From Williamsia sp. 1138 (lineage in GTDB: Bacteria; Actinomycetota; Actinomycetes; Mycobacteriales; Mycobacteriaceae): a stretch of DNA of 64,000 nucleotides. This document shows positions 1 to 64,000 of this stretch, in pieces. Each line of letters opens with the position of its first letter. The first letter of the stretch is position 1. The stretch covers positions 310,001-374,000 of the forward strand of contig NZ_MJEJ02000054.1 in assembly GCF_002095435.2 (NCBI RefSeq), written 5' to 3'. Under the pieces are notes generated by a model that did no database searches, was not told where the DNA came from, and saw only the letters and a program-made list of their open reading frames with translations. The position numbers and the translations under genes were made by a program.

Positions 1-854
1 CACTGACGCCGAAGGGCGGAGTGGTGCGTGACTATCCGGTCGTCCCCGGCATCGACCTGACCGGCGAGGTGGTCGAGTCGCACTCCTCGGACTTCGCGGT
101 CGGCGACCTGGTCCTGGCGCACGGTTACGAGATCGGCACCGGACGGCACGGCGGATACGCGGAGTACGCGCGGGTTCCGGCCGGATGGGTCGTCTCGCTC
201 GGTCCGATCTCCCCGCACGACGGAGCGGCCATCGGCACCGCCGGATTCACTGCGGCGATGAGCGTGCAGGCCCTGATCGAGCGCGGCCTCTCTCCCGCAG
301 ACGGGCCGGTCCTGGTGACCGGGGCGTCGGGCGGAGTCGGTTCTGTCGCCGTCGACCTGCTGGCGGGTGCGGGCTACGAGGTCGTCGCCTCCAGCGGCAA
401 GACGGAAGCCGCCGATCGGCTCCGCGCCCTCGGTGCTACCGACGTGATCGGGCGGCTGCCGGAGGACCCGGATGCCAAGCCCCGCCCGTTGGGCAAGACA
501 CGGTGGGCCGGAGCCGTCGACTGCGTGGGCGGCGCGACGCTGGCGGACGTCCTGAGCTCGGTCAAGTACGGCGGCGCGGTCGCGGCCAGTGGCCTCACCG
601 GAGGACCGGGCCTGTCGACGACGGTCCTGCCCTTCATCCTGCGCGGGGTCGCGCTGCTCGGGATGGACTCGGTGCAGATGCCCATCGAGCCGCGGCGGGC
701 GCTCTGGGAGAAGCTCGGCACCTCGCTGATCCCACATCATCTTGCAGACGTCACCACAGAGGTCGACGTGAAGGACGTCGTCGGAGTCATCGACAAGGTC
801 CGGGCGGGCACGTTCTCCGGTCGCGCCGTCGTCAAGGTTGCCGGCGGCTTCTGA
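1..854 (+). CDS. MDR-family oxidoreductase, acrylyl-CoA reductase/YhdH type (5' partial)
   Basis: The frame is already open at base 3 (LTPKGGVVRDYPVV...), so the start and roughly 45 N-terminal residues lie upstream of the window; the GTG at 21 is an internal codon. About 284 residues remain of a family usually near 325-330. The glycine-rich NADPH-binding stretch VLVTGASGGVGSVAVDLL and the preceding PGIDLTGEVV segment are typical of the zinc-independent YhdH/AcuI medium-chain dehydrogenases, which reduce acrylyl-CoA or quinone-like enones with NADPH. The natural substrate is not shown by the sequence. Confidence 0.85.
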   Translation, partial: LTPKGGVVRDYPVVPGIDLTGEVVESHSSDFAVGDLVLAHGYEIGTGRHGGYAEYARVPAGWVVSLGPISPHDGAAIGTAGFTAAMSVQALIERGLSPADGPVLVTGASGGVGSVAVDLLAGAGYEVVASSGKTEAADRLRALGATDVIGRLPEDPDAKPRPLGKTRWAGAVDCVGGATLADVLSSVKYGGAVAASGLTGGPGLSTTVLPFILRGVALLGMDSVQMPIEPRRALWEKLGTSLIPHHLADVTTEVDVKDVVGVIDKVRAGTFSGRAVVKVAGGF

Positions 855-868
855 TCGGTGCCGGACGG

Positions 869-1237
869 TCAGGAGACCGTGATGACCACCTTGTCCGGAT
901 AGAACGCGAGGTGCCCGGCGATGTCCGAGACGGCGTCATAGGGCTCGGCGTAGGTCCACGCCGCGTCGGTGATCACACCATCGGGTGTCACCAGGTCGAA
1001 GTACGAGGCGTCGCCCTTGTACGGGCAGTACGTCTCCGTCGAACTGGGTCGGAGCAGTGCGGGATCGATCGCTGTCAGGGGCACATAGGCCACCGGCGGA
1101 TAGGAGGACTCCTGCAGGGTGAGCGACTCCGCGGTGTCGGCGACGACGGTCTCACCGGCCCGCACCCTCACCTGACCTCCGCTGCGTTCGACGGTGATCG
1201 GATGCGTCTCGTCGGGAATCAATCGGGTCTTTGCCAT
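869..1237 (-). CDS. DUF427 domain protein
   Basis: A small cytosolic protein of 122 residues. It matches DUF427 through the conserved core TYCPYKGDASYFDL followed by AAWTYAEPYDAVSDIAGHLA. No reaction is established for the family. The ATG at 1237 (MAKTRLIPDE) is preferred over the GTG at 1246 because an AGAGGTGG ribosome site lies just upstream and overlaps that GTG. It faces the 3' end of the MDR reductase and lies downstream of the regulator gene on the same strand. Confidence 0.85.
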   Translation of the reverse strand: MAKTRLIPDETHPITVERSGGQVRVRAGETVVADTAESLTLQESSYPPVAYVPLTAIDPALLRPSSTETYCPYKGDASYFDLVTPDGVITDAAWTYAEPYDAVSDIAGHLAFYPDKVVITVS

Positions 1238-1298
1238 GTGATCCACCTCTCTCGTGTCACTCGCATAACCACTCGTCGGTCGCGCTGATTCCCCGGTC

Positions 1299-2090
1299 TC
1301 ACGGCAGCAGTCGACGCAGGTACTCAGCGGTCTTGTCGTCGGCCGGATAGAAGCTCTCGACGCTGAGTTCGTCCACGGTCACATCCAGTGGCGTCCCGAA
1401 GGTGGTGACCGTGCTGAAGAACGACAACTCCTGATCATCCGCGCGGAGTCGCATGTACACGGCGACGTCGCCGGATATCACCGCGTCTTCTTCCTCTACT
1501 TCCGGCGCCGGGAATGCTTTCAGTTCGGCGAGCAGCGATGTCAGCGCGGGATCGCCGGTCACCCGGATCTGCCTGTCCAGGCGCTCGAACAGGTGCGTCC
1601 GCCATTGCCCGAGATTGATGATCCGGCCCCCGAGTCCACGCGGATCGAGACTGAACTTGAGGACGTTGAACGGCGCCGCGAGCAGATCCTCGGGAGCATC
1701 GTGGGTGAATGCCGCCACCGCCGCGTTGGCGTCCACCAGATTCCAGTGCCGATCGATCGCCAGCGCCGGAAACGGTTCGGTCGCCGTGAGGACCTGGCGT
1801 ATCGCGCTGCGCACCATGGTCATCCGTTCGCCGTCCAGTGGCGATTCGCCGTAGCTCGGCGCAAACCCTGCCGCCAGCAGTAGCTGATTGCGTTCACGCA
1901 GCGGCACGTCGAGGTGGTCGGCGAGCTTGAGCACCATCGTGCGACTCGGCGCCGACCGACCTGTCTCCAGGAAGCTGAGATGTCGGGCGGAGACGTCGGC
2001 CGCCGACGCCAATTCGAGCTGCGGCACACGCCTGGTGGTTCGCCAGTCCCGCAGCAGATCGCCGAAGAGGTAGCGCTGTCGGTCGGTCAT
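1299..2090 (-). CDS. XRE-family regulator with MmyB-like ligand domain
   Basis: 263 residues. The N-terminal third is a Cro/C1 helix-turn-helix (RRVPQLELASAADVSARHLSFLE, about residues 18-40, followed by TGRSAPSRTMVLKLADHL). The rest resembles the MmyB-like ligand-binding domain (PFPALAIDRHWNLVDANAA). This architecture is common in actinobacterial regulators that control a neighbouring dehydrogenase. The gene is divergent from the SDR gene at 2202, which is its most likely target. The ribosome site before the ATG is weak. Confidence 0.85.
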   Translation of the reverse strand: MTDRQRYLFGDLLRDWRTTRRVPQLELASAADVSARHLSFLETGRSAPSRTMVLKLADHLDVPLRERNQLLLAAGFAPSYGESPLDGERMTMVRSAIRQVLTATEPFPALAIDRHWNLVDANAAVAAFTHDAPEDLLAAPFNVLKFSLDPRGLGGRIINLGQWRTHLFERLDRQIRVTGDPALTSLLAELKAFPAPEVEEEDAVISGDVAVYMRLRADDQELSFFSTVTTFGTPLDVTVDELSVESFYPADDKTAEYLRRLLP

Positions 2091-2201
2091 ATCCAGACGT
2101 TCCCTTCCGTTCTCAGATACATCATGTCCGCGACTTCACGGTCAGCCTATGATCGGGCCCGGACCATCGAACGCCGGATCATCAACGCCGAGGAGCTGGA
2201 C

Positions 2202-2963
2202 ATGAGTGTGCTCGACCGTTTTCGGATCGACGACAAGGTGGTGATCGTCACCGGCGCCTCGTCCGGGCTGGGCGTCGCCTTCGCCAAGGGTTTCGCCGAG
2301 GCCGGCGCCCGTGTCGTCCTGGCAGCGCGCCGCGCCGACCGGCTCCGGCAGACCGCCGAACTCGTCGAATCAGTCGGCGGCACCGCACTTTCGGTGGTCA
2401 CCGACATTTCCGATCCCGATCAGGCCACCGCACTGGTCGACGCCGCCATGGCAGAGTTCGGCCAGGTAGACGTGCTGATCAACAACGCCGGCGTCGGCAC
2501 CGCGGTGCCGGCGACCCGAGAGACCCCGGACGAGTTCCGCGCGGTCGTCGACATCAATCTGAACGGCTCGTACTGGGCCGCACAGGCCGCCGGCCGGGTG
2601 ATGCAACCGGGGAGCTCGATCATCAACATCTCGAGCATCCTCGGCATCACCACCGCAGGCCTCCCCCAAGCCGCCTACTCGGCCAGCAAGGCTGCCATCG
2701 CCGGACTCACCCGAGATCTGGCCCAGCAGTGGGGCAGTCGGAAAGGTATCCGCGTCAACGCGATCGCCCCGGGCTTTTTCAAGTCCGAGATGACCGACAC
2801 CTACCCCGACGGCTACCTGCAGGCCATGGGTCCGCGGTTGGTGCTGAGCAGGACCGGCGACCCGGAAGAACTGGCTGCCACCGCAATCTGGCTGGCGTCG
2901 CCGGCCTCCGGATACGTCACCGGCCAGACCATCGTCGTCGACGGCGGCGTCAGCATCACCTAG
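2202..2963 (+). CDS. SDR-family NAD(P)-dependent oxidoreductase
   Basis: 253 residues, normal for a classical short-chain dehydrogenase. The cofactor motif TGASSGLG is at residues 17-24, an NNAG motif follows near residue 94, and the catalytic Ser/Tyr/Lys set is seen as INISSIL and YSASK. The C terminus (SGYVTGQTIVVDGG) is typical of the FabG-like class. The start at ATG 2202 is chosen for its GAGGAG site at 2190-2195; longer in-frame starts run back into the regulator gene. The substrate is unknown. Confidence 0.9.
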   Translation: MSVLDRFRIDDKVVIVTGASSGLGVAFAKGFAEAGARVVLAARRADRLRQTAELVESVGGTALSVVTDISDPDQATALVDAAMAEFGQVDVLINNAGVGTAVPATRETPDEFRAVVDINLNGSYWAAQAAGRVMQPGSSIINISSILGITTAGLPQAAYSASKAAIAGLTRDLAQQWGSRKGIRVNAIAPGFFKSEMTDTYPDGYLQAMGPRLVLSRTGDPEELAATAIWLASPASGYVTGQTIVVDGGVSIT

Positions 2964-2990
2964 CTCGACGGGCCGTTCCGCTTCGCCATC

Positions 2991-3425
2991 TCAGGTGGGC
3001 ATCTTGTCGATGAACCCGTAGACGGCGGTGATCTTCTCGTCGTCGTTCACGACTGCGACATCGAACCCGACCACCAGCGGTTCGGCGCCCGCCTCCGTCA
3101 CCAACTCCCAGGTGAACCTGGCGATGTTGTGGTGGGCGTCGAGCACGGTGCCACGAACGAACCGTAGACCGGCGAACTGCTCCTGCGCGCCGGCGATCAC
3201 CCGGTCGATGCCGTCGACGCCGCTGACCGACGCGAGCGGATCGGTGTAGACGCCGTCGGCAGCCCACAGTGCGCCGATCGCCTCGCGACGGGCCTGCGGG
3301 TCCGTCTCGTTCCATGCGGCGAGGTACTGATCGATCAACGCCCCCACGGCGTCGTCGTGCACTGTCTCGTGAGGCATCTCCGCGGTGTGGTCGAGCTCCG
3401 CTACGCCGTGACTGCTTGATGTCAT
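2991..3425 (-). CDS. SnoaL/NTF2-like protein
   Basis: 144 residues with the NTF2-like pattern: an N-terminal helix (VGALIDQYLAAWNETD), then a stretch reading YTDPLASVSGVDGIDRVIAG, then strands ending in YGFIDKMPT. Such proteins are small cone-shaped enzymes or binding domains of varied function. The ATG at 3425 is preferred over that at 3431 because the AAGGAG site directly abuts 3431 and gives a normal six-base spacing only for 3425. It converges on the SDR gene. Confidence 0.75.
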   Translation of the reverse strand: MTSSSHGVAELDHTAEMPHETVHDDAVGALIDQYLAAWNETDPQARREAIGALWAADGVYTDPLASVSGVDGIDRVIAGAQEQFAGLRFVRGTVLDAHHNIARFTWELVTEAGAEPLVVGFDVAVVNDDEKITAVYGFIDKMPT

Positions 3426-3551
3426 TGCCATCTCCTTCTGCTTGGGTGTGTACCAATCGTGCTGGTCACAGGCGCCTCGCGGCGATGACGTCGAAGGTAA
3501 GTATTTCGCAGGTCGGCCGGGGACTGCGGACGGAGAACGCAGCCGTCTAGG

Positions 3552-3565
3552 ATTGTCGACAAAAT
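3552..3565 (+). promoter_or_regulatory. Predicted GntR operator, copy 1
   Basis: The sequence ATTGTCGACAAAAT has a TTGTCGACAA dyad. It recurs with 13 of 14 bases identical, in reverse orientation, just before the allophanate hydrolase start (4327-4340). Its place about 45 bases before the gntR start suggests autoregulation. Confidence 0.65.
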
Positions 3566-3610
3566 CCCGACCGGCGTGCGTTGCGTCCGGCAGAGAGGAC
3601 GAGACTCGCT

Positions 3611-4291
3611 GTGGCCGTGTCACGAAGGACGATCGACGAGCAGGGACTGCCGGTCAGCCTGGTGGATGTCGCCGGCCGGCGCGTCCGTGACGCCATCCTC
3701 TCGGGTTCGCTGAAGCCCGGGGACAAGATCGTCGAAGAGCAACTCTGCGGCAGTCTCGGTATCAGCAGGGCGCCGTTGCGCGAGGCACTTCGCCTCCTCG
3801 GCCAGCAGGGTCTCGTCGAACATCTCCCGCGCCGCGGATCCCGCGTCACCGCATGGTCTCCGCAGGACATCCTGCAACTGTTCGAATTGCGGCACCTCCT
3901 CGAAAGGCACGCCATCGAATCGGCCCTACCCCTTGCCGACGTGGAGACCGCGCTCGATCCCGTCCGCGAGGCGCTGGGTGACATGCGCGCCGCAAGTGAG
4001 CGCGATGACGACCTCGAGAAGGACGACGCTCATCGGCGCTTCCACGCGGCGGTGGTCGGACTTGCCGGAAATCGCCAGCTCGACATCGCGATGGAACCCG
4101 TCCTGCTCAAGCTGCAGCTGCCGATGGCGATCAATCTCCGCAACGAAGCCCGAGTCCATGACCCGAGCGACGGAATCCGCCGGCACCAGCGAATTCTCGA
4201 AGCATTGGAAACCAACGATTCGCGAATCGCGGTTGCTGCGGCGAAGAATCACGGACAACTGGCCTATTTGGGCCTGGAGAGCAACAGCTAA
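3611..4291 (+). CDS. GntR-family regulator, FCD type, of the biuret operon
   Basis: 226 residues from GTG 3611. The N-terminal winged helix (GRRVRDAILSGSLKPGDKI, then SLGISRAPLREALRLLGQQG) is the GntR signature. The C-terminal helical FCD ligand domain includes FELRHLLERHAIESA and HRRFH, whose histidines usually bind metal. It lies 56 bases upstream of atzF on the same strand, and the same operator-like motif precedes both, so it probably represses itself and the operon until a urea-like or biuret-derived ligand appears. A TTG at 3581 and a GTG at 3617 are alternative starts. Confidence 0.88.
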   Translation: MAVSRRTIDEQGLPVSLVDVAGRRVRDAILSGSLKPGDKIVEEQLCGSLGISRAPLREALRLLGQQGLVEHLPRRGSRVTAWSPQDILQLFELRHLLERHAIESALPLADVETALDPVREALGDMRAASERDDDLEKDDAHRRFHAAVVGLAGNRQLDIAMEPVLLKLQLPMAINLRNEARVHDPSDGIRRHQRILEALETNDSRIAVAAAKNHGQLAYLGLESNS

Positions 4292-4326
4292 CACAAAAGA
4301 CACACAGCCGTTCCGCGGTTGGCACG

Positions 4327-4340
4327 ATTCTGTCGACAAT
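4327..4340 (-). promoter_or_regulatory. Predicted GntR operator, copy 2
   Basis: Read on the minus strand this is ATTGTCGACAGAAT, differing at one base from the copy at 3552-3565. It ends seven bases before the ATG of atzF, so a bound protein would cover the promoter or transcript start. No clear ribosome site fits between it and the ATG, which would agree with a leaderless or very short leader mRNA. Confidence 0.65.
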
Positions 4341-4347
4341 CGACATT

Positions 4348-5781
4348 ATGACTTTCGATGTAACGGCAACCGGGCCCTCGATCGGCCCCTCGGTGGCGGA
4401 GATCCTCCAGTCCCATGCGAGCGGCAGCGGCTCCCCGACGAAGACGGCGGCTCGCGTGGCCGACGCAATTGCCGCCAGAGGTGACGACGGCACCTGGCTG
4501 TCGACAGTGCCGCGCGAAAAGCTCCTCGCCGCAGCCGAAGCCATCGAACAACGACCCGGGGCCCGCACGCTCCCGCTCTACGGAGTCCCCTTCGGGGTCA
4601 AGGACAGTATCGATGTGGCAGGGGTGCCGACCACGCTGTCGTGCCCCGACTACGCCTACATCCCCGCGGCCACCGCACCGGCGGTGCAACGACTGCTCGA
4701 CGCCGGCGCCCTCTACGTCGGTAAGACCAACCTCGATCAGTTCGCGACGGGACTGAATGGGACCCGCACCCCCTACACGGTGCCGCGCAGTGTCTACGGC
4801 AACGACATGATCTCCGGCGGTTCGAGTTCCGGGTCCGCGTTGACCGTGGCCCTGGGTCAGGTGCCCTTCGCGGTCGCCACCGACACCGCGGGATCGGGCC
4901 GGGTGCCGGCCGCACTGAACGGCGTGGTGGGTTTCAAGCCATCCCGCGGCCTGATCAGCACCGTCGGCCTCGTGCCGGCATGCAAGTCCCTCGACTGCAT
5001 CACCGTGATGGCCGGTTCGATCGACGACACCGACCGGGTACTCGAGGTGGTGATCGGTCGCGACGACCGCGACTCCTGGTCTCGAGACCGCGGTCCCCGC
5101 CACGACGGCCGGTCCATCAGGGTGGGGTTGCCCGCTCCCGATGAACTCGACTTCTTCGGGGACGCCGAGATGCAGACCGCGCATCTGGCATTCCGCGACC
5201 GCATCTCCCGCACCGAGGCCATCGTCGATGCCCCGTTGGCTCCGTTCCTGGCCGCAGGTGCCCTGCTCTACTCGGGACCGTGGGTTGCCGAACGCCTCGT
5301 CGAGTTCGCCGACTTCCTTGCCGCCAAGCCGGATTCGATCTTCCCTGTGGTCCGCGACATCCTCCGCAGCGGCGAGAAGTACACCGCTGTCGATGCCTTT
5401 GCCGCACAGCAGAAGCTCCAAGACCTCAAAGCCGAGGTGGCCCGCCTCTGGGAACACATGGACGTCCTGGTGGTCCCCACGATCGGTACCACCTTCACCG
5501 TCGACGAGGTCGTTGCGCGTCCCATCGACTGCAACACGATGCTGGGTCACTACACGCACTTCGGAAATCTCCTGGACCTCAACGGGATCGCCGTTCCGGT
5601 CGGCCACGCTGCCGACGGCCGTCCGCTGAGCGTGATGATTCTCGGGCCCGCACTCTCCGACGACACCGTCCTGACCCTTGCCGCGAGATTTCTCGATGAA
5701 CCCCGCACCACCTCCACGCTGCCCGCCGGTGCGCAGCACAAACATTCAGCACCCACAACTCTCACCGAGGAGCATTCATGA
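4348..5781 (+). CDS. atzF: Allophanate hydrolase (amidase signature family)
   Basis: 477 residues. Allophanate hydrolase splits allophanate to ammonia and CO2, the last step of biuret and cyanuric acid breakdown. The Ser-cisSer-Lys triad can be placed: Lys85 in FGVKDSID, Ser159 in GGSSSGS and Ser183 in [12 protein letters not shown], matching Lys91/Ser165/Ser189 of AtzF from memory. The stretch [16 protein letters not shown] and the distal [17 protein letters not shown] are typical of allophanate hydrolases rather than general amidases. The protein lacks the extra C-terminal domain seen in the ~600-residue forms, or has only a remnant. The stop overlaps the next start (ATGA). Confidence 0.9.
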
Positions 5782-6503
5782 CCGAAAACCCTATCGCGGC
5801 AACGTCCGTCGAAGCGACACCGGGACCGTTTTCCCTGATCGCGGACAAGACTGCGCTGATCGCGATCGACATGCAGCGCGACTTCATCTTGCCCGGGGGT
5901 TTCGGCGAGAGCCTCGGCAACGACGTGAACATGCTCCTCAAGGTGGTCCCACCGCTCGCCGACCTGCTCGCCGCCGCGCGGGCCGCCGGAATGCTGGTGA
6001 TCCACACCCGAGAGGGCCATTTACCCGACCTATCCGACTGTCCTCCTGCCAAACTCAAGCGCGGTGCACCGTCCAAGCGGATCGGCGACCCTGGCGAATA
6101 CGGCCGCATCCTGATCCGCGGCGAATACGGCCACGACATCATCGACGAACTCGCCCCGATCGACGGTGAGATCGTGATCGACAAACCAGGCAAAGGTGCG
6201 TTCTACGCCACCGACCTGCAACAGATCCTCACCGAGGCCGGCATCACGCAACTGCTGGTCACCGGTGTCACGACGGAGGTGTGCGTGCACACCACCACCC
6301 GGGAGGCGAACGACCGCGGATACGAGTGCCTCGTCGTATCCGACTGTGTCGGTTCGTACTTCCCGGACTTTCAGCGCATCGGTCTCCACATGATCAGTGC
6401 GCAAGGTGGAATCTTCGGCTGGGTCGCCGATTCCGCGGCGGTCATCCCCGCCATTGCCGCTCTATCCGCCAAGCCAGTCTCCGCCCCCACCTCCCAGAGC
6501 TGA
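5778..6503 (+). CDS. biuH: Biuret hydrolase-like cysteine hydrolase (isochorismatase fold)
   Basis: 241 residues. The fold is shown by [11 protein letters not shown], the lysine of [15 protein letters not shown] and the nucleophile in TGVTTEVCV. The triad Asp31, Lys136, Cys169 and Gln209 (in SAQGGIFG) line up, with an offset of 5-6, with Asp36, Lys142, Cys175 and the biuret-contacting Gln215 recalled for Rhizobium biuret hydrolase. The product, allophanate, would pass to the upstream enzyme. GAGGAG at 5768 serves as ribosome site, and the ATG overlaps the atzF stop, so the pair is translationally coupled. Triuret or another ureide is an alternative substrate. Confidence 0.85.
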
Positions 6504-6516
6504 CAGGAACACGTCC

Positions 6517-8106
6517 ATGAGTACCGAAGTCAACGAGAAAGTCCCACTGCCCACACCGGCCGAGCCCGTGAAGATCCCCTGGTGGACCCGCGGCGACACC
6601 AACGCCTTCTTCGGCCTGGGTTTCAACATCCTGGTGAACGTCCTCACCCTCACCGGGCTGATGATCGGCGTCATCAGTGTCTCGCCGGGTGACGTGCTGG
6701 GGACGGTGCTACCCGCGCTCGGCGTCGCGCTGATCCTCGGCAACCTCTACTACACCTGGCTGGCCCGACGCCTGGGCCAGAAGGAGAATCGCACCGACGT
6801 CACCGCGTTGCCGTACGGCCCCAGCGTCCCGCACATGTTCATCGTCGTGTTCGTGGTGATGCTGCCGGTCTACCTGAACACCGATGACGCGATCGCGGCC
6901 TGGCAGGCAGGTCTCGCGTGGGCGTTCATGATCGGCATCATCGTCATGATCGGCGCCTTCGTCGGACCGTACATCCGCAAGATCACCCCGCGCGCAGCGA
7001 TGCTCGGCACCTTGGCAGGCATCTCGATCACGTTCATCTCGATGCGTCCCGCCGCCCAGATGTACGAGGCCGCGTGGATCGGCCTCCCCGTACTCGCCAT
7101 CATCCTGATCGGCTTCTTCACCAATGTGCGCCTGCCGGGCAACATCCCGGTCGGATTGGCCGCTCTGCTCGTCGGTACCGCCATCGGCTGGGCCGGCGGT
7201 TTCATGGACGCACCCGCCGTGGGCGATGCGATCGGCGACATCGCGGTCGGCGTCCCCGATCAGCGCTTCGACATGCTGTTCGACGGATTGAAAGACCTCG
7301 CACCCCTGCTCGGCACCGCGATCCCCCTCGGCGTCTACAACTTCACCGAAGCCATGAGCAACGTGGAGAGCGCAGCGGCCGCCGGTGACAACTACAACCT
7401 GCGCAGCGTCCTGCTCGCCGACGGTGCCGGCGCGATCATCGGTGCCGGCTTCGGCTCCCCGTTCCCGCCTGCGGTGTATATCGGACATCCGGGCTGGAAG
7501 GACGCGGGCGGTCGGGCGAGTTACTCGCTCGCCAGCGGTGTCGCCATCGGATTACTGTGCTTCCTGGGTCTTTTCGGAGTCCTCGATTCGATACTGCCCG
7601 TACCGGCCATCGTGCCGATCTTGCTGTACATCGGTCTCCTCATCGGTGCGCAGGCCTTCCAGGCAGTGCCGCGGATCCACGCCATCGCGGTCGTCGCGGC
7701 GATCTTGCCGAACCTCGCGCAGTGGGCCCACGGACTCATCGACAACGCGCTCTCGGCAGCCGGTACGACGGCGAACGATGTCGGCATGGAGTCGCTCAAC
7801 GGCGCGGGCGTCGTCTATGAGGGTTTGAAGGTGTTCGGTGAGGGTGCGGTCCTGGTCGGACTCGTCTTGGGCACGATGGTCACCTTCATCATCGACAAAA
7901 AGTTCCTCTACGCGGCCATCGCCTCGGCCGTCGGAGCGGTGCTCTCGTTCATCGGCCTCATCCATGCCCCGGAAGTCGCCTGGAATGCGGCACCCGAAGT
8001 GGCCCTGGGTTACCTGTTCTTCGGCATCGTCTGCCTCGGCTACTACTTCCTCCCCGGGGGCAAAGAATCTGTGGAGCACGATGATTCGGACGTGATGGCG
8101 GAGTAA
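6517..8106 (+). CDS. NCS2-like permease, predicted biuret/ureide importer
   Basis: 529 residues with about 12-14 hydrophobic segments. The segment GGDTNAFFGLGFNILVNVL is at first sight a transporter N terminus, and NRTDVTALPYGPSVPHMF plus YIGHPGWKDAGGRASYSLAS resemble the NCS2/AzgA-type nucleobase permeases and related putative regulators. It starts 13 bases after biuH on the same strand, so it belongs to the operon and probably brings in the substrate. Neither substrate nor energy coupling can be read from the sequence. Confidence 0.75.
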   Translation: MSTEVNEKVPLPTPAEPVKIPWWTRGDTNAFFGLGFNILVNVLTLTGLMIGVISVSPGDVLGTVLPALGVALILGNLYYTWLARRLGQKENRTDVTALPYGPSVPHMFIVVFVVMLPVYLNTDDAIAAWQAGLAWAFMIGIIVMIGAFVGPYIRKITPRAAMLGTLAGISITFISMRPAAQMYEAAWIGLPVLAIILIGFFTNVRLPGNIPVGLAALLVGTAIGWAGGFMDAPAVGDAIGDIAVGVPDQRFDMLFDGLKDLAPLLGTAIPLGVYNFTEAMSNVESAAAAGDNYNLRSVLLADGAGAIIGAGFGSPFPPAVYIGHPGWKDAGGRASYSLASGVAIGLLCFLGLFGVLDSILPVPAIVPILLYIGLLIGAQAFQAVPRIHAIAVVAAILPNLAQWAHGLIDNALSAAGTTANDVGMESLNGAGVVYEGLKVFGEGAVLVGLVLGTMVTFIIDKKFLYAAIASAVGAVLSFIGLIHAPEVAWNAAPEVALGYLFFGIVCLGYYFLPGGKESVEHDDSDVMAE

Positions 8107-8129
8107 TCACACTCTCGCCACGAATAGCG

Positions 8130-8158
8130 GTGCCCCGGCCATGTTCAGGTCGGGGCAC
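8130..8158. terminator. Hairpin terminator between convergent genes
   Basis: Eight-base perfect arms GTGCCCCG and CGGGGCAC flank a 13-base loop whose outer bases can pair further. It lies between the permease stop and the L,D-transpeptidase stop and could end both transcripts. Confidence 0.7.
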
Positions 8159-8183
8159 TGCTGTTTCGTCGCCGGCGCATCCG

Positions 8184-9428
8184 TCAGAGTGCGCTGCCTG
8201 CGGTCCAGGTCTCCCAGGGCACGCCCCAGTCGCCGTTCTGCCACAACTCGAGCGCAGGACCGCCGGTGTTGCGGACCTCGACGACGTCGCCGGTCACGGC
8301 GAAGTCGTAGAACCACTTGGCATTCTCGGGGTTCAGGTTCAGACAACCGGACGACATGTTGGTGTTGCCCTGCTGGGGGATGGTGTCTTCCAGCTGATGC
8401 AGGTAGATACCGTCATTGCTGATCCGGGTGGCCCAGTTGATGGTCTCGCGGTAACCGAGGCGCGAGTTCACCGGCAGACCGTAGGTGGACGAGTCCATGA
8501 TCACGGGGTTGGCCTTGTCGAGAACGGTATACGTACCCGATTGCGTCCAGAAGTGAATGGTCTTGCCGTTGACCGTCTCGGTACCGCCCCGACCCATCGA
8601 CGTGGGCATCGTGCGCACCAGTTCATCGTTGACGTAGACGCTCACCTGCTTGGTGGTGTCGTCGGCGATGGAGACGTGCGAATCACCGATGGTGAACGAG
8701 CACATCGCGTCGTCCTGACCATAGAGGCCGTTACCGAGGTCGATGGCGTACACCATCGCACGAGCGGTCACCTTGGTCCCCGGCCGGAAGTACTCCTGCG
8801 GACGCCAGTGCACGTTCTGGTCGTCGACCCAGTTCCACTGACCTGCTACGGCGGGTTCCGTCTCCACCGACAGTGCTCTCTGCGCAGCTGCCCGGTCGGT
8901 GATGGGCTCGTCGAAGTGCACCACGGTGACCATCCCGACGCCGTACGTGGCACCGTCTGTCATCGCTCCCCCGCCGGTGGTGACAAACGAGGGCATGGTC
9001 AGGTTGTTGGGCTCCACCGTGCTGAACGTGCTCGTCGCAGAGCGGGTGCGGCCCGCCGCATCGCGAGTGGTCGCATCGAGTTGGTAGGTCTTGGAGTAAC
9101 CCAGGGCCGTGTCCGGCTTCCAGGCGAGCTTGTCCGGGGTCATGACGCCGGGGATCACTCGACCCTCGTCGTTGGTCATGACCACGTCGACGAGCTCGCC
9201 CTCGGCGACGCTCACCAGCACCGTGCCCACCGGATCGAAACCTACGGTTGCCGTCGGTGGCTCGAACGTCAGCTGCGCCTCGGGTATCGGCGGCGGCGTC
9301 GAGGACTTCTGGGTCGTCGACCCTCCGCTTGTACACGCGGCCAGCGCTGCAGCCAGCACACCACCGCCTGCGATGAGTAGCCCCCGCCGACTCAGATGAC
9401 CATCTACGATCCGATGGCGTTCGGACAC
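8184..9428 (-). CDS. L,D-transpeptidase lipoprotein (LdtMt2/LppS type)
   Basis: 414 residues. It forms 3-3 cross-links in peptidoglycan at the outer face of the membrane. The N terminus has SRRGLL, a hydrophobic stretch and the lipobox LAAC, so it is a lipoprotein, possibly Tat exported. Two Ig-like domains (to about residue 255) precede the YkuD catalytic domain with IYLHQLEDT and MSSGCLNLNPENAKWFYD, where the Cys is the nucleophile. The usual His before Gly-Cys (SHGC) is Ser here. GTG 9428 is preferred because the GAGGAG site is seven bases upstream; GTG 9434 is too close. Confidence 0.9.
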   Translation of the reverse strand: MSERHRIVDGHLSRRGLLIAGGGVLAAALAACTSGGSTTQKSSTPPPIPEAQLTFEPPTATVGFDPVGTVLVSVAEGELVDVVMTNDEGRVIPGVMTPDKLAWKPDTALGYSKTYQLDATTRDAAGRTRSATSTFSTVEPNNLTMPSFVTTGGGAMTDGATYGVGMVTVVHFDEPITDRAAAQRALSVETEPAVAGQWNWVDDQNVHWRPQEYFRPGTKVTARAMVYAIDLGNGLYGQDDAMCSFTIGDSHVSIADDTTKQVSVYVNDELVRTMPTSMGRGGTETVNGKTIHFWTQSGTYTVLDKANPVIMDSSTYGLPVNSRLGYRETINWATRISNDGIYLHQLEDTIPQQGNTNMSSGCLNLNPENAKWFYDFAVTGDVVEVRNTGGPALELWQNGDWGVPWETWTAGSAL

Positions 9429-9610
9429 GGGCACGCTCCTCTTTCACTACTTCCACGACGCTCGCGATCAGCAACGCTCACCAGTTTACGGATCGCCGAC
9501 CGGTTTGCCCGTTTCCGTCAGGCCCGCCTGCGGCGCCGACAGGACACGTAGTAACCTTTCCGTGTCCTCGCTGATACCAAAACGTTGCCTCTGAGACAAA
9601 GGACCTATTT

Positions 9611-10504
9611 GTGGCTCGACACCGCCTGACTGCACCCGCCCCGTACCTTCAGGCGCCCGCCGCGGCCCCTGTGTCCTCGAGCCGCCAGGTCAGACCCGGT
9701 GTGACGCGTGCCCAGATGGCTCCGTGGGAGCGTGGCATCTGCCTGACGCAGTCCATCGCGGAACCGAGCGATGCTCAACGCAGAGTACTGGTGCAGACGC
9801 CGTCCGCAAGTCGAGGCGGCGGGCAGCATCGCGCCCCACGTACCGGCGTGGTCCCGACCACGGCGAAGGCAGGCGCTGTGGCCGCGGTCGCCGGAGTGAT
9901 CGGACTGTCGGTGGGTGGAGCCGCTCAGGCTTCCGCAGACACCCCGGCCGCACCGGTCAACGCCGCGTTCCCGGCGTTGCCAGAGCTGCCTGCTCTTCCC
10001 CCCTTGCCGGCCCTGCCCCCGGAGCTGACCCTCCCGTCGGACCTGACGCTGCCCGCGCCGCTCGATGACCTGGTGCAGGACCTGCTTCCCCCGCAGTCGG
10101 CCCAACCCGACGGCCGCACCGCGGTGTCCCCGACCACCGGCACCATGACGTCGGGCTACGGCGCGCGGTGGGGCACCACCCACTACGGCCTGGACATCGC
10201 CAACGAGATCGGCACTCCGGTCTACGCGGTCACCGACGGAACCGTCTTGGAGTCCGGGCCCGCGAGCGGCTTCGGGCAGTGGGTTCGGGTGCAACAAGAC
10301 GATGGCACCATCGGCGTCTTCGGGCACGTCGACCAGAGCTTCGTGACGGCCGGCCAGCAGGTCAAGGCCGGCCAGCAGATCGCCACGGTCGGTAATGAGG
10401 GACAGTCGACCGGACCGCACCTGCACTACGAGGTCTGGGACCAGAGCGGCGCCAAGATCGACCCCCAGGTGTGGCTGAACAACCGCGGTGTGAGCGTCGG
10501 CTGA
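9611..10504 (+). CDS. M23-family peptidoglycan endopeptidase
   Basis: 297 residues from GTG 9611 with AAAGGA upstream. The C-terminal LytM domain has the zinc ligands His190 and Asp194 (HYGLD) and HLH at 269-271, with GHVD at 237-240. A hydrophobic segment ending ASADT (about residues 84-110) looks like a signal peptide but is preceded by some 80 polar residues; an in-frame GTG at 9848 would give a conventional signal peptide. A Leu/Pro-rich linker (about 119-150) joins it to the enzyme domain. It is divergent from the L,D-transpeptidase, another wall enzyme. Confidence 0.88.
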   Translation: MARHRLTAPAPYLQAPAAAPVSSSRQVRPGVTRAQMAPWERGICLTQSIAEPSDAQRRVLVQTPSASRGGGQHRAPRTGVVPTTAKAGAVAAVAGVIGLSVGGAAQASADTPAAPVNAAFPALPELPALPPLPALPPELTLPSDLTLPAPLDDLVQDLLPPQSAQPDGRTAVSPTTGTMTSGYGARWGTTHYGLDIANEIGTPVYAVTDGTVLESGPASGFGQWVRVQQDDGTIGVFGHVDQSFVTAGQQVKAGQQIATVGNEGQSTGPHLHYEVWDQSGAKIDPQVWLNNRGVSVG

Positions 10505-10519
10505 TCCGACAGACAAAGC

Positions 10520-10547
10520 AGCGCCCCGACCTGATGGTCGGGGCGCT
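10520..10547 (+). terminator. Strong intrinsic terminator after the M23 peptidase
   Basis: Perfect 12-base arms (AGCGCCCCGACC and its complement) with a TGAT loop start 16 bases after the stop codon and are followed by GTTTGG. It is the clearest terminator of the window. Confidence 0.85.
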
Positions 10548-10582
10548 GTTTGGTGCCGGCCCGGTTGGGGCACGCTGCACCC

Positions 10583-10732
10583 ATGACCTTCCCGCATGAG
10601 AACGAAGAGCCCATCGGCGAGACTGCCGAAAAAGACGAGGAGAAAGACGTCTACGAGGCAGCCCAGGAAGGTGCAGGCGACGAGCGTGATCACGCCGTCG
10701 GTGGCTCAGAAGGCACCACCGACGGGCAATGA
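10583..10732 (+). CDS. Small acidic protein, 49 aa, paralogue of 16141-16290
   Basis: 49 residues starting MTFPHENEEPIGET and ending AVGGSEGTTDGQ. It aligns without gaps with the protein at 16141-16290, 28 of 49 positions identical, with both ends and the EPIGET and VYEA motifs conserved. That conservation, not similarity to a known family, supports coding. It is very acidic, has no cysteine or membrane segment, and may be partly disordered. It is downstream of the M23 terminator, so it must have its own promoter. No clear ribosome site is seen. Function unknown. Confidence 0.75.
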   Translation: MTFPHENEEPIGETAEKDEEKDVYEAAQEGAGDERDHAVGGSEGTTDGQ

Positions 10733-10752
10733 ACGTACGGGGGCAGCCACAA

Positions 10753-11634
10753 TCAGCGCGGCGAATCGCCGGTTACCAGCGGCAGCTCCGGATCGGCAGC
10801 CCACGCGGTCATCGAACCATCGTAGATGGCGACATCGTCGCGACCCACCAACGAAAGGGCCTGCGCGACACCGGTTGCAGCGATCCCACCACCGCAGTAG
10901 GTGACGATGGTCTTGTCGGTGTCGAGTAGACCCGCAGCCGCGAAGGCTGTGCGCAACTCCTCCACGGGTTTGAATCCGCCCTTTTCTGCGTCGAGTACCC
11001 CCGCGACCGGCACGTTGATGCTGCCCGGGATGTGGCCGTTACGCGCGTAGGTGGTGGTTTCGCCGCGGTAGGTCGGCTCGTCCAGGACGTTGACCAGTAT
11101 GGTCGACTCGTCGTCAAGGGCGGCCAAGACCTCTTCCGTCGAACGCAGCAGTTCCGGTCGGCGTGCGGGAACGAACTCGCGGGGCGTCGCGGTCGACGAC
11201 TCGTCGGTGACAGGGTGCCCCGCGGCCTTCCACGCGGCGATGCCACCGTCGAGAACGGCGACGTCGTCGAAACCCTCCAGCCGCAGGTGCCACCAGAAGC
11301 GTGTTGCCCAGAAGCCCGCCGACTGGTCGTAGACGACCACTTTCGCTCCCGCTCCGATACCCAAGGCGCCCGCAGCCGCGGCGAATCGCTCCGAGCTCGG
11401 CACTGTCCAGGCCTGCTCGCTGCCGGGATCGGCGAAGTCGGTCAACAGCTCCGCGAAGACCGCGCCCGGGATGTGTTCGGCCTGATAGGTCGCCTGCCCG
11501 GACTCGGGGACGTATGGCCCGTCCTTCGGGATCGGTAGGTGGGTAGTGGCGTCCACGACCACCAGATCAGCGTCGTCGAGATGGGACTGCAACCACGCGA
11601 CGTCGACGATCGCGGGAACTGTCTTGTTGCTCAT
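10753..11634 (-). CDS. Two-domain sulfurtransferase (rhodanese/3-mercaptopyruvate type)
   Basis: 293 residues with two rhodanese domains. The first carries VVVDATTHLP and ends near ATRFWWHLRLEGFDDVAVLDGG. The second has the active-site loop YCGGGIAATG with Cys near residue 247. The enzyme moves sulfane sulfur from thiosulfate or 3-mercaptopyruvate to cyanide or thiol acceptors. GGAAGG precedes the ATG by six bases. The loop CGGGIAA is closer to actinobacterial thiosulfate sulfurtransferases than to the CGSGVTA of mercaptopyruvate enzymes, but the choice is not certain. Confidence 0.9.
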   Translation of the reverse strand: MSNKTVPAIVDVAWLQSHLDDADLVVVDATTHLPIPKDGPYVPESGQATYQAEHIPGAVFAELLTDFADPGSEQAWTVPSSERFAAAAGALGIGAGAKVVVYDQSAGFWATRFWWHLRLEGFDDVAVLDGGIAAWKAAGHPVTDESSTATPREFVPARRPELLRSTEEVLAALDDESTILVNVLDEPTYRGETTTYARNGHIPGSINVPVAGVLDAEKGGFKPVEELRTAFAAAGLLDTDKTIVTYCGGGIAATGVAQALSLVGRDDVAIYDGSMTAWAADPELPLVTGDSPR

Positions 11635-11729
11635 GGGGCCTTCCGTAAGGATTCGAATCGGACATTCCCCCTACGTGCACGGTACTGGCCGGCAGAAGGC
11701 GCGGCCCGCCCCGAACCGAGGACCCGACG

Positions 11730-11936
11730 TCAGAAGGCGGCGGGAAACCGCCGGCGCAGTGCATCGATCTGCCTGCGGACCTCATACAACTCGACTCGCT
11801 TCGTGGCATGCGTCTCTGCAGGAGCTGCGAAAGTCGTGATCTCTTCTTCGATCTGCGTAGCCCACTCTTCGAGTTGCGCGGCAAAGTACTGCGCCTGCGC
11901 CTCATTCGAGTCCTGGCCCCACCTACTCGTGGTCAT
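11730..11936 (-). CDS. Small hypothetical helical protein
   Basis: 68 residues from the ATG at 11936 (MTTSRWGQDSNEAQAQYF), ending at the TGA near 11730. The sequence is mainly charged helix with a heptad-like pattern (QLEEWATQIEEEITTF, RVELYEVRRQIDALRRR), so a coiled coil is likely. No known domain is recognised. It follows the DUF3263-like gene on the same strand by 46 bases. A longer form from 12008 would overlap that gene. Confidence 0.5.
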   Translation of the reverse strand: MTTSRWGQDSNEAQAQYFAAQLEEWATQIEEEITTFAAPAETHATKRVELYEVRRQIDALRRRFPAAF

Positions 11937-11982
11937 GGCGCAGGAGTCTATCCCGCCGACCACTGCCGTCGCGTGCTTCGGG

Positions 11983-12219
11983 TCAAGTCGCCAGGCGATC
12001 GGCGGCAACCTGTTTCATTGCCGCGAGGGTCGAGCGATCGACGTCGGCCCCCTCGTTGCCATCGAGGATGTCGCTCAGTCGACGGAAGTACTCTCGTTCG
12101 CCGATGCCGAACTCGACGAGGATGTCTTCGGCGGTCCCGCCGCCGTACGGATACCAGCGCCGGGCGAAGTCGAGAATTTCGAGATGCCCGGCCGGTAGGT
12201 CATTGCCTGTGATGGTCAT
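11983..12219 (-). CDS. DUF3263-like small protein
   Basis: 78 residues. The pattern HLEILDFARRWYPYGGGTAEDILVEFGI...YFRRLSDIL matches DUF3263, a short actinobacterial family with a helix-turn-helix-like core (ILxFExxWW...A...FGxSxxxYYQxLN). Members may bind DNA, but no function is proven. Its start is 219 bases from that of the universal stress protein on the other strand, so the region between is a divergent promoter. Confidence 0.7.
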   Translation of the reverse strand: MTITGNDLPAGHLEILDFARRWYPYGGGTAEDILVEFGIGEREYFRRLSDILDGNEGADVDRSTLAAMKQVAADRLAT

Positions 12220-12438
12220 ACCTCAATTATCCAGCTGTCCAGAGAATTTCGCATCCTTGATCTGCGTATTCCGACCAAAGGGATCAAATGGATGAATGGC
12301 TGATGAACTGCGGATTAACGTGATGTGAGCCGGGAGCAGGAACCCTCCACCGGTACTGTCATGTCCAGTTCGGTGAGCACCGAGCGCCGGCGATCGACCG
12401 GGAACTGACGATCCGGCAGCCAGAAACGAGGACGTGAG

Positions 12439-13329
12439 ATGAGTACCGACACAGGTGCGGTGGTCGTGGGTATCGACGGATCAGAGGCCGCGCTCGGCGC
12501 GGCGCGCTGGGCCGCGGACTTTGCCGCCAAGAGCGGTTCACCCTTGCAGTTGCTGCATGCCATCCCGCGACTCGAGTGGTACTTCGCCAATGCGATGGTG
12601 TTCAGCCCGGACGCCCTCGCCGATGAACTCGCCACCGACGGCGACAAGAAACTCGACGCTGCCGAAGCCGAGATCCGCGCCTCCCACCCCGAGTTGCGGG
12701 TCACCAGACGAATTGTCAACGAGGCGGCCGCCAAGGCATTCGCGGTGGCATCGGACACGGCCCGGCTGATCGTGATCGGGTCTCACTGGTCCAGCGCCGC
12801 AAGTGACCTCATCCTCGGCGGTCACGTCATCCGGATCGTCAACCAGGCCACGTGCCCGGTGCTGGTCTGGCGAGAGACCGCGGCGACACGGACGGGTAAG
12901 CCCCTACCCGTCGTGGTCGGTGTCGACGAGTCCGACAACTCGCTGCGCGCCCTTCGTGCTGCGTTCGCAACCGCCGAGGTTCTCGGTGCGCCACTGACCG
13001 TCGCACACATGTGGGAGACCGGAGCGGCCGTCGGCCTCGGTTACGGCGAAGGTCCTGTCGACTGGAACCTCCTGCACCTGCTGCAATCGACGCAGGAAGA
13101 GAAGCTCAACGAGATCGTCGCGCCGCTGCGCAAAGAGTTCCCCGGCGCGCACGTCCACAAGGTCTACACCGACGTCGGACCGGCCAAGGGCCTCAAGGAG
13201 CTGTCGAAAGAAGCCCAGTTGGTGGTCGTCGGCAGCAAGGGCCACGGCAAACTGTCCGGAGCCATACTCGGCTCTGTCAGCCAGAGCCTGATCCACCACG
13301 CGGAGTGCTCGGTCCTGGTGACCCCCTGA
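12439..13329 (+). CDS. Universal stress protein with two UspA domains
   Basis: 296 residues, the tandem form common in actinobacteria. Domain 1 runs from VVVGIDGSEAALGAARWA to IVNQATCPVLVW. Domain 2 runs from PVVVGVDESDNSLRALRAA to AECSVLVTP. The second carries the ATP-binding signature GSKGHGKLSGAILGSVSQ. In the first this becomes GSHWSSAASDLILGG, which may not bind ATP. It is the first gene of a plus-strand run that reaches 17073 and overlaps nearly end to start with the transporter, which suggests stress or hypoxia control of the run. Confidence 0.9.
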   Translation: MSTDTGAVVVGIDGSEAALGAARWAADFAAKSGSPLQLLHAIPRLEWYFANAMVFSPDALADELATDGDKKLDAAEAEIRASHPELRVTRRIVNEAAAKAFAVASDTARLIVIGSHWSSAASDLILGGHVIRIVNQATCPVLVWRETAATRTGKPLPVVVGVDESDNSLRALRAAFATAEVLGAPLTVAHMWETGAAVGLGYGEGPVDWNLLHLLQSTQEEKLNEIVAPLRKEFPGAHVHKVYTDVGPAKGLKELSKEAQLVVVGSKGHGKLSGAILGSVSQSLIHHAECSVLVTP

Positions 13330-13330
13330 G

Positions 13331-14287
13331 GTGACCGGTGTGGTCGACCGCCTCGAGCGACACCAGGTCGCGATCTATCTGATCGCCATCGCGGCGGGCG
13401 GTGCAGTGGGCTGGGCGGCAACCGATCTCGGCTCCATTCTCGAGCATCTGATCAATCCGCTTCTGGGAGCGCTGTTATACGTCACATTTCTCCAGGTCCC
13501 GGTCGCCGACCTGGGTGAGGCACTGCGCGACACCAGGTTCCTGTCCGCCCTGCTGGTGATCAACTTCGTCCTCGTGCCCCTGGTGGTGGCGGTGATGTAC
13601 GCGATGTTGCCTGCACAGCAGGCCGTGCAGGTCGGCGTGCTGCTGGTATTGCTCTGTCCCTGCGTCGATTACGTCATCGTGTTCTCGGGACTGGCCGGGG
13701 GCAGCAGTACCCGTCTCATCGCGGCCACCCCCCTGCTGCTGATTGCCCAGATGGCGCTGCTCCCACTGTTTCTGTGGCTCTTCCTCGGATCCGAGCTGAC
13801 CGACGTCGTCGAGTTCCGGCCCTTCGCGGTGGCGTTCGTGGTTCTCATCGTGATCCCACTGGCGCTGGCCTGGGCCACCCAATGGTGGACGACGCGCAGA
13901 TCTGCCGGCGCGCGCGTCACCGAGGCGGTGAACACCACCATGGTCCCGCTGATGGCGGCGGTGCTGTTCGTGGTGGTTGCCTCCCAGGTGCCTGCGCTCG
14001 ACGGCAACCTGTCCGATGTCGCGTCCGTCGTGCCCTTTTACGTGGCATTTCTGGTGGTGATGGCGGCTCTCGGGGCCGCACTTTCGGCTGCCTTCCGCCT
14101 CGACACCGGGGGCAGGCGAGCGCTCGTCTTCAGCGGAGCCACCCGCAACTCGCTGGTGGTGTTGCCGCTGGCGTTGGCCCTGCCTGCCGGTTTCGAGATC
14201 GCGGCGGTCGTCGTGGTCACCCAGACACTGGTCGAGGTGATCGGCATGGTCGTCTACGTCCGTCTCGTTCCGCGCCTTGTCACCTGA
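13331..14287 (+). CDS. BASS/ACR3-type transporter
   Basis: 318 residues with ten hydrophobic segments, as in the bile acid:Na+ symporter/arsenite permease superfamily. The stretch LLCPCVDYVIVFSGLAGGSS corresponds to the ACR3 region that carries the key cysteine, and SGATRNSLVVLPLALALP matches the second repeat. No arsR or arsC gene is near, so an organic anion is as likely a substrate as arsenite. The GTG start is two bases after the stress-protein stop, which implies coupling. Confidence 0.8.
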   Translation: MTGVVDRLERHQVAIYLIAIAAGGAVGWAATDLGSILEHLINPLLGALLYVTFLQVPVADLGEALRDTRFLSALLVINFVLVPLVVAVMYAMLPAQQAVQVGVLLVLLCPCVDYVIVFSGLAGGSSTRLIAATPLLLIAQMALLPLFLWLFLGSELTDVVEFRPFAVAFVVLIVIPLALAWATQWWTTRRSAGARVTEAVNTTMVPLMAAVLFVVVASQVPALDGNLSDVASVVPFYVAFLVVMAALGAALSAAFRLDTGGRRALVFSGATRNSLVVLPLALALPAGFEIAAVVVVTQTLVEVIGMVVYVRLVPRLVT

Positions 14288-14386
14288 GCACGCGAGCTCT
14301 ACCCGCGCGCGCCGACCTCGCGGCGCCGGACTGAGGTAGCGCGCTACGCGTGTGCCGGTACCCCTGCGCCGGGCAGGGTCTCTCAC

Positions 14387-14914
14387 ATGGACTCGAAGCC
14401 CAGTCGCGGCGCGAAGCTCAAGGAATGGATCCGCCGGTACCTGCCCTGTGAAATTGCCGGAACGATAGGAGAATTCGGTGGCGCCGGTCTGGTGTATTGG
14501 ACCACCGGGTCTCTGGCCACAGCTGCTGTGGCCGGGACGATCGGCGCGTCCATCGGCTACTACGCCATCGCTTTCGGTACTGCCGCCCGGTGCTATCACC
14601 ACGCGGATTCGCGGCGCCGCGGTCCGCTCCGTGGAGTGGTCGCGGCGCTGCTCGCCCTGCGTAGTCTGCTGGTCGAGTTCGGGCCCGCAGAGGCGGTGGA
14701 CTCGCTCGCCGTCCGACCGTTCGCCTTCTACGTAGGTCCACTGCTGCTGGGCAGCACCATGGCCGGCTGGATTGCCGCAAAGTTTTTCGCCGACATCATC
14801 TTCTACCTCTGCACCATCGTCAGCTACGAGCGATTCGGTTCGCTCATAGCCAGGAAACAGACCGTCCCCGAGGAGGCACACGATGGATCCATTGATTCGA
14901 TCACGGTTGCGTGA
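14387..14914 (+). CDS. Hypothetical membrane protein linked to the decarboxylase
   Basis: 175 residues with about four hydrophobic segments (LVYWTTGSLATAAVAGTIGA, SIGYYAIAFGTAA, FAFYVGPLLLGSTMAGWIAA, ADIIFYLCTIVSY). No family is recognised. The last 32 bases overlap the decarboxylase start, so the two are almost certainly co-translated. An obvious guess is a role in moving or retaining the amine product at the membrane, but nothing in the sequence proves this. Confidence 0.7.
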   Translation: MDSKPSRGAKLKEWIRRYLPCEIAGTIGEFGGAGLVYWTTGSLATAAVAGTIGASIGYYAIAFGTAARCYHHADSRRRGPLRGVVAALLALRSLLVEFGPAEAVDSLAVRPFAFYVGPLLLGSTMAGWIAAKFFADIIFYLCTIVSYERFGSLIARKQTVPEEAHDGSIDSITVA

Positions 14915-16046
14915 GGAACTGCGCGACGTGGCCGCGACACACCACTGGGGCGACCTGCTACGTCAGCACGGCACCCCGCTGCTGATACTCGACCCCGCCC
15001 GCGCCGCCACGCAGTATCGCCTCCTGCAGGCACACCTGCCGGAGGTCGACTTGCATTACGCGATCAAGTCCATGCCTCACCCTGCCGTGATCAATGCGGT
15101 GGCCGCCTGCGGCGGGTCTTTCGACGTCGCCAGCGCCGGCGAAGTCGATCACGTTCGGTCCCTGGGTATTTCGATGTCGAGGTGCATCTACACCCATCCG
15201 GTGAAGAAGCCGCGAGACATCGACCACGCCTACCAGGCGGGGATCCGCCGGTTCGTCGTCGACAATCCCGGCGAGGCCCACAAGTTTCGGGGCCGCCCAC
15301 CCGACATCGAGACCCTGGTACGACTCGCCTTCGCCAACCCCGGTGCCAAGTCCGACCTTTCGGTGAAGTTCGGTGTCGACGTCTCGGAGGCAGAGCAGCT
15401 GGTGAAGGACGTCCTCGCCACCGGAGTCCGGTTCATCGGCTTCAGCTTTCACGTCGGCAGCCAAAGCGCTTCAATAAAGCCGTTCCGGACCGCGCTCGCG
15501 GCAACCTCGGACGTCATCGACCAGGTCGAAGCTGCTGTGGGCGTACGGGTTCAGGTACTCGACATCGGCGGGGGTTTCCCGGTGACGTACCGCGATCCGA
15601 TGCCGTCGATCGCCGAGGTGGGTGCGGTGGTGCGTGAGATCCTGGGGACGAGGACTCGCCGACTGCGCATCCTCGCCGAACCCGGACGGTTCATTGCGGC
15701 CGCCTGCGGCACCCTGCTGACCAGTGTGGTGGGGACTGCGATCAGGAACGGGGCAACGTGGCATTACCTCGACGACGGCTTGTACGGCAGCTACTCCAAC
15801 GTCCTGACCGAAGATGTCCATCCGCCGCTGCTGGCCTTGGCGGAGATCGCGGGGTCGGCCACCGTCGCAGAACCCGTCGTCCTTGCCGGTCCCACCTGCG
15901 ACAGCGTGGACGTCATCGCTCGGGACTACCCGATGCCGGTGCTCCGGGTCGGCGACGTGGTGGTCAGTCCGATGATGGGCGCGTACACGACGGTCACGGC
16001 CAGCGGATTCAATGGGATCACCCCGACACCGGTCGTCGTCGTCTGA
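14883..16046 (+). CDS. PLP-dependent decarboxylase, ornithine/diaminopimelate fold III
   Basis: 387 residues. The PLP lysine is in LHYAIKSMPHPAVI; HVGSQ, LDIGGGFP and AEPGRFIAAACGTLL form the phosphate and substrate sites, and GPTCDSVDVI supplies the second-subunit cysteine and aspartate. The C-terminal TASGFNGITP is close to eukaryote-type ornithine decarboxylase. The product would be putrescine or a related diamine. The ATG at 14883 has a GAGGAGG site and lies inside the end of the membrane-protein gene. Confidence 0.85.
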   Translation: MDPLIRSRLREELRDVAATHHWGDLLRQHGTPLLILDPARAATQYRLLQAHLPEVDLHYAIKSMPHPAVINAVAACGGSFDVASAGEVDHVRSLGISMSRCIYTHPVKKPRDIDHAYQAGIRRFVVDNPGEAHKFRGRPPDIETLVRLAFANPGAKSDLSVKFGVDVSEAEQLVKDVLATGVRFIGFSFHVGSQSASIKPFRTALAATSDVIDQVEAAVGVRVQVLDIGGGFPVTYRDPMPSIAEVGAVVREILGTRTRRLRILAEPGRFIAAACGTLLTSVVGTAIRNGATWHYLDDGLYGSYSNVLTEDVHPPLLALAEIAGSATVAEPVVLAGPTCDSVDVIARDYPMPVLRVGDVVVSPMMGAYTTVTASGFNGITPTPVVVV

Positions 16047-16140
16047 CCCGCCGCGAACTGTTCCCGGATCCTCAACCTGGCGCGGGTATCGGTGCCGCGA
16101 CGTACGGTGGAGTGCAGAAACACACACACTGTGAGGCGTG

Positions 16141-16290
16141 ATGACATTTCCATTCGAGGACTCGGAACCGATCGGCGAAACCGAGGAACTGCTCAAGCAG
16201 TCGGCCGTCTACGAGGCCGGCGAACACGGCCATGAGATCAACCGCGGCCACGCGCTCGGTGGAACCGAGGGTTCCACCGACGGGCAGTAG
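16141..16290 (+). CDS. Small acidic protein, 49 aa, paralogue of 10583-10732
   Basis: 49 residues reading MTFPFEDSEPIGETEELL and ending HALGGTEGSTDGQ. It shares 28 of 49 residues, ungapped, with the protein at 10583-10732. TGAGGCGTG just before the ATG can act as ribosome site. It sits between the decarboxylase and the GH16 gene, seven bases from the latter's GTG, so it is probably part of that transcript. Function unknown; the conserved ends suggest a binding peptide rather than an enzyme. Confidence 0.78.
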   Translation: MTFPFEDSEPIGETEELLKQSAVYEAGEHGHEINRGHALGGTEGSTDGQ

Positions 16291-16296
16291 CCGTCG

Positions 16297-17073
16297 GTGA
16301 GGGTTCAGTCGGTCGGTCGCAGCCTGATCTTCTCCGAGGAGTTCGATGACCCCGACATCGACCTGGATGTCTGGCTTCCGCATTATCTGCCTGCCTGGAG
16401 TTCTCGGGCTGCGACAGCAGCGACGTACTCCCTGTCTGATTCGTGCCTGCACCTGAGCATCCCCCGCGATCAAGGCCTGTGGCCGGCCGAGCAGCACAGC
16501 CCACTTCGGGTGTCGGCCGTGCAGTCCGGCAACGGCTCAGGTCCGGTCGGCGGAACACTCGGCCAGCAGCCACCACACGCCGGTGCCGTTGTTCGCGAAG
16601 AACAACCCGCGTTCGCCGGCTGGACACCGTCGTGCGGATATCTCGAGACCCGCATGCGTGCCACCATCTCGCCGCGGTCGATGTTCGCCTGGTGGATGGT
16701 CGGCCTCGAAGACATCCCGGCTCGTAGCGGCGAGATCTGCGTCGCCGAGATCTTCGGCGACACCGTCACTGCGCGGCCATCGGCAGCCATCGGTACCGGG
16801 CTACACCCTTTTCGGGACCCGAATCTGATCGACGATTTCGAGGCGATGCCGGTACCCATCGACGTCACCGAGTTCCATACCTACGCGGTGGACTGGACGC
16901 CCGATGCCACAGCCTTCTACGTCGACGACGAACTCGTTCGACGCTGCCCGGATCCACCGACCTATCCGATGCAGATGATGTTCGCTGTCTTCGACTTTCC
17001 CGATCGGTCCGACGGCAACGACGACCACCTCGTCCCCGAGCTTTTCATCGACTACGTGCGCGGCTACGCCTGA
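16297..17073 (+). CDS. GH16-family beta-glucanase-like protein with altered catalytic motif
   Basis: 258 residues with no signal peptide. The family 16 core is clear: FSEEFDDPDIDLDVW at the N terminus, GYLETRMRATISPRSMFAWWMVG and EFHTYAVDWTPDATAFYVDDELVR. The active-site loop reads GEICVAEIFG, where family members usually show E-[I/L]-D-x-x-E; both glutamates remain but the middle aspartate is Cys. It could be a weak hydrolase, a transglycosylase or a binding protein. Ends overlap by 10 bases with the convergent TDT gene. Confidence 0.8.
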   Translation: MRVQSVGRSLIFSEEFDDPDIDLDVWLPHYLPAWSSRAATAATYSLSDSCLHLSIPRDQGLWPAEQHSPLRVSAVQSGNGSGPVGGTLGQQPPHAGAVVREEQPAFAGWTPSCGYLETRMRATISPRSMFAWWMVGLEDIPARSGEICVAEIFGDTVTARPSAAIGTGLHPFRDPNLIDDFEAMPVPIDVTEFHTYAVDWTPDATAFYVDDELVRRCPDPPTYPMQMMFAVFDFPDRSDGNDDHLVPELFIDYVRGYA

Positions 17074-18026
17074 CGAGTCGGTCGTAGCAGCGCCAACGAC
17101 CGCAGCGCGATACTGCCGACGATCGCAGTCGCCACCGCGAAGAGCAGCCAGATCCAAGCGACCTCACCCGGCGGATGCGTCAGCGCCAACCAGTGGATTC
17201 CGTACGTTGCAGCGGCAGCAGCCGTGAACGTGAACGACCAGAAGCCAAGGGAGAAGGGCACCCTGCGGTACCGCGGCAGCAGCATCAGCTGGCTGCCGAT
17301 GAGCAGTACTGCAATACCCAGCAGCGCGATCTGAACACGATCCTCGGAGCTGTCCGGGGCCGTGATCGCAAACCACGCGTTACCCCCGACCACGGGTGGG
17401 GCCGCGAAGATCGCCATCGTGGGCACCAACGCATCCGGTAACGGAGCGAAGAAGGCGTGCCTGGCCACGAGGGCGGCGCCGACGAGGAACCACGCCAAGA
17501 CCGCTGCGCCGAACACCCCGATGGCGGTGTTCGGTGCACCGATGGTCGCCAGCGACTGGGCACCGACGAATCCGGCCGCGACGATCGGCAGCAGGTGACC
17601 CGAGTGCAGCTCTTCTATCGAACCCATACCGAGCAGCACGTTGTGGACGAATCCGAGCGCCAACACCACCGCCACGACGAATCCGCCGATCACCACACCG
17701 CGTCCCACTGCTGGGGCTTCCGCAAACAACCGGTCTCCCAACAACATTGCGGTTGCCGGTGCCAGCGCGACAAATGGGCCGGTGACGGGGTGCCGGAAGT
17801 GTTCCACGTAGTGGACCGGGTTCCCCGCACGAGCGCAGAAGCGGACGACGTTGATGACGAAGACGACGGCGGTGATGATCCACAGCCCGTCGGCCGCACC
17901 CACCGGCAGCCCGGTGTGCGCGGCGGTGATCGTCCACGTCCCAGACAGGCCCGCGAGACCGAATCCCACTCCGAAGATGCCGGGGGACAACCCCTTCGGC
18001 TGAGATTTTGCCCCCGTCTCGCTCAT
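17064..18026 (-). CDS. SLAC1/TDT-family transporter
   Basis: 320 residues with ten hydrophobic segments, as in the tellurite-resistance/dicarboxylate transporter (TDT) family that includes plant SLAC1 anion channels. Typical parts are IFGVGFGLAGLSGTWTITAA, VHYVEHFRHPVTGPFVAL and PPVVGGNAWFAI. Substrate could be an anion, a C4-dicarboxylate or sulfite. The start ATGA overlaps the stop of the upstream flavoenzyme gene, so the two form an operon. Confidence 0.85.
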   Translation of the reverse strand: MSETGAKSQPKGLSPGIFGVGFGLAGLSGTWTITAAHTGLPVGAADGLWIITAVVFVINVVRFCARAGNPVHYVEHFRHPVTGPFVALAPATAMLLGDRLFAEAPAVGRGVVIGGFVVAVVLALGFVHNVLLGMGSIEELHSGHLLPIVAAGFVGAQSLATIGAPNTAIGVFGAAVLAWFLVGAALVARHAFFAPLPDALVPTMAIFAAPPVVGGNAWFAITAPDSSEDRVQIALLGIAVLLIGSQLMLLPRYRRVPFSLGFWSFTFTAAAAATYGIHWLALTHPPGEVAWIWLLFAVATAIVGSIALRSLALLRPTRQA

Positions 18027-19045
18027 CGCCGAACGCGGCTGCTCAGCGCTTCGACGATGGCCGCGGCGGCACCCGGCCGGGCGTTCCGGAAGCCGGTACC
18101 CGCCCAGTGGTTGGTCGCGTGGGCGTCACCCGCCTGCACTGCGGCGCGGCGCAACGGTCCGGTGAGATAGTGGATCTGAGGGTACGCCAGCGGCGCGGTC
18201 TGATCGTGGTCGTCCACGAACCGATTCCGCAGGCCTCGGGCGTACCGCCCCGAGAACGCCTTGGTGACAGCGGTTTCGGTGAACTGCGCATCCTGTAGCG
18301 CTGCTCGAGACACCGGGTTCGTGCCGGCCTCGTCGCTCAGCAGCAGCGCCGTTCCCACCTGTGCCGCGACTGCCCCGAGACCCATTACCCGCTCGACCTC
18401 TTCGGGGGTTCCGATCCCACCTGCCGCAACCACCACGGCGGCGCGCTCGAGAACTGCCGCGAGGATGACGTCGAGCGAATCCGTCGCCGGCTGCGCCAGC
18501 GGATCGAACGTGCCGCGGTGCCCGCCGGCCCCCGGACCCTGCGCCACGAACGCCTCGACCCCACGGGCCTTCGCGATCTCGGTTTCGGCCGCCGTGGTGA
18601 CCGTTGCCACGGTCGTGATCCCCGCGGCCCGTAGCCGGGCGATGTCGTCGGCGCTCGCGCAGCCGAAGGTGAAGGAGACGACCTCGGGTCTGAGATCGAG
18701 GAGCACCTCGACCTTCGCCGGGTAGTCGTCGTCGGTGTAGCGGGGCTCGCCGAGTTCGACCTCGAATTGCGAGGCCAGTTGCGCGAGCTCGTCGGCGTAC
18801 CCCGCGATCTCCACGGGCTTTCCGGTGTCAGACTGCGGCACAAAGAGATTGACCCCGAACGCTCCGGTGGTCAGGGTCCGCGCGGTGTCGATGTCCGCGG
18901 CGAGTTTTTCAGCTCCCAGCAAGGCGCCTGCCAGGAAGCCGAGCCCGCCGGCGTTGCTGACCGCAGCGGCCAGCGCCGGGGTGCTGGGACCGCCTGCCAT
19001 GGGTGCACCGACGATCGGGGCGTCGAGCCCGCGTAGGTCGAACAT
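18023..19045 (-). CDS. Nitronate monooxygenase-like FMN oxidoreductase
   Basis: 340 residues from ATG 19045. The TIM-barrel flavin motifs are APIVGAPMAGGPSTPALAAA, VSFTFGCASADDIARLRAAG, VAQGPGAGGHRG and VVAAGGIGTPEEVERVMGLG, typical of the 2-nitropropane dioxygenase/nitronate monooxygenase family, which oxidises nitronates with bound FMN and O2. An AAGGAGG site lies closer to in-frame GTG codons at 19051 and 19054, either of which may be the true start. Co-transcribed with the TDT transporter. Confidence 0.88.
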   Translation of the reverse strand: MFDLRGLDAPIVGAPMAGGPSTPALAAAVSNAGGLGFLAGALLGAEKLAADIDTARTLTTGAFGVNLFVPQSDTGKPVEIAGYADELAQLASQFEVELGEPRYTDDDYPAKVEVLLDLRPEVVSFTFGCASADDIARLRAAGITTVATVTTAAETEIAKARGVEAFVAQGPGAGGHRGTFDPLAQPATDSLDVILAAVLERAAVVVAAGGIGTPEEVERVMGLGAVAAQVGTALLLSDEAGTNPVSRAALQDAQFTETAVTKAFSGRYARGLRNRFVDDHDQTAPLAYPQIHYLTGPLRRAAVQAGDAHATNHWAGTGFRNARPGAAAAIVEALSSRVRR

Positions 19046-19098
19046 GGTCACCACCCGCCTCCTTCAACTTGTCCTGAGCCGACGGTAGCCTTCTCGCC

Positions 19099-19563
19099 AT
19101 GGCGGACGACAACGATGTGACCATTCCGGTCGAGATCTCGACGGACGGCGCATGCCTCGGCAACCCCGGTCCCGGCGGCTGGGGTGCCGTCCTGCGGTAC
19201 AAGAGCCACGAAAAGCGGATCTCCGGACCGGAACCGGCAACCACCAACAACCGGATGGAACTCACCGCCGCCATCAAGGGCCTCGAGGCCGTCACCAAGC
19301 GATCGAAGGTGATCCTCTACACCGACAGCACCTACGTCCGGAACGGCATCATGAAGTGGGCCGCGGGCTGGCAGGCCAACGGTTGGCAGACGAAGGACAA
19401 GAAGCCCGTCAAGAACAGCGAGCTGTGGCGTGAACTCATCGCCCAGTGCGAGCGGCACGACGTCGAGTGGCGCTGGGTCAAAGGGCACGCGGGCGACCAC
19501 TACAACGAGATCGCCGACGAACTGGCGACCTCTGCGGCACGCACCCTGAAGGAGCCCGTGTGA
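19099..19563 (+). CDS. rnhA: Ribonuclease HI
   Basis: 154 residues, the normal single-domain length. It removes RNA from RNA-DNA hybrids. The DEDD metal site is visible in [42 protein letters not shown] and the C-terminal [10 protein letters not shown]; the basic loop WKGHAG-like stretch (RWVKGHAGD) is kept. No ribosome site is clear before the ATG. The stop overlaps the next gene's GTG start. Confidence 0.95.
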
Positions 19564-20501
19564 CCGCCGCCGAACCGACATCCGGCGGGTTGATACCGGT
19601 CGCCCTTCTGCCCGAGCCTGACCCCTACATCTCCGAGGCAATCCTCACAGCCGGGGGCGAACTGACGGACCTCGACAGCGCGCGAGTCCTGGTCTGGACG
19701 GGCGACGTGGCCGGTTTCCCCGAGCCGCTGCCCGATCGCATCGAATGGGTCCAGCTGCGCCTGGCCGGTATCGAGTCGTTTCTGAACGCCGGGCTGCTCG
19801 ACGACAAGCGGATCTGGACCAACGCGTCCGGCTTCTACGCCGAGAACGTCGCCGAACACGCCCTCGCCCTGCTCCTGACGGGTCTGCGGCAGATCAACAC
19901 CGCGGTGCGGACGCGCTGGGACAAGGACGCCGTCGACACCTCGGTGCGCTCACTGCACGGATCGACGGTCGCCATCGTCGGCGCCGGCGGCATCGCCCGG
20001 TCACTGATCCCGAGGTTGGCCGCCTGCGGTGCCGCGGTGATCGCGGTCAACCGTTCCGGGCGAGACGTCGAAGGTGCGATGGAGACGTTGCCGTTCGATC
20101 GCCTCGACGAGGTGTGGTCGCGCGTCGACCACGTCGTACTCGCAGCGCCGTCGACCGACGAGACCCGGCACCTGATCAACGCGAAGTCCCTGGCCGCCAT
20201 GCGCTCTCACGCGTGGTTGATCAACGTCGCCCGTGGGCCACTGGTCGATGAGGATGCCCTGCACCGGGCCCTGGTCGATGGGGAGATCGCGGGCGCCGCA
20301 CTCGATGTCACCGATCCCGAACCACCTGCCACCGACAGTCCGCTGTGGGAGCTGCCGAACGTGATCATCACCCCCCACGTGGCGAACCCGTCGTCGGGCC
20401 TCAAGCGGACGCTGGCACCGTGGGTCGGCGAAAACCTCCGTCGCTTCGCGGCCGGCGGTGACGACATGCTCGCCAGGGTGGACCCGAACGCCAGCTACTG
20501 A
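19560..20501 (+). CDS. D-isomer-specific 2-hydroxyacid dehydrogenase
   Basis: 313 residues from a GTG that overlaps the rnhA stop. The NAD-binding motif is [21 protein letters not shown]. The catalytic Arg, Glu and His are in [26 protein letters not shown] and [12 protein letters not shown]. The enzyme reduces 2-oxoacids or oxidises D-2-hydroxyacids; the exact substrate is not shown. Coupling with rnhA is likely positional rather than functional. Confidence 0.88.
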
Positions 20502-20505
20502 CTGC

Positions 20506-22242
20506 TCACTCCGACTCGTCGTCGTCGAGTTGCTCGAGTCGGGCTTCTTCGAGGTCGAGCAGATTCTGCGCGTGGGTCAACGACTGCGAGCTGTAGACAC
20601 CGAGCTTCCTGGCCTTGAGCAGCGCCTCCCGTTCGGCGGCCAGCACCAGCAGCCGCAGCGCGAAGTACTGCGCCCGGCCCCGCTTGTTGGCGTCGGCAGC
20701 GTTCTCGTCTACGGCTTCGCGGCTCGATCTGACGCGGCCGACGATGCTGTCGGCCCGCACCAGATCGATCACCACGTCCGGTATCGGCTCACCCACCCCA
20801 CCGAGCACCGCTGGGTCGACCAGCGCCTGCGACGCGGCGTCCTGCAATTCGGTGACCAGCTGTGAGTACTCGTCGCGCAGCCGCTCCGGATCGTCGGGGG
20901 CCACCTTCGCCATCCGGATCACGCTCGGGAGCGTGAACCCCTGCAGCAGCAGGGTCGTCGCGGCGACGACAAACGCGATCAGGATCAGCTGAGGTCGGTG
21001 CGGGGTGTCCTGGGGCAGGGTCTGCGCGGCGGCGACCGTGATCGCACCCCGCATCCCTGCCCACCCGAGCACCACTCCGCCGCGCCATCCGAGCGTCTCG
21101 TTGAGGTGGAACGCCAGATCGGCGGACACCCGCGCCACGCGCGTCTCCATGTAGTCCAGCCGACGCTGGGTGAACCGTTCATCAGGCTCTCGGGCGTCCA
21201 GACGGGCCTGGATCTCGTCGAGCCGCGACACCGCGTCGGATGCGCGCCTGGTGTCGCGGCGGAGCAACCCGACCATCGGGCCGACGAAGGCGATCCGGAG
21301 CGCGATCACGATGGCCGAAGCGACCAGACCGATCGCGACCGCGGTCCAGGTGCTGAACTGACTCTCCTGCACCTGTTCGACGGCCTTTTTGAGTTCCATC
21401 CCCATGAACAGGAACACCGCACCCTCGAGCAAGAACGCGAGGGTGCGCCAGTTGGTCGTCTCCGCGAGCCGATCCTGCGCCCGCAGATACCGCGATCCCA
21501 GGTGCCCGGTGATCAGGCCTGCAACCACCACCGAGAGCACTCCGGACGCGCCGACCTCCTCCGCGGGTATGTAGGCGATGAACGGCACAACCAGCGAGAT
21601 GGCCGTCGTGAGCACCGAATCGTTCAGCAGACCACGGATCCGCACATTCACGTAGCCGACGATTGCACCGACGACCACGGCAGCCAGCACCGCGAAGACG
21701 AAGTCGCCCGCGACTCCCCAGAGGGTGACAGTGCCGCCCAGCGCGGCGACCGCCGAGCGGAGCAAGACCAGCGCCGAGGCGTCGTTCACGAGACCTTCAC
21801 CCTCGAGCACAGCCACCACTCGTGAGGGCAAGCCGAGCTTCTTGCCCACCGATGTCGCAGCCACGGCGTCGGTCGGGCTGATCACCGCACCCAACGCCAA
21901 GGCGGCCGGCCAGCCGATGTCAGGGATCAGCGCGTGAAAGAACCAGCCGGTTCCGACGGTCGTGACCACGACAAGCACCACCGCGAGCGCGCTGATCGGT
22001 TTGAAGTTGCGGCGGAAGTCCTGGGCGGGCATGTTGACCGCCGCCGAATAGAGCAGCGGGGGCAGCACCCCGGCGAGGATCAACTCGGGCTGGACCTCCA
22101 GGTCCGGGACCCCGGGCACGAAACTGAGGCCGACGCCGACGATCACCAGCAGCAGCGGGGCGGCCACACCGAGACGCCCGGCGAAGACCGCCACGGCGAC
22201 GATCGCGATGATCGCGACCACCCCGACGAGTGTCAGCTCCAC
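20506..22242 (-). CDS. Na+/H+ antiporter, CPA1 family
   Basis: 578 residues: 11-12 membrane helices over the first ~400 residues, then a long cytosolic tail rich in charged helices. LGAVISPTDAVAATSVGKKL and EGEGLVNDASALVLL contain the conserved acidic ion-binding residues of CPA1 exchangers. The antiporter expels Na+ or K+ for protons. The GTG start has a GGAGA site seven bases upstream. The stop lies four bases from that of the dehydrogenase, so the genes converge with no room for a terminator. Confidence 0.9.
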   Translation of the reverse strand: MELTLVGVVAIIAIVAVAVFAGRLGVAAPLLLVIVGVGLSFVPGVPDLEVQPELILAGVLPPLLYSAAVNMPAQDFRRNFKPISALAVVLVVVTTVGTGWFFHALIPDIGWPAALALGAVISPTDAVAATSVGKKLGLPSRVVAVLEGEGLVNDASALVLLRSAVAALGGTVTLWGVAGDFVFAVLAAVVVGAIVGYVNVRIRGLLNDSVLTTAISLVVPFIAYIPAEEVGASGVLSVVVAGLITGHLGSRYLRAQDRLAETTNWRTLAFLLEGAVFLFMGMELKKAVEQVQESQFSTWTAVAIGLVASAIVIALRIAFVGPMVGLLRRDTRRASDAVSRLDEIQARLDAREPDERFTQRRLDYMETRVARVSADLAFHLNETLGWRGGVVLGWAGMRGAITVAAAQTLPQDTPHRPQLILIAFVVAATTLLLQGFTLPSVIRMAKVAPDDPERLRDEYSQLVTELQDAASQALVDPAVLGGVGEPIPDVVIDLVRADSIVGRVRSSREAVDENAADANKRGRAQYFALRLLVLAAEREALLKARKLGVYSSQSLTHAQNLLDLEEARLEQLDDDESE

Positions 22243-22432
22243 GCGATCGTCTCCACCACTGGCGCCTCTCCTCTATTGCTGTGACCGGTCCGCTGTCGCT
22301 CCCCATCGTCCTGCATCGAATCCACCGGTGAGATGTGAACCCACCATCAATTCGCTGTGAGAGGTGCCCTGCGCGGTTCGCGTACCGTTTTCGGTGACGG
22401 TCGGAAACGGACATCACACACCGAAGGTGGTC

Positions 22433-23548
22433 ATGCGAAACAGAACCGGACTGATCATGTCGATAGCCGGAGCAACGCTCATAGCCGGATGCGGCAGCGA
22501 TTCCGGAAGCAGCACGGTGACAACGTCTGGGACCCCGTATCCACCGGGTTACTCGTCGTCCTCCGCCCCACCCGCGGTACAGCGCGACGCGGTTCCCGAC
22601 GACCTCGTCACCGGCCTGGATGCGCCCTGGTCGATCACCTTCGCCGAGGGCAACCCACTGATCAGCGAACGCGACTCCGGCGACATCCTCGAGGTGACCG
22701 GCAACTCGACCCGCGTCGTCGGGGCCGTCGCAGACGTGGCCCCGGCCGGCGAAGGCGGCCTGCTCGGTCTGGCGGTGCAGGGCAGCGATCTCTACGTCTA
22801 CTTCACCAGCGCAGACGGTGACAACCGGGTCGTGCGTTACCCCTTGACAGGGTCTGCAGGCACGCTCGGCCTCGGCGCACCCGAGGAAGTGATCGCGGGC
22901 ATCCCCGGAGGACGCACGCACAACGGCGGGCGCATCGCGTTCGGGCCCGACGGCATGCTCTACATCAGCACCGGCGACGCCCAGGACCGACCGAGCGCGC
23001 AAGATCTGGGCAGTCTTTCCGGAAAGATCCTGCGGGTCAACGCCGACGGATCGGTTCCTGCGGACAACCCCTTCCCTGGCAATCCCGTGTGGTCGCTGGG
23101 CCATCGCAACGTGCAGGGTCTGGCCTGGGCCGCGGACGGCACGATGTTCTCGTCCGAGTACGGCCAGGACACGTGGGACGAGCTCAACGTCATCACCCGC
23201 GGCGGCAACTACGGGTGGCCGCAGGTCGAGGGGATGAACGGCGATGTGAGCGGCGACAACGTCTTCGTCGATCCCGTTCAGCAGTGGAATCCCGACGACG
23301 CCAGTCCGAGCGGGATGACGATCGCCGGCGACACCATCTACATCGCGAACCTCAAGGGCGAACGCCTCCGCGCCGTCCCGGTCAGCGATCCGGCCGGCGG
23401 CGACGACCTCTACGCAGGTGAATTCGGCCGCCTCCGCGATGTCGCGGTCGCGCCCGACGGGTCGCTGTGGTTCCTCACCAACAACACCGACGGGCGCGGC
23501 GACCCGAAAGACGGCGATGACCGGATCAAGCGGGTCGAGCTCGGCTGA
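22433..23548 (+). CDS. PQQ-type sugar dehydrogenase lipoprotein
   Basis: 371 residues. The signal ends in LIAGC, a lipobox, and is followed by a Ser/Thr/Pro-rich linker, so it is anchored outside the membrane. The beta-propeller motifs are GEGGLLGLAV, GRTHNGGRIAFGPDGMLYIS, LGHRNVQGLAW and EYGQDTWDELN, as in soluble aldose-sugar (glucose/sorbosone) dehydrogenases that use PQQ. No PQQ synthesis genes are in the window. ATG 22433 with GAAGGTGG upstream is preferred to the earlier in-frame start. Confidence 0.88.
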   Translation: MRNRTGLIMSIAGATLIAGCGSDSGSSTVTTSGTPYPPGYSSSSAPPAVQRDAVPDDLVTGLDAPWSITFAEGNPLISERDSGDILEVTGNSTRVVGAVADVAPAGEGGLLGLAVQGSDLYVYFTSADGDNRVVRYPLTGSAGTLGLGAPEEVIAGIPGGRTHNGGRIAFGPDGMLYISTGDAQDRPSAQDLGSLSGKILRVNADGSVPADNPFPGNPVWSLGHRNVQGLAWAADGTMFSSEYGQDTWDELNVITRGGNYGWPQVEGMNGDVSGDNVFVDPVQQWNPDDASPSGMTIAGDTIYIANLKGERLRAVPVSDPAGGDDLYAGEFGRLRDVAVAPDGSLWFLTNNTDGRGDPKDGDDRIKRVELG

Positions 23549-23562
23549 CCCACACACCGAAA

Positions 23563-23615
23563 ATGTGCCCCTTTGGCGAACAAAACCGCAGCTGGGGTCC
23601 GCCAAAGGGGCACAT
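23563..23615. terminator. Perfect 16-bp inverted repeat between convergent genes
   Basis: The arm ATGTGCCCCTTTGGCG at 23563-23578 is exactly complementary to 23600-23615, with a 21-base loop. It sits between the stops of the sugar dehydrogenase and the PEP-mutase-like gene and could end both transcripts. Confidence 0.65.
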
Positions 23616-23624
23616 CATCGGGGG

Positions 23625-24377
23625 CTACTTCCAGGCAGCCAAGACGTCGTTCGCGCGCTCGGCAAGCACCAGCTGGAACAACGGACCGAAGCTGACCCGG
23701 GCGATCCCGAGAGCGGCCAGCGCCGACTTCTCGTTGCTCACCGGATGTCCGATGGCGTTGACCGGCAACGGCAGCTCGCTGGTCAGCCGCTTGTGGACCT
23801 CGTCGGTGTGGAAGCCGACCGGGTAGAGCACATCGGCCCCGGCCGCGGCAGCCAACTTCAGACGCTCGATGGCTCGCTCGACGCGGTCGGACTCGTCACC
23901 GACCTGCTTGACGAACAGGTCGGTGCGGGCGTTGATGACCACGTGGACGTCGGTCGCGTCAGACGCTGCGCGCAGGGCACCCACGAAGTCGGCGTGCTCC
24001 TGGGCCTCGCGCAGCCGACCGCCTTCGCTGTGGACCGTGTCCTCGATGTTGAGGCCGACAGCGCCCGCGGTGATCAGGCCCTCGATGAGGCGCTTGGGAT
24101 CTTCGCCGTACCCGGATTCGATGTCGACCGAGATCGGTACGTCGACGGCGTCCGTGATCTGCTTGATGCGGGTCGTCAGTTCGTCGAAGGTGATGCCTTC
24201 GTTGTCCGGCTTGCCGATCGAGTCGGACACGGGATGGCTGCCGACGGTCAGCGCGGTGAAACCCGCGGAGACGGCGAGGTTGGCCGACCAGGCGTCCCAC
24301 ACCGTCGGCAGGATCACCGGGTTGCCTGGCTGATGGAGTTCGAGCAGCGTCTTTGCCTTGCTTGAGAGATCAGTCAT
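23625..24377 (-). CDS. Isocitrate lyase/PEP mutase-superfamily protein
   Basis: 250 residues. The barrel begins LHQPGNPVILPTVWDAWSA, and the metal site is DIESGYGEDP, with GLNIEDTVHSEGGRL as the second conserved strand; these define the PEP mutase/isocitrate lyase family. The KKCGH loop of true isocitrate lyase is absent, so oxaloacetate decarboxylase, 2-methylisocitrate lyase-like or phosphonate activity are all possible. The ATG at 24377 follows a GGGAG site. Confidence 0.82.
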   Translation of the reverse strand: MTDLSSKAKTLLELHQPGNPVILPTVWDAWSANLAVSAGFTALTVGSHPVSDSIGKPDNEGITFDELTTRIKQITDAVDVPISVDIESGYGEDPKRLIEGLITAGAVGLNIEDTVHSEGGRLREAQEHADFVGALRAASDATDVHVVINARTDLFVKQVGDESDRVERAIERLKLAAAAGADVLYPVGFHTDEVHKRLTSELPLPVNAIGHPVSNEKSALAALGIARVSFGPLFQLVLAERANDVLAAWK

Positions 24378-24452
24378 GTCTCCCACAACTACGCCGGATG
24401 GTCCGGACATTCCATGGTTTCGAACATCGCCCCGTGAATTCTTGTACTCGAC

Positions 24453-25391
24453 TCAGGGACGGGATATGCGCGAGGGCGGTTCGCCGAACCGCCGACGATA
24501 CGCCGCGGCGAACCGGCTCGGGCTCGAAAAACCCCATCGCGCAGAAACTTCCGCCACCGTTGTCGCACCACCTCGCATGGTGAGGTCGGCGTGTGCCCGG
24601 CTGAGCCGGATGTCTCGCAGCGTCGCGGTGGGGCTGGCCCCGACGTGTTCGGCGAATCCTTCTTGCAGTCGCCGCACGCTCGACCCACCCAACTCGGCCA
24701 TGTCGGCCAGCGTCCATTCCCTGGCCGGATCGTCATGAAGCGCATCGAGAACTCTCTTGACCATTCGCGGCCGAAGGCCGGTTCCTGGTGTGTCGGGGGA
24801 GACCGCCACGATGAATGCCGTCGTCACTGCGCTGGCCAACTGCGGTCCGACCAGAGGATTCGCCAACAGGTCGGCGGGTTCGCGCAGCTGCGCTGTGAGC
24901 GCGCGGACAAGCGCAAACCAACTGCGTTCGTCGGGTCCGGTCAGATCCAGCTGATCGGGGAGCACCAATCGGGACCGCAGCGCCGTCGCCTGCACCCGGT
25001 CGGCTTCACGCTCGAGGTAATCGGCTTCGAACTTCACCCCGACCACCTGGCAATCCGCCGACCACCTGGTGATGGTCGACGGCCGCCCGGCGGTGAAGAC
25101 GGTCGCCTGTCCCGGTTCGGACACTGTGCTCGCCGATCCTGACTGCGAGTCGAGGTGACCGGTGAGGGGGATGTTGATCTCGTACGCCCCCGGGTAGTCG
25201 CACGCGATCGAGACGTCGGTGCCCCAGTTCAGGCGTCCGATCGTCACCGGCCCGAGGTCGACGGTCCGCAAGTTCAGGGCCAACAGGTCGGGCGATGACA
25301 ACGCCTCCAGTTCATGAGGGAAGTACACCTGTTCGACCGCCAGGTGCGCGGCTTCCCAATCACTGATGTGAGTGCTGCTCTGTCGGGACAT
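24453..25391 (-). CDS. AraC-family regulator, probable activator of gcoAB
   Basis: 312 residues. The first ~180 are an AraC-binding-like sensor ([32 protein letters not shown]). The C terminus has two helix-turn-helix units ([20 protein letters not shown] and [20 protein letters not shown]). The start is 222 bases from that of the P450 on the other strand, and a similar AraC-type gene accompanies gcoAB in Amycolatopsis, so guaiacol-responsive activation is the simplest reading. ATG 25391 is preferred to 25409, which has no ribosome site. Confidence 0.88.
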
Positions 25392-25613
25392 CTGGGCTCT
25401 CGGTTCCATTCGTGCGTACCGGGGCTACGGCTGCATCTCCGATTGAACCCGCGATTCACAGCCCGTGCCAGCAGATGTGCGATGGAGATCACATTCGTCG
25501 CGCAATTTGTACCGACCTCGCGTATCGGGTGTCGCCCCGGCGGCTGTGCGGCCCCTACCGTCTCGTCACACCAGCTCCACCGAGCACCCTCCACATCAGC
25601 CAAGGAGACAACG

Positions 25614-26825
25614 ATGACCAGCACTTTGTCCTGGATAGACGACATCACGATGACCGAACTAGAGCGCAATCCGTACCCGGTCTACGAGCGGCTGCGCAGT
25701 GAGGCGCCACTGGCCTATCTGCCCGTCCTCGGGTCGTACGTGGCAACCACTGCGGAGATCTGCCGGTCGATAGCGACGAGCCCGGACTTCGAAGCCGTCA
25801 TCACCAAGGCCGGTGGACGCACTTTCGGCCATCCCGCGGTCATCGGGGTGAACGGCCCGATCCACGACGATCTCCGGTCGATGGTCGATCCGGCCCTGCA
25901 GCCGCAGGAGGTGGACCGCTGGATCGACGACCTCGTCCGACCCATCGCTCGCCGGTACCTAGCCGGGATCGAGGACAACGGCCGTGCAGAGCTGGTGGCG
26001 GACTATTGCGAGCCGGTCAGCGTCCGCGCTCTCGGTGATCTCCTCGGGCTTCAGACGGTGAGCTCCGACAAACTCCGCGAGTGGTTCCACAAACTGTCGA
26101 ACTCGTTCACCAACGCCGGTGTCGACGAGGACGGCGAGTTCACCAATCCAGAGGGGTTCGCTGAAGCCGACGACGCCAAACGCGAGATCCGGTCCATCGT
26201 CGACCCGCTGATCGACAACTGGATCGACAGCCCCGACGACAGCGCCATCTCTCACTGGCTCCACGACGGGATGCCGGCCGGCCAGACCCGCGACCGCGAC
26301 TACATCTACCCGACGCTCTACGTCTACCTCCTCGGCGCGATGCAGGAACCCGGGCATGCGATGTCATCGACACTGGTCGGTTTGTTCACCAGGCCGGATC
26401 AACTCGAGCAGGTGGTCGACGAGCCAGGACTGATCCCACGGGCCATCGCCGAAGGAATGCGCTGGACCTCACCGATCTGGTCAGCAACCGCGCGTATCAG
26501 CACGCGCGACGTCGAGGTGGCCGGCATCGATCTTCCGGAAGGTTCGGTGGTCTTGATGTCCTACGGATCCGCCAATCACGACGCCACCGTCTACGATGCG
26601 CCTTCGGACTACGACCTCACCCGCCCGCCGTTGCCGCACTTGGCATTCGGGGCAGGCAACCACGCCTGTGCCGGCATCTACTTCGCGAACCACGTGTGCC
26701 GGATCGGTCTGGAGGAGCTGTTCGAGTCCATCCCCAATCTCGAACGAGACACCGACAGCGACGTGGAGTTCTGGGGCTGGGGTTTTCGCGGCCCGACGTC
26801 GCTGCACACCACCTGGGAGGTGTGA
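25614..26825 (+). CDS. gcoA: Cytochrome P450 CYP255A, guaiacol O-demethylase
   Basis: 403 residues, very close along its whole length to GcoA as I recall it. It demethylates guaiacol to catechol and formaldehyde, an entry step for lignin-derived aryl ethers. Heme Cys352 is in [13 protein letters not shown]. With an offset of four residues, Phe71, Phe165 and Phe391 match GcoA Phe75, Phe169 and Phe395, which pack the substrate, and Thr292 matches Thr296. AAGGAGA lies six bases before the ATG. The reductase gene follows after one base. Confidence 0.93.
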
Positions 26826-26826
26826 G

Positions 26827-27849
26827 ATGTCGGAACGGCCATTTCGGATCGACGCCGGTGACACCTCTGTCGAGTGCGACCCCGACCAGAAGATGCTGGA
26901 CGCCTTCCTGAGGGCCGGGGTGTGGATACCGAACTCCTGCAACCAGGGCACCTGTGGAACCTGCAAGGTGCGGATCAGCACCGGTACGGTCGACACACCA
27001 CCGCCGCTCGACACCGTGCTCTCGCATACCGAGCAGGAACAAGGATTCGTCCTCTCCTGCCAGTCGGTGCCGACCTCGAATCTGGAGATCGATTCTGTGA
27101 CGGTCGATTCCAACGCACGGCACCACGTGCTGCGCGACATCTCCGGGACTGTCGGTTCTATTCGTCAGGTGGCCGACGACACCCTCACGGTCACGGTCAT
27201 GCTCGATGAGCCACTCGAGTTCACCGCGGGCCAGTACGTCGAGTTGTCGATTCCGGGTACCGGCACCACCCGTCCGTACTCGATGGCGAACCCGCCCGGC
27301 CAGGACGGCGAACTGGAGTTCCACATCCGTCGGCAGCCCGGCGGGGCGGCCACGGACGGCTGGATCTTCGACGGCATGACCGTGGGCGAACCGGTGGCGA
27401 TGACCGGGCCGTGGGGCGACTTCTGCTTCACCCCGGACGATCCGGACCTGGGATTGATTCTCCTGGCCGGCGGCACCGGACTGGCGCCACTCAAATCCAT
27501 CGCCACCGCGGCGCTGGAACTCGATCCCGAGCGTGAGATCCACGTCTACCACGGGGTCCGGTTCGAGTCGGACCTCTACGACGTCGAGCACTGGCAGACC
27601 CTCGCAGCCAACCATCCGGGTGTGAACTACACACCCTGCCTCAGTCGCGGTCAGTGGTCCGGCCGCACCGGCTATGTCGGCGACGCCGTCATTGCCGACC
27701 TTCCCTCGTGCAAGAGCTTCTCGGCGTATCTGTGCGGCCCACCGGCGATGGTCGAAGCAGGCGTCAAAGCGCTCAAACGCCGGCGGATGTCACCACGTCG
27801 CATTCACCGGGAAAAGTACACACCCGCAATTCAGCTGAGCCCTGTCTGA
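26827..27849 (+). CDS. gcoB: GcoB-type three-domain P450 reductase
   Basis: 340 residues in the order 2Fe-2S, FAD, NADH. The plant-type ferredoxin cysteines are Cys38, Cys43, Cys46 and Cys78 (NSCNQGTCGTCKV, LSCQS). The FAD site is RPYSMANPP and the nucleotide site LLAGGTGLAPLKSI with YLCGPPAMVEAGVKA. It passes electrons from NADH to the P450. It starts one base after the gcoA stop, with GGGAGGTG as ribosome site inside gcoA. Confidence 0.93.
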   Translation: MSERPFRIDAGDTSVECDPDQKMLDAFLRAGVWIPNSCNQGTCGTCKVRISTGTVDTPPPLDTVLSHTEQEQGFVLSCQSVPTSNLEIDSVTVDSNARHHVLRDISGTVGSIRQVADDTLTVTVMLDEPLEFTAGQYVELSIPGTGTTRPYSMANPPGQDGELEFHIRRQPGGAATDGWIFDGMTVGEPVAMTGPWGDFCFTPDDPDLGLILLAGGTGLAPLKSIATAALELDPEREIHVYHGVRFESDLYDVEHWQTLAANHPGVNYTPCLSRGQWSGRTGYVGDAVIADLPSCKSFSAYLCGPPAMVEAGVKALKRRRMSPRRIHREKYTPAIQLSPV

Positions 27850-27914
27850 CGAGAGGTCGCCGCAGCTGGAGTCGAGCGACCGTCGATGTCGGTACCTCGA
27901 CCTATCGTCGTCGC

Positions 27915-28313
27915 ATGACCGATGCCGCCACACCATCCGCGCCCAGCTCGACGATGACAATCGGTGCGATAAATTTCGCGGCGGCCGATCCGGCGGCGCT
28001 TTCCGAGTTCTGGATCGCCGTGCTCGGCGGCGAGGCGGTGGGTGGCGACGGACACGACTACGTCTACGTCTCGGCGGCTCCGGGCGGGGTCCCGCTCTTC
28101 TTTCACCGCCGCGACGATAACCCGTCCGCGCCGGGGCCCATCCATCTCGACCTGAGCACGGAACCCGGACGCCGTGAAGAGCAGGTCGGGCGGATGCTCG
28201 AGCTGGGCGCCACCCGGGAATGGGACGTCCTCGACGAGGTCCCCTGGGTGGAGTGGACGACGATGGCCGATCCGGAGGGCAACCTGTTCTGTGTCAGCTG
28301 CCCCCGCACCTGA
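27915..28313 (+). CDS. VOC/glyoxalase-superfamily protein
   Basis: 132 residues. The betaalphabetabetabeta unit begins IGAINFAAADPAALSEFWIAVLGG, and the second half ends EWTTMADPEGNLFCVSCP, the common actinobacterial VOC form. Conserved acidic and His positions (HLDL, DPEGN) could bind metal. Substrate unknown; its place after gcoAB does not prove a link. Confidence 0.8.
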   Translation: MTDAATPSAPSSTMTIGAINFAAADPAALSEFWIAVLGGEAVGGDGHDYVYVSAAPGGVPLFFHRRDDNPSAPGPIHLDLSTEPGRREEQVGRMLELGATREWDVLDEVPWVEWTTMADPEGNLFCVSCPRT

Positions 28314-28325
28314 CACCATGAACCA

Positions 28326-31232
28326 GTGACCGAGACCCCAGCCGCGCATGCTCTATGGCGCTCGGGCATAGGTCTGTCATTGTGGTTCACCGGCCCCGAC
28401 GGTGAACCGTGCACCGGCCAGGTTCCCGACGGTCTGCCCGCACCCATCGCGGCAGCGGTCGGCACACGGGCGCTGCGCCGCACGATCGCGGTGGCCGGCC
28501 CCGGCTCCCTCCGTCGCGACATCGCCTCACTCACCCTCGGCCCCGCGGCCACCGTCGAACTGCTCCAATCGATCGATGCGCCGGACGAGGTCGGCGGCGA
28601 ATTGCGGTATTACCGATTCCTGGTCGATTCCACCGAACGCTTCGTGCGCTCTGGGGCCGTAGCGCCGTCGGTCAACTGGGTGGCCGGAGAGTGGGCGGTG
28701 CGCTGGGCCCCGTTGACCACCGCGAGCTGGCGCAATTGGCTGTCCACAGCCGTCGCGGCGGCGCCCCCGGTGATCCTCGACAACGGGGAATCGACCGCGA
28801 TCATGGACTTCTGCGGAGCGATCACAGACCAGTTGTGCCGCAACAGCTGCACCGACGTCCGGCCGACGTCCGTGCGTTCGTCCTTCGTTCGCGCCCTGCT
28901 CCCCGACACCGACGCACCCGCGATGTCGGCGGACAAGGCCGCGTCGGCAGCATCGGCGTGGGCGCAGTGGGCCGACGGACTCCGGCAGGGCGAATCGTCG
29001 CTGGTGTTGCGACTGAACGAGCCAGGTGGAGAAGAAGGCGAGGACGAGGACCAGTTCGAGTACGACGACACCCGCTGGCGACTGCAGGTGTGCAGGCGCA
29101 CCCTCGACCGGCCCGACGAACCCGTCGAACTCCGCCGTCTCGACACCCACGAGATCGACCAGATCACCACCGACGTCGCCCGCGCGGTCCGCGCGTTCCC
29201 CGATCTGAAGTCTGCACTGCACGATGATCATTCGTTGGACTTCCTTCTCACCACCGACGTCGTGCTGAGCCTGCTCGACACCGGCGTCGCGGCCCTCGCC
29301 GAGGCCGGCTTCGAAGTCCTCCTTCCCCGCTCGATCGCGCATGTACGCCCCACGCTCGCGCTACGGGGAAAACCGGAAGGCGGTTCGCGGCAGCGCAACG
29401 TCATGGTCGGGCTCGGCGAGATACGGGACTTCCAGTGGCAACTGGCCCTCGGCGAGGACGTGCTGGACGCCTCCGAACTCGATGCGCTGGCGCGGCAGAA
29501 GGGAGACCTGGTCAAGGTCCGGGGTAAGTGGATCCGGGCCGACAACTCCGCACTGTCGCGGTCGGCATCCTTCATCCAGGCCCAACGCGCCCTCGCCGAA
29601 TCAGGTCAGCCGGCGGACATGGGCGAACTGTTCAATCTGGTCACCGACGGTGACGACCGGCTGCCACTACCGGTGGCCCGGGTCGACGGGTTGTCGTGGC
29701 TCGACGAGATCAAACGCGTCGGCAGGATGGCACCCCCTTCTCTGCCCGCCCCGACCTCACTGAAAGCCGAACTCCGGCCCTACCAGCAGCGCGGTATGGA
29801 ATGGCTGTGCCATCTCAGTTCACTGGGCATCGGGACGGTCCTCGCCGACGACATGGGTCTGGGCAAGACCATCCAGGTGCTGGCCCTGATGCGGGCCGAA
29901 GCGGAAGCCGCCGATCCTGCCGAGGAACGGGGCACCACGCTGCTGATCTGTCCGATGTCGGTGGTGGGCAACTGGGAACGGGAGATCGCGAGATTCGCAC
30001 CCGACATCTCGGTGCTGATCCATCACGGACCGGCCCGGCTGCGCCAGCCACATTTCGGCCCCGCTGCGGCTCGGGTGGATGTCGTCATCACCACCTTCGC
30101 CATCGCCTCTCGCGACCGGAAGATGCTGAGCCCCATGACGTGGGACCGCCTCGTGGTCGATGAGGCGCAGCACATCAAGAACGTCGCGACCGCACAGTCC
30201 AAGGCGGTGCGCGCTCTCACCGCACGACACCGCATTGCCCTGACCGGTACTCCCGTCGAGAACCGGCTGGAGGATCTGCGGTCGGTCATCGACCTCGTCA
30301 ACCCCGGGTTGCTCGGCACCGCGTCGACGTTCAAGTCGCGCTATGCCGAACCCATCGAACGCGAGCGGGACAAGGGCGCAGTGCGCCGGCTCAATGCCGT
30401 CACCTCGCCGTTCATCCTGCGCCGCGTCAAGACCGACCCCGCCGTCATCTCCGACCTCCCCGAAAAGACGGAGCTGACCGTACGCGCGAACCTCACCGTC
30501 GAACAGGCTGCGCTCTACCGTGCGGTCATCGACGACCTGATGAACGCCCTGGGCAAGGGCGAGGATCCGCAGGGCGGGAGTGAGCGGCGCAGAACGGTCT
30601 TCGCGGCATTGACGCGCCTGAAGCAGATCTGCAACCACCCGGCGCACTACCTCGGTGACGGCTCACCCATCATGCGCCGGAACGAGCACCGCTCGGGCAA
30701 GGTCGAGTTGCTGGCCGACATGCTCGAGAACATCGTCGCCGACGGCGAGCGGGCACTGGTCTTCACCCAGTTCACAGCCTTTGGCGACATGATGGCGCCA
30801 TGGCTGGCCGACCGCATCGGCGCAGGCGTCTCGTTCCTGCACGGCAGCCTCAGTCGATCCGCGCGCGACACCCTGGTGACCGAGTTCAGTGAGGACGACG
30901 GCCCACCGGTCATGCTCGCATCGCTCAAGGCCGGCGGCACCGGCCTGAACCTGACTGCGGCCAATCACGTTGTCCACTTGGATCGTTGGTGGAATCCCGC
31001 CGTGGAGAACCAGGCCACCGACCGCGTCTACCGGATCGGGCAGCAACGCCGGGTCGAGGTGAGAAAGTTCGTGTGCGTCGGCACGCTGGAGGAACGCATC
31101 GACCAGCTCATCCGTGACAAACGTGAGCTGTCCGAACTCACCGTCACCACCGGCGAGAGCTGGCTCGCGGCATCGGACAACGATGAGCTCTACGAACTGA
31201 TGCGGCTCGGCGACGAGGCGGTGAGCGAGTGA
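28326..31232 (+). CDS. SNF2-family DEAD/DEAH-box helicase
   Basis: 968 residues. The first ~450 form the N-terminal region typical of bacterial SNF2 proteins. The motor follows: DDMGLGKTIQVLAL (about 505-518), VVITTFAIASRD, VDEAQHIKN (about 610), LTGTPVENRLEDL, and in lobe 2 HGSLSR, KAGGTGLNLTAANHV and DRVYRIGQQRRVEV (about 898). These ATP-driven translocases remodel nucleic-acid complexes and may aid repair. The GTG start is followed downstream by a GTGA overlap with the SWIM gene, so they act together. Confidence 0.92.
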   Translation: MTETPAAHALWRSGIGLSLWFTGPDGEPCTGQVPDGLPAPIAAAVGTRALRRTIAVAGPGSLRRDIASLTLGPAATVELLQSIDAPDEVGGELRYYRFLVDSTERFVRSGAVAPSVNWVAGEWAVRWAPLTTASWRNWLSTAVAAAPPVILDNGESTAIMDFCGAITDQLCRNSCTDVRPTSVRSSFVRALLPDTDAPAMSADKAASAASAWAQWADGLRQGESSLVLRLNEPGGEEGEDEDQFEYDDTRWRLQVCRRTLDRPDEPVELRRLDTHEIDQITTDVARAVRAFPDLKSALHDDHSLDFLLTTDVVLSLLDTGVAALAEAGFEVLLPRSIAHVRPTLALRGKPEGGSRQRNVMVGLGEIRDFQWQLALGEDVLDASELDALARQKGDLVKVRGKWIRADNSALSRSASFIQAQRALAESGQPADMGELFNLVTDGDDRLPLPVARVDGLSWLDEIKRVGRMAPPSLPAPTSLKAELRPYQQRGMEWLCHLSSLGIGTVLADDMGLGKTIQVLALMRAEAEAADPAEERGTTLLICPMSVVGNWEREIARFAPDISVLIHHGPARLRQPHFGPAAARVDVVITTFAIASRDRKMLSPMTWDRLVVDEAQHIKNVATAQSKAVRALTARHRIALTGTPVENRLEDLRSVIDLVNPGLLGTASTFKSRYAEPIERERDKGAVRRLNAVTSPFILRRVKTDPAVISDLPEKTELTVRANLTVEQAALYRAVIDDLMNALGKGEDPQGGSERRRTVFAALTRLKQICNHPAHYLGDGSPIMRRNEHRSGKVELLADMLENIVADGERALVFTQFTAFGDMMAPWLADRIGAGVSFLHGSLSRSARDTLVTEFSEDDGPPVMLASLKAGGTGLNLTAANHVVHLDRWWNPAVENQATDRVYRIGQQRRVEVRKFVCVGTLEERIDQLIRDKRELSELTVTTGESWLAASDNDELYELMRLGDEAVSE

Positions 31233-31972
31233 GTGCGAAGAAGAAGCCCGCGCCCCGGGGCTACGGCCTCACGCCGTGGTCGAAGGGATTCCTGCTGGCC
31301 GTCGAAACCCCTGCGGAACTGCGCAAGATCACCAAAGCCCGCACATACTTTCGCGACCGAAACGTCATCGACCTGGTCGTGCGATCTGGACGCGTGACCG
31401 GTCTGGTGCAAGGCAGCCAACTCGACCCGTTCGAGGTGGAGATCGAGGCAGGACCGGCCGACCCCGCGACCGTCGTGTCCATGCTCCGCGAGCGGGGCAA
31501 GGCCGACGAGCTCGTGTTGGTTACGCGCGGCAAGCAACCGGACACGTTGGGGTCATTGGTGATTCCTGCGGACTCGACGGACATACGCACCGAGTGCAGC
31601 TGTCCCGTGGACGACGACCGCTGCATTCACGTCCTGGCCGTCAGCTATGAGCTGGCCGCGACGATCGACAAGGAACCGGCGACCCTGTTGACCATCATGG
31701 GTGCGGACCTGCCACTGCTGCTCGCGCATCTGCGAGACAACGCCGACCGCCCTGACGAGCGGGCACCTGATGCGCCGGCCCCCTCGGAGGTCGACTTCTA
31801 CGGCGACGGCCGCCAGCTACCCGGCCTGCCCCACCCACCGCCGCTGGATGTGCTGTCCGAACTCGACACCACCGCCCTGTCGGCGGCGTTGCGGCGATCC
31901 GGTGCAGCGGCGATGGATGTGGCGCAGGCGGTCGACGAACTGGCCGAGCTCTACGCCCGGATCACGCGATAG
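31229..31972 (+). CDS. SWIM zinc-finger protein
   Basis: 247 residues. The SWIM signature is CSCPVDDDRCIHVLA, a CxCx(n)CxH metal site near residues 127-140. The N terminus (RGYGLTPWSKGFLLAVE) is typical of the partner of bacterial SNF2 helicases. Its start overlaps the helicase stop, and pairing of these two families is frequent in actinobacteria and suggests a shared DNA- or RNA-binding role. It overlaps the convergent NmrA-like gene by 11 bases. Confidence 0.9.
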   Translation: MSAKKKPAPRGYGLTPWSKGFLLAVETPAELRKITKARTYFRDRNVIDLVVRSGRVTGLVQGSQLDPFEVEIEAGPADPATVVSMLRERGKADELVLVTRGKQPDTLGSLVIPADSTDIRTECSCPVDDDRCIHVLAVSYELAATIDKEPATLLTIMGADLPLLLAHLRDNADRPDERAPDAPAPSEVDFYGDGRQLPGLPHPPPLDVLSELDTTALSAALRRSGAAAMDVAQAVDELAELYARITR

Positions 31973-32819
31973 CGGCCTTGATGACGTCGGCCACGGGGGT
32001 CGAAGGTCGGCCGATCAGGCTCTGCAGATCTCCCGATTCGGTGTCCAGTTCGCCGCGCGAGATACCTGCATCCGCCCCGGCGAGCATCGTCGCCACTGGT
32101 TCTGGAAGGCCTGCCCCCACCAATGCTGCGGCATAGTCGCTCTCGGAGAGATCGGCATATGCGACGTCCTCACCCGAGACCTCAGCGACGATCTTCGCGA
32201 ACTCCGCGTAGGTCAACCGCTCGTCGCCACCGAGTTCGTAGGTCTTGCCACCCTGGTCGTCGAGCGTCAGGACAGCAGCTGCCGCCGCGGCGAAGTCTGC
32301 ACGGGACGCCGCTGCCAGCCGACCGTTGCCCGCCGCTCCATAGAGCGTTCCGGACTCGATGGCCTGGGGCAGAGCTGATCCGTAGTTCTCCCAGTACCAG
32401 CCGTTGCGCAGGAGCACCGACGGAATAGGCGAGGCTGCCAGTCGTTCTTCGGTGGCCAGATGCTCGGGTGCCAGCGAAACGCCGCTCGAGTCGGCTTTGA
32501 GCAAACTGGTGTAGGCGATCAGCGAGACGCCTGCTGCCTCGGCGGCGTCGATCACGTTGTTGTGCTGGGCTACGCGTTGCCCGACCTCCGAGCCGGAGAT
32601 GAGCAGCAGTTTGTCGACGCCGGTGAGTGCGGACTCCAATGCTGCCCGATCGCTGTAATCGGCAACGCGAACAGTCACACCTTTGTCTGCGAGGGGTGCC
32701 GCCTTCGCGTTGTCGCGGACGATCGCGACGATCTCACCGGGAACCACACCCCGCTGGAGGAGATCGGTGATGACGAGACTGCCGAGTTGTCCGGTGGCTC
32801 CGGTTATCGCTGTGGTCAT
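31962..32819 (-). CDS. NmrA-like NAD(P)H:quinone oxidoreductase (Qor2 type)
   Basis: 285 residues. The Rossmann motif AITGATGQLGSLVITDLLQRG and the segment LLLISGSEVGQRVAQHNNVI are typical of QorB/Qor2 quinone reductases in the NmrA-like SDR group; LLRNGWYWENY is also characteristic. It probably reduces quinones or related electrophiles with NADPH. GGAG lies seven bases before the ATG. The divergent HxlR regulator and the palindrome between them suggest induction by quinones or disulfide stress, as for Corynebacterium qor2. Confidence 0.85.
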   Translation of the reverse strand: MTTAITGATGQLGSLVITDLLQRGVVPGEIVAIVRDNAKAAPLADKGVTVRVADYSDRAALESALTGVDKLLLISGSEVGQRVAQHNNVIDAAEAAGVSLIAYTSLLKADSSGVSLAPEHLATEERLAASPIPSVLLRNGWYWENYGSALPQAIESGTLYGAAGNGRLAAASRADFAAAAAAVLTLDDQGGKTYELGGDERLTYAEFAKIVAEVSGEDVAYADLSESDYAAALVGAGLPEPVATMLAGADAGISRGELDTESGDLQSLIGRPSTPVADVIKAAIA

Positions 32820-32876
32820 GGCGGTGCTCCAATTCGATTGGTTACAGAGTTCCTTGCTGAACTTCCCCAACAGTAT

Positions 32877-32897
32877 GCACTTACTATTAGTAAGTGC
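32877..32897. promoter_or_regulatory. Predicted HxlR/QorR operator, perfect palindrome
   Basis: The ten-base arm GCACTTACTA is followed by one T and then by its exact complement. The element lies about 48 bases before the regulator ATG and 58 before the reductase ATG. TACTTACTA-like dyads are typical targets of DUF24/HxlR regulators. Confidence 0.8.
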
Positions 32898-32944
32898 AAG
32901 CTGCACGGTAACCATCCAGGTCATCACTGGGTTATGGTGGATCA

Positions 32945-33322
32945 ATGACCGAGGACACGAGCAGTTCACTCGAGGCGGATGTGTTCGCCCGAGACTGTTC
33001 CTCGCGTGAAACCCTCCAAGGTGTCACTGGGCGGTGGGGCATTCTCGTGCTCGCCGCCCTCGGCGAGGGCAGCTACCGGTTCAGCGCGCTCCGGCGACGC
33101 GTGGACGGGGTCAGCGAGCGGATGCTCTCGCAAACCCTCCAGAATCTCGAGCGCGACGGCATGATCACCCGCACAGTTCTCGAGGCCATTCCACCCAAGG
33201 TGGAGTACGACCTCACCCCACTCGGGCGCGAGGTCGCCGATCGACTCGTCGGGTTGATCGAGGTCGTCCAGTCGAACATGGACGACGTCTACGCCTCGCG
33301 GAGCCGGTACGACAGCCGCTGA
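32945..33322 (+). CDS. HxlR/DUF24-family redox regulator (QorR-like)
   Basis: 125 residues, a single winged helix (GRWGILVLAALGEGSYRFSALRRRV, then RMLSQTLQNLERDGMI). Cys18 in ARDCSSRETLQ sits where DUF24 redox sensors such as QorR, YodB and HypR carry their reactive cysteine; no other cysteine is present. This supports sensing by thiol oxidation or quinone adducts. It is divergent from the Qor2-like gene with the palindrome between. Confidence 0.88.
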   Translation: MTEDTSSSLEADVFARDCSSRETLQGVTGRWGILVLAALGEGSYRFSALRRRVDGVSERMLSQTLQNLERDGMITRTVLEAIPPKVEYDLTPLGREVADRLVGLIEVVQSNMDDVYASRSRYDSR

Positions 33323-33430
33323 CCGATCACGGTCTGGAATCGAATCTGCGATTCCGTAGCGCGGCGATTCTGGCTCCGACTAACTTGCAGGCAGTAGTAA
33401 ATCAATTGCGGGTTCATCGGCAGGAGCAGG

Positions 33431-34384
33431 ATGCGGCAGGCGCGAGCGGTCGGGGTGGTGATCGCTTCGATACTCCTGTGCGTCGGAACCGTCCTCGGCA
33501 CGGGGGCGGCGGCCGCCAAAGATCCACTACCCGTGACCTACAACTTCTTCGCCGGCATCCCGAACGAGCTGGCGAATCCCGGTGGTTCGCTGCCCGGGGC
33601 CAACGACTGGAACTGCAAGCCGTCTCCCGAGCACCCGGAGCCAGTCGTGTTGGTGCACGGTACCGGCGGCGGCGCCCAGACCAACTGGGGCACCTACGTC
33701 CCGCTCCTCGCCAACAATGGCTACTGCGTCTACACCCTCAACTACGGAACCATTCCGGGCGCTCCCTGGCCGATCAGCGCGATCGGCGGGTTCGGTCCCA
33801 TAGAGAAGAGCGCCGCAGAGCTGTCTGCGTTCGTCGACCGGGTTCGTAAGTCCACCGGCGCGAAGAAGGTCGACATCGTCGGCCATTCACAGGGCACCCT
33901 GATGCCGACCTACTGGATCAAGTTCCTCGGCGGCGCCGACAAGGTCGACAAGTACATCTCACTCGCGCCGCTGTGGAACGGCACCAACGTGGCCGCGGCA
34001 AGCGAACTGACCGTATACGCGAAAGCCCTCGGTATCGATCAGCTCCAGCAGGACACCATCGGAATGCTCTGCGGGGCATGCCTTCAGATGGCCAAGGGTT
34101 CGGACATGATGAAGAGGCTGCAGGCAGGCGGCATCCTCGATCCCGACATCACCTACACCAACATCATGACTCGCTTCGACGAGCTCATCGTCCCGTACAC
34201 GAGCGGATCCCTGCGGGCCGCGAACTCCACCAACATCGTGGTGCAGGACGGCTGCTCGCAGGACTATTCGGAGCACGCGGGCGTCGCCGGGTCGCGACGT
34301 GCAGCCACGTTCGTGCTCAACGCCCTCGACCCCGAGCATCCGCGCGCGGTGCCCTGCGAGCTGGCCCTGCCCTTCACCGGTTGA
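33431..34384 (+). CDS. Secreted lipase/esterase, alpha/beta-hydrolase
   Basis: 317 residues. A signal peptide (residues 1 to about 28, ending TGAAAA) is followed by a lipase class 2-like hydrolase. The oxyanion region is VVLVHGTGGGAQTNWGTYVP, and the nucleophile elbow is VDIVGHSQGTLMPTYW. The catalytic His is probably in CSQDYSEHAGVAGS. Family members hydrolyse short- to medium-chain esters outside the cell. AGGAGCAGG precedes the ATG. Confidence 0.88.
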   Translation: MRQARAVGVVIASILLCVGTVLGTGAAAAKDPLPVTYNFFAGIPNELANPGGSLPGANDWNCKPSPEHPEPVVLVHGTGGGAQTNWGTYVPLLANNGYCVYTLNYGTIPGAPWPISAIGGFGPIEKSAAELSAFVDRVRKSTGAKKVDIVGHSQGTLMPTYWIKFLGGADKVDKYISLAPLWNGTNVAAASELTVYAKALGIDQLQQDTIGMLCGACLQMAKGSDMMKRLQAGGILDPDITYTNIMTRFDELIVPYTSGSLRAANSTNIVVQDGCSQDYSEHAGVAGSRRAATFVLNALDPEHPRAVPCELALPFTG

Positions 34385-34480
34385 GCTTTCCCGTCGAGCG
34401 TCCCGAGGTGGTCGCGACGCCGATGAGTTTTTTCGCGGTCGCTGGTCTCCATTGACAACACCATCGACAAAGGAGCGAAC

Positions 34481-34918
34481 ATGACCACCGCCGCCAACCA
34501 CGAAGCAACCGCTGCACCGACTTCAACCCCCGTGATCAGCCGCCGGGCACACCTGGCCGGATGGATCGTCACCGGAATCATCAGTGCGCTTCTTCTCGCC
34601 GACGCCGTCTCGCACATCCTGATGCCGCAGGGCGTCAAAGATGCGTCCTACGATCTCGGCTTCACCGATGGCGACATCCTCGCGATGGGGCTCGTGCTCC
34701 TGGGATGCCTTGCGCTGTATCTGTTCCCGCGCACAGCTATTCTCGGCGCAGTATTGCTGACCGGCTACTTCGGCGGAGCGGTGACCGCTCTGATGGTCTC
34801 GGAGGAATCCTTCGCCGCGGGCGTCGTCATGCCGATTCTCGCCGGTGCCATCGTGTGGGCCGGACTCTGGCTTCGCAACGAGACCGTCCGTTCGATGCTC
34901 CCCCTGCACCACAGCTGA
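34481..34918 (+). CDS. DoxX-like four-helix membrane protein
   Basis: 145 residues with four hydrophobic helices (HLAGWIVTGIISALLLADAV, GLVLLGCLALYLFP, GAVLLTGYFGGAVTALMV, VMPILAGAIVWAGLWL). The spacing and the GYFGGAV motif fit the DoxX/DoxD-like family. Role unknown; some members act in thiosulfate or redox processes at the membrane. AAAGGAG lies six bases before the ATG. Confidence 0.78.
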   Translation: MTTAANHEATAAPTSTPVISRRAHLAGWIVTGIISALLLADAVSHILMPQGVKDASYDLGFTDGDILAMGLVLLGCLALYLFPRTAILGAVLLTGYFGGAVTALMVSEESFAAGVVMPILAGAIVWAGLWLRNETVRSMLPLHHS

Positions 34919-34931
34919 AGGCTGCGTGCGC

Positions 34932-36056
34932 TCACACCACGGGCGGCCCGACGTACCTGGCGCTCGGTCGGATGATCTTCCGGTCCTCGGCCTGTTCGAG
35001 GATGTTCGCGCACCAACCGATGACTCGGCTGACCGCAAAGGTCGGGGTGAACATCGTCCGCGGCACCCCACATCGGTCCATCACGACACCGGCGTAGAAC
35101 TCGACGTTGGCGTAAAGACGGCGGTCCGGGCATGCCTCGGCAAGGACTGCGACCACGTCCTTCTCCACCTGCACCGCGAAGTCGACCAAAGGACCGCCCA
35201 GATCGATCGCGATGTCGCGCAGCATGTCCGAGCGCGGATCGGCGGTTCGGTACACGGCGTGACCGAAGCCCATGATCCGGCTGCGTTGCGCGAGTTGTCC
35301 TTTCGCCCACGTGGCGGCATCCCCGACCTCCGCGATCTCGTCGAGCGCATCGAGTGCCCGGTCCGGAGCGCCACCGTGCAACGGTCCGGAGAATGCCCCG
35401 ATCGCACCGCAGACCGCGGAGACCACGTCGGCACCCGTCGAAGCGATGACGCGACCGGTGAATGTGGAGGCGTTGAAGCCATGGTCGATCGTCGCGATCA
35501 TGTACTGCTCGATGGCCCGCGCCGCCTTGGGCTCGGGTTCGTTCCCGGATAGGCAATAGAGCCAGTTCTGCGCGGTCGACAGATCATCGCGGGGTGCTAC
35601 CGGATCTTCTCCACGTCGGATCCGATGCAGTGCGGCGAGAATGGTCGGGGTGACCGCGGCGGTGGCCAGCGCGTCGGCGATCCGCTGCTCTGGGCTCGAG
35701 TCCCACATGGGGAGACTGTGGCGCGTGAGTGCGGTAGCCGACAAGATCGTCCGCAATCCGGCGAGCAACTGGCGTTCGCCGCCGGCGAGGGCCACGGTTC
35801 GCAGCAGAGACGTCAACTCGGATGGGATCGTGCGGAGCGTTTTTGTCGCGGTGCAGAAGGCGGCCAACTCGCCGGGGTCGGGAAGCCTGCCGTACGCGAA
35901 GAGGTGCCACACCTCTTCGAAACTCCGGCTGGTCGCGAGCTCGATCGCCGAGTACTCGCGATACTGGTAGAAGCCTTCATCTCCGTTGACATCGCCGACC
36001 TTCGTATCGGCCACCACGACGTTACTCAATCCTGGTGGTGCCACCATCATCGACAT
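34932..36056 (-). CDS. Citrate synthase (CitA type)
   Basis: 374 residues. It condenses acetyl-CoA (or propionyl-CoA) with oxaloacetate. The two catalytic histidines are in FSGPLHGGAPDRALD and IMGFGHAVYRTADPR. The usual catalytic aspartate motif NVDFY appears as NVEFYAG, a Glu instead of Asp. GGAGAGAG lies before the ATG. It is divergent, 102 bases away, from a second citrate synthase-like gene fused to a DNA-binding domain. Confidence 0.9.
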   Translation of the reverse strand: MSMMVAPPGLSNVVVADTKVGDVNGDEGFYQYREYSAIELATSRSFEEVWHLFAYGRLPDPGELAAFCTATKTLRTIPSELTSLLRTVALAGGERQLLAGLRTILSATALTRHSLPMWDSSPEQRIADALATAAVTPTILAALHRIRRGEDPVAPRDDLSTAQNWLYCLSGNEPEPKAARAIEQYMIATIDHGFNASTFTGRVIASTGADVVSAVCGAIGAFSGPLHGGAPDRALDALDEIAEVGDAATWAKGQLAQRSRIMGFGHAVYRTADPRSDMLRDIAIDLGGPLVDFAVQVEKDVVAVLAEACPDRRLYANVEFYAGVVMDRCGVPRTMFTPTFAVSRVIGWCANILEQAEDRKIIRPSARYVGPPVV

Positions 36057-36128
36057 CGCACTCTCTCCGCTCTATGTTCTGACGTTGTCCTACAGAGACA
36101 TTCGACCTGGAGACCGATGTATGTCAAT

Positions 36129-36143
36129 ATTGATCAAATCAAT
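36129..36143. promoter_or_regulatory. Dyad in the divergent citrate synthase promoter
   Basis: ATTGAT, three bases, then ATCAAT, with the palindrome TTGATCAA inside, form an AT-rich island in GC-rich DNA. It lies 16-30 bases before the HTH fusion start and may be its own binding site. Confidence 0.45.
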
Positions 36144-36158
36144 GTTCTAGGAGGAGAG

Positions 36159-37397
36159 ATGCCTGGTAGGCCCCCTGCGCGCCGGCGCGGCCCCACCACA
36201 CCGCTTCGCCACGACGGCCGCGACTACCTGACCACCGCTCAGGTGTGCCGCATGCTCGGGGTCAAACCACAGACGGTGTACGCCTATGTCAGTCGTGGTC
36301 ACCTCACCAGTGGGCGGATCGAGGGTGTGCGCGGAAGCGTCTTCCTCGTCGACGATGTGGATGCACTCACCCGGCGGTCCGTGAGCAGACCGCCGGCCGG
36401 CATGGTCGAGCGGATCCGTACTCACATCACGCTCATCGACGATGATCATCTCTACTATCGCGGTCAGGATGCGACCTTCCTCGCTGCCGAAAGCGACTTC
36501 GAGAAGGTTTCGGAACTACTGTGGGGGCTTCGGCCGGGGCGAGAATCACAGTTGTTGCCACAAAGTAGTTTTCGACAGATCAATGGCCTGCGGCGCGCAC
36601 AGGACCGGCGCATCGACGTCATCCGCATCGTGGTGGATGTGCTCGGTTCCCGGGACAGGTTCCGCCACCAGAACGCACCCGCGGACGTCGTCGCCCGGAC
36701 CCGCGACATCTACGCCAACGCGCTCAGCGCTCTCCCCCTTCTCCACGGTCGCGCGGTCCGGGGCAACAGCTTCGCTGCACACCTCTGGCCGCGGCTCACG
36801 GAGCTCCCAGCCAACCCCAGACGTGTCCGGGTACTCAACGCCGCGCTGGTACTACTCGCCGATCACGACCTGTCGGCGGGCACCGTCGCCGCCCGGGTGG
36901 CAGCAAGCGCACGCGGGAGCATCTATTCGGTGATCAGCGCCGGACTCGGCGCCCTGGACGGGACGCTGCACGGTGGCGCGGCGGCACAGGCCTATCGCCT
37001 CCTCACAGCAGCGCTCCGAGATCCTGTCGAGGCACTCGCCTCGTACACCGCCGCGGGTCTGCCGGTTCCTGGCTGCGGGCACGTGGTCTACCAGCATCGC
37101 GACCCGCGTGCGGAGACCTTGTTCGCGATGCTCGCGGCCACGTCCGGTGGCGATCCAGCAGTGGCCGTCGCCCTCGACGACCTGCGTCAGCAGTTGGCGC
37201 GCACCGGTGCTGGTTTCATGAACTCGGATATGGCATTGGCCGCGCTGGCTGTGCGCTTCCACATGGGTCCGGATGCCTGCGAGACCATCTTCGCCCTGGC
37301 TCGCATCACCGGATGGGTGGCGCATGCGCTCGAGGAATATCAGGAACCGCGGCTGCGCTTTCGCCCCGAGGGCGTGTACGTCGGTGTGCGTCCGTGA
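36159..37397 (+). CDS. Citrate synthase-like protein with N-terminal HTH
   Basis: 412 residues. The first ~75 form a MerR/excisionase-type helix-turn-helix (YLTTAQVCRMLGVKPQTVYAY, then RGHLTSGRIEGVRGSVFL). The rest is a full citrate synthase domain with GTLHGGAAAQA, PGCGHVVYQHRDPRAE and FMNSDMALAALAVR, so the two His and one Asp are kept. It may be both enzyme and regulator, or a sensor of acyl-CoA or oxaloacetate that controls the divergent synthase. GGAGGAG directly precedes ATG 36159; an earlier ATG at 36119 is possible. Confidence 0.85.
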   Translation: MPGRPPARRRGPTTPLRHDGRDYLTTAQVCRMLGVKPQTVYAYVSRGHLTSGRIEGVRGSVFLVDDVDALTRRSVSRPPAGMVERIRTHITLIDDDHLYYRGQDATFLAAESDFEKVSELLWGLRPGRESQLLPQSSFRQINGLRRAQDRRIDVIRIVVDVLGSRDRFRHQNAPADVVARTRDIYANALSALPLLHGRAVRGNSFAAHLWPRLTELPANPRRVRVLNAALVLLADHDLSAGTVAARVAASARGSIYSVISAGLGALDGTLHGGAAAQAYRLLTAALRDPVEALASYTAAGLPVPGCGHVVYQHRDPRAETLFAMLAATSGGDPAVAVALDDLRQQLARTGAGFMNSDMALAALAVRFHMGPDACETIFALARITGWVAHALEEYQEPRLRFRPEGVYVGVRP

Positions 37398-37428
37398 ACC
37401 GTCCACCCACCGTGGAAGGATCGGCAGC

Positions 37429-37836
37429 ATGACTTCTGATGACACCACCGGCGACAGCCACTCACGTTACGAACCCGGACTACAGGTACGCCGTGAGGTG
37501 ATGGGCGACGAATTCGTCGACAGGGCCCTGTCTCGAACACGGGGCACCGAATCCGAGGCAGTACAGACAGCCATCACCGACCTGGTCTGGGGTGGGGTCT
37601 GGACCCGGCCCGGCCTCGAACGACGAGATCGCAGCCTGCTCAACATCGGCTTGCTGACAGCCCTGCGTGCACATGAAGAACTCGCCGGACATGTACGGGG
37701 TGCGCTTCGAAACGGTTTGTCCCGCACAGAGATCACCGAAGCAGTCATCCACACCAGTGGATACTGCGGCGCCCCGGCCGCGATGTCGGCCATGCGGATC
37801 GTGCAAGACGTCTTCGACAACACCCCTGCGGACTGA
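37429..37836 (+). CDS. Carboxymuconolactone decarboxylase-family protein
   Basis: 135 residues, the length of PcaC. The pattern LLNIGLLTALRAHEELAGHVRGAL...EITEAVIHTSGYCGAPAAMSAM fits the 4-carboxymuconolactone decarboxylase family. True PcaC acts in the protocatechuate branch, but no other pca gene is near, so a related decarboxylase or peroxidase-type activity is possible. The lone Cys in SGYCGAP argues against the CxxC AhpD type. Confidence 0.82.
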   Translation: MTSDDTTGDSHSRYEPGLQVRREVMGDEFVDRALSRTRGTESEAVQTAITDLVWGGVWTRPGLERRDRSLLNIGLLTALRAHEELAGHVRGALRNGLSRTEITEAVIHTSGYCGAPAAMSAMRIVQDVFDNTPAD

Positions 37837-37839
37837 CAA

Positions 37840-38586
37840 GTGCGCACCCTCGGCATCGATCTGGCCTCCCAGCCAGAACGCACAGCTATGGCGACGGTCG
37901 AGTGGTCCTCTACCGGCGCAAAGGTCGTCGATGTACGCACCACGGTCACAGACGTAATGATCGTGGACGCATTGGGTACCGCCGACCGGGCGGGCATCGA
38001 CGGGCCGTTCGGCTGGCCCGATGCTTTTGTCGACGTGGTGTCGGCCCATCACGTGTACGACAGCGCGCGCGAGAACACATTGTTCACCGAACCCGGCGTC
38101 ACGCGCTTCGTCCGCCGAATGACCGATGAATGGGTGCGTGCCCGAACGGGTTTGGTCCCGTTGAGCGTGTCGGCCGACCGCATCGCCTACGTCGCACTGC
38201 GAGCAGTCCGCCTACTCGCCCGAGTTGATGGCCCAGCATTCGACGCCGGCCGGGTCAACGGAACCGCCGTCGAGGCATATCCCGCTGCGGCATTGAAGGT
38301 CTGGGGATTGAGTCACAACAAGTACAAGGGAAAGACCAATGGTGAGGTACTCGCCCGGTTGATCGACGAACTGTGCGCTCTCGCACCCTGGCTCGACTTC
38401 GGGCCACACCGTGCACTGTGCACCGCGAGCGACGATGCATTCGATGCGGTGATCACCGCACTGATCGCTCGCGCCGCGGCCCTCGGGATGACCGAATTGC
38501 CCGACGCAGCGCAATTACCCGTGGCCCAGAGGGAGGGCTGGATCCACGTGCCCAATCGATCACTGAGCGCGCTCGCCCCGAGCTAG
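37840..38586 (+). CDS. DUF429 protein (RNase H-fold predicted nuclease)
   Basis: 248 residues. The N terminus RTLGIDLASQPERTAMA, the segment GIDGPFGWPDAF and TASDDAFDAVITALIARAA place acidic residues as in the DUF429 predicted nucleases of the RNase H-like fold. Function is not established. The GTG start lies three bases after the preceding stop, so it is probably co-transcribed with the CMD-family gene. It overlaps the convergent PPOX gene by four bases. Confidence 0.8.
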   Translation: MRTLGIDLASQPERTAMATVEWSSTGAKVVDVRTTVTDVMIVDALGTADRAGIDGPFGWPDAFVDVVSAHHVYDSARENTLFTEPGVTRFVRRMTDEWVRARTGLVPLSVSADRIAYVALRAVRLLARVDGPAFDAGRVNGTAVEAYPAAALKVWGLSHNKYKGKTNGEVLARLIDELCALAPWLDFGPHRALCTASDDAFDAVITALIARAAALGMTELPDAAQLPVAQREGWIHVPNRSLSALAPS

Positions 38587-39068
38587 CCGTCCTGCGCGTC
38601 CAGCTTCGCTGCAATATCCGAGGGAAATCCACCGGTGGCGAGCGGGCCCCACCGCGTCGGGGTGATACGAATCAACGACTTGTTCTGCAGCCGCATCGCG
38701 GCCCGGTACTCGTCCCAGTCGGGATGCTCGCCGGAAATGCTGCGGAAGTAGTCGACCAATGCGTCCTCGGCCTCGGGCATGTTCAAGACCTCCGCCGTGC
38801 CATCGACCTGTACCCAAGCACCATTCCAGTCGTCTGAGACGACGCAGACGCTGACGTTCTCGTCCCGGCTCGCGTTGGTGGCCTTCGCGCGACCCGGGTA
38901 CGTCGAGATAACGATGCGCCCCTGGTCATCGACCCCGCCGGTCACCGGCGAGAGCTGCGGCCCACCATTCTTCCGAACGGTGCTGAGCAGCATCTTGTGC
39001 CGCGGTCGGATGAAATCCAGCAGGGCAGCGAGATCGACATCGGTGTTCGTTGCAACTGTGCGAGCCAT
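38583..39068 (-). CDS. PPOX-class F420-dependent oxidoreductase
   Basis: 161 residues, a split-barrel flavin/deazaflavin protein. KMLLSTVRKNGGPQLSPVTGG, VVISTYPGRAKATNASRDENV and MRLQNKSLIRITPTRWGPL are the usual actinobacterial signature. Such enzymes use F420H2 to reduce varied substrates. The ATG 39068 has a GGAGG site close by; upstream in-frame codons run through the palindromic repeats and are not credible. Confidence 0.85.
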   Translation of the reverse strand: MARTVATNTDVDLAALLDFIRPRHKMLLSTVRKNGGPQLSPVTGGVDDQGRIVISTYPGRAKATNASRDENVSVCVVSDDWNGAWVQVDGTAEVLNMPEAEDALVDYFRSISGEHPDWDEYRAAMRLQNKSLIRITPTRWGPLATGGFPSDIAAKLDAQDG

Positions 39069-39103
39069 GCCCTCCACCCTAGCCGCGGTGTGTCGGCCAC
39101 CGT

Positions 39104-39166
39104 CCACCCGAATTTGCACCACCCACCGGTTATTGCTGGTGGGCGCCCCGAAAACGGGTGGGTGGG
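39104..39166. repeat. Nested palindromic repeat, copy 1
   Basis: The 63-base unit begins CCACCCGAATTTGCA and ends CCCCGAAAACGGGTGGG. Outer arms CCACCCG and CGGGTGG pair, and an inner hairpin CCCACCGGT-TATT-GCTGGTGGG uses two G-T pairs. It is nearly identical to 39213-39274. Confidence 0.8.
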
Positions 39167-39212
39167 ACAGCGAGTGGAGTACCAATCCCAGACGCGTAGA
39201 TCACGCCATGAC

Positions 39213-39274
39213 CCACCCGAATTTGCAACACCCACCGGTTATTACCGGTGGCCGCCCCGAAAACGGGTGGGTGG
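39213..39274. repeat. Nested palindromic repeat, copy 2
   Basis: The 62-base copy keeps the same ends but its inner hairpin is CCACCGGT-TATT-ACCGGTGG, fully paired. Differences from copy 1 keep the fold. It lies 17 bases after the acyl-CoA ligase stop and could act as its terminator. Confidence 0.8.
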
Positions 39275-39290
39275 AGCGCGCAGCCGTCTC

Positions 39291-40814
39291 CTACAACTCC
39301 GCCCGCAACTCCCGCTTCAACAGCTTTCCGCTCTGGTTCCTCGGAAGCTCGTCCACGAACACAACGCGTTTGGGCACCTTGAACGGAGCGATCTGCTCTT
39401 TGACGTGGGCGATCAGGTCTTCGGCCGCGACCTCACCGGCATCTGCTCGCAGCACGACCACCGCGGTGATCGCCTCGATCCACTTGTCGTCCGGGGTCCC
39501 GACCACCGCAACCTCTGCGACGCCCGGATGCGTGTAGATCACGTCCTCGACCTCACGCGAGGCCACGAGGATGCCACCGGTGTTGATCACGTCCTTGATC
39601 CTGTCGACCACGGTGATGTACCCCTCGGCATCTCGCGTCACCAGGTCTCCGGAGTGAAACCAGCCGTCCCGGAACGCTTCCGCGGTGGCATCTGGATTGT
39701 TCCAGTACCCCTGGCAGAGCTGGGGTGAACGGTAGAGCACCTCTCCCGCGGTTCCGTCCGGGACGTCATTGCCGTCGGTGTCGACGACTCGCGTCTCGAC
39801 GAAGAACACTGCCTTGCCGCACGAAGCGGGCCGATCGGCGTGATCTTCTGGCTGCAGAACCGTTGCCAGTGGCCCGATCTCGGATTGGCCGAAGCAATTG
39901 TAGAACTGGATCGCCGGGTAACGCTCCCGCAGCCGATTCAGCACCGTCACGGGCATGATCGACGCACCGTACTGAGCCTTCGTCAGCGACGACAGGTCCC
40001 TGGAATCGAGATCCGGATGCCCTGCCAGCGGCACCCACACCGTCGGCGCCAGGAACAAGGAGCCGATCTTCTCTTCTTCGATCAGGCGCAGTATCTCAGG
40101 GATGTTCGGGGTCTCCATCAAGCTCACCGTCGCCCCCACCGACAGATACGGAAGCATGAACACGTGCATGCCTGCCGAGTGGTACATCGGCATCGCGATG
40201 AGCGGATTGTCGTTCTCGGTGAACGACAGCGCGATCACCGACGACACGTACTCCGCCACCATGCCGCCATGGGTCATCATGGCGCCCTTGGGCTTCGAGG
40301 TGGTTCCCGAGGTGTAGAGCAACTGCACCAGAGTCGATTCGTCCACGTCGACGGCCACCACCGGCACCTCGCCCGCCGCCACCGCATCGAGGAGTGACCC
40401 CTTCTCGTCCCGCAAGGAGATGACCTGGTCGATCCCCAGCTCGGCCGCGACGTCTGTCAGGTTCGCCCGAAGTGCGGGGTCGACCAGCACCGCGCGACTG
40501 CCGGAGTTCTGGATGAGGTAGGTCAACTCCCCTTCCTTCAACGCGTAGTTGACGGGGACGTGAATCAAACCTGCACGCGCACAGGCAAGAAACCCGAGCA
40601 CATACGCATCCGAATTGGTACCGTACGCCGCTATCCGGTCACCGGAGACGAATCCGAGAGACAGCAGGTGCGCAGCGGCTCGCGTCACCGCTGCGTCGAG
40701 TTCGGAGTACGTCCACGATCGATCGCCGAACCGGAGCGCAGTGCGGTCCGGAAACTTTGCGGCTGATCTCCGTAGGACACCGTCGACGGTGCTGGACCGT
40801 ATCAATGAACTCAT
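39291..40814 (-). CDS. Acyl-CoA synthetase (FadD-type AMP-binding ligase)
   Basis: 507 residues. The AMP-binding motifs are LLYTSGTTSKPKGAMMTHGG, YNCFGQSEIGP, GWFHSGDLVTRDAEGY and the C-terminal lysine in PRNQSGKLLKRELR. The enzyme activates a carboxylic acid to its CoA thioester through an acyl adenylate; chain type is not evident. ATG 40814 is chosen; the longer form from 40856 would include a palindrome in the promoter region. Confidence 0.9.
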   Translation of the reverse strand: MSSLIRSSTVDGVLRRSAAKFPDRTALRFGDRSWTYSELDAAVTRAAAHLLSLGFVSGDRIAAYGTNSDAYVLGFLACARAGLIHVPVNYALKEGELTYLIQNSGSRAVLVDPALRANLTDVAAELGIDQVISLRDEKGSLLDAVAAGEVPVVAVDVDESTLVQLLYTSGTTSKPKGAMMTHGGMVAEYVSSVIALSFTENDNPLIAMPMYHSAGMHVFMLPYLSVGATVSLMETPNIPEILRLIEEEKIGSLFLAPTVWVPLAGHPDLDSRDLSSLTKAQYGASIMPVTVLNRLRERYPAIQFYNCFGQSEIGPLATVLQPEDHADRPASCGKAVFFVETRVVDTDGNDVPDGTAGEVLYRSPQLCQGYWNNPDATAEAFRDGWFHSGDLVTRDAEGYITVVDRIKDVINTGGILVASREVEDVIYTHPGVAEVAVVGTPDDKWIEAITAVVVLRADAGEVAAEDLIAHVKEQIAPFKVPKRVVFVDELPRNQSGKLLKRELRAEL

Positions 40815-40827
40815 GGCTCCGACTTTA

Positions 40828-40839
40828 TAGGAGCTCCTA
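40828..40839. promoter_or_regulatory. 12-bp palindrome upstream of the acyl-CoA ligase
   Basis: TAGGAGCTCCTA is a perfect palindrome 14 bases before the ligase start codon. It could be an operator overlapping the promoter; no regulator gene adjoins it. Confidence 0.35.
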
Positions 40840-40961
40840 GTAATGGCGGGAGCCATTCACCGGGCCTGGCCTGAGGCTCCGACAGATCGCGGGCGACTTT
40901 CGTCCTGGTCGACCTCGGCGTACGTTGCGCCACGCCGCTTTCTCCTGAAAAGTGGTCGACC

Positions 40962-42482
40962 GTGCCAACATCGACTCTCATCCGCCGCGCGCGACTCGTT
41001 CCGGTACGGACGAAGGTGGCGCCGGACTCTCCCGTCGACATCAGGATCAGAGACGGTGTCGTCACGGAAGTCGGTGCCGATCTGCGTCCGGGCCCGGATG
41101 ACGACGTTCTCGATGCCGCCGGACGCTGGGCCGTTCCCGGCCTGTGGGATGCGCACGTCCATCTGACCGCATGGGCGCAGGCTCGGGCGAAACTCGACGT
41201 CTCTGGGACCTCGAGCACCGTCGAGGTGACCCGCATCGTCGCCGACCACGTCGCTTCCCTGCCGTCGCCGTGGCAGGGCGGAGCGATCGTCGGGTACGGA
41301 TTTCGTCCTGCGACCTGGCCCACCGCTCCCACTGTCGCCGAACTCGACGCGGTCAGCGGCGCGCATCCGGTGATCCTCGGCAGCGCCGACATCCATACCG
41401 GTTGGGTGAACTCCAAAGCACTGGCACTGTTGGGCGTCGCACCCCGCTCGGGTCCGCTGCTCGAGGGCGAGTGGTTCGATCTGCAACCCGCCGTTGCCCG
41501 ACTGACCGCCGCCGGCGGCGACGCCGACCTGATGCTCCGGGCTGCCGTCGCCGACGCCGCAGCCGTCGGTGTGGTCGGTGTGGTCGACTTCGAGATGGCC
41601 GCGAACCACCTCGACTGGCCACGCCGCTTCGACGCCGGGATCGACCTACTGCGGGTGCGCCCGGTCACCTACGCAGAGCACCTCGACGACGCCATCGCCG
41701 CAGGCCTGCGCACCGGTACCGAGTTCTCGGCCGGTGGCGGGCTGCTGACGCAGGGCTCTTTGAAGATTTTCTCCGACGGGTCGCTCAACACCCGGACCGC
41801 ATACTGCTGTGAACCGTATGCCGATGCCCATGCCCTGGAATCTCCACGCGGTCAGCGGGTGTATTCGCTCGCCGAGCTGGAGAACCTGCTCACCCGCGGA
41901 CGCCGCGGCGGCTTCGACATCGCGTTGCACGCCATCGGTGATGCGGCCGTCGATCAGGCACTCACCGCATTCGAGTCGACCGGTACCCGCGGCTCCATCG
42001 AGCATGCGCAGCTGATTCGGCTCGAGGACGTCGCCCGGATGCGTGCGCTGGGTGTCCGCGCCAGCGTGCAGCCCGGTCACCTCCTCGACGACCGCGACGT
42101 CACGAACCAATGCTGGCCCGACCGTGCCGACCGCTGTTTCGCGCTGCGGTCGATGCTCGACGGTGGGGTCGAGCTGGCCCTCGGTTCCGACGCACCGGTG
42201 TCACCTCTTGACCCGTGGGGTGCCATGGCGGCCGCCGTCCACCGCGCGACCGGCGACGACGCTCCCTGGAATCCCGACGAATCGTTGACCGCCGCACAAG
42301 CCCTCGCGGCCAGCACCGATGGCCAGGGCACGATCGGTGTCGGGAGTCGAGGGGACGTCGTCCTCGTCGACGAAGATCCGCTGAGATCCACCGGCAGCAC
42401 CGCGGACACCGCACACCTGCTCAGGAACATCGGAGTCGCGGCGACGGTGGTCGCAGGCCGGGTCACCCATCTGGCGATGTGA
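40962..42482 (+). CDS. Amidohydrolase, YtcJ-like
   Basis: 506 residues. The metal-binding barrel begins VPGLWDAHVHLTAWAQA with the HxH pair. SDGSLNTRTA, ALHAIGDAAVDQAL and ELALGSDAPVSPLDPW complete the amidohydrolase family 3 signature. Members hydrolyse C-N or C-O bonds in amides or formyl groups; substrate unknown. The GTG start lies 147 bases from the divergent ligase start. Confidence 0.85.
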   Translation: MPTSTLIRRARLVPVRTKVAPDSPVDIRIRDGVVTEVGADLRPGPDDDVLDAAGRWAVPGLWDAHVHLTAWAQARAKLDVSGTSSTVEVTRIVADHVASLPSPWQGGAIVGYGFRPATWPTAPTVAELDAVSGAHPVILGSADIHTGWVNSKALALLGVAPRSGPLLEGEWFDLQPAVARLTAAGGDADLMLRAAVADAAAVGVVGVVDFEMAANHLDWPRRFDAGIDLLRVRPVTYAEHLDDAIAAGLRTGTEFSAGGGLLTQGSLKIFSDGSLNTRTAYCCEPYADAHALESPRGQRVYSLAELENLLTRGRRGGFDIALHAIGDAAVDQALTAFESTGTRGSIEHAQLIRLEDVARMRALGVRASVQPGHLLDDRDVTNQCWPDRADRCFALRSMLDGGVELALGSDAPVSPLDPWGAMAAAVHRATGDDAPWNPDESLTAAQALAASTDGQGTIGVGSRGDVVLVDEDPLRSTGSTADTAHLLRNIGVAATVVAGRVTHLAM

Positions 42483-42490
42483 GGTCGTCG

Positions 42491-42565
42491 CCCTGAAAAC
42501 CGGCACATAGGAGGCGTCCGAGGGAAGATGTCCCTCGGGGGTCCCATATCTGCCGGTTTTCAGGG
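42491..42565. terminator. Nested double hairpin between amidohydrolase and SulP gene
   Basis: Outer 15-base arms (CCCTGAAAACCGGCA at 42491-42505 and its exact complement at 42551-42565) enclose an inner hairpin CCGAGGGA-AGATG-TCCCTCGG at 42518-42538. It starts nine bases after the amidohydrolase stop. Confidence 0.65.
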
Positions 42566-42623
42566 GGCAGGCACCGGAACTGCTCGGTTCGCACCGGCGA
42601 CGCCGCAAGGGTTAGGTTTTCCC

Positions 42624-44156
42624 GTGCCCACTTCCAAGTCCGTCCTGCATTCGCAGATGCCCCCGGCGACGGTGCGTTCACTACTCCGCTCCCCGTCTCA
42701 GCTGCGTCGCGAGATCCTTGCCGGACTCGTTGTCGCGCTGGCGCTGATCCCCGAGGCGATCTCGTTCTCGATCATCGCCGGGGTCGATCCGCGGGTCGGT
42801 CTCTTCGCGTCTTTCACCATGGCGGTGACCATTGCGTTCGTCGGTGGCCGCCCTGCGATGATCTCCGCGGCGACGGGTGCCGTCGCGCTGGTCGTCGCCC
42901 CGGTGGTCAGCAAGTACGGTCTCGACTACCTGATCGCGACAGTGCTGCTCGCAGGGCTTCTGCAGATCGTCTTGAGTCTCATCGGCATCGCCAAGTTGAT
43001 GCGCTTCGTGCCACGCAGTGTGATGACCGGATTCGTGAACGCTCTCGCCATCCTCATCTTCACGGCGCAGCTACCTCACCTGTTCGGCGACGACATACCG
43101 TGGCTCGTCTATCCACTCGTCGCGGCCGGCCTGGCGGTCATCGTGCTGCTACCCAGGATCACGTCGGCAGTTCCGTCTCCGCTGATCGCCATCCTGCTCA
43201 TCACCGGCGTCGTCACCGTCTTCGGCTGGAGCGTCCCGACCGTCGAAGACGAGGGCGCACTTCCCGATTCGCTTCCATCCCTGATGTTGCCCGACGTGCC
43301 GTGGACCATGCACACCCTGTCGGTCATCGCTCCGTACGCACTCGCCATGGCTCTCGTCGGACTGATGGAGTCGCTGATGACCGCGAAGCTGGTCGACGAC
43401 ATCACCGATACGCATTCGAACAAGACCCGGGAGGGTTGGGGTCAGGGCATCGCGAACGTGGTCACCGGCTTCTTTGGCGGCATGGGTGGCTGCGCGATGA
43501 TCGGGCAGACGATGATCAACGTCAAGCAGTCCGGGGCGCGCACGCGGTTGTCGACGTTCCTGGCAGGCGTCTTCCTGCTGATCCTGGTGGTGGTGCTCGG
43601 CGACGTGGTCGGGGTGATACCCATGGCAGCTCTGGTCGCGGTGATGATCATGGTGTCGGTCGGCACCTTCGACTGGCACAGCATCCATCCGCGGACGTTG
43701 CGCATCATGCCGATCGCCGAGACAACGGTCATGGTGGTGACCGTGGCCGCCACGGTGGTGACCGAGAACTTGGCGATCGGTGTCGTGCTCGGCGTGATCA
43801 CCGCGATGGTGATGTTCGCGCGGCGGGTGGCGCACCTGACGTCTGTCGATGCGACCACCGAGATCAACGACACCGGTACGGAACCGGCCGAGGTCCGGCG
43901 ATATCGAGTGCGGGGCGAACTGTTTTTCGCCTCCAGCAATGACCTGGTCTACCAGTTCGACTACGCGGGCGACCCGAGCACCGTCATCATCGATCTCAGC
44001 AACGCCGACGTCTGGGATGCCTCGACGGTGGCCAGTCTCGACGCCGTGCTCGGCAAGTACCGGGCACAGGGCAAGACCGCCACCATCGTCGGCCTCGAAG
44101 GGCCGAGCCTGGAGCGGCTCGAACGATTGTCAGGCCGGATGGGCGCCGGCCACTGA
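42624..44156 (+). CDS. SulP-family anion transporter with STAS domain
   Basis: 510 residues from GTG 42624. About ten to fourteen membrane helices run from LAGLVVALALIPEAISFSII to ENLAIGVVLGVITAMVMFA, and GGMGGCAMIGQTMINVKQSG is the SulP signature. The cytosolic STAS domain has VIIDLSNADVWDASTVASLD. These carriers take up sulfate, bicarbonate or other anions, often with Na+ or H+. A start upstream would fall inside the double hairpin. Confidence 0.88.
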   Translation: MPTSKSVLHSQMPPATVRSLLRSPSQLRREILAGLVVALALIPEAISFSIIAGVDPRVGLFASFTMAVTIAFVGGRPAMISAATGAVALVVAPVVSKYGLDYLIATVLLAGLLQIVLSLIGIAKLMRFVPRSVMTGFVNALAILIFTAQLPHLFGDDIPWLVYPLVAAGLAVIVLLPRITSAVPSPLIAILLITGVVTVFGWSVPTVEDEGALPDSLPSLMLPDVPWTMHTLSVIAPYALAMALVGLMESLMTAKLVDDITDTHSNKTREGWGQGIANVVTGFFGGMGGCAMIGQTMINVKQSGARTRLSTFLAGVFLLILVVVLGDVVGVIPMAALVAVMIMVSVGTFDWHSIHPRTLRIMPIAETTVMVVTVAATVVTENLAIGVVLGVITAMVMFARRVAHLTSVDATTEINDTGTEPAEVRRYRVRGELFFASSNDLVYQFDYAGDPSTVIIDLSNADVWDASTVASLDAVLGKYRAQGKTATIVGLEGPSLERLERLSGRMGAGH

Positions 44157-44158
44157 CG

Positions 44159-44368
44159 TCAGTCCTCGAGTTTGAACCCGATCTTCAAGGTGACCTGGAA
44201 GTGCGCGATCTCGCCGTTCTCCACGTGGCCGCGGGTTTCCTTGACCTCGAACCAATCGACGTTGCGCAAGGACTTGTTGGCCCTGGTGACTGCACCTTTG
44301 ATGGCGTCGTCGGTGCTGACCGTCGAGGTGCCGACGATTTCGGTGACCCGGTAGACATTGTCGCTCAT
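44159..44368 (-). CDS. Dodecin (flavin-storage protein)
   Basis: 69 residues, the normal dodecin length. NVYRVTEIVGTSTVSTDDAI, LRNVDWFEVKETRGHVENG and HFQVTLKIGFKLED are diagnostic; the Trp of the NVDWFEV segment stacks on bound flavin. Twelve subunits form a hollow shell that stores flavins and protects from their light reactions. GAGAAG lies before the ATG. It converges on the SulP gene with two bases between stops. Confidence 0.93.
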   Translation of the reverse strand: MSDNVYRVTEIVGTSTVSTDDAIKGAVTRANKSLRNVDWFEVKETRGHVENGEIAHFQVTLKIGFKLED

Positions 44369-44696
44369 GTGCTTCTCGATTCTGTTGTGCCGGTGATCGA
44401 TCGCTTACCCACTCCAACGTTACTGATCAAATCCGGACGCGGCGGCGATCACGCAACATCCGTCGCACCCCGACGGACCAGAGCTGATCGAATCAGCCGC
44501 GCTGCCAGCGGGGATGCCCGCAGAGAACAGTCCGATGATTGTTGTCAATATTCACGACCTCGGTGGTTTGCTGGTGGCCAACGATGCTGGGACCAGGCGG
44601 CTTTCACGTATCAACACCTCGCAAGATCTTGGCCCTATCCGCCCGCCGGTGGGCCGTCCCGCACACGGACGTCCTATTTGCAGTTACGATTCGCCC
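44369..44696. other. Intergenic region between divergent dodecin and FUSC genes
   Basis: These 328 bases hold both promoters. An in-frame start at 44514 would extend the FUSC protein, but the added residues are low in similarity to any known N terminus. No RNA gene, strong terminator or clear operator was seen. Confidence 0.5.
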
Positions 44697-46841
44697 ATGG
44701 GCAACCGCGTCCACCGATCCCTGCCGGCGTTCGGAGACGCCATGCGCCGGCGCGACCCCGGGTTCGACGCACTCCGGCGCGCACTACGCCCAGCGATCGT
44801 CGTTCCGGTCGGCGCCGCGATCGCGCTGCAGGTGGGCGGCGTACAGACCCCGCTGTTCACCATCTTCGGCTCATTCGCACTCCTGGTGCTCGTCGACTTC
44901 CCGGGCACCCGGGGACGCCGGGCAGTGAGCTACACGGTGCTGGCCGTGGTGGGCTACGCATTCATCTCAGCGGCCACGTTCTTGGCGAAGCCCGGATGGC
45001 TCGGTGCGCTCTCGATGCTTGTGGTGGGCGTGGTCGTCTCCTACGCGGCGATTCTCAGTTCGAGTTTCTCGGCGGCCCAGCGGGCGGCATTGTTGCTCTT
45101 CGTGTTGCCGGTCGCCTCCCCCTCGGGACCGTTGTCGGACCGTCTGCTCGGCTGGACGCTCGCACTCGTATTCAGTGTTCCCGCAGCGCTGTTCTTGCTG
45201 CCGCCGCGGCACCACGACGAACTCCGCGAGCGGGCACGCGACGTATGCGCCGGCCTCGCCGGCTACCTCGACTCGCGATCTGCCGAGGCTCATCCGGACG
45301 ACATCGCCGCCGCGATGGACCGGCTGCGGCAGATCTATCTCGGCACCGATACCCGACCATCCGGACTGACCGCAGGCAGTCGGGCACTGATCCGAGTGGT
45401 CGACGATCTCGAGTGGCTGACCTCGCAGGTGAGCAATCCCCAGCCGCCACTGCCAGACGCCATGCGCGAGCACGCAGTCGACGTTCTTCGACGCTCGGTG
45501 GACGTGCTCACCACCGACACAGCGGCGTCGAGGGCCGCGCTCAACGACGCCGTGGCCGCACTGACGTCGCTGCTGCAGAACCGCTTCGGGGCCCACATCG
45601 AGTTGATCGTCGCCGATGAGAGTGAGGTAGACGCCGAGTCGACCGGCATGCGATTGCTGAGCGCCCACACGGTCTGCAGCACGATCGCACTCGTCGGACG
45701 TACGGTCGCGTGGGCCTCCGCCGCAGATGCACGGCCCATGGTCAGCAAGATCCTGGGTGGCCAATTGCCGCCGACAGGTGTGGCCGATCTCGTCCTCTCC
45801 GAATACGCCGCAACACGGATGTCGGTGTCATCCACCGTGATCAAGAACTCTGTCATCGCCCGCAATGCGCTGCGCACCGGGTTCGGCCTGGCCGCCGCGG
45901 TCGCCCTCATCCACGTCGTGCCGGTGCAACACGGGTTCTGGGTTGTTCTCGGTGCGATGTCGGTCCTGCGGACCAGCGCGCTGACCACCGGATCGAATGT
46001 CGCGCGAGCCGTGCTCGGCACCGCCGCCGGGTTCGTGTTGGGCGCTCTCATCGTCACCGCGCTGGGCACAAACGAGGTCGCCTTGTGGATCGCGTTGCCG
46101 GTAGCCGCATTCGGCGCCGCATACATCCCCAAGGTCATCTCGTTCGCCGCCGGGCAGGCGGCGTTCACCGTTCTGGTCATCACCCTGTTCAACGTGCTCG
46201 ACCCGACCGGGTGGCGGATCGGATTGGTCAGGGTCGAGGACATCGCGATCGGATGCGCGGTCGCGGTCGTCGTGTCGGCGGTGATGTGGCCGCGCGGTGT
46301 GGCGACCACGGCGCGGGCAGCGATCGACACAGCCCAAGACGTGTTCCTGCGTTACCTGATTGCGGTCACCGCCAGGATCACCGCCGGCTCCACGCCCGCC
46401 GGCGAGGCCGCTGTCGAAGACCTGCGGGAACAAGGCCTGCTGGCTTACCGGGCAGCCGACGACGCTGCGCGCCAATACCTTTCCGAGACCGGAACTGCTG
46501 TCGAGAAGCGGACGCCGGTCGTGCGGGCCGTGAGCCGGGCCAACCGATTGCGCGTTGTCGCCGATTCGATCGCCGACCTCGTCCCCACCGCGAACCCTGG
46601 AGTCACCGGCCCCCGACTGTGTGCGGTGATCGATGCCCATGCCTCCCATATCGGCGCGGTGGGGGTTGACGGGGCAGAGAGGATAGCGGCTCAAGCCGTT
46701 GCCGCTCTGCGTGCCGATACCGAGGAGAACGGCATCAGCGTCGCCCAGGCCCGTCCGCTCATCGCCACCACGGCCTATCTCGGCGAACTCGAACTCTTCG
46801 AGTCACCGGACTCCGCATCTGACGCGGCACGTACCGAATAA
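44697..46841 (+). CDS. FUSC-family membrane protein
   Basis: 714 residues with two membrane blocks, as in fusaric-acid-resistance/aromatic-acid exporter proteins. The first block includes TPLFTIFGSFALLVLVDFPG. The second block includes VVPVQHGFWVVLGAMSVLRT and RVEDIAIGCAVAVVVSAVMW. Soluble helical parts follow each block. Related proteins export aromatic acids, but no partner periplasmic-linker gene is present here. Ribosome site not clear. Confidence 0.85.
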   Translation: MGNRVHRSLPAFGDAMRRRDPGFDALRRALRPAIVVPVGAAIALQVGGVQTPLFTIFGSFALLVLVDFPGTRGRRAVSYTVLAVVGYAFISAATFLAKPGWLGALSMLVVGVVVSYAAILSSSFSAAQRAALLLFVLPVASPSGPLSDRLLGWTLALVFSVPAALFLLPPRHHDELRERARDVCAGLAGYLDSRSAEAHPDDIAAAMDRLRQIYLGTDTRPSGLTAGSRALIRVVDDLEWLTSQVSNPQPPLPDAMREHAVDVLRRSVDVLTTDTAASRAALNDAVAALTSLLQNRFGAHIELIVADESEVDAESTGMRLLSAHTVCSTIALVGRTVAWASAADARPMVSKILGGQLPPTGVADLVLSEYAATRMSVSSTVIKNSVIARNALRTGFGLAAAVALIHVVPVQHGFWVVLGAMSVLRTSALTTGSNVARAVLGTAAGFVLGALIVTALGTNEVALWIALPVAAFGAAYIPKVISFAAGQAAFTVLVITLFNVLDPTGWRIGLVRVEDIAIGCAVAVVVSAVMWPRGVATTARAAIDTAQDVFLRYLIAVTARITAGSTPAGEAAVEDLREQGLLAYRAADDAARQYLSETGTAVEKRTPVVRAVSRANRLRVVADSIADLVPTANPGVTGPRLCAVIDAHASHIGAVGVDGAERIAAQAVAALRADTEENGISVAQARPLIATTAYLGELELFESPDSASDAARTE

Positions 46842-46910
46842 ATCGGTTGCCCGCGCCTGGCCGGGTGCTCAACACTGTCCTGACCTGCACAACCATCCCG
46901 GTTCGGTGGG

Positions 46911-46933
46911 TATTGGCAGAAAGTTTGCCAATA
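46911..46933. promoter_or_regulatory. Perfect dyad with extra half-site
   Basis: TATTGGCA, seven bases, then TGCCAATA. A further copy of the half-site (TTGGCAAGAAGTTT at 46952-46965) repeats TTGGCAGAAAGTTT of 46913-46926. It lies 52-75 bases before the small gene at 46986. Confidence 0.6.
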
Positions 46934-46985
46934 CTGTCAATTCAGCCACTGTTGGCAAGAAGTTTTTGAACGGATAGTTACTGCC

Positions 46986-47159
46986 ATGGAACTTTTGGTG
47001 ATCTTCGGACCGGCCTTCGTCGTCGGATTGATTGCGACATACCAGAATCGGTCGTCGCTCGGGGCGCCCCACGGCGTCGGGTTCGAGCCGGATTCCGGCC
47101 GCGCCCAACTGGAACTGGAATTGGTGACCCGGCGTGAGTTGATCAGCCATGGGGGATGA
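46986..47159 (+). CDS. Small membrane protein, 57 aa
   Basis: 57 residues: MELLVIFGPAFVVGLIATYQ forms one likely membrane helix, followed by a polar tail rich in Glu and Leu (RAQLELELVTRRELISH). It overlaps the start of the next gene by 11 bases and lies after a strong dyad, so it is the first gene of a regulated pair. No homologue recognised. Confidence 0.55.
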   Translation: MELLVIFGPAFVVGLIATYQNRSSLGAPHGVGFEPDSGRAQLELELVTRRELISHGG

Positions 47160-47493
47160 GCTCACGCATGGGCAGGCAACAGCCCTGACCTCAGAGATCG
47201 AACTGCTCAGCTCGTTCAAACCATACGCAGCCCTGCGCAATTCACTGGATTGGCGGTTTCCGGGCACTCGCGGCATCGGACCATTCGTCCCTCTCCGAGG
47301 CCTCACCGGGTACAGCGATGACGTGGCCCGCGACATCGTCGAGACGGCCACCGCCGGGCTCGGACTGCGATTCGGCGACCAGCAGGTCGCTGCCTTCGGA
47401 ACCAATCTGGCCGATCTCGCCGACCTGATCGACCATGCGGTCGCCGGCCGGCTGAACCGTCTGGTGCGCGAGAACTCCAGCGGTCTTGTATGA
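47149..47493 (+). CDS. Hypothetical protein
   Basis: 114 residues from ATG 47149, inside the end of the small membrane-protein gene, which suggests translational coupling. The sequence is soluble and mostly helical (LTSEIELLSSFKPYAALRNS, LADLADLIDHAVAGRLNRL). No domain recognised. Confidence 0.6.
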   Translation: MGDELTHGQATALTSEIELLSSFKPYAALRNSLDWRFPGTRGIGPFVPLRGLTGYSDDVARDIVETATAGLGLRFGDQQVAAFGTNLADLADLIDHAVAGRLNRLVRENSSGLV

Positions 47494-47557
47494 AGGAATT
47501 GTCCGGGCCGCATCCCATGTCGCGTTCGGACAGACGAGAACGAGAGGTCTGCCCGAC

Positions 47558-47914
47558 ATGACTGCACCTGACATCGACCCCACCGTCCCGCCGAGCGGCA
47601 CTGGCTGCCTCGACTGCGAAGACACCGGTGGATGGTGGTTCCATCTGCGCCGATGCACCAGTTGCGGGCACATCGGTTGCTGCGATGACTCACTGTCCCG
47701 GCATGCGTCGAAGCATGCAACGGAGAGCGGTCACCCGATCATCCGTTCCTTCGAACCCGGTGAGGACTGGTTCTGGAACTACGAGACCAACGACTACTAC
47801 AACGGACCCGCGTTGGCGCCCCCGCAGTCGCGACCGGCGGACGAAACCGCACCGGGCCCCAAAGGGCACGTCCCCGAGAACTGGGTGAGTCTGTTGCAGA
47901 ACCGATCCGACTGA
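47558..47914 (+). CDS. UBP-type zinc finger protein
   Basis: 118 residues. The zinc finger is CLDCEDTGGWWFHLRRCTSC, then CGHIGCCDDSLSRHASKHATESGHPIIRSF, the ZnF-UBP pattern that in eukaryotes binds ubiquitin C termini; in actinobacteria its ligand is unknown. The C terminus has the frequent DWFWNYETNDYY segment. ATG 47558 follows an AGAGG site. Confidence 0.88.
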   Translation: MTAPDIDPTVPPSGTGCLDCEDTGGWWFHLRRCTSCGHIGCCDDSLSRHASKHATESGHPIIRSFEPGEDWFWNYETNDYYNGPALAPPQSRPADETAPGPKGHVPENWVSLLQNRSD

Positions 47915-47947
47915 TCGCACACAGTCGGGATCAAGTACAGCCGGCGG

Positions 47948-48373
47948 TCAGTGCACCTCGGCTACATTCGCGGCGAACGACGCCACGAAGTCCTCGCTCG
48001 GCTCGATCGGCGTGATGACATCGATGAGGATTCCCTCCGGTCCTGCCACGATGAAATGGCGCTGACCGAAGTCCTCCGAGCGGATCGGCAGCAACGCCTC
48101 GAGTGGCCCATCGGTCACCAGCCGCCGATACTCCGCGTCCACATCATCGACCTCGAGATTGAGCAGCACGCCCGCCGAGGTTGCGCCGCGGCGGCCGTCG
48201 GGAATCGTCTCATGCGTTGCGTCGAGCACCGCGAGTTCGAACTGATCGCGTCGCATGCTCACGTACCAGTCCGCCTCGAAGGTGACGTCAAACCCCAACT
48301 GTTCGCGGAAGAAGCGCGCCGTCGCGCCTACATCGTTGGTCATCAAGACGGGATAGAAGCTGGTCAACGTCAC
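47948..48373 (-). CDS. VOC-family protein (glyoxalase/bleomycin-resistance type)
   Basis: 141 residues from GTG 48373, which has AAGGAG seven bases upstream. [28 protein letters not shown] and [19 protein letters not shown] are the VOC repeats. Such proteins modify or bind small reactive molecules. The divergent TetR gene and the dyad between them indicate inducible expression. Confidence 0.87.
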
Positions 48374-48395
48374 GACTGATCTCCTTAGAAACTTT

Positions 48396-48440
48396 GTGTA
48401 TGTATATCTGTGGTTTCTATACATACACGGAGTATGTATA
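48396..48440. promoter_or_regulatory. Predicted TetR operator with three half-sites
   Basis: GTGTATGTATA (48396-48406), 11 bases, then its exact complement (48418-48428), and a third half-site GTATGTATA at 48432-48440. It fills the divergent VOC/tetR promoter. Confidence 0.8.
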
Positions 48441-48477
48441 GTTGGCAACAGGTGGATTGCTACGGAGGGTGCAGTCG

Positions 48478-49065
48478 ATGGGCAGAGCGAGCAGAGAACA
48501 AAGCGAACTGACAGCAGCCCGCATCCTCGAGGTCGCGATCGACGCCTTTGGTTCCCGTGGGTTTGCCGCGGTCGGCCTGGAAGACGTGGCCGCGGCCGCG
48601 GAGGTCACCAGAGGTGCTGTCTACCACCACTTCCGCAGCAAGTCAGGCCTGTTCCAGGCGGTGCACGCCGAGACGCAGCGCCGCGTCGGCCAGGCGGTCG
48701 ACGACGCGACGACCGGCATCAGTGACCCCTGGGAGGCCCTGGAGACCGGATGCAAGACGTTCCTCGAGGCAAGTGCGCGGGCGGACCGGCGACAGATCAT
48801 GCTGATCGACGCACCCTCGGTCTTGGGCTGGGATGTCTGGCGAGCCCAGGACGCCGACAACTCGGGGCGGTTGTTGCTGGCGGTTCTCACCGAACTCGAT
48901 GCCGCCGGCCTCCTCGACGTTGCGTCGGTCCCAGCGGCCAACGCGCTTCTGACCGGCGCGATGAACGAAGCTGCACTGTGGATCGCGACCACGGACACGC
49001 AAGTCCAGAGCACGGAGGACGCCTGGAACACCCTCTGCACGATCATCCGTTCACTGCACGCCTGA
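48478..49065 (+). CDS. TetR-family repressor
   Basis: 195 residues. The N-terminal DNA-binding domain is [20 protein letters not shown] with [20 protein letters not shown], the classical TetR recognition helix. The C-terminal ligand domain has no assigned ligand. CGGAGGG lies before ATG 48478. It most likely represses itself and the divergent VOC gene through the GTATGTATA dyad. Confidence 0.9.
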
Positions 49066-49219
49066 CGAGAGACTGTCAGGGCCAGCGGGTCTCAACACCC
49101 CAACAACTCTTGCAGCGTGGGCCTTTTCAACCCTTCGTCCGGTATTTGGGAGCTGACATCCACGACGGCGCCCGAATCCGTACGCTACGGAGGACATCTC
49201 ACCGCCGAGAGGACCCGCG

Positions 49220-50104
49220 ATGGCCACCGAGTTCGATCTACTGTCCGAGAACGCCGAAGAAGTCGGCCTCCCGTCGAATCCTCTGCCGGCGGTGACCCGA
49301 ATCGACACCGAGGTCGCCGGTCGCGTTGTGAGCGCACTGCGGTGGACCACGGAGCCGCCGCGCGTCGTATTTCTCCATGGCGGCGGCCAGAACGCACACA
49401 CCTGGGACAGCGTCCTGCTCGCACTCGACGTGCCGGCCCTCGCGGTCGACCTTCCCGGCCACGGCCATTCGGGATGGCGAGACGACCACGACTATCACCC
49501 GAAACTGAACGCCGAGGCGGTCGCGCCGTTCATTGCAGAGCATGCACCAGCCGCAGAACTCGTGGTCGGCATGTCGCTGGGCGGACTGACCACGATAGCC
49601 ATCGCCGCGCAGTCGCCGGGACTGATCAAGCGGGCTGTGCTCGTCGACGTCAGCCCTGAATCACCCGCAAACGTCAAGAAGCTGACCGACGAGGCCCGCG
49701 GAACGGTCGCACTGGTCAGCGGCCCCGACACATTCGACGACCTGGACGAGTTGGTCGACCTGACCTCCGCGGCCGCACCGAACCGCAGCAAGTCCTCGAT
49801 CCGCCGCGGGGTCGTCCACAACACCCGGCAGCTGCCCGACGGCCGCCGGCAGTGGCGCTACGACAAGATCCGCGTGTCCATCGAGGCGGATCCGCTCTGG
49901 GAAGCGTTCTCTGCGAGCACGATCCCGTACACGCTGGTACGCGGCGGAGCTTCCCCGTTCGTGGCCGATGCCGACGTCGACGAGTACCGGCGCCGACGAC
50001 CCGACATCGACGTCGTCACCGTTCCGGGATCCGGGCACTCCGTGCAGAGCGATGCCCCAGTCGAGTTGGCACACATCATCCGCGCCGCGCTCGACAAGGC
50101 CTGA
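49220..50104 (+). CDS. Alpha/beta-fold hydrolase
   Basis: 294 residues. VVFLHGGGQNAHTWDSVLLAL is the oxyanion region, GHGHSGWRDDHDYHPKLNAE follows, and VVGMSLGGLTTIAIAAQSPG is the nucleophile elbow. The catalytic His is in VPGSGHSVQSDAP. Esterase, C-C hydrolase or epoxide hydrolase activity are all possible. GAGAGGAC precedes the ATG. Confidence 0.88.
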   Translation: MATEFDLLSENAEEVGLPSNPLPAVTRIDTEVAGRVVSALRWTTEPPRVVFLHGGGQNAHTWDSVLLALDVPALAVDLPGHGHSGWRDDHDYHPKLNAEAVAPFIAEHAPAAELVVGMSLGGLTTIAIAAQSPGLIKRAVLVDVSPESPANVKKLTDEARGTVALVSGPDTFDDLDELVDLTSAAAPNRSKSSIRRGVVHNTRQLPDGRRQWRYDKIRVSIEADPLWEAFSASTIPYTLVRGGASPFVADADVDEYRRRRPDIDVVTVPGSGHSVQSDAPVELAHIIRAALDKA

Positions 50105-50295
50105 CAGCGCCCGACCCGGGTCCCGTCGCCGTCGCCGCACTGGCTGCGAGCACCGCGGAACGCCCGAGCCGGTCAATCGCTACACCGGGTAGAACAACGC
50201 TCGCCACAAACTCTTTCGCGATACTCTCGTTCCGACCTGTGCAGACCAGTGCGGTCTTCAGCTGGCGCGTCAAGCGCCGATGAGGGGAGTCATCG

Positions 50296-51873
50296 ATGGC
50301 GGCCGAGATCGTCGACAAGGCGCCGCCCAAGGCGAAGTTGGTACTCGGAACCCTGATCTTGGTGGCCGGTGTCGCCAACATCAACCTCGCGGTGGCCAAC
50401 GTCGCGTTGCCCGACATCGGAGAGGCGTTCGACGCCAGTGCCGTGGGCCTCAATCTTGTCGCCGTCGGCTACTCGCTCGGGCTGGCTGCCTCGGTCCTGT
50501 ACTTCGGCGCGCTCGGCGACCGGCACGGACGCAAGCGGATGCTCGTCATCGGCATGAGCCTGTCGATCCCGGCATCGCTGATCGCTGGCTTCGCGCCCAG
50601 CATCGAGGTGCTCTTCGCAGGTCGACTCCTCGGCGGTATCGCTGCGGGCCTCGCCTATCCGACCACCCTCGCGATCATCACCGCACTGTGGCAAGGGGCC
50701 AGCCGCACCAAGGCAATTGCCGCATGGTCAGCACTCGGTGGCGCGATCTCGGCGCTCGGGCCGGTGCTCTCCGGCGGGCTGCTCGAGGTCTTCAGCTGGC
50801 ATTCGGTCTTCCTGGTGACCATGCCGCTCGCGGTGATCGCCCTTTTTGCCGCGTGGAGGTTGGTGCCGGCGGACGGCGGGGACGCCAGCGAGAAGGTCGA
50901 CAATCTCGGGGGCGTCTTCTCGATCTTGTTCATCGGCGCAATGGTGCTGTGCCTCAATTTCCTCCCCATGGCCGGCGCAGGTCTGGTAGCCGCGGTGCTC
51001 GGCGCGGTGTCGGTGAGCGCGGGCATCGCCTTCGTCATCCGCCAGCGCCACGCGAGCACGCCCCTGTTCGACCTCAAGATCGCGGCTCGTCCGACCTTCT
51101 GGGTCGCGGCCATGGGTGGTGTCGTGGTCTTCGGAACCCTGATGGGCGCCATGTACATCGGCCAGCAGTACCTGCAGAACGTGCTGCATTACTCGACGCT
51201 GGCCGCCGGCTCGTCGGTCCTGCCGGCAGCGATCAGCATGGTGGCAGTGGCGCCGTTCTCGGCCCGGCTGGTGGAGACCCGCGGATCGCGGCTGACACTG
51301 CTCGTCGGGATCTCGATCATCGCCGTCGGTATGGTTGCGGCCATGGTCCTGTGGACCGAGACGGCGCACTACTGGCGGGTCGCCTTCGTCTACATCTGCA
51401 TCGGGCTCGGGGTCGGCATCGCAGGCACTCCGGCGTCGCGCTCACTCACCGGATCTGTACCTCTGTCGCGGGCCGGTATGGCCTCGGGCATGTCCGACCT
51501 CCAGCGCGACCTCGGCGGGGCGATCATGCAGTCGATCCTGGGTGCCATCCTCACCGCCGGCTACGCACACAACCTCTCGAAACAGATCGCGGGGTCGCCC
51601 GACGCGAGCACCATCACAGATCAGACGCAGGCAGCGCTGACCAAGTCGTTCTCCAGCGCCGAGGATCTGGCCGCACGCTATCCCGACCACGCCGACGAGA
51701 TCCTCTCCGCAGCCCGAGAAGCCTTCGTACACGGCGACTTCCTGGCCTACGGCGCCGCGATCGCGGTTGTCCTGGCCGGTGGCCTCGTGGTTCTGTTCTG
51801 CTACCCGAACGCCGCCAAAGAGCGCGAGCTGATGAAAGAGTATGCAGCCGAGGGTGTCCGGGAACGGGCCTGA
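50296..51873 (+). CDS. MFS drug exporter, DHA2-like
   Basis: 525 residues with about 14 membrane helices. Motif A is GALGDRHGRKRML (about residues 72-84) and NVALPDIGEAF is typical of the DHA2 family. GILGGIAAGLAYPTTLAII-like helix 4 and ARPTFWVAAMGGVVVFG support it. It exports drugs with proton uptake; substrate unknown. GAGGGGAG lies before the ATG. Confidence 0.87.
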   Translation: MAAEIVDKAPPKAKLVLGTLILVAGVANINLAVANVALPDIGEAFDASAVGLNLVAVGYSLGLAASVLYFGALGDRHGRKRMLVIGMSLSIPASLIAGFAPSIEVLFAGRLLGGIAAGLAYPTTLAIITALWQGASRTKAIAAWSALGGAISALGPVLSGGLLEVFSWHSVFLVTMPLAVIALFAAWRLVPADGGDASEKVDNLGGVFSILFIGAMVLCLNFLPMAGAGLVAAVLGAVSVSAGIAFVIRQRHASTPLFDLKIAARPTFWVAAMGGVVVFGTLMGAMYIGQQYLQNVLHYSTLAAGSSVLPAAISMVAVAPFSARLVETRGSRLTLLVGISIIAVGMVAAMVLWTETAHYWRVAFVYICIGLGVGIAGTPASRSLTGSVPLSRAGMASGMSDLQRDLGGAIMQSILGAILTAGYAHNLSKQIAGSPDASTITDQTQAALTKSFSSAEDLAARYPDHADEILSAAREAFVHGDFLAYGAAIAVVLAGGLVVLFCYPNAAKERELMKEYAAEGVRERA

Positions 51874-51884
51874 GCCAACGGCGC

Positions 51885-53357
51885 TCAGGTCTCCTTGCGA
51901 CCCCGCCAGATCCGTTCGAAGGGAAGCCTCCACGCGTGCGGAGCGATGAGTTGGTGAATCGCGTTCGGGCCCCACGAGCCCTGGTCGTAGCTTCGCACCG
52001 GCGGAGGACTCTCGAGCAGCGGAGCCGAGACCTCCCATAGCCTTTCGATGCCCTCTGCGGTGGTGAAGAGGGTGTGGTCGTTCTTCATCGCGTCGAGGAT
52101 CAATCGCTCGTAGGCCTCGAGGACGAGTCCGACCTGGTCGGTGTCCTGCATCGCGAACTGCAGACTCAGCTTGTCGAGTTTCATTCCTGGGCCGGGCTTC
52201 TTGCCGTAGAACGACAGCGACACCTTGAACGCGTCGGCAAGGTCGAAGGTCAGGTGATCCGGGCCATGTTGCCCGACACCGGATCCCTCCGGGAACATGC
52301 TCTTCGGTGGCTCGTGAAAGGCAATGGAGATGATGCGCTGGCCCTCGCCGAGGCTCTTGCCGGTACGCAGATAGAACGGCACACCTGCCCAACGCCAGTT
52401 GTCGATCTCGGCTTTGAGCGCGACGAATGTCTCTGTCTCCGACTCCGGGGCAACGCCGGGCTCGTCGCGGTAACCGGCGTACTGACCGCGTACCACGTTG
52501 TGCGGATCGAGCGGCCGCATCGAGCGGAAGACCTTGTTCTTCTCTTCACCGATGGGTCCAGGGGCCAACGCGGTCGGCGGTTCCATGGCGACGAACGCGA
52601 GAATCTGGAACAGGTGGGTCACCACCATGTCCCGGAAAGCGCCGGTCGACTCGTAGAAGTGTGACCGACCCTCCAGCGACAGCTTTTCCGGCACATCGAT
52701 CTGGATGTAGTCGATGAAGTTCCGGTTCCAGATCGGCTCGAACAGGCCGTTCGCGAACCGGAAGGCGAGAATGTTCTGCGCCGACTCCTTCCCGAGGAAG
52801 TGGTCGATGCGGAATATCTGTTCTTCTTTGAACCATTGGTGGATGGAGGCGTTGAGGGCCACTGCGCTGTCATGATCGGTGCCGAACGGCTTCTCCATGA
52901 TCACGCGTGATCGCTTCACGAGGTTGGCCTCGTGCAGCATCTCCAGAACCGCCATCGCGGCCTTGGGCGGGACACTCAGATAGTGCAGCATCCGGGCCTC
53001 GCTGCCGAGCACGTCGAGTTGCTCCCGCACCGCTGCGGCCAGCGCCTCGGCGCCCTCACCCTGCGGTACGTAGGTCAGGGTCGCACCGAACTCGGCGGCG
53101 GCCTCCGGTGTGAAAACCCGACTGGAGAACTCACTGCACGCCTTGACCCCGATTTCCCGGAATCCCTCGCTGTCCATGTCGTCGAGCGACGTTCCGACGA
53201 TGCGCATCGGCGGGGCGAGTTTCGACATGAACAGGTGGAACAGCCCAGGCAGGAGTTTGCGGCGCGCCAGATCGCCTGTCGCCCCGAACAACACGACGAC
53301 GTGCGGGGAGAGTTCCCGCTTCTCTTTTGCCCCGCGGGGCTCGATCACATCGGTCAC
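51885..53357 (-). CDS. zwf: Glucose-6-phosphate dehydrogenase
   Basis: 490 residues from GTG 53357. The NADP site is VVLFGATGDLARRKLLPGLF (21-40), and the active-site signature RIDHFLGK is at 183-190. It oxidises glucose-6-phosphate and yields NADPH. No pgl, gnd or opcA is adjacent, unlike the usual pentose-phosphate cluster; instead it follows an FMN reductase and a nitroreductase-like gene. This may be a second, specialised copy. It converges on the MFS gene. Confidence 0.92.
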   Translation of the reverse strand: MTDVIEPRGAKEKRELSPHVVVLFGATGDLARRKLLPGLFHLFMSKLAPPMRIVGTSLDDMDSEGFREIGVKACSEFSSRVFTPEAAAEFGATLTYVPQGEGAEALAAAVREQLDVLGSEARMLHYLSVPPKAAMAVLEMLHEANLVKRSRVIMEKPFGTDHDSAVALNASIHQWFKEEQIFRIDHFLGKESAQNILAFRFANGLFEPIWNRNFIDYIQIDVPEKLSLEGRSHFYESTGAFRDMVVTHLFQILAFVAMEPPTALAPGPIGEEKNKVFRSMRPLDPHNVVRGQYAGYRDEPGVAPESETETFVALKAEIDNWRWAGVPFYLRTGKSLGEGQRIISIAFHEPPKSMFPEGSGVGQHGPDHLTFDLADAFKVSLSFYGKKPGPGMKLDKLSLQFAMQDTDQVGLVLEAYERLILDAMKNDHTLFTTAEGIERLWEVSAPLLESPPPVRSYDQGSWGPNAIHQLIAPHAWRLPFERIWRGRKET

Positions 53358-53403
53358 ACCGTTGATCGTCCCACTTTCGCACCGTTCGGGCGCGACAACC
53401 GAA

Positions 53404-53931
53404 TCAGCCGACTGTGCGCGCCACGTTCGCGAGCGAGGCGAAGACCGCCGCGTACTCCGCAGCTGCCTTCTTGATGAAGTCATCGAGCTGCGGTAGATCG
53501 TCGATCACGAAGTACAGGCCCCGGCCGGGTATCGCTGCCCCCAGCTCGAGCAACAGCGGCGCGAGAGTCGTCTGCGGAGCCAGAGAGTGCGTCAGATCGC
53601 CGCCGGTGAACACCGGGATCGCCACCACACCTTTGAGGCCGTCGGTGCCGTACTGATCGAGAAACGCCTTCAGCAGGCCGGTGTATGACGCCTTGTAGGT
53701 AGGGGTGGCGAAGATGACCAGATGACTGGCCGCCACCGACGTCTTCGCAGCTGTGACCTTTTCCGATCCCCACTGGAACAACTCGTCGGCAAGATCGGCG
53801 AGTTCGATGACCTCGAGTTCGTAGGTCCCTTCACCGAGTAGGGCCGGGACCAGCGCCTCGGCCACGGTACGGGTCCGCGACTGCGGCTTCGGATTTCCTA
53901 CGACTACAGAGACCTTCACAGGGTCGGACAT
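53404..53931 (-). CDS. NADPH-dependent FMN reductase
   Basis: 175 residues. The flavodoxin-like fold is shown by VSVVVGNPKPQSRTRTVAEAL, and FATPTYKASYTGLLKAFLDQ is the SsuE/MsuE-type FMN signature. It makes free reduced FMN for partner enzymes such as two-component monooxygenases. It starts seven bases after the nitroreductase-like gene and is followed by zwf, a source of NADPH. Confidence 0.9.
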   Translation of the reverse strand: MSDPVKVSVVVGNPKPQSRTRTVAEALVPALLGEGTYELEVIELADLADELFQWGSEKVTAAKTSVAASHLVIFATPTYKASYTGLLKAFLDQYGTDGLKGVVAIPVFTGGDLTHSLAPQTTLAPLLLELGAAIPGRGLYFVIDDLPQLDDFIKKAAAEYAAVFASLANVARTVG

Positions 53932-53938
53932 CAGGTTG

Positions 53939-55222
53939 TCAGCTCCAGACTTCATCGTGGTGGATATGGGTCGGCAGATAGGCACCGGGCCCGAACTTCT
54001 GATCGTAGAAACCTCGGTCGAGGTTCTGCGCTTGCAGGTACATCAGTACATGCACGGTCGGAACGGTCCCGGGCAGCTTCCCGAACCGCTGGTAGATGTA
54101 CTCGGCCTGCAGGGTGACGAGCTCTTGAAGATCTTGTGCCGGAAGATATTCCGACCGCACCTTCGGCGAATCCGACCACGGTCCCGGGGTATCCGGATGT
54201 CCCGGGCCACCGGGGCCGAACTTGCGACGGTAGTACTTCTCGACGCCGGCGGTGACCGAGTCGACAAAGGGTGGCACGAGGGTCTCGAACACTCCCTCGA
54301 GCCCGGTCGCATTCGGGAACGGCCAGCGATCGTCGGTGTCGTAGGAGAATCCCAGACCCGGCGCCTTCGGGTCGCCACCGGCACCGAGGACACTGAGCCG
54401 GTCGAGGCCGTCGAACGTCCAGCCGCCCAGGCCGAGCCCCTGCAGGAGCAGTACCCCGGTGTTGGTGGCGGTCGCCAGCTCGGCGCTCGCCTCGGCCAGC
54501 GTGTACTGCTCGACAAAAGACAGCGGCACCGGATCGTCGAAATGCGCCATCGAGGAGAACTTCTCGATGCCGGGTACGGGGTTGTCGTGCACGTCGTCGT
54601 AGATGACATATCCGTTGGCGGCGAAGAAGTTGAGGTTGGCCACCAGATGCTCGGAGAGATCGGCGACCGGGAACGCCAACAGACTGCCGGGCCAATTCGC
54701 GATCCAGGTGTTGTGGCCCTCCATGTACGGTTCTTCTCGCGGCAGCACCAAGCGCTCTGACGACAGTTGCCGGTAGCTGTCGGCGGTCGAGGAGATCCAG
54801 GATTCGAGATCGGCCGGCCCTGCGGCCCGGTCCTGGTGCGGCGCCGCATCGCGCGAGCCGAAAAAGTAGGTTCCCGAGTCGTCGGTGAAGAACAACTGGC
54901 TCGTGTGGAAGGCCGCCGCCGACGGGAACGTCCTACCGCCCGCCGAACCCGGGTAGTTGGGCACGTTCGGCGCATACCCGGGGTGGCGCGTTATCCCGTA
55001 ATTCCAGCCCGTCACGCCGGCCAGAACACTGACGATCAATGCCCGCTCGACCTCCGTGATCGGGCGTGCAGGCTCGGTCGATTCGTAGGCCAGCGGCCCG
55101 TCCGGGATACTGCCACCGACCGGGAATCTCCGCGAACGGCGACCCATGATCGCGTCGATCAGTGGAAACCGCCCCAGTTCGGCCAGCGCCTTACGATGCT
55201 GCTCCGAGAGCTCCAACGTCAT
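53939..55222 (-). CDS. Uncharacterised large nitroreductase-like protein
   Basis: 427 residues. No family is certain. IDAIMGRRSRRFPVGG near residue 25 resembles the nitroreductase start (RRSxRxF, a flavin phosphate contact), ITEVERALIVSVLAGVTGWN fits the next helix, and ATATNTGVLLLQGLGLGGW resembles the nitroreductase segment with AxxNLLLxAxxLGLG. A C-terminal HIHHDEVW could bind metal. It is about twice the length of a usual nitroreductase. It overlaps (ATGA) a 41-codon ORF upstream and precedes an FMN reductase, which agrees with an FMN-using enzyme. Confidence 0.65.
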   Translation of the reverse strand: MTLELSEQHRKALAELGRFPLIDAIMGRRSRRFPVGGSIPDGPLAYESTEPARPITEVERALIVSVLAGVTGWNYGITRHPGYAPNVPNYPGSAGGRTFPSAAAFHTSQLFFTDDSGTYFFGSRDAAPHQDRAAGPADLESWISSTADSYRQLSSERLVLPREEPYMEGHNTWIANWPGSLLAFPVADLSEHLVANLNFFAANGYVIYDDVHDNPVPGIEKFSSMAHFDDPVPLSFVEQYTLAEASAELATATNTGVLLLQGLGLGGWTFDGLDRLSVLGAGGDPKAPGLGFSYDTDDRWPFPNATGLEGVFETLVPPFVDSVTAGVEKYYRRKFGPGGPGHPDTPGPWSDSPKVRSEYLPAQDLQELVTLQAEYIYQRFGKLPGTVPTVHVLMYLQAQNLDRGFYDQKFGPGAYLPTHIHHDEVWS

Positions 55223-55344
55223 TTCTGTATTCCCAGCACGAACTCGACGATATCCTCGGCGACCTGCGCGTGTGCCGCGAAGCGCGGGCCGCGGTGCGCC
55301 CACTTCGGGGGTTCCGTCGCAGAACTGGTCAGAACCAGCGGCAT
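55219..55344 (-). CDS. Small ORF, 41 aa, coupled to the nitroreductase-like gene
   Basis: 41 residues starting MPLVLTSSATEPPKWAHRGP and ending VAEDIVEFVLGIQK. GGGAG lies five bases before the ATG at 55344, and the stop overlaps the next gene's start as ATGA. Both points support translation. It may be a leader peptide or small subunit. The C-terminal helix looks like the end of a larger domain, so a decayed gene fragment is also possible. Confidence 0.5.
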   Translation of the reverse strand: MPLVLTSSATEPPKWAHRGPRFAAHAQVAEDIVEFVLGIQK

Positions 55345-55550
55345 CACAACTCCCAGGGCTCGATGGCATTCGACGGTCCTGTCGGCCGTGGGTGAGATTA
55401 CGACCCCGAGGCCGGGGTTGCCACGGGTTTGAGTCGCTGAGAGTTTTGGTCTTCCGTCTCACGCCATGTGACCCATTCGGGGGTTCGATGAAGCAAATCG
55501 GTGATGCCTTGTGCTTAAGGTAGGTCTACTTACGTTTGAAAGGGTGTGCC

Positions 55551-55832
55551 ATGACCTCCGAGCCGAACCCGGCGCCGAACGACCATTCCGGCGCGGGCGA
55601 TCACGAAAACGCGCTTGCTGTCGGCTCGAGGGTGGTGATCGAGCAGAACAGGTCCGGGAAGATCGTCGACGATTTCGGGCCTCCCGTCGAAGGTTCGGCC
55701 GTAGACCTGGGAGGAGGCCACGAGACCAAGCCCCGACGTTGGGCAGTGGCCCTCGATGACGGGGACCTCGTATTCGTGGACGACGATGGTCTCGAACCGG
55801 AAGGCCGCGGTCCCGCTACGCTCAAGGAGTGA
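55551..55832 (+). CDS. Small hypothetical protein before riboflavin kinase
   Basis: 93 residues. After a disordered start the core reads VGSRVVIEQNRSGKIVDDFG, with WAVALDDGDLVFVDDDGLEP later, suggesting a small beta barrel. GAAAGGG precedes ATG 55551. The GTGA at its end overlaps the riboflavin kinase start, so they are coupled. No family recognised with confidence. Confidence 0.7.
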   Translation: MTSEPNPAPNDHSGAGDHENALAVGSRVVIEQNRSGKIVDDFGPPVEGSAVDLGGGHETKPRRWAVALDDGDLVFVDDDGLEPEGRGPATLKE

Positions 55833-56263
55833 ACCTTCTCGGATACGCAGCGGGTGAGATCGTTCGTGGCGAGGGCCGCGGTGCCCCGATGGGATTTCCC
55901 ACCGCGAACATCGCCGCCGAAGACGAAAGCCGGATTCCTGAAGACGGCGTCTACTTCGGCTGGTTCACCCTGGCAGACGGCGACCCGCCCCGCGGCTCCC
56001 TGCACCCGGGCACCTGGCTGCCGACCCTCGTGTCGGTCGGTGAGAATCCGACCTTCGACGGTCGCAAGCGCACGGTGGAGGCCTACGTCATCGACTTCGA
56101 CGCGGATCTGTACGGCGCGAACGCGATCACCGAGCTCACCCACCTCGTACGCAAGCAAGAACAGTTCAACTCGATCGACGAACTGATCGTGGCGATGAAC
56201 GGCGACAAGGCCTCTGCGCGGGAGCTCATGTCGCGCTACCCCGCGCGACCGCAGCAGTCCTGA
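55829..56263 (+). CDS. Stand-alone riboflavin kinase domain protein
   Basis: 144 residues. GRGAPMGFPTANI and GENPTFDGRKRTVEAYVIDF are the flavokinase signature; PTAN binds nucleotide/Mg and the Glu of VEAY is the usual base. The enzyme phosphorylates riboflavin to FMN. Bacteria usually carry it fused to FAD synthetase (RibF, ~310 residues); here the adenylyltransferase half is absent. GTG start overlaps the preceding gene. Near an FMN reductase, it may serve local FMN supply. Confidence 0.85.
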   Translation: MNLLGYAAGEIVRGEGRGAPMGFPTANIAAEDESRIPEDGVYFGWFTLADGDPPRGSLHPGTWLPTLVSVGENPTFDGRKRTVEAYVIDFDADLYGANAITELTHLVRKQEQFNSIDELIVAMNGDKASARELMSRYPARPQQS

Positions 56264-56498
56264 CCCACCCGGTCATCCGCGGCGCGTTGCTGCACAATCC
56301 GGTACCGGGTCGGTTCTTGCCGACGAATTGGCCGCCGGCGCCACGTTGTGCCGCACTGCATTGCCCGCGCTGACACCTGCCGCGATCGCTCGTATCGCAC
56401 TCCAAAACTTCTGTACCGCTTGGCGGTTCTCTGTACCCATGCTTCGATCATCGAGCACGACTGGCGCCTCCAACAGTGGCACCAACGCCGCTGATCGA

Positions 56499-56504
56499 TA
56501 AGAT
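56499..56504 (+). promoter_or_regulatory. Possible -10 element of a leaderless glxA-type transcript
   Basis: TAAGAT lies six bases before the ATG of the regulator gene, which lacks a ribosome site. Transcription would then start at or next to the ATG. Confidence 0.35.
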
Positions 56505-56510
56505 AGTGAC

Positions 56511-57503
56511 ATGAGTGAAACCGACGATGCCGGGCCGCGACGAGTGGCCGTCCTCGCGTACGACGGGATGACCGCTTTCGAGATGGGGATTGCCGCGGAG
56601 ATCTTCGGCCTCTCGGAATTGTCTGATCTCTTCTGGCCGGGTGTCGGCCGGCCCTGGTACGACCTGCGGTTGTGCACCGAGACGCGGGAAAGAGTGCGCG
56701 TCGTGGGGGGCGCCACGCTGCGTACACCGCACGGCCTCAGCGAGCTTGCTTCCGCGCACACCGTCATCATCCCCAGTGTCGCGGATGTGCGCGCTCCCGT
56801 CTCAGCGCGACTCGTCGACGCCGTCCGGGAGGCTGCTGACCGCGGCGCCCGAGTCGTCTCCTTCTGCTCCGGCGCGTTCGTCCTCGCGGCCGCCGGCCTC
56901 CTCGACGGCAAACGGGCAACCACCCACTGGCGTTACACCACGATGCTCCAAGAGCGCTACCCTGCAGTCGATGTCGACCCGCGACCGCTCTACGTCGACG
57001 AGGGTTCGGTGTTGACGAGCGCCGGCTGCTCAGCCGGTCTCGACCTCTCGCTACACCTCGTCCGCTGCGACTACGGTCCTCAGATAGCGAACGATGTCGC
57101 CCGGAGCCTGGTGGCCGCGCCTCATCGGTCCGGGGGCCAGGCGCAGTACGTCGAGAGTCCGATACCTGCCCTCGACGGTGATACCGCCATCACCGACAGC
57201 ATGCATTGGGCTCTGGCGCATCTGGATTCGCCGATCAGCCTCGATGAGCTGGCCGACCGGGCAATGTTGTCCAGGCGCAGTTATCTGCGCCAGTTCACCA
57301 AGGCGACCGGCACCACCCCGATCAAATGGCTGATCGCGCGGCGCATCGACACCAGTCTGGAGCTGCTCGAGACCTCGGACCTCCCGGTCGAACGCATCGC
57401 AGGAATGGTCGGATTCGGTTCAGTCGTGACCTTCCGCCATCACTTCACCCGCATCATGAACACCTCACCCAGTGAGTATCGGAACACCTTCACCGCTGCC
57501 TGA
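56511..57503 (+). CDS. GlxA-family regulator (DJ-1/PfpI domain plus AraC HTH)
   Basis: 330 residues. The N-terminal DJ-1/PfpI-like domain begins RRVAVLAYDGMTAFEMGIAA and has its cysteine elbow in VVSFCSGAFVLAAAG. The C-terminal AraC part has SLDELADRAMLSRRSYLRQF and PVERIAGMVGFGSVVTFRHH. Such regulators often control amine or quaternary-amine catabolism. No obvious target adjoins it. Confidence 0.9.
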   Translation: MSETDDAGPRRVAVLAYDGMTAFEMGIAAEIFGLSELSDLFWPGVGRPWYDLRLCTETRERVRVVGGATLRTPHGLSELASAHTVIIPSVADVRAPVSARLVDAVREAADRGARVVSFCSGAFVLAAAGLLDGKRATTHWRYTTMLQERYPAVDVDPRPLYVDEGSVLTSAGCSAGLDLSLHLVRCDYGPQIANDVARSLVAAPHRSGGQAQYVESPIPALDGDTAITDSMHWALAHLDSPISLDELADRAMLSRRSYLRQFTKATGTTPIKWLIARRIDTSLELLETSDLPVERIAGMVGFGSVVTFRHHFTRIMNTSPSEYRNTFTAA

Positions 57504-57524
57504 CTACGTGCCCCGGCTGGCGCC

Positions 57525-58640
57525 CTACGGAGTCCCGGTATCGGCGATCGTCTGCCGCGCAACATGTTCGACGACGGCACCCACCCCCGACTCGGCGAAG
57601 ACCCGGCGTTGCTGGGCCGCTCCGTTACCCTTCGCGAACACACTCGCCACGCCGCTCCGAACAGCCGTTCCCTCATCCAGCACATCGAGGGCGTCCGAGA
57701 CATGCTCGATCAGAGCATCTACAGCAGTCCTGGCGGCAACCATGCTTCCACTGAGGGGATCGACCAGCGACCCTGCGATACCGTCACGGGCGGCGCGCCA
57801 CTTACCGAGACGCAGGAGCTCCTGATCAATGGTCGGTCGGGCAGGCCGGTCCCGGTCGATCGCCGCCAACTCGGTCATCACCAATGCCCGCACAATGGTT
57901 GCGTACAAGACGGTTTCGGACACGGTGGCCGGCACGTCGGCGACCCTGACCTCGACCGTCGGATAGTCCCGAGAAGGTCGTACGTCCCAGTAGATCATTC
58001 CCTTGTCGAGTGCTGCACCAACCGTGAGCATACGGTTCACCGCAGCGTCGTAGTCGGACTCCGAATCGAAGTGTGGCGGAAGTCCGGCGCTGGGCCATCG
58101 CGACCAGAGAACCGTTCGCCAACTGCTGTAACCAGAGTCGACTCCGTCGTGGATCGCCGAGTTCGTGGTCAGTGCCAGCAGCACCGGAATCCAGGGACGA
58201 AGTGCGTTGCCGACGGCGATGGCTCGAGCACGGTCCGGGACCGCGACGTGCACGTGGCATCCGCAGACCCCCTGTTCGCGCGCAAGCAGCCCGAAGTTGT
58301 CTGCGATGCGTCCGTACCGCTCGTTCGGAGACACCGGCCGGGCATCACCGACCGAGGGCGGTACGCCGGTGGCCAGCACGCGGCCACCGGTCTCTCTGGC
58401 AGCGAGGTCGGCTGTCTGCCGACTGCGCGCCACATGCTCCCTGAGCTCGGCCGCAGTGTCCAGGATGGGCGTCGCGGTCTCGATCTGACATGGGGTGAGT
58501 TCGAGGTCGAGGTCCAAGCCGAGGGAGTTCGCGACATGACGCACAGCGTCGCCCTCCATGAACGGCAGGCCGGAGGCGGCGTCGACGAGCAGCAGCTCTT
58601 CTTCCACGCCGAACGTGGGCGGGGTCATCACCGGGGCCAC
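57525..58640 (-). CDS. Carboxylate-amine ligase, GCS2/YbdK type
   Basis: 371 residues. FGVEEELLLVDAASGLP is the family start, and GVCGCHVHVAVPDRARAI, NSAIHDGVDSGYSSWRTVLW and YWDVRPSRDYPTVEVRVAD are typical. YbdK-like enzymes have weak glutamate-cysteine ligase activity; the real substrate is unknown. GTG 58640 is chosen for its AAAGGGGG site seven bases upstream; ATG 58628 is an alternative. Confidence 0.87.
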   Translation of the reverse strand: MAPVMTPPTFGVEEELLLVDAASGLPFMEGDAVRHVANSLGLDLDLELTPCQIETATPILDTAAELREHVARSRQTADLAARETGGRVLATGVPPSVGDARPVSPNERYGRIADNFGLLAREQGVCGCHVHVAVPDRARAIAVGNALRPWIPVLLALTTNSAIHDGVDSGYSSWRTVLWSRWPSAGLPPHFDSESDYDAAVNRMLTVGAALDKGMIYWDVRPSRDYPTVEVRVADVPATVSETVLYATIVRALVMTELAAIDRDRPARPTIDQELLRLGKWRAARDGIAGSLVDPLSGSMVAARTAVDALIEHVSDALDVLDEGTAVRSGVASVFAKGNGAAQQRRVFAESGVGAVVEHVARQTIADTGTP

Positions 58641-58765
58641 GCGGTGGCCCCCTTTGCGCAGATCAGCGATATCTTTTCCGGTCCCGACCGGTGCTGGTTT
58701 GTTTTCGAGCACTCACCTTGGGTACCCCGACACCGAACTCATCTACCGAGTCGAGAGGAGCGAAG

Positions 58766-59086
58766 ATGACCCGAACCGGAAAACCCAGGACCGTCAGACG
58801 AAGCCTTCGCTCGAGGCTGGTGCTGCCGGTCGGCTGGTCCGGATTGCTCGCGGTGATGGCCGGTACCGCTGCCCTGGCTCTGACGCTGATCACCCTTGCC
58901 GGTGGCCACATGCAGGCCGCGTTGTTCTGCGGCTTGGCGGCCATCGGTCTCAACGCGTGGGCGTTCTTCGCCTACCGCGCAACCGATGCGCTCAGCGATG
59001 ATCACCTCGAGTACCTCAAGAGCCGACGGGACCATGCCATCTACCGCACGCACTATCCGACCCGAGGCGAGCATGTCATCCACTGA
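58766..59086 (+). CDS. Small membrane protein with two helices
   Basis: 106 residues with a basic start (RTVRRSLRSR), two hydrophobic helices (SGLLAVMAGTAALALTLITL and AALFCGLAAIGLNAWAFFAY) and a charged tail. GAGAGGAG lies before the ATG. It overlaps the next gene by 14 bases. Family not recognised. Confidence 0.65.
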   Translation: MTRTGKPRTVRRSLRSRLVLPVGWSGLLAVMAGTAALALTLITLAGGHMQAALFCGLAAIGLNAWAFFAYRATDALSDDHLEYLKSRRDHAIYRTHYPTRGEHVIH

Positions 59087-59399
59087 TCCTTCTAGAGACG
59101 CCATGACCACGAACGACGTGGAGAAACGGTGGAACGATCCCGCCGCACTCCGCAGCGCAGGCCTGTACATCGCGGGAGTCGTGGTGGTCGCCGGCATCTG
59201 GCTCGTCGTTGCACTCACCGTCGGATCCGGCGGTCTGGCTTGGACATTCGGCGTCACCGCAATACTGCTGTGCGGCGGCGTCGGCGCTCTGATCCGGGCC
59301 TACAAGGCGTACAAACACGGGGACAGCTGGCCGATCTGGCAGGGCGCCGGATGGTTTCTGTTCGCGCTGATGCTCGCTTCGCTGGGATTTGCCACCTGA
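59073..59399 (+). CDS. Small membrane protein with three helices
   Basis: 108 residues from ATG 59073: three hydrophobic segments (AGLYIAGVVVVAGIWLVVAL, AWTFGVTAILLCGGVGALI, GAGWFLFALMLASLGFA). It overlaps the preceding gene and is probably coupled to it. ATG 59103 is an alternative start. Function unknown. Confidence 0.65.
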   Translation: MSSTDPSRDAMTTNDVEKRWNDPAALRSAGLYIAGVVVVAGIWLVVALTVGSGGLAWTFGVTAILLCGGVGALIRAYKAYKHGDSWPIWQGAGWFLFALMLASLGFAT

Positions 59400-59455
59400 T
59401 CCGGGTCGTAGCCGCGCGCTTCCGCCCGCCCTCCTCACCTCGCAGAACGGCGTTT

Positions 59456-60799
59456 CTACCGGTTAGCTTTTTTCTCGGCGTTCTTGAAGTACTGGTTTCG
59501 GGCGATCCTCGAGTCCCCGAACGTGACGGCACGCTCACGGCGCGAGTTGGTCAGCATGGTCGCACCCCAGTTCAGCAGGGTGCCGGCACGATTGCGTGCG
59601 CCGGACAAAAACGCAATGTGGATGACGCCCCAAGATATCCAGCCGAGGCTTCCCGACAGGTGCAAGGGCCCGGCCTGGATGAGCGCGTGGCCACGAGCGA
59701 CATACGCGGCGTTACCCAGATCTCGATACTTGAAGGGTGGACGCGGCGCCGAACCTGATTCCACCTCTGCGGCGATCAGCTTGCCGACGTGCCGCCCACC
59801 CTGCATCGCCACCTCTGCCACACCTGGCAGGTTGTCGCGCGAGGACATGTCGCCGACGACCCACACGTTCGGATGGCCCGGCACCGACAGGTCCGCTTCG
59901 ACCGCGATCCGACCGCTGCGGTCCTGCGGGACCCCGAGTGCGGTGGCGAGCGCCTTGGCGAACGGCACCGCCTCGACACCCGCGGTCCAGACGACTGTTC
60001 TCGTGTCGTAGCGGGTCTTCGTCTTCGGCTCGGCCTTGGTGGTCGTCTCGATGTCCCGGGGGGTCACGTCGGTGACGTGGACCCCGAGATGGGTTTCCAC
60101 ACCCACCTTTTCGAGCGTGCGCAAGGCTCTCTTCGAGAGGTTCTTGTCGAAGCTCTCGAGCACCCGATCACCGCCGTGGAAGAGCAGAACGCGGGCCTCT
60201 CGCGGATCAATCGATCGGAACTCGTGGGTGAGGGCGTGCACGGCGAGTTCGCGGATCTGCCCGGCCAACTCGACCCCGGTCGGTCCACCGCCCGCGACCG
60301 CGAAGGTGAGCCACGGCTTGCGCTCTTCGGCGGTGGGCAGGGACTCGGCCATCTCGAAGGCGCTGACCAACTTCCGGCGAATCGTCAGCGCGTCGTCGAG
60401 AGTTTTCATACCCGGCGCCCAGTCGATGTATTCGTCATGTCCGTGGTAGGCCTGCTGCATACCCGCGGCGACGACGAGATAGTCGTATTTCAAATCGAAT
60501 GTCGAACCGTTGACCCTGCTGGCGGTGAGAATCTTCGCCGCGGGGTCGATCGACGTGGCCTCCCCGAGCGCGACGTGAGCGTTCTGCTGTCGACGCAGCA
60601 GGTGTCGCAGAGGGCTCGCAATGGATCCCTCCGAGAGCAAGCCGGTCGCGCACTGGTACAGCAGCGGCTGGAAGACGTGACTGGTTCCCCGAGAAAGCAG
60701 CGTCACCTCGACGTCGGCGTTCTTGAGTCGGCGAGCCGCGTGCAGGCCACCGAACCCGCCTCCCACGATCACCACATGCGGTCGTCCTGGTGCTGTCAT
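59456..60799 (-). CDS. ndh: Type II NADH dehydrogenase
   Basis: 447 residues. The FAD site is VVIVGGGFGGLHAARRL, and the NADH site is FAVAGGGPTGVELAGQI. VWTAGVEAVPFAKALA and VWVVGDMSSR complete the NDH-2 pattern, and a C-terminal amphipathic or hydrophobic part (GWISWGVIHIAFLSGARNR) attaches it to the membrane. It passes electrons from NADH to menaquinone without pumping protons. Confidence 0.9.
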   Translation of the reverse strand: MTAPGRPHVVIVGGGFGGLHAARRLKNADVEVTLLSRGTSHVFQPLLYQCATGLLSEGSIASPLRHLLRRQQNAHVALGEATSIDPAAKILTASRVNGSTFDLKYDYLVVAAGMQQAYHGHDEYIDWAPGMKTLDDALTIRRKLVSAFEMAESLPTAEERKPWLTFAVAGGGPTGVELAGQIRELAVHALTHEFRSIDPREARVLLFHGGDRVLESFDKNLSKRALRTLEKVGVETHLGVHVTDVTPRDIETTTKAEPKTKTRYDTRTVVWTAGVEAVPFAKALATALGVPQDRSGRIAVEADLSVPGHPNVWVVGDMSSRDNLPGVAEVAMQGGRHVGKLIAAEVESGSAPRPPFKYRDLGNAAYVARGHALIQAGPLHLSGSLGWISWGVIHIAFLSGARNRAGTLLNWGATMLTNSRRERAVTFGDSRIARNQYFKNAEKKANR

Positions 60800-60869
60800 C
60801 GCCCGTCGGCCCCTTTCGTCGGTCTACGTATCCTTTCCCGGCTGCAGCAGAACTGCAAACACTTCGGGC

Positions 60870-60916
60870 AAGACCGTCAGCCGAGGCAAGACCGTCAGCT
60901 CAGTAAGACCGTCAGC
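60870..60916. repeat. Three short direct repeats
   Basis: AAGACCGTCAGC occurs at 60870-60881, 60888-60899 and 60905-60916, with periods of 18 and 17 bases. The array is in the ndh promoter region, downstream of the formyltransferase stop. Confidence 0.7.
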
Positions 60917-60929
60917 CAGTGGGGCCAAC

Positions 60930-61871
60930 TCAGACCGAGGTCAGATAACCGCCTCCGCGTGGAAAGAAATCCTTGCCCGAGTGCTCGACACCGTCATCGG
61001 TGCGCAACCGCTCGATGACCAGACCCCGGTTCCTGCCCCGGTAGGCGTCGGAACCGGCGACGATGACCATGCCGTCACCTTCGTGGATGAAGACCCGGCC
61101 GGGGGTACCGCCGTACACACCCTCCGACACGGTGGCCTTGGTGATGCGGAGGCGTCGATCACGAAAGTATGTGTACGCGTTCGGATATGGATCCGACTGA
61201 GCACGAATCAGGCGCTCGATGTCCTCGGCGGGCCACGACCAGTCGATCTGGCTGTCGAGGTCGGCGCGTTTGTGGAAGAACGTGCGGTCGGCGAGGTTCT
61301 GCGGCTTCCACACCGCGGTCCCGGTCTCGATGAGATCGAGGGATTCCAGCAGCACCGCTGGGATGATGTCGATTGTCGCCCGGACCAGATCCGTTGCCGT
61401 ATCCGTCGGGCCGATGGGCACGGCCCGCTGCACCAGAACATCCCCGGTGTCGAGTTCGTCGTCCATCCGGTGGGCGGTCAGACCGACTTCCGGTGCCCCG
61501 CTGATGAGCGCCCAGATGACCGGCGAAAACCCGGTGAATTTGGGCAGCATCGAGTCGTGGAGATTCAGGGTGCCGTGCGGGGGCAGGTCGAACAACTCCC
61601 GTGGCAGCCACGTGCGCCAGTTGTTGGCGACGATGATGTCGGGTTCGGCGTGTTTGACGCGTTCGATCAGCTCGTTGTCGGGGCGTTGCGCGAGGTGAAC
61701 CGGAATGTCGTGGGCGCGTGCGAGATCCTCGACCGAATCGGACCAGATGCTCTCATAGGAGTGCTCGCTCGGCGGATGTGTCACCGCCAGGACCACATCG
61801 TGGTGTGAGTTGATCAACGCGTCCAGGGTCTTGTGACCCCAGGTCTGGTAGCCGAAGGTCGCTACTCGCAT
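60930..61871 (-). CDS. Formyltransferase, probable N5-hydroxyornithine type
   Basis: 313 residues. The Fmt-like core is NLHDSMLPKFTGFSPVIWAL with the catalytic Asn/His and DELDTGDVLVQ with the catalytic Asp. The C-terminal domain differs from true methionyl-tRNA formyltransferase. Divergent from a siderophore-type NRPS and next to iron boxes, it most likely formylates N5-hydroxyornithine with formyl-tetrahydrofolate. No hydroxylase gene is in the window; it may lie beyond the right end. Confidence 0.85.
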   Translation of the reverse strand: MRVATFGYQTWGHKTLDALINSHHDVVLAVTHPPSEHSYESIWSDSVEDLARAHDIPVHLAQRPDNELIERVKHAEPDIIVANNWRTWLPRELFDLPPHGTLNLHDSMLPKFTGFSPVIWALISGAPEVGLTAHRMDDELDTGDVLVQRAVPIGPTDTATDLVRATIDIIPAVLLESLDLIETGTAVWKPQNLADRTFFHKRADLDSQIDWSWPAEDIERLIRAQSDPYPNAYTYFRDRRLRITKATVSEGVYGGTPGRVFIHEGDGMVIVAGSDAYRGRNRGLVIERLRTDDGVEHSGKDFFPRGGGYLTSV

Positions 61872-61959
61872 GAACTGACCTTTTCATTCGTTCGGGCCGG
61901 TGCCTCACGGCACCACAGCGATTTATCGGGTTCAGCTTGACCGAATAACCGGCCTCATG

Positions 61960-61978
61960 CAAACTTAGCCTTACCGAA
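61960..61978 (-). promoter_or_regulatory. Predicted IdeR/DtxR iron box 1
   Basis: On the minus strand TTCGGTAAGGCTAAGTTTG matches 13 of 19 bases of the IdeR consensus, including the core AGGCTAA. It lies about 90 bases before the formyltransferase start. Confidence 0.65.
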
Positions 61979-61984
61979 CTATTC

Positions 61985-62003
61985 TTAGCGAAGCATTCCC
62001 TAA
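61985..62003 (+). promoter_or_regulatory. Predicted IdeR/DtxR iron box 2
   Basis: TTAGCGAAGCATTCCCTAA matches 12 of 19 bases of the IdeR consensus, with both ends TTAG and CCTAA intact. It lies about 70 bases before the NRPS start. Confidence 0.6.
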
Positions 62004-62072
62004 TATCCGAGCCCACGACTGTGTCCTCGGCAGGTGATTTACGCGCTCAGAGAAGATACGAAAGAGCGTCAC

Positions 62073-64000
<1,928 letters not shown>

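Follow-up and report, generated by a model that had tools for sequence, protein, structure and literature searches.

NTR427, a 427-residue protein encoded in the window (the whole 64,000-nucleotide stretch of DNA analysed here, from the soil bacterium Williamsia sp. 1138), appears to be a remote member of the nitroreductase superfamily, a placement supported at the level of sequence profiles. Its family is real and widespread and has no Pfam or NCBIfam model. The flavin genes around it form a local arrangement, and beyond Williamsia there is no support for a module of six genes. The 41-aa ORF upstream of NTR427 is the deletion scar of an alpha/beta-hydrolase gene.

Organization of the locus

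The locus comprises the following features:

51885-53357, minus strand: zwf, glucose-6-phosphate dehydrogenase (G6PDH); PF00479/PF02781, TIGR00871 at 435 bits against a cut-off of 400.6
53404-53931, minus strand: FMN reductase-type flavoprotein, NAD(P)H:FMN, 176 aa; PF03358, 1.7e-22
53939-55222, minus strand: NTR427, 427 aa, putative divergent nitroreductase-superfamily protein; 48-row alignment A1, hhalign
55219-55344, minus strand: 41-aa ORF, remnant of an alpha/beta-hydrolase (Hydrolase_4) gene; alignment to sister locus L002, PF12146
55459-55465, no strand: deletion junction, arylamine N-acetyltransferase gene missing relative to L002; alignment to L002
55551-55832, plus strand: 93-aa protein of unknown family; no family above cut-off, dN/dS 0.17-0.28
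55829-56263, plus strand: riboflavin kinase, domain-only, 144 aa; PF01687, 7.1e-33

All ORFs of the first-pass annotation were recovered, and the six genes lie where it had placed them. On the plus arm, the 93-aa ORF overlaps the kinase by 4 bp. On the minus arm, the 41-aa ORF overlaps NTR427 by 4 bp (ATGA), the FMN reductase gene starts 7 bp after NTR427, and zwf follows 46 bp beyond. The identities proposed for the kinase, the FMN reductase and G6PDH were borne out by Pfam (Flavokinase, 7.1e-33; FMN_red, 1.7e-22; G6PD_C, 1e-89; G6PD_N, 9.3e-45), and the 427-, 41- and 93-aa proteins matched nothing above cut-off in Pfam or NCBIfam. Comparison with the sister loci L002, L018 and L003 indicates purifying selection on all genes except the 41-aa ORF, with dN/dS values of 0.003-0.021 for G6PDH, 0.058-0.090 for the FMN reductase, 0.076-0.131 for NTR427, 0.11-0.20 for the kinase and 0.17-0.28 for the 93-aa protein. 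Genes at the compared loci were called with a simple script.

Profile evidence for a remote nitroreductase relationship

The NTR427 family was compared with a pool of 66 nitroreductase and SagB domain rows (33 SagB and 33 Pfam, with at least two proteins present twice, L093/L248 and L095/L260) and matched it at a probability of 93.4% (hhalign, E 2.4e-7), whereas all 38 control alignments stayed at or below 3.0%. hhalign retained 57 of the 66 family rows, and L265, at a contig edge, was dropped from the Pfam pool. Known FDO members, run against the same pool as a positive control, reached 96.7%. Smaller profiles were weaker: A1 (48 rows, with the broken or cut copies L072, L073, L075 and L077 left out) gave 43.8% and a first pool of 24 gave 66.2%, while the SagB pool alone gave 36.7% and the Pfam pool alone 32.1%. 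In a search of the family profile against 8,386 ORFs, five nitroreductase/SagB ORFs were among the eight best matches above E 1e-10, at E 0.6-2.

The N-terminal and C-terminal motif regions each match the nitroreductase pool apart and in the right order. Residues 1-123, when cut out, reached 90.8% against the pool and 51-65% against its two halves, and residues 200-320 reached 63.0% and 25-68%, respectively, the SagB half accounting for the 25.3%. When the sequences were compared uncut, the GLGG region came second, at 0.1%, and residues 300-427 had no match. The term "nitroreductase-like" is supported, if remotely, because the scores exceed all controls and the two regions fall in the right order. 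The motifs reported in the first-pass annotation thereby gain remote profile homology, but not a match to a curated Pfam or NCBIfam model; the profile comparison separated NTR427 from the controls, and Pfam, NCBIfam and the PDB gave no meaningful match.

The motifs are RRSRRF (residues 28-33), GRTFPSA (96-102) and GLGGW (264-268), within which R28, R29, R31, R32, F33, G96, R97, S101 and G264-W268 are invariant in 48 sequences. Nitroreductase PF00881 and SagB TIGR03605 share with NTR427 an RRSxR-like start, a PSA motif with a strand-like stretch after it and a GLG motif, in this order; NTR427 differs in scoring below every threshold and in having about 160 residues between the second and third motifs and about 160 after the third. 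Membership in the FDO/Acg group (Acg/Rv3131) was considered and rejected, with 1.3% (E 0.04) against 22 NF047509 members other than TyzC, the partial L290-L292 having been dropped. According to PMC10404671, the FDO subgroup (Acg, TyzC) consists of single-chain nitroreductases longer than typical single-domain members, and NTR427 would share with it the superfamily and the greater length.

Two deletions relative to a sister locus

Window positions 55458-55310 align with L002 7142-7289 and positions 55272-54923 with L002 7951-8300, and the L002 gene at this site encodes an alpha/beta-hydrolase (PF12146, Hydrolase_4). The remnant retains the start and the end of the gene, with 37 bp in place of 661 bp. 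The ORF had been presented as a gene coupled to the minus arm; the 4-bp overlap is present, but what overlaps is a hydrolase remnant and not a conserved gene. The idea that the ORF encodes a small partner protein kept in evolution, or a peptide of RiPP type, was also considered and was rejected because the ORF aligns to both ends of the hydrolase gene, and no similar 41-aa peptide stood out upstream of NTR427 among the relatives listed.

On the other side of the junction, window positions 56296-55466 align with L002 5381-6211, and the alignment resumes at window position 55458 with L002 7142. The arylamine N-acetyltransferase gene (PF00797) at L002 6213-7082, which adjoins the hydrolase gene, is gone from the window. 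In the window, the hydrolase has been cut to 41 codons and the acetyltransferase lost, events that brought the kinase pair opposite NTR427. Of the "one divergent promoter" first proposed, the two divergent arms stand, but the junction was left by two deletions. Scanning 53200-56500 with a simple consensus gave no sigma-70-like site, against 0.5 expected by chance.

At L208-L211, the FMN reductase and N-acetyltransferase genes adjoin each other and diverge, and no gene was called between them. We infer that in Williamsia NTR427 and the alpha/beta-hydrolase gene arrived between these two genes; alternatively, NTR427 may have been lost from other Williamsia. On balance, we think that NTR427 is probably a divergent FMN oxidoreductase that arrived with the hydrolase and was inserted between the acetyltransferase and FMN reductase genes. 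The observations that enter this explanation are the profile-level homology, the purifying selection and the two deletions seen on comparison with sister loci.

Flavin genes as neighbours of NTR427

The order NTR427-FMN reductase-G6PDH occurs in four Williamsia loci, the window counted, and the genome has a second, kinase-only riboflavin kinase (RFK) gene and an extra zwf, with purifying selection on all. This would suit a flavin-redox module in which FMN made by the kinase is reduced by the FMN reductase, at the expense of NADPH from the local G6PDH, and then serves NTR427, the single purpose that had been ascribed to the six genes. We consider such a module unlikely, as it does not pass the check on gene order that the first-pass annotation had set: the order is not kept outside Williamsia. 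Among 95 NTR427 loci (L169-L171, L173, L174 and L176 omitted as repeats), the FMN reductase is adjacent in 5, and G6PDH and the riboflavin kinase are each nearby in 3; every one of these records bears the name Williamsia, so that the pairing of an FMN reductase with its flavin user across lineages, as in two-component systems, is not seen. The kinase-only gene is found in all four genus genomes with NTR427 and in one of the five without it, which is weak evidence because the four genomes may be one clade. Against the module, the genes for G6PDH, FMN reductase and kinase adjoin one another in L207, a Williamsia in which NTR427 is missing, and the FMN reductase is retained in 9/9 genus genomes (78-97% to the window copy in the 8 others), whereas NTR427 is absent from five of the nine. 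Moreover, nitroreductases have FMN bound to them already and accept hydride from NAD(P)H.

The 144-aa kinase is the second, shorter RFK gene of the genome, the other copy being part of a 336-aa reading frame on contig C51. Its residues 8-133 cover positions 8-123 of the 124 in the PF01687 model and it matches 5a88 (1.9e-28) with the PTAN stretch aligned, which identifies it as a near-complete counterpart of the RibF kinase module; it differs from RibF in being the kinase domain only. The 176-aa protein resembles SsuE/CE1759-type FMN reductases in PF03358 and in its best PDB matches (3k1y and 4ltd), but falls below the NCBIfam cut-offs for SsuE, MsuE and CE1759. A search of the genome itself turned up three genes of zwf type, the one for this G6PDH among them. 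The 93-aa protein is present in 3 of the 95 NTR427 loci, among the loci examined in Williamsia only, and has no family over cut-off, PHROGs and PADLOC included. The AraC gene at 56511-57503 was rejected as a dedicated regulator, since in Williamsia it is also present without NTR427 (L209-L211); an AraC relative lies divergently beside NTR427 in six alphaproteobacterial loci.

Hydrolase and other neighbours

In 10 of the 95 loci, L002 included, the gene directly upstream of NTR427 and in its orientation is a hydrolase similar to that of L002 (L008 and L172 seem to be one place, and L011 and L018 are shortened), and Pfam adds L062 and L066. Several genera of actinobacteria thus have the hydrolase ahead of NTR427, often overlapping it. 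In a survey of 52 chosen loci, which excluded genes shorter than 75 aa, longer than 900 aa or poorly scored, alpha/beta hydrolases accounted for 7 of 101 nearest neighbours versus 2 of 84 genes further out, a weak excess; alpha/beta hydrolases are common. The hydrolase is not needed in cis, since of the four Williamsia loci compared, three (the window, L018 and L003) have it shortened or lack it. It is quite unlikely that the two genes constitute an undescribed lipid-modifying system, in which the hydrolase would free an acyl or ester substrate for desaturation or oxidation by NTR427, as a new class of FMN oxidase in bacteria and archaea.

Elsewhere the contexts of NTR427 are scattered, and it is found in 29 of the 301 genomes of the family sample, as might be expected of an accessory enzyme with no functional link to the flavin genes or the hydrolase. 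The tight spacing (7-bp gap, ATGA overlap) and the hydrolase directly upstream in several genera speak against accidental neighbours, a reading we hold to be very unlikely. NTR427 could also reduce nitroaromatics whose amines are then acetylated by the arylamine N-acetyltransferase, given that the PF00797 gene stands beside NTR427 in L002, that relatives of 84-96% occur in L003 and L018, and that an acetyltransferase is divergent to NTR427 in Mycobacterium L010. This is highly improbable, as the acetyltransferase-FMN reductase pair occurs without NTR427 (L208-L211) and the acetyltransferase is lost in the window and lies near NTR427 in 5 of the 95 loci.

Family status and proposed chemistry

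NTR427 has relatives in archaea and across many phyla of bacteria, the closer members sharing 41-96% identity with the window protein. NTR427 itself has no significant match in Pfam or in NCBIfam, where TIGR03605 (SagB-type) was not matched. The PDB gave weak matches alone for the single sequence (monoglyceride lipases and a sulfurtransferase, E 0.046-0.49) and Cas8f chains as sole matches for the A1 profile (E 0.5-0.6), and thus no solved homolog. A literature search with coverage short of most subscription journals returned no paper recognisable as dealing with this family. A phage or defence link was rejected, with no match in PHROGs or PADLOC and no phage record at E 0.01; a single-protein scan of IMG/VR, which reaches close relatives only, found no relative. 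Convergent motifs on a non-flavin fold would agree with the lack of a meaningful PDB match and with Pfam, in which 0/48 relatives match nitroreductase PF00881 even at E up to 10 and only four DUF families appear (1-3 members each, best E 0.019), but are hardly credible given two regions that match in the right order, well over controls.

As the divergent FMN oxidoreductase that we favour, NTR427 most likely binds FMN itself via the RRSRRF, GRTFPSA and GLGGW regions, and we infer hydride exchange between flavin N5 and a small molecule, perhaps a lipid. FMN binding, chemistry and substrate are, like the direction of insertion, the conjectural side of this explanation. The protein might act as a SagB/FDO-like dehydrogenase or oxidase that passes electrons to O2 or quinone. 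Such a role would be likelier than feeding by the neighbouring FMN reductase because some relatives have Tat-like leaders (10 of 111 ORFs of the family by pattern alone, the Williamsia protein not flagged). YcaO, the RiPP cyclase partner of SagB-type dehydrogenases, does not figure among the 25 most frequent of the 151 families in the 101 nearest neighbours of NTR427 loci.

The locus is a warning that deletions within a genus can yield a small ORF that is spurious and what looks like a neat divergent operon. For a family found in many phyla and archaea and without a Pfam, NCBIfam or PDB match here, the likely link to the nitroreductase superfamily would make NTR427 testable by standard flavin biochemistry, as a branch of unknown chemistry.

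Gene content of the locus

All six ORFs recognized by the first-pass annotation were confirmed; 7 bp separate NTR427 from the FMN reductase gene, and two gene pairs overlap by 4 bp:

51885..53357, minus strand, glucose-6-phosphate dehydrogenase (G6PDH, zwf)
53404..53931, minus strand, FMN reductase
53939..55222, minus strand, NTR427 (427 residues)
55219..55344, minus strand, 41-residue ORF
55551..55832, plus strand, gene for a 93-residue protein
55829..56263, plus strand, riboflavin kinase

The G6PDH, FMN reductase and kinase identities were upheld by Pfam matches; the 427-, 41- and 93-residue proteins matched no Pfam or NCBIfam family above cut-off. The dN/dS was far below 1 for all five genes besides the 41-residue ORF. 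An own-genome search gave three zwf-type matches (window 51885-53357; C52 and C34 of the same genome, G000), two of them above the family cut-off. The window copy is not the top-scoring one, yet it is 98.4-99.8% identical across three sister loci.

Relationship of NTR427 to nitroreductases

In hhalign comparisons, 66 NTR427-family rows scored 66.2% against 24 pooled nitroreductase/SagB proteins, and the family reached 93.4% (E 2.4e-7) against 66 pooled nitroreductase/SagB domain rows. Scores were 36.7% and 32.1% against the SagB and Pfam halves of this pool and 43.8% for a 48-row family alignment alone against the whole, while 38 control alignments of neighboring protein families all gave ≤3.0%. 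Residues 1-123, when cut out, scored 90.8% (SagB half, 65.1%; Pfam half, 51.1%) and residues 200-320 scored 63.0% (25.3% and 68.0%), both aligning to the corresponding regions of the nitroreductase profile. Residues 300-427 scored 0.2%, and in the uncut comparison the GLGG region appeared as a second alignment only (0.1%). From these profiles we conclude that NTR427 is a predicted remote member of the nitroreductase superfamily, which bears out the nitroreductase-like character first ascribed to it, but with an extended stretch separating its motifs and a distinct C-terminal portion. FDO/Acg proteins, a superfamily subgroup, scored 1.3% against the family, whereas they themselves scored 96.7% against the pool.

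Sixty-eight columns are invariant among 48 family sequences, including R28, R29, R31, R32, F33, G96, R97, S101 and GLGGW 264-268; such motifs bind FMN in the superfamily and presumably do so in NTR427. Pfam, NCBIfam and the PDB gave no significant match to the family: a PDB profile search gave E 0.5-0.6, and the single sequence gave E 0.046-0.49 to three monoglyceride lipase sequences and a sulfurtransferase, none meaningful. No paper on the family was found in the literature searched, although one may exist elsewhere. In the genomes of the cyanobacterial and Chloroflexota loci L037, L040, L043, L047 and L076 there are 510-590-aa frames, each of which matches SagB-type proteins twice.

Distribution of the family

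The closest named relatives are five Williamsia records (88-96% identity), which makes Williamsia, rather than Gordonia or Rhodococcus, the very probable host. One scan of genome contigs gave 76 loci (45-96%) in Actinobacteria, Cyanobacteria, Chloroflexi, Bacillota, Bacteroidota, Proteobacteria, Planctomycetes, Nitrososphaeria and others. Plasmid records added Rhizobium, Rhodobacter and one haloarchaeon (41.6%), besides remote relatives at 27-30%; wherever these plasmid features carry an annotation, it reads "hypothetical protein". Matches occurred in 13 of 198 genomes in a phylum sample, 29 of 301 in a family sample and 4 of 9 in the window's genus, and betaproteobacterial and Hyphomicrobium proteins were placed in the tree next to Brevibacillus and Ktedonobacteria. 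The gene is thus accessory and probably mobile between lineages.

Several copies (L072, L073, L075, L077 and genomes G272 and G401) appear to be split, shortened or truncated where the contig ends; G401 retains just a short, stop-containing fragment, which fits a decaying accessory gene. Remote relatives in Phyllobacterium and Rhizobium (L081 and L082; 27-30% over about 200 residues) lie near genes annotated as "peroxidase family protein".

Gene neighborhoods and probable origin of the locus

Neighbors were compared at 95 loci (81 from earlier scans and 14 further, window excluded; L008 and L172 are apparently the same place). The FMN reductase adjoins NTR427 in five (L002-L005 and L018; the L004 and L005 genomes count as another genus of the family), an acetyltransferase is near in five, and G6PDH, the kinase and the 93-residue gene are near in three each (L002, L003 and L018, Williamsia sister loci). 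The proposed six-gene flavin module therefore represents local synteny within Williamsia; as G6PDH, FMN reductase and kinase lie side by side in a genus genome without NTR427 (L207), the flavin genes are a local set independent of it.

A hydrolase gene lies immediately upstream on the same strand in 10/95 loci (Williamsia, Rhodococcus/Rhodococcoides and two further genera), and an Abhydrolase-type gene does so in betaproteobacterial L062 and Nocardiopsis L066. In a wider locus sample, Abhydrolase_1 made up 7/101 nearest neighbors versus 2/84 more distant genes, an excess that is suggestive only; FMN_red made up 2/101.

The gene order in L002 is kinase and 93-residue gene, then an N-acetyltransferase (PF00797), all on one strand, followed on the opposite strand by an alpha/beta hydrolase (PF12146), NTR427, the FMN reductase and G6PDH. 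The window matches L002 DNA to 6211, from 7142 to 7289 and again from 7951, so that two deletions removed the acetyltransferase gene and the middle of the hydrolase gene, of which the 41-residue ORF is the remnant. The two divergent arms, previously read as sharing one promoter, are thus a product of deletion. Given these deletions, a 129-codon hydrolase remnant ORF in L018 and no detected remnant in L003, the hydrolase gene is decaying in this group. Because genomes of the genus without NTR427 have the FMN reductase gene right next to the acetyltransferase gene, in divergent orientation (L208-L211), a hydrolase-NTR427 pair was most likely inserted between them, or NTR427 may instead have been lost from those genomes.

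Other neighbors vary. A divergent AraC-type regulator gene adjoins NTR427 in six alphaproteobacterial loci (L067-L070, L078 and L079; 29-33% to the window's AraC protein), and the divergent neighbor in actinobacterial L179 and L180 resembles an HxlR-type regulator (HxlR, 2/101 nearest neighbors). In Mycolicibacter loci (L019-L028, L030, L031, L033, L034 and similar), NTR427 is preceded by an aminotransferase gene (PF00155 in L019) and a small haemophore-like one, and neighbor clusters 5, 6 and 7 are often encoded on the opposite side only a few genes away. In L013, cluster 5 is represented by a flavin reductase and cluster 6 by a BphC-type dioxygenase, a setting that we take to resemble the hsa steroid-ring region.

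Proposed chemistry

A pattern match found Tat-like leaders on 10/111 family ORFs, six of them alphaproteobacterial. As the Tat pathway delivers proteins, already folded and with their cofactors, to a compartment that lacks NAD(P)H, this favors oxidase or dehydrogenase chemistry, such as that of SagB and the FDO member TyzC. TyzC is reported to desaturate an N-acyl amino acid using O2 (PMC10404671). NTR427 would most likely carry an FMN of its own and either donate hydride to an organic substrate or accept it from one. We infer both the substrate and the direction of the reaction; the hydrolase partner suggests that the substrate may be an ester or lipid.
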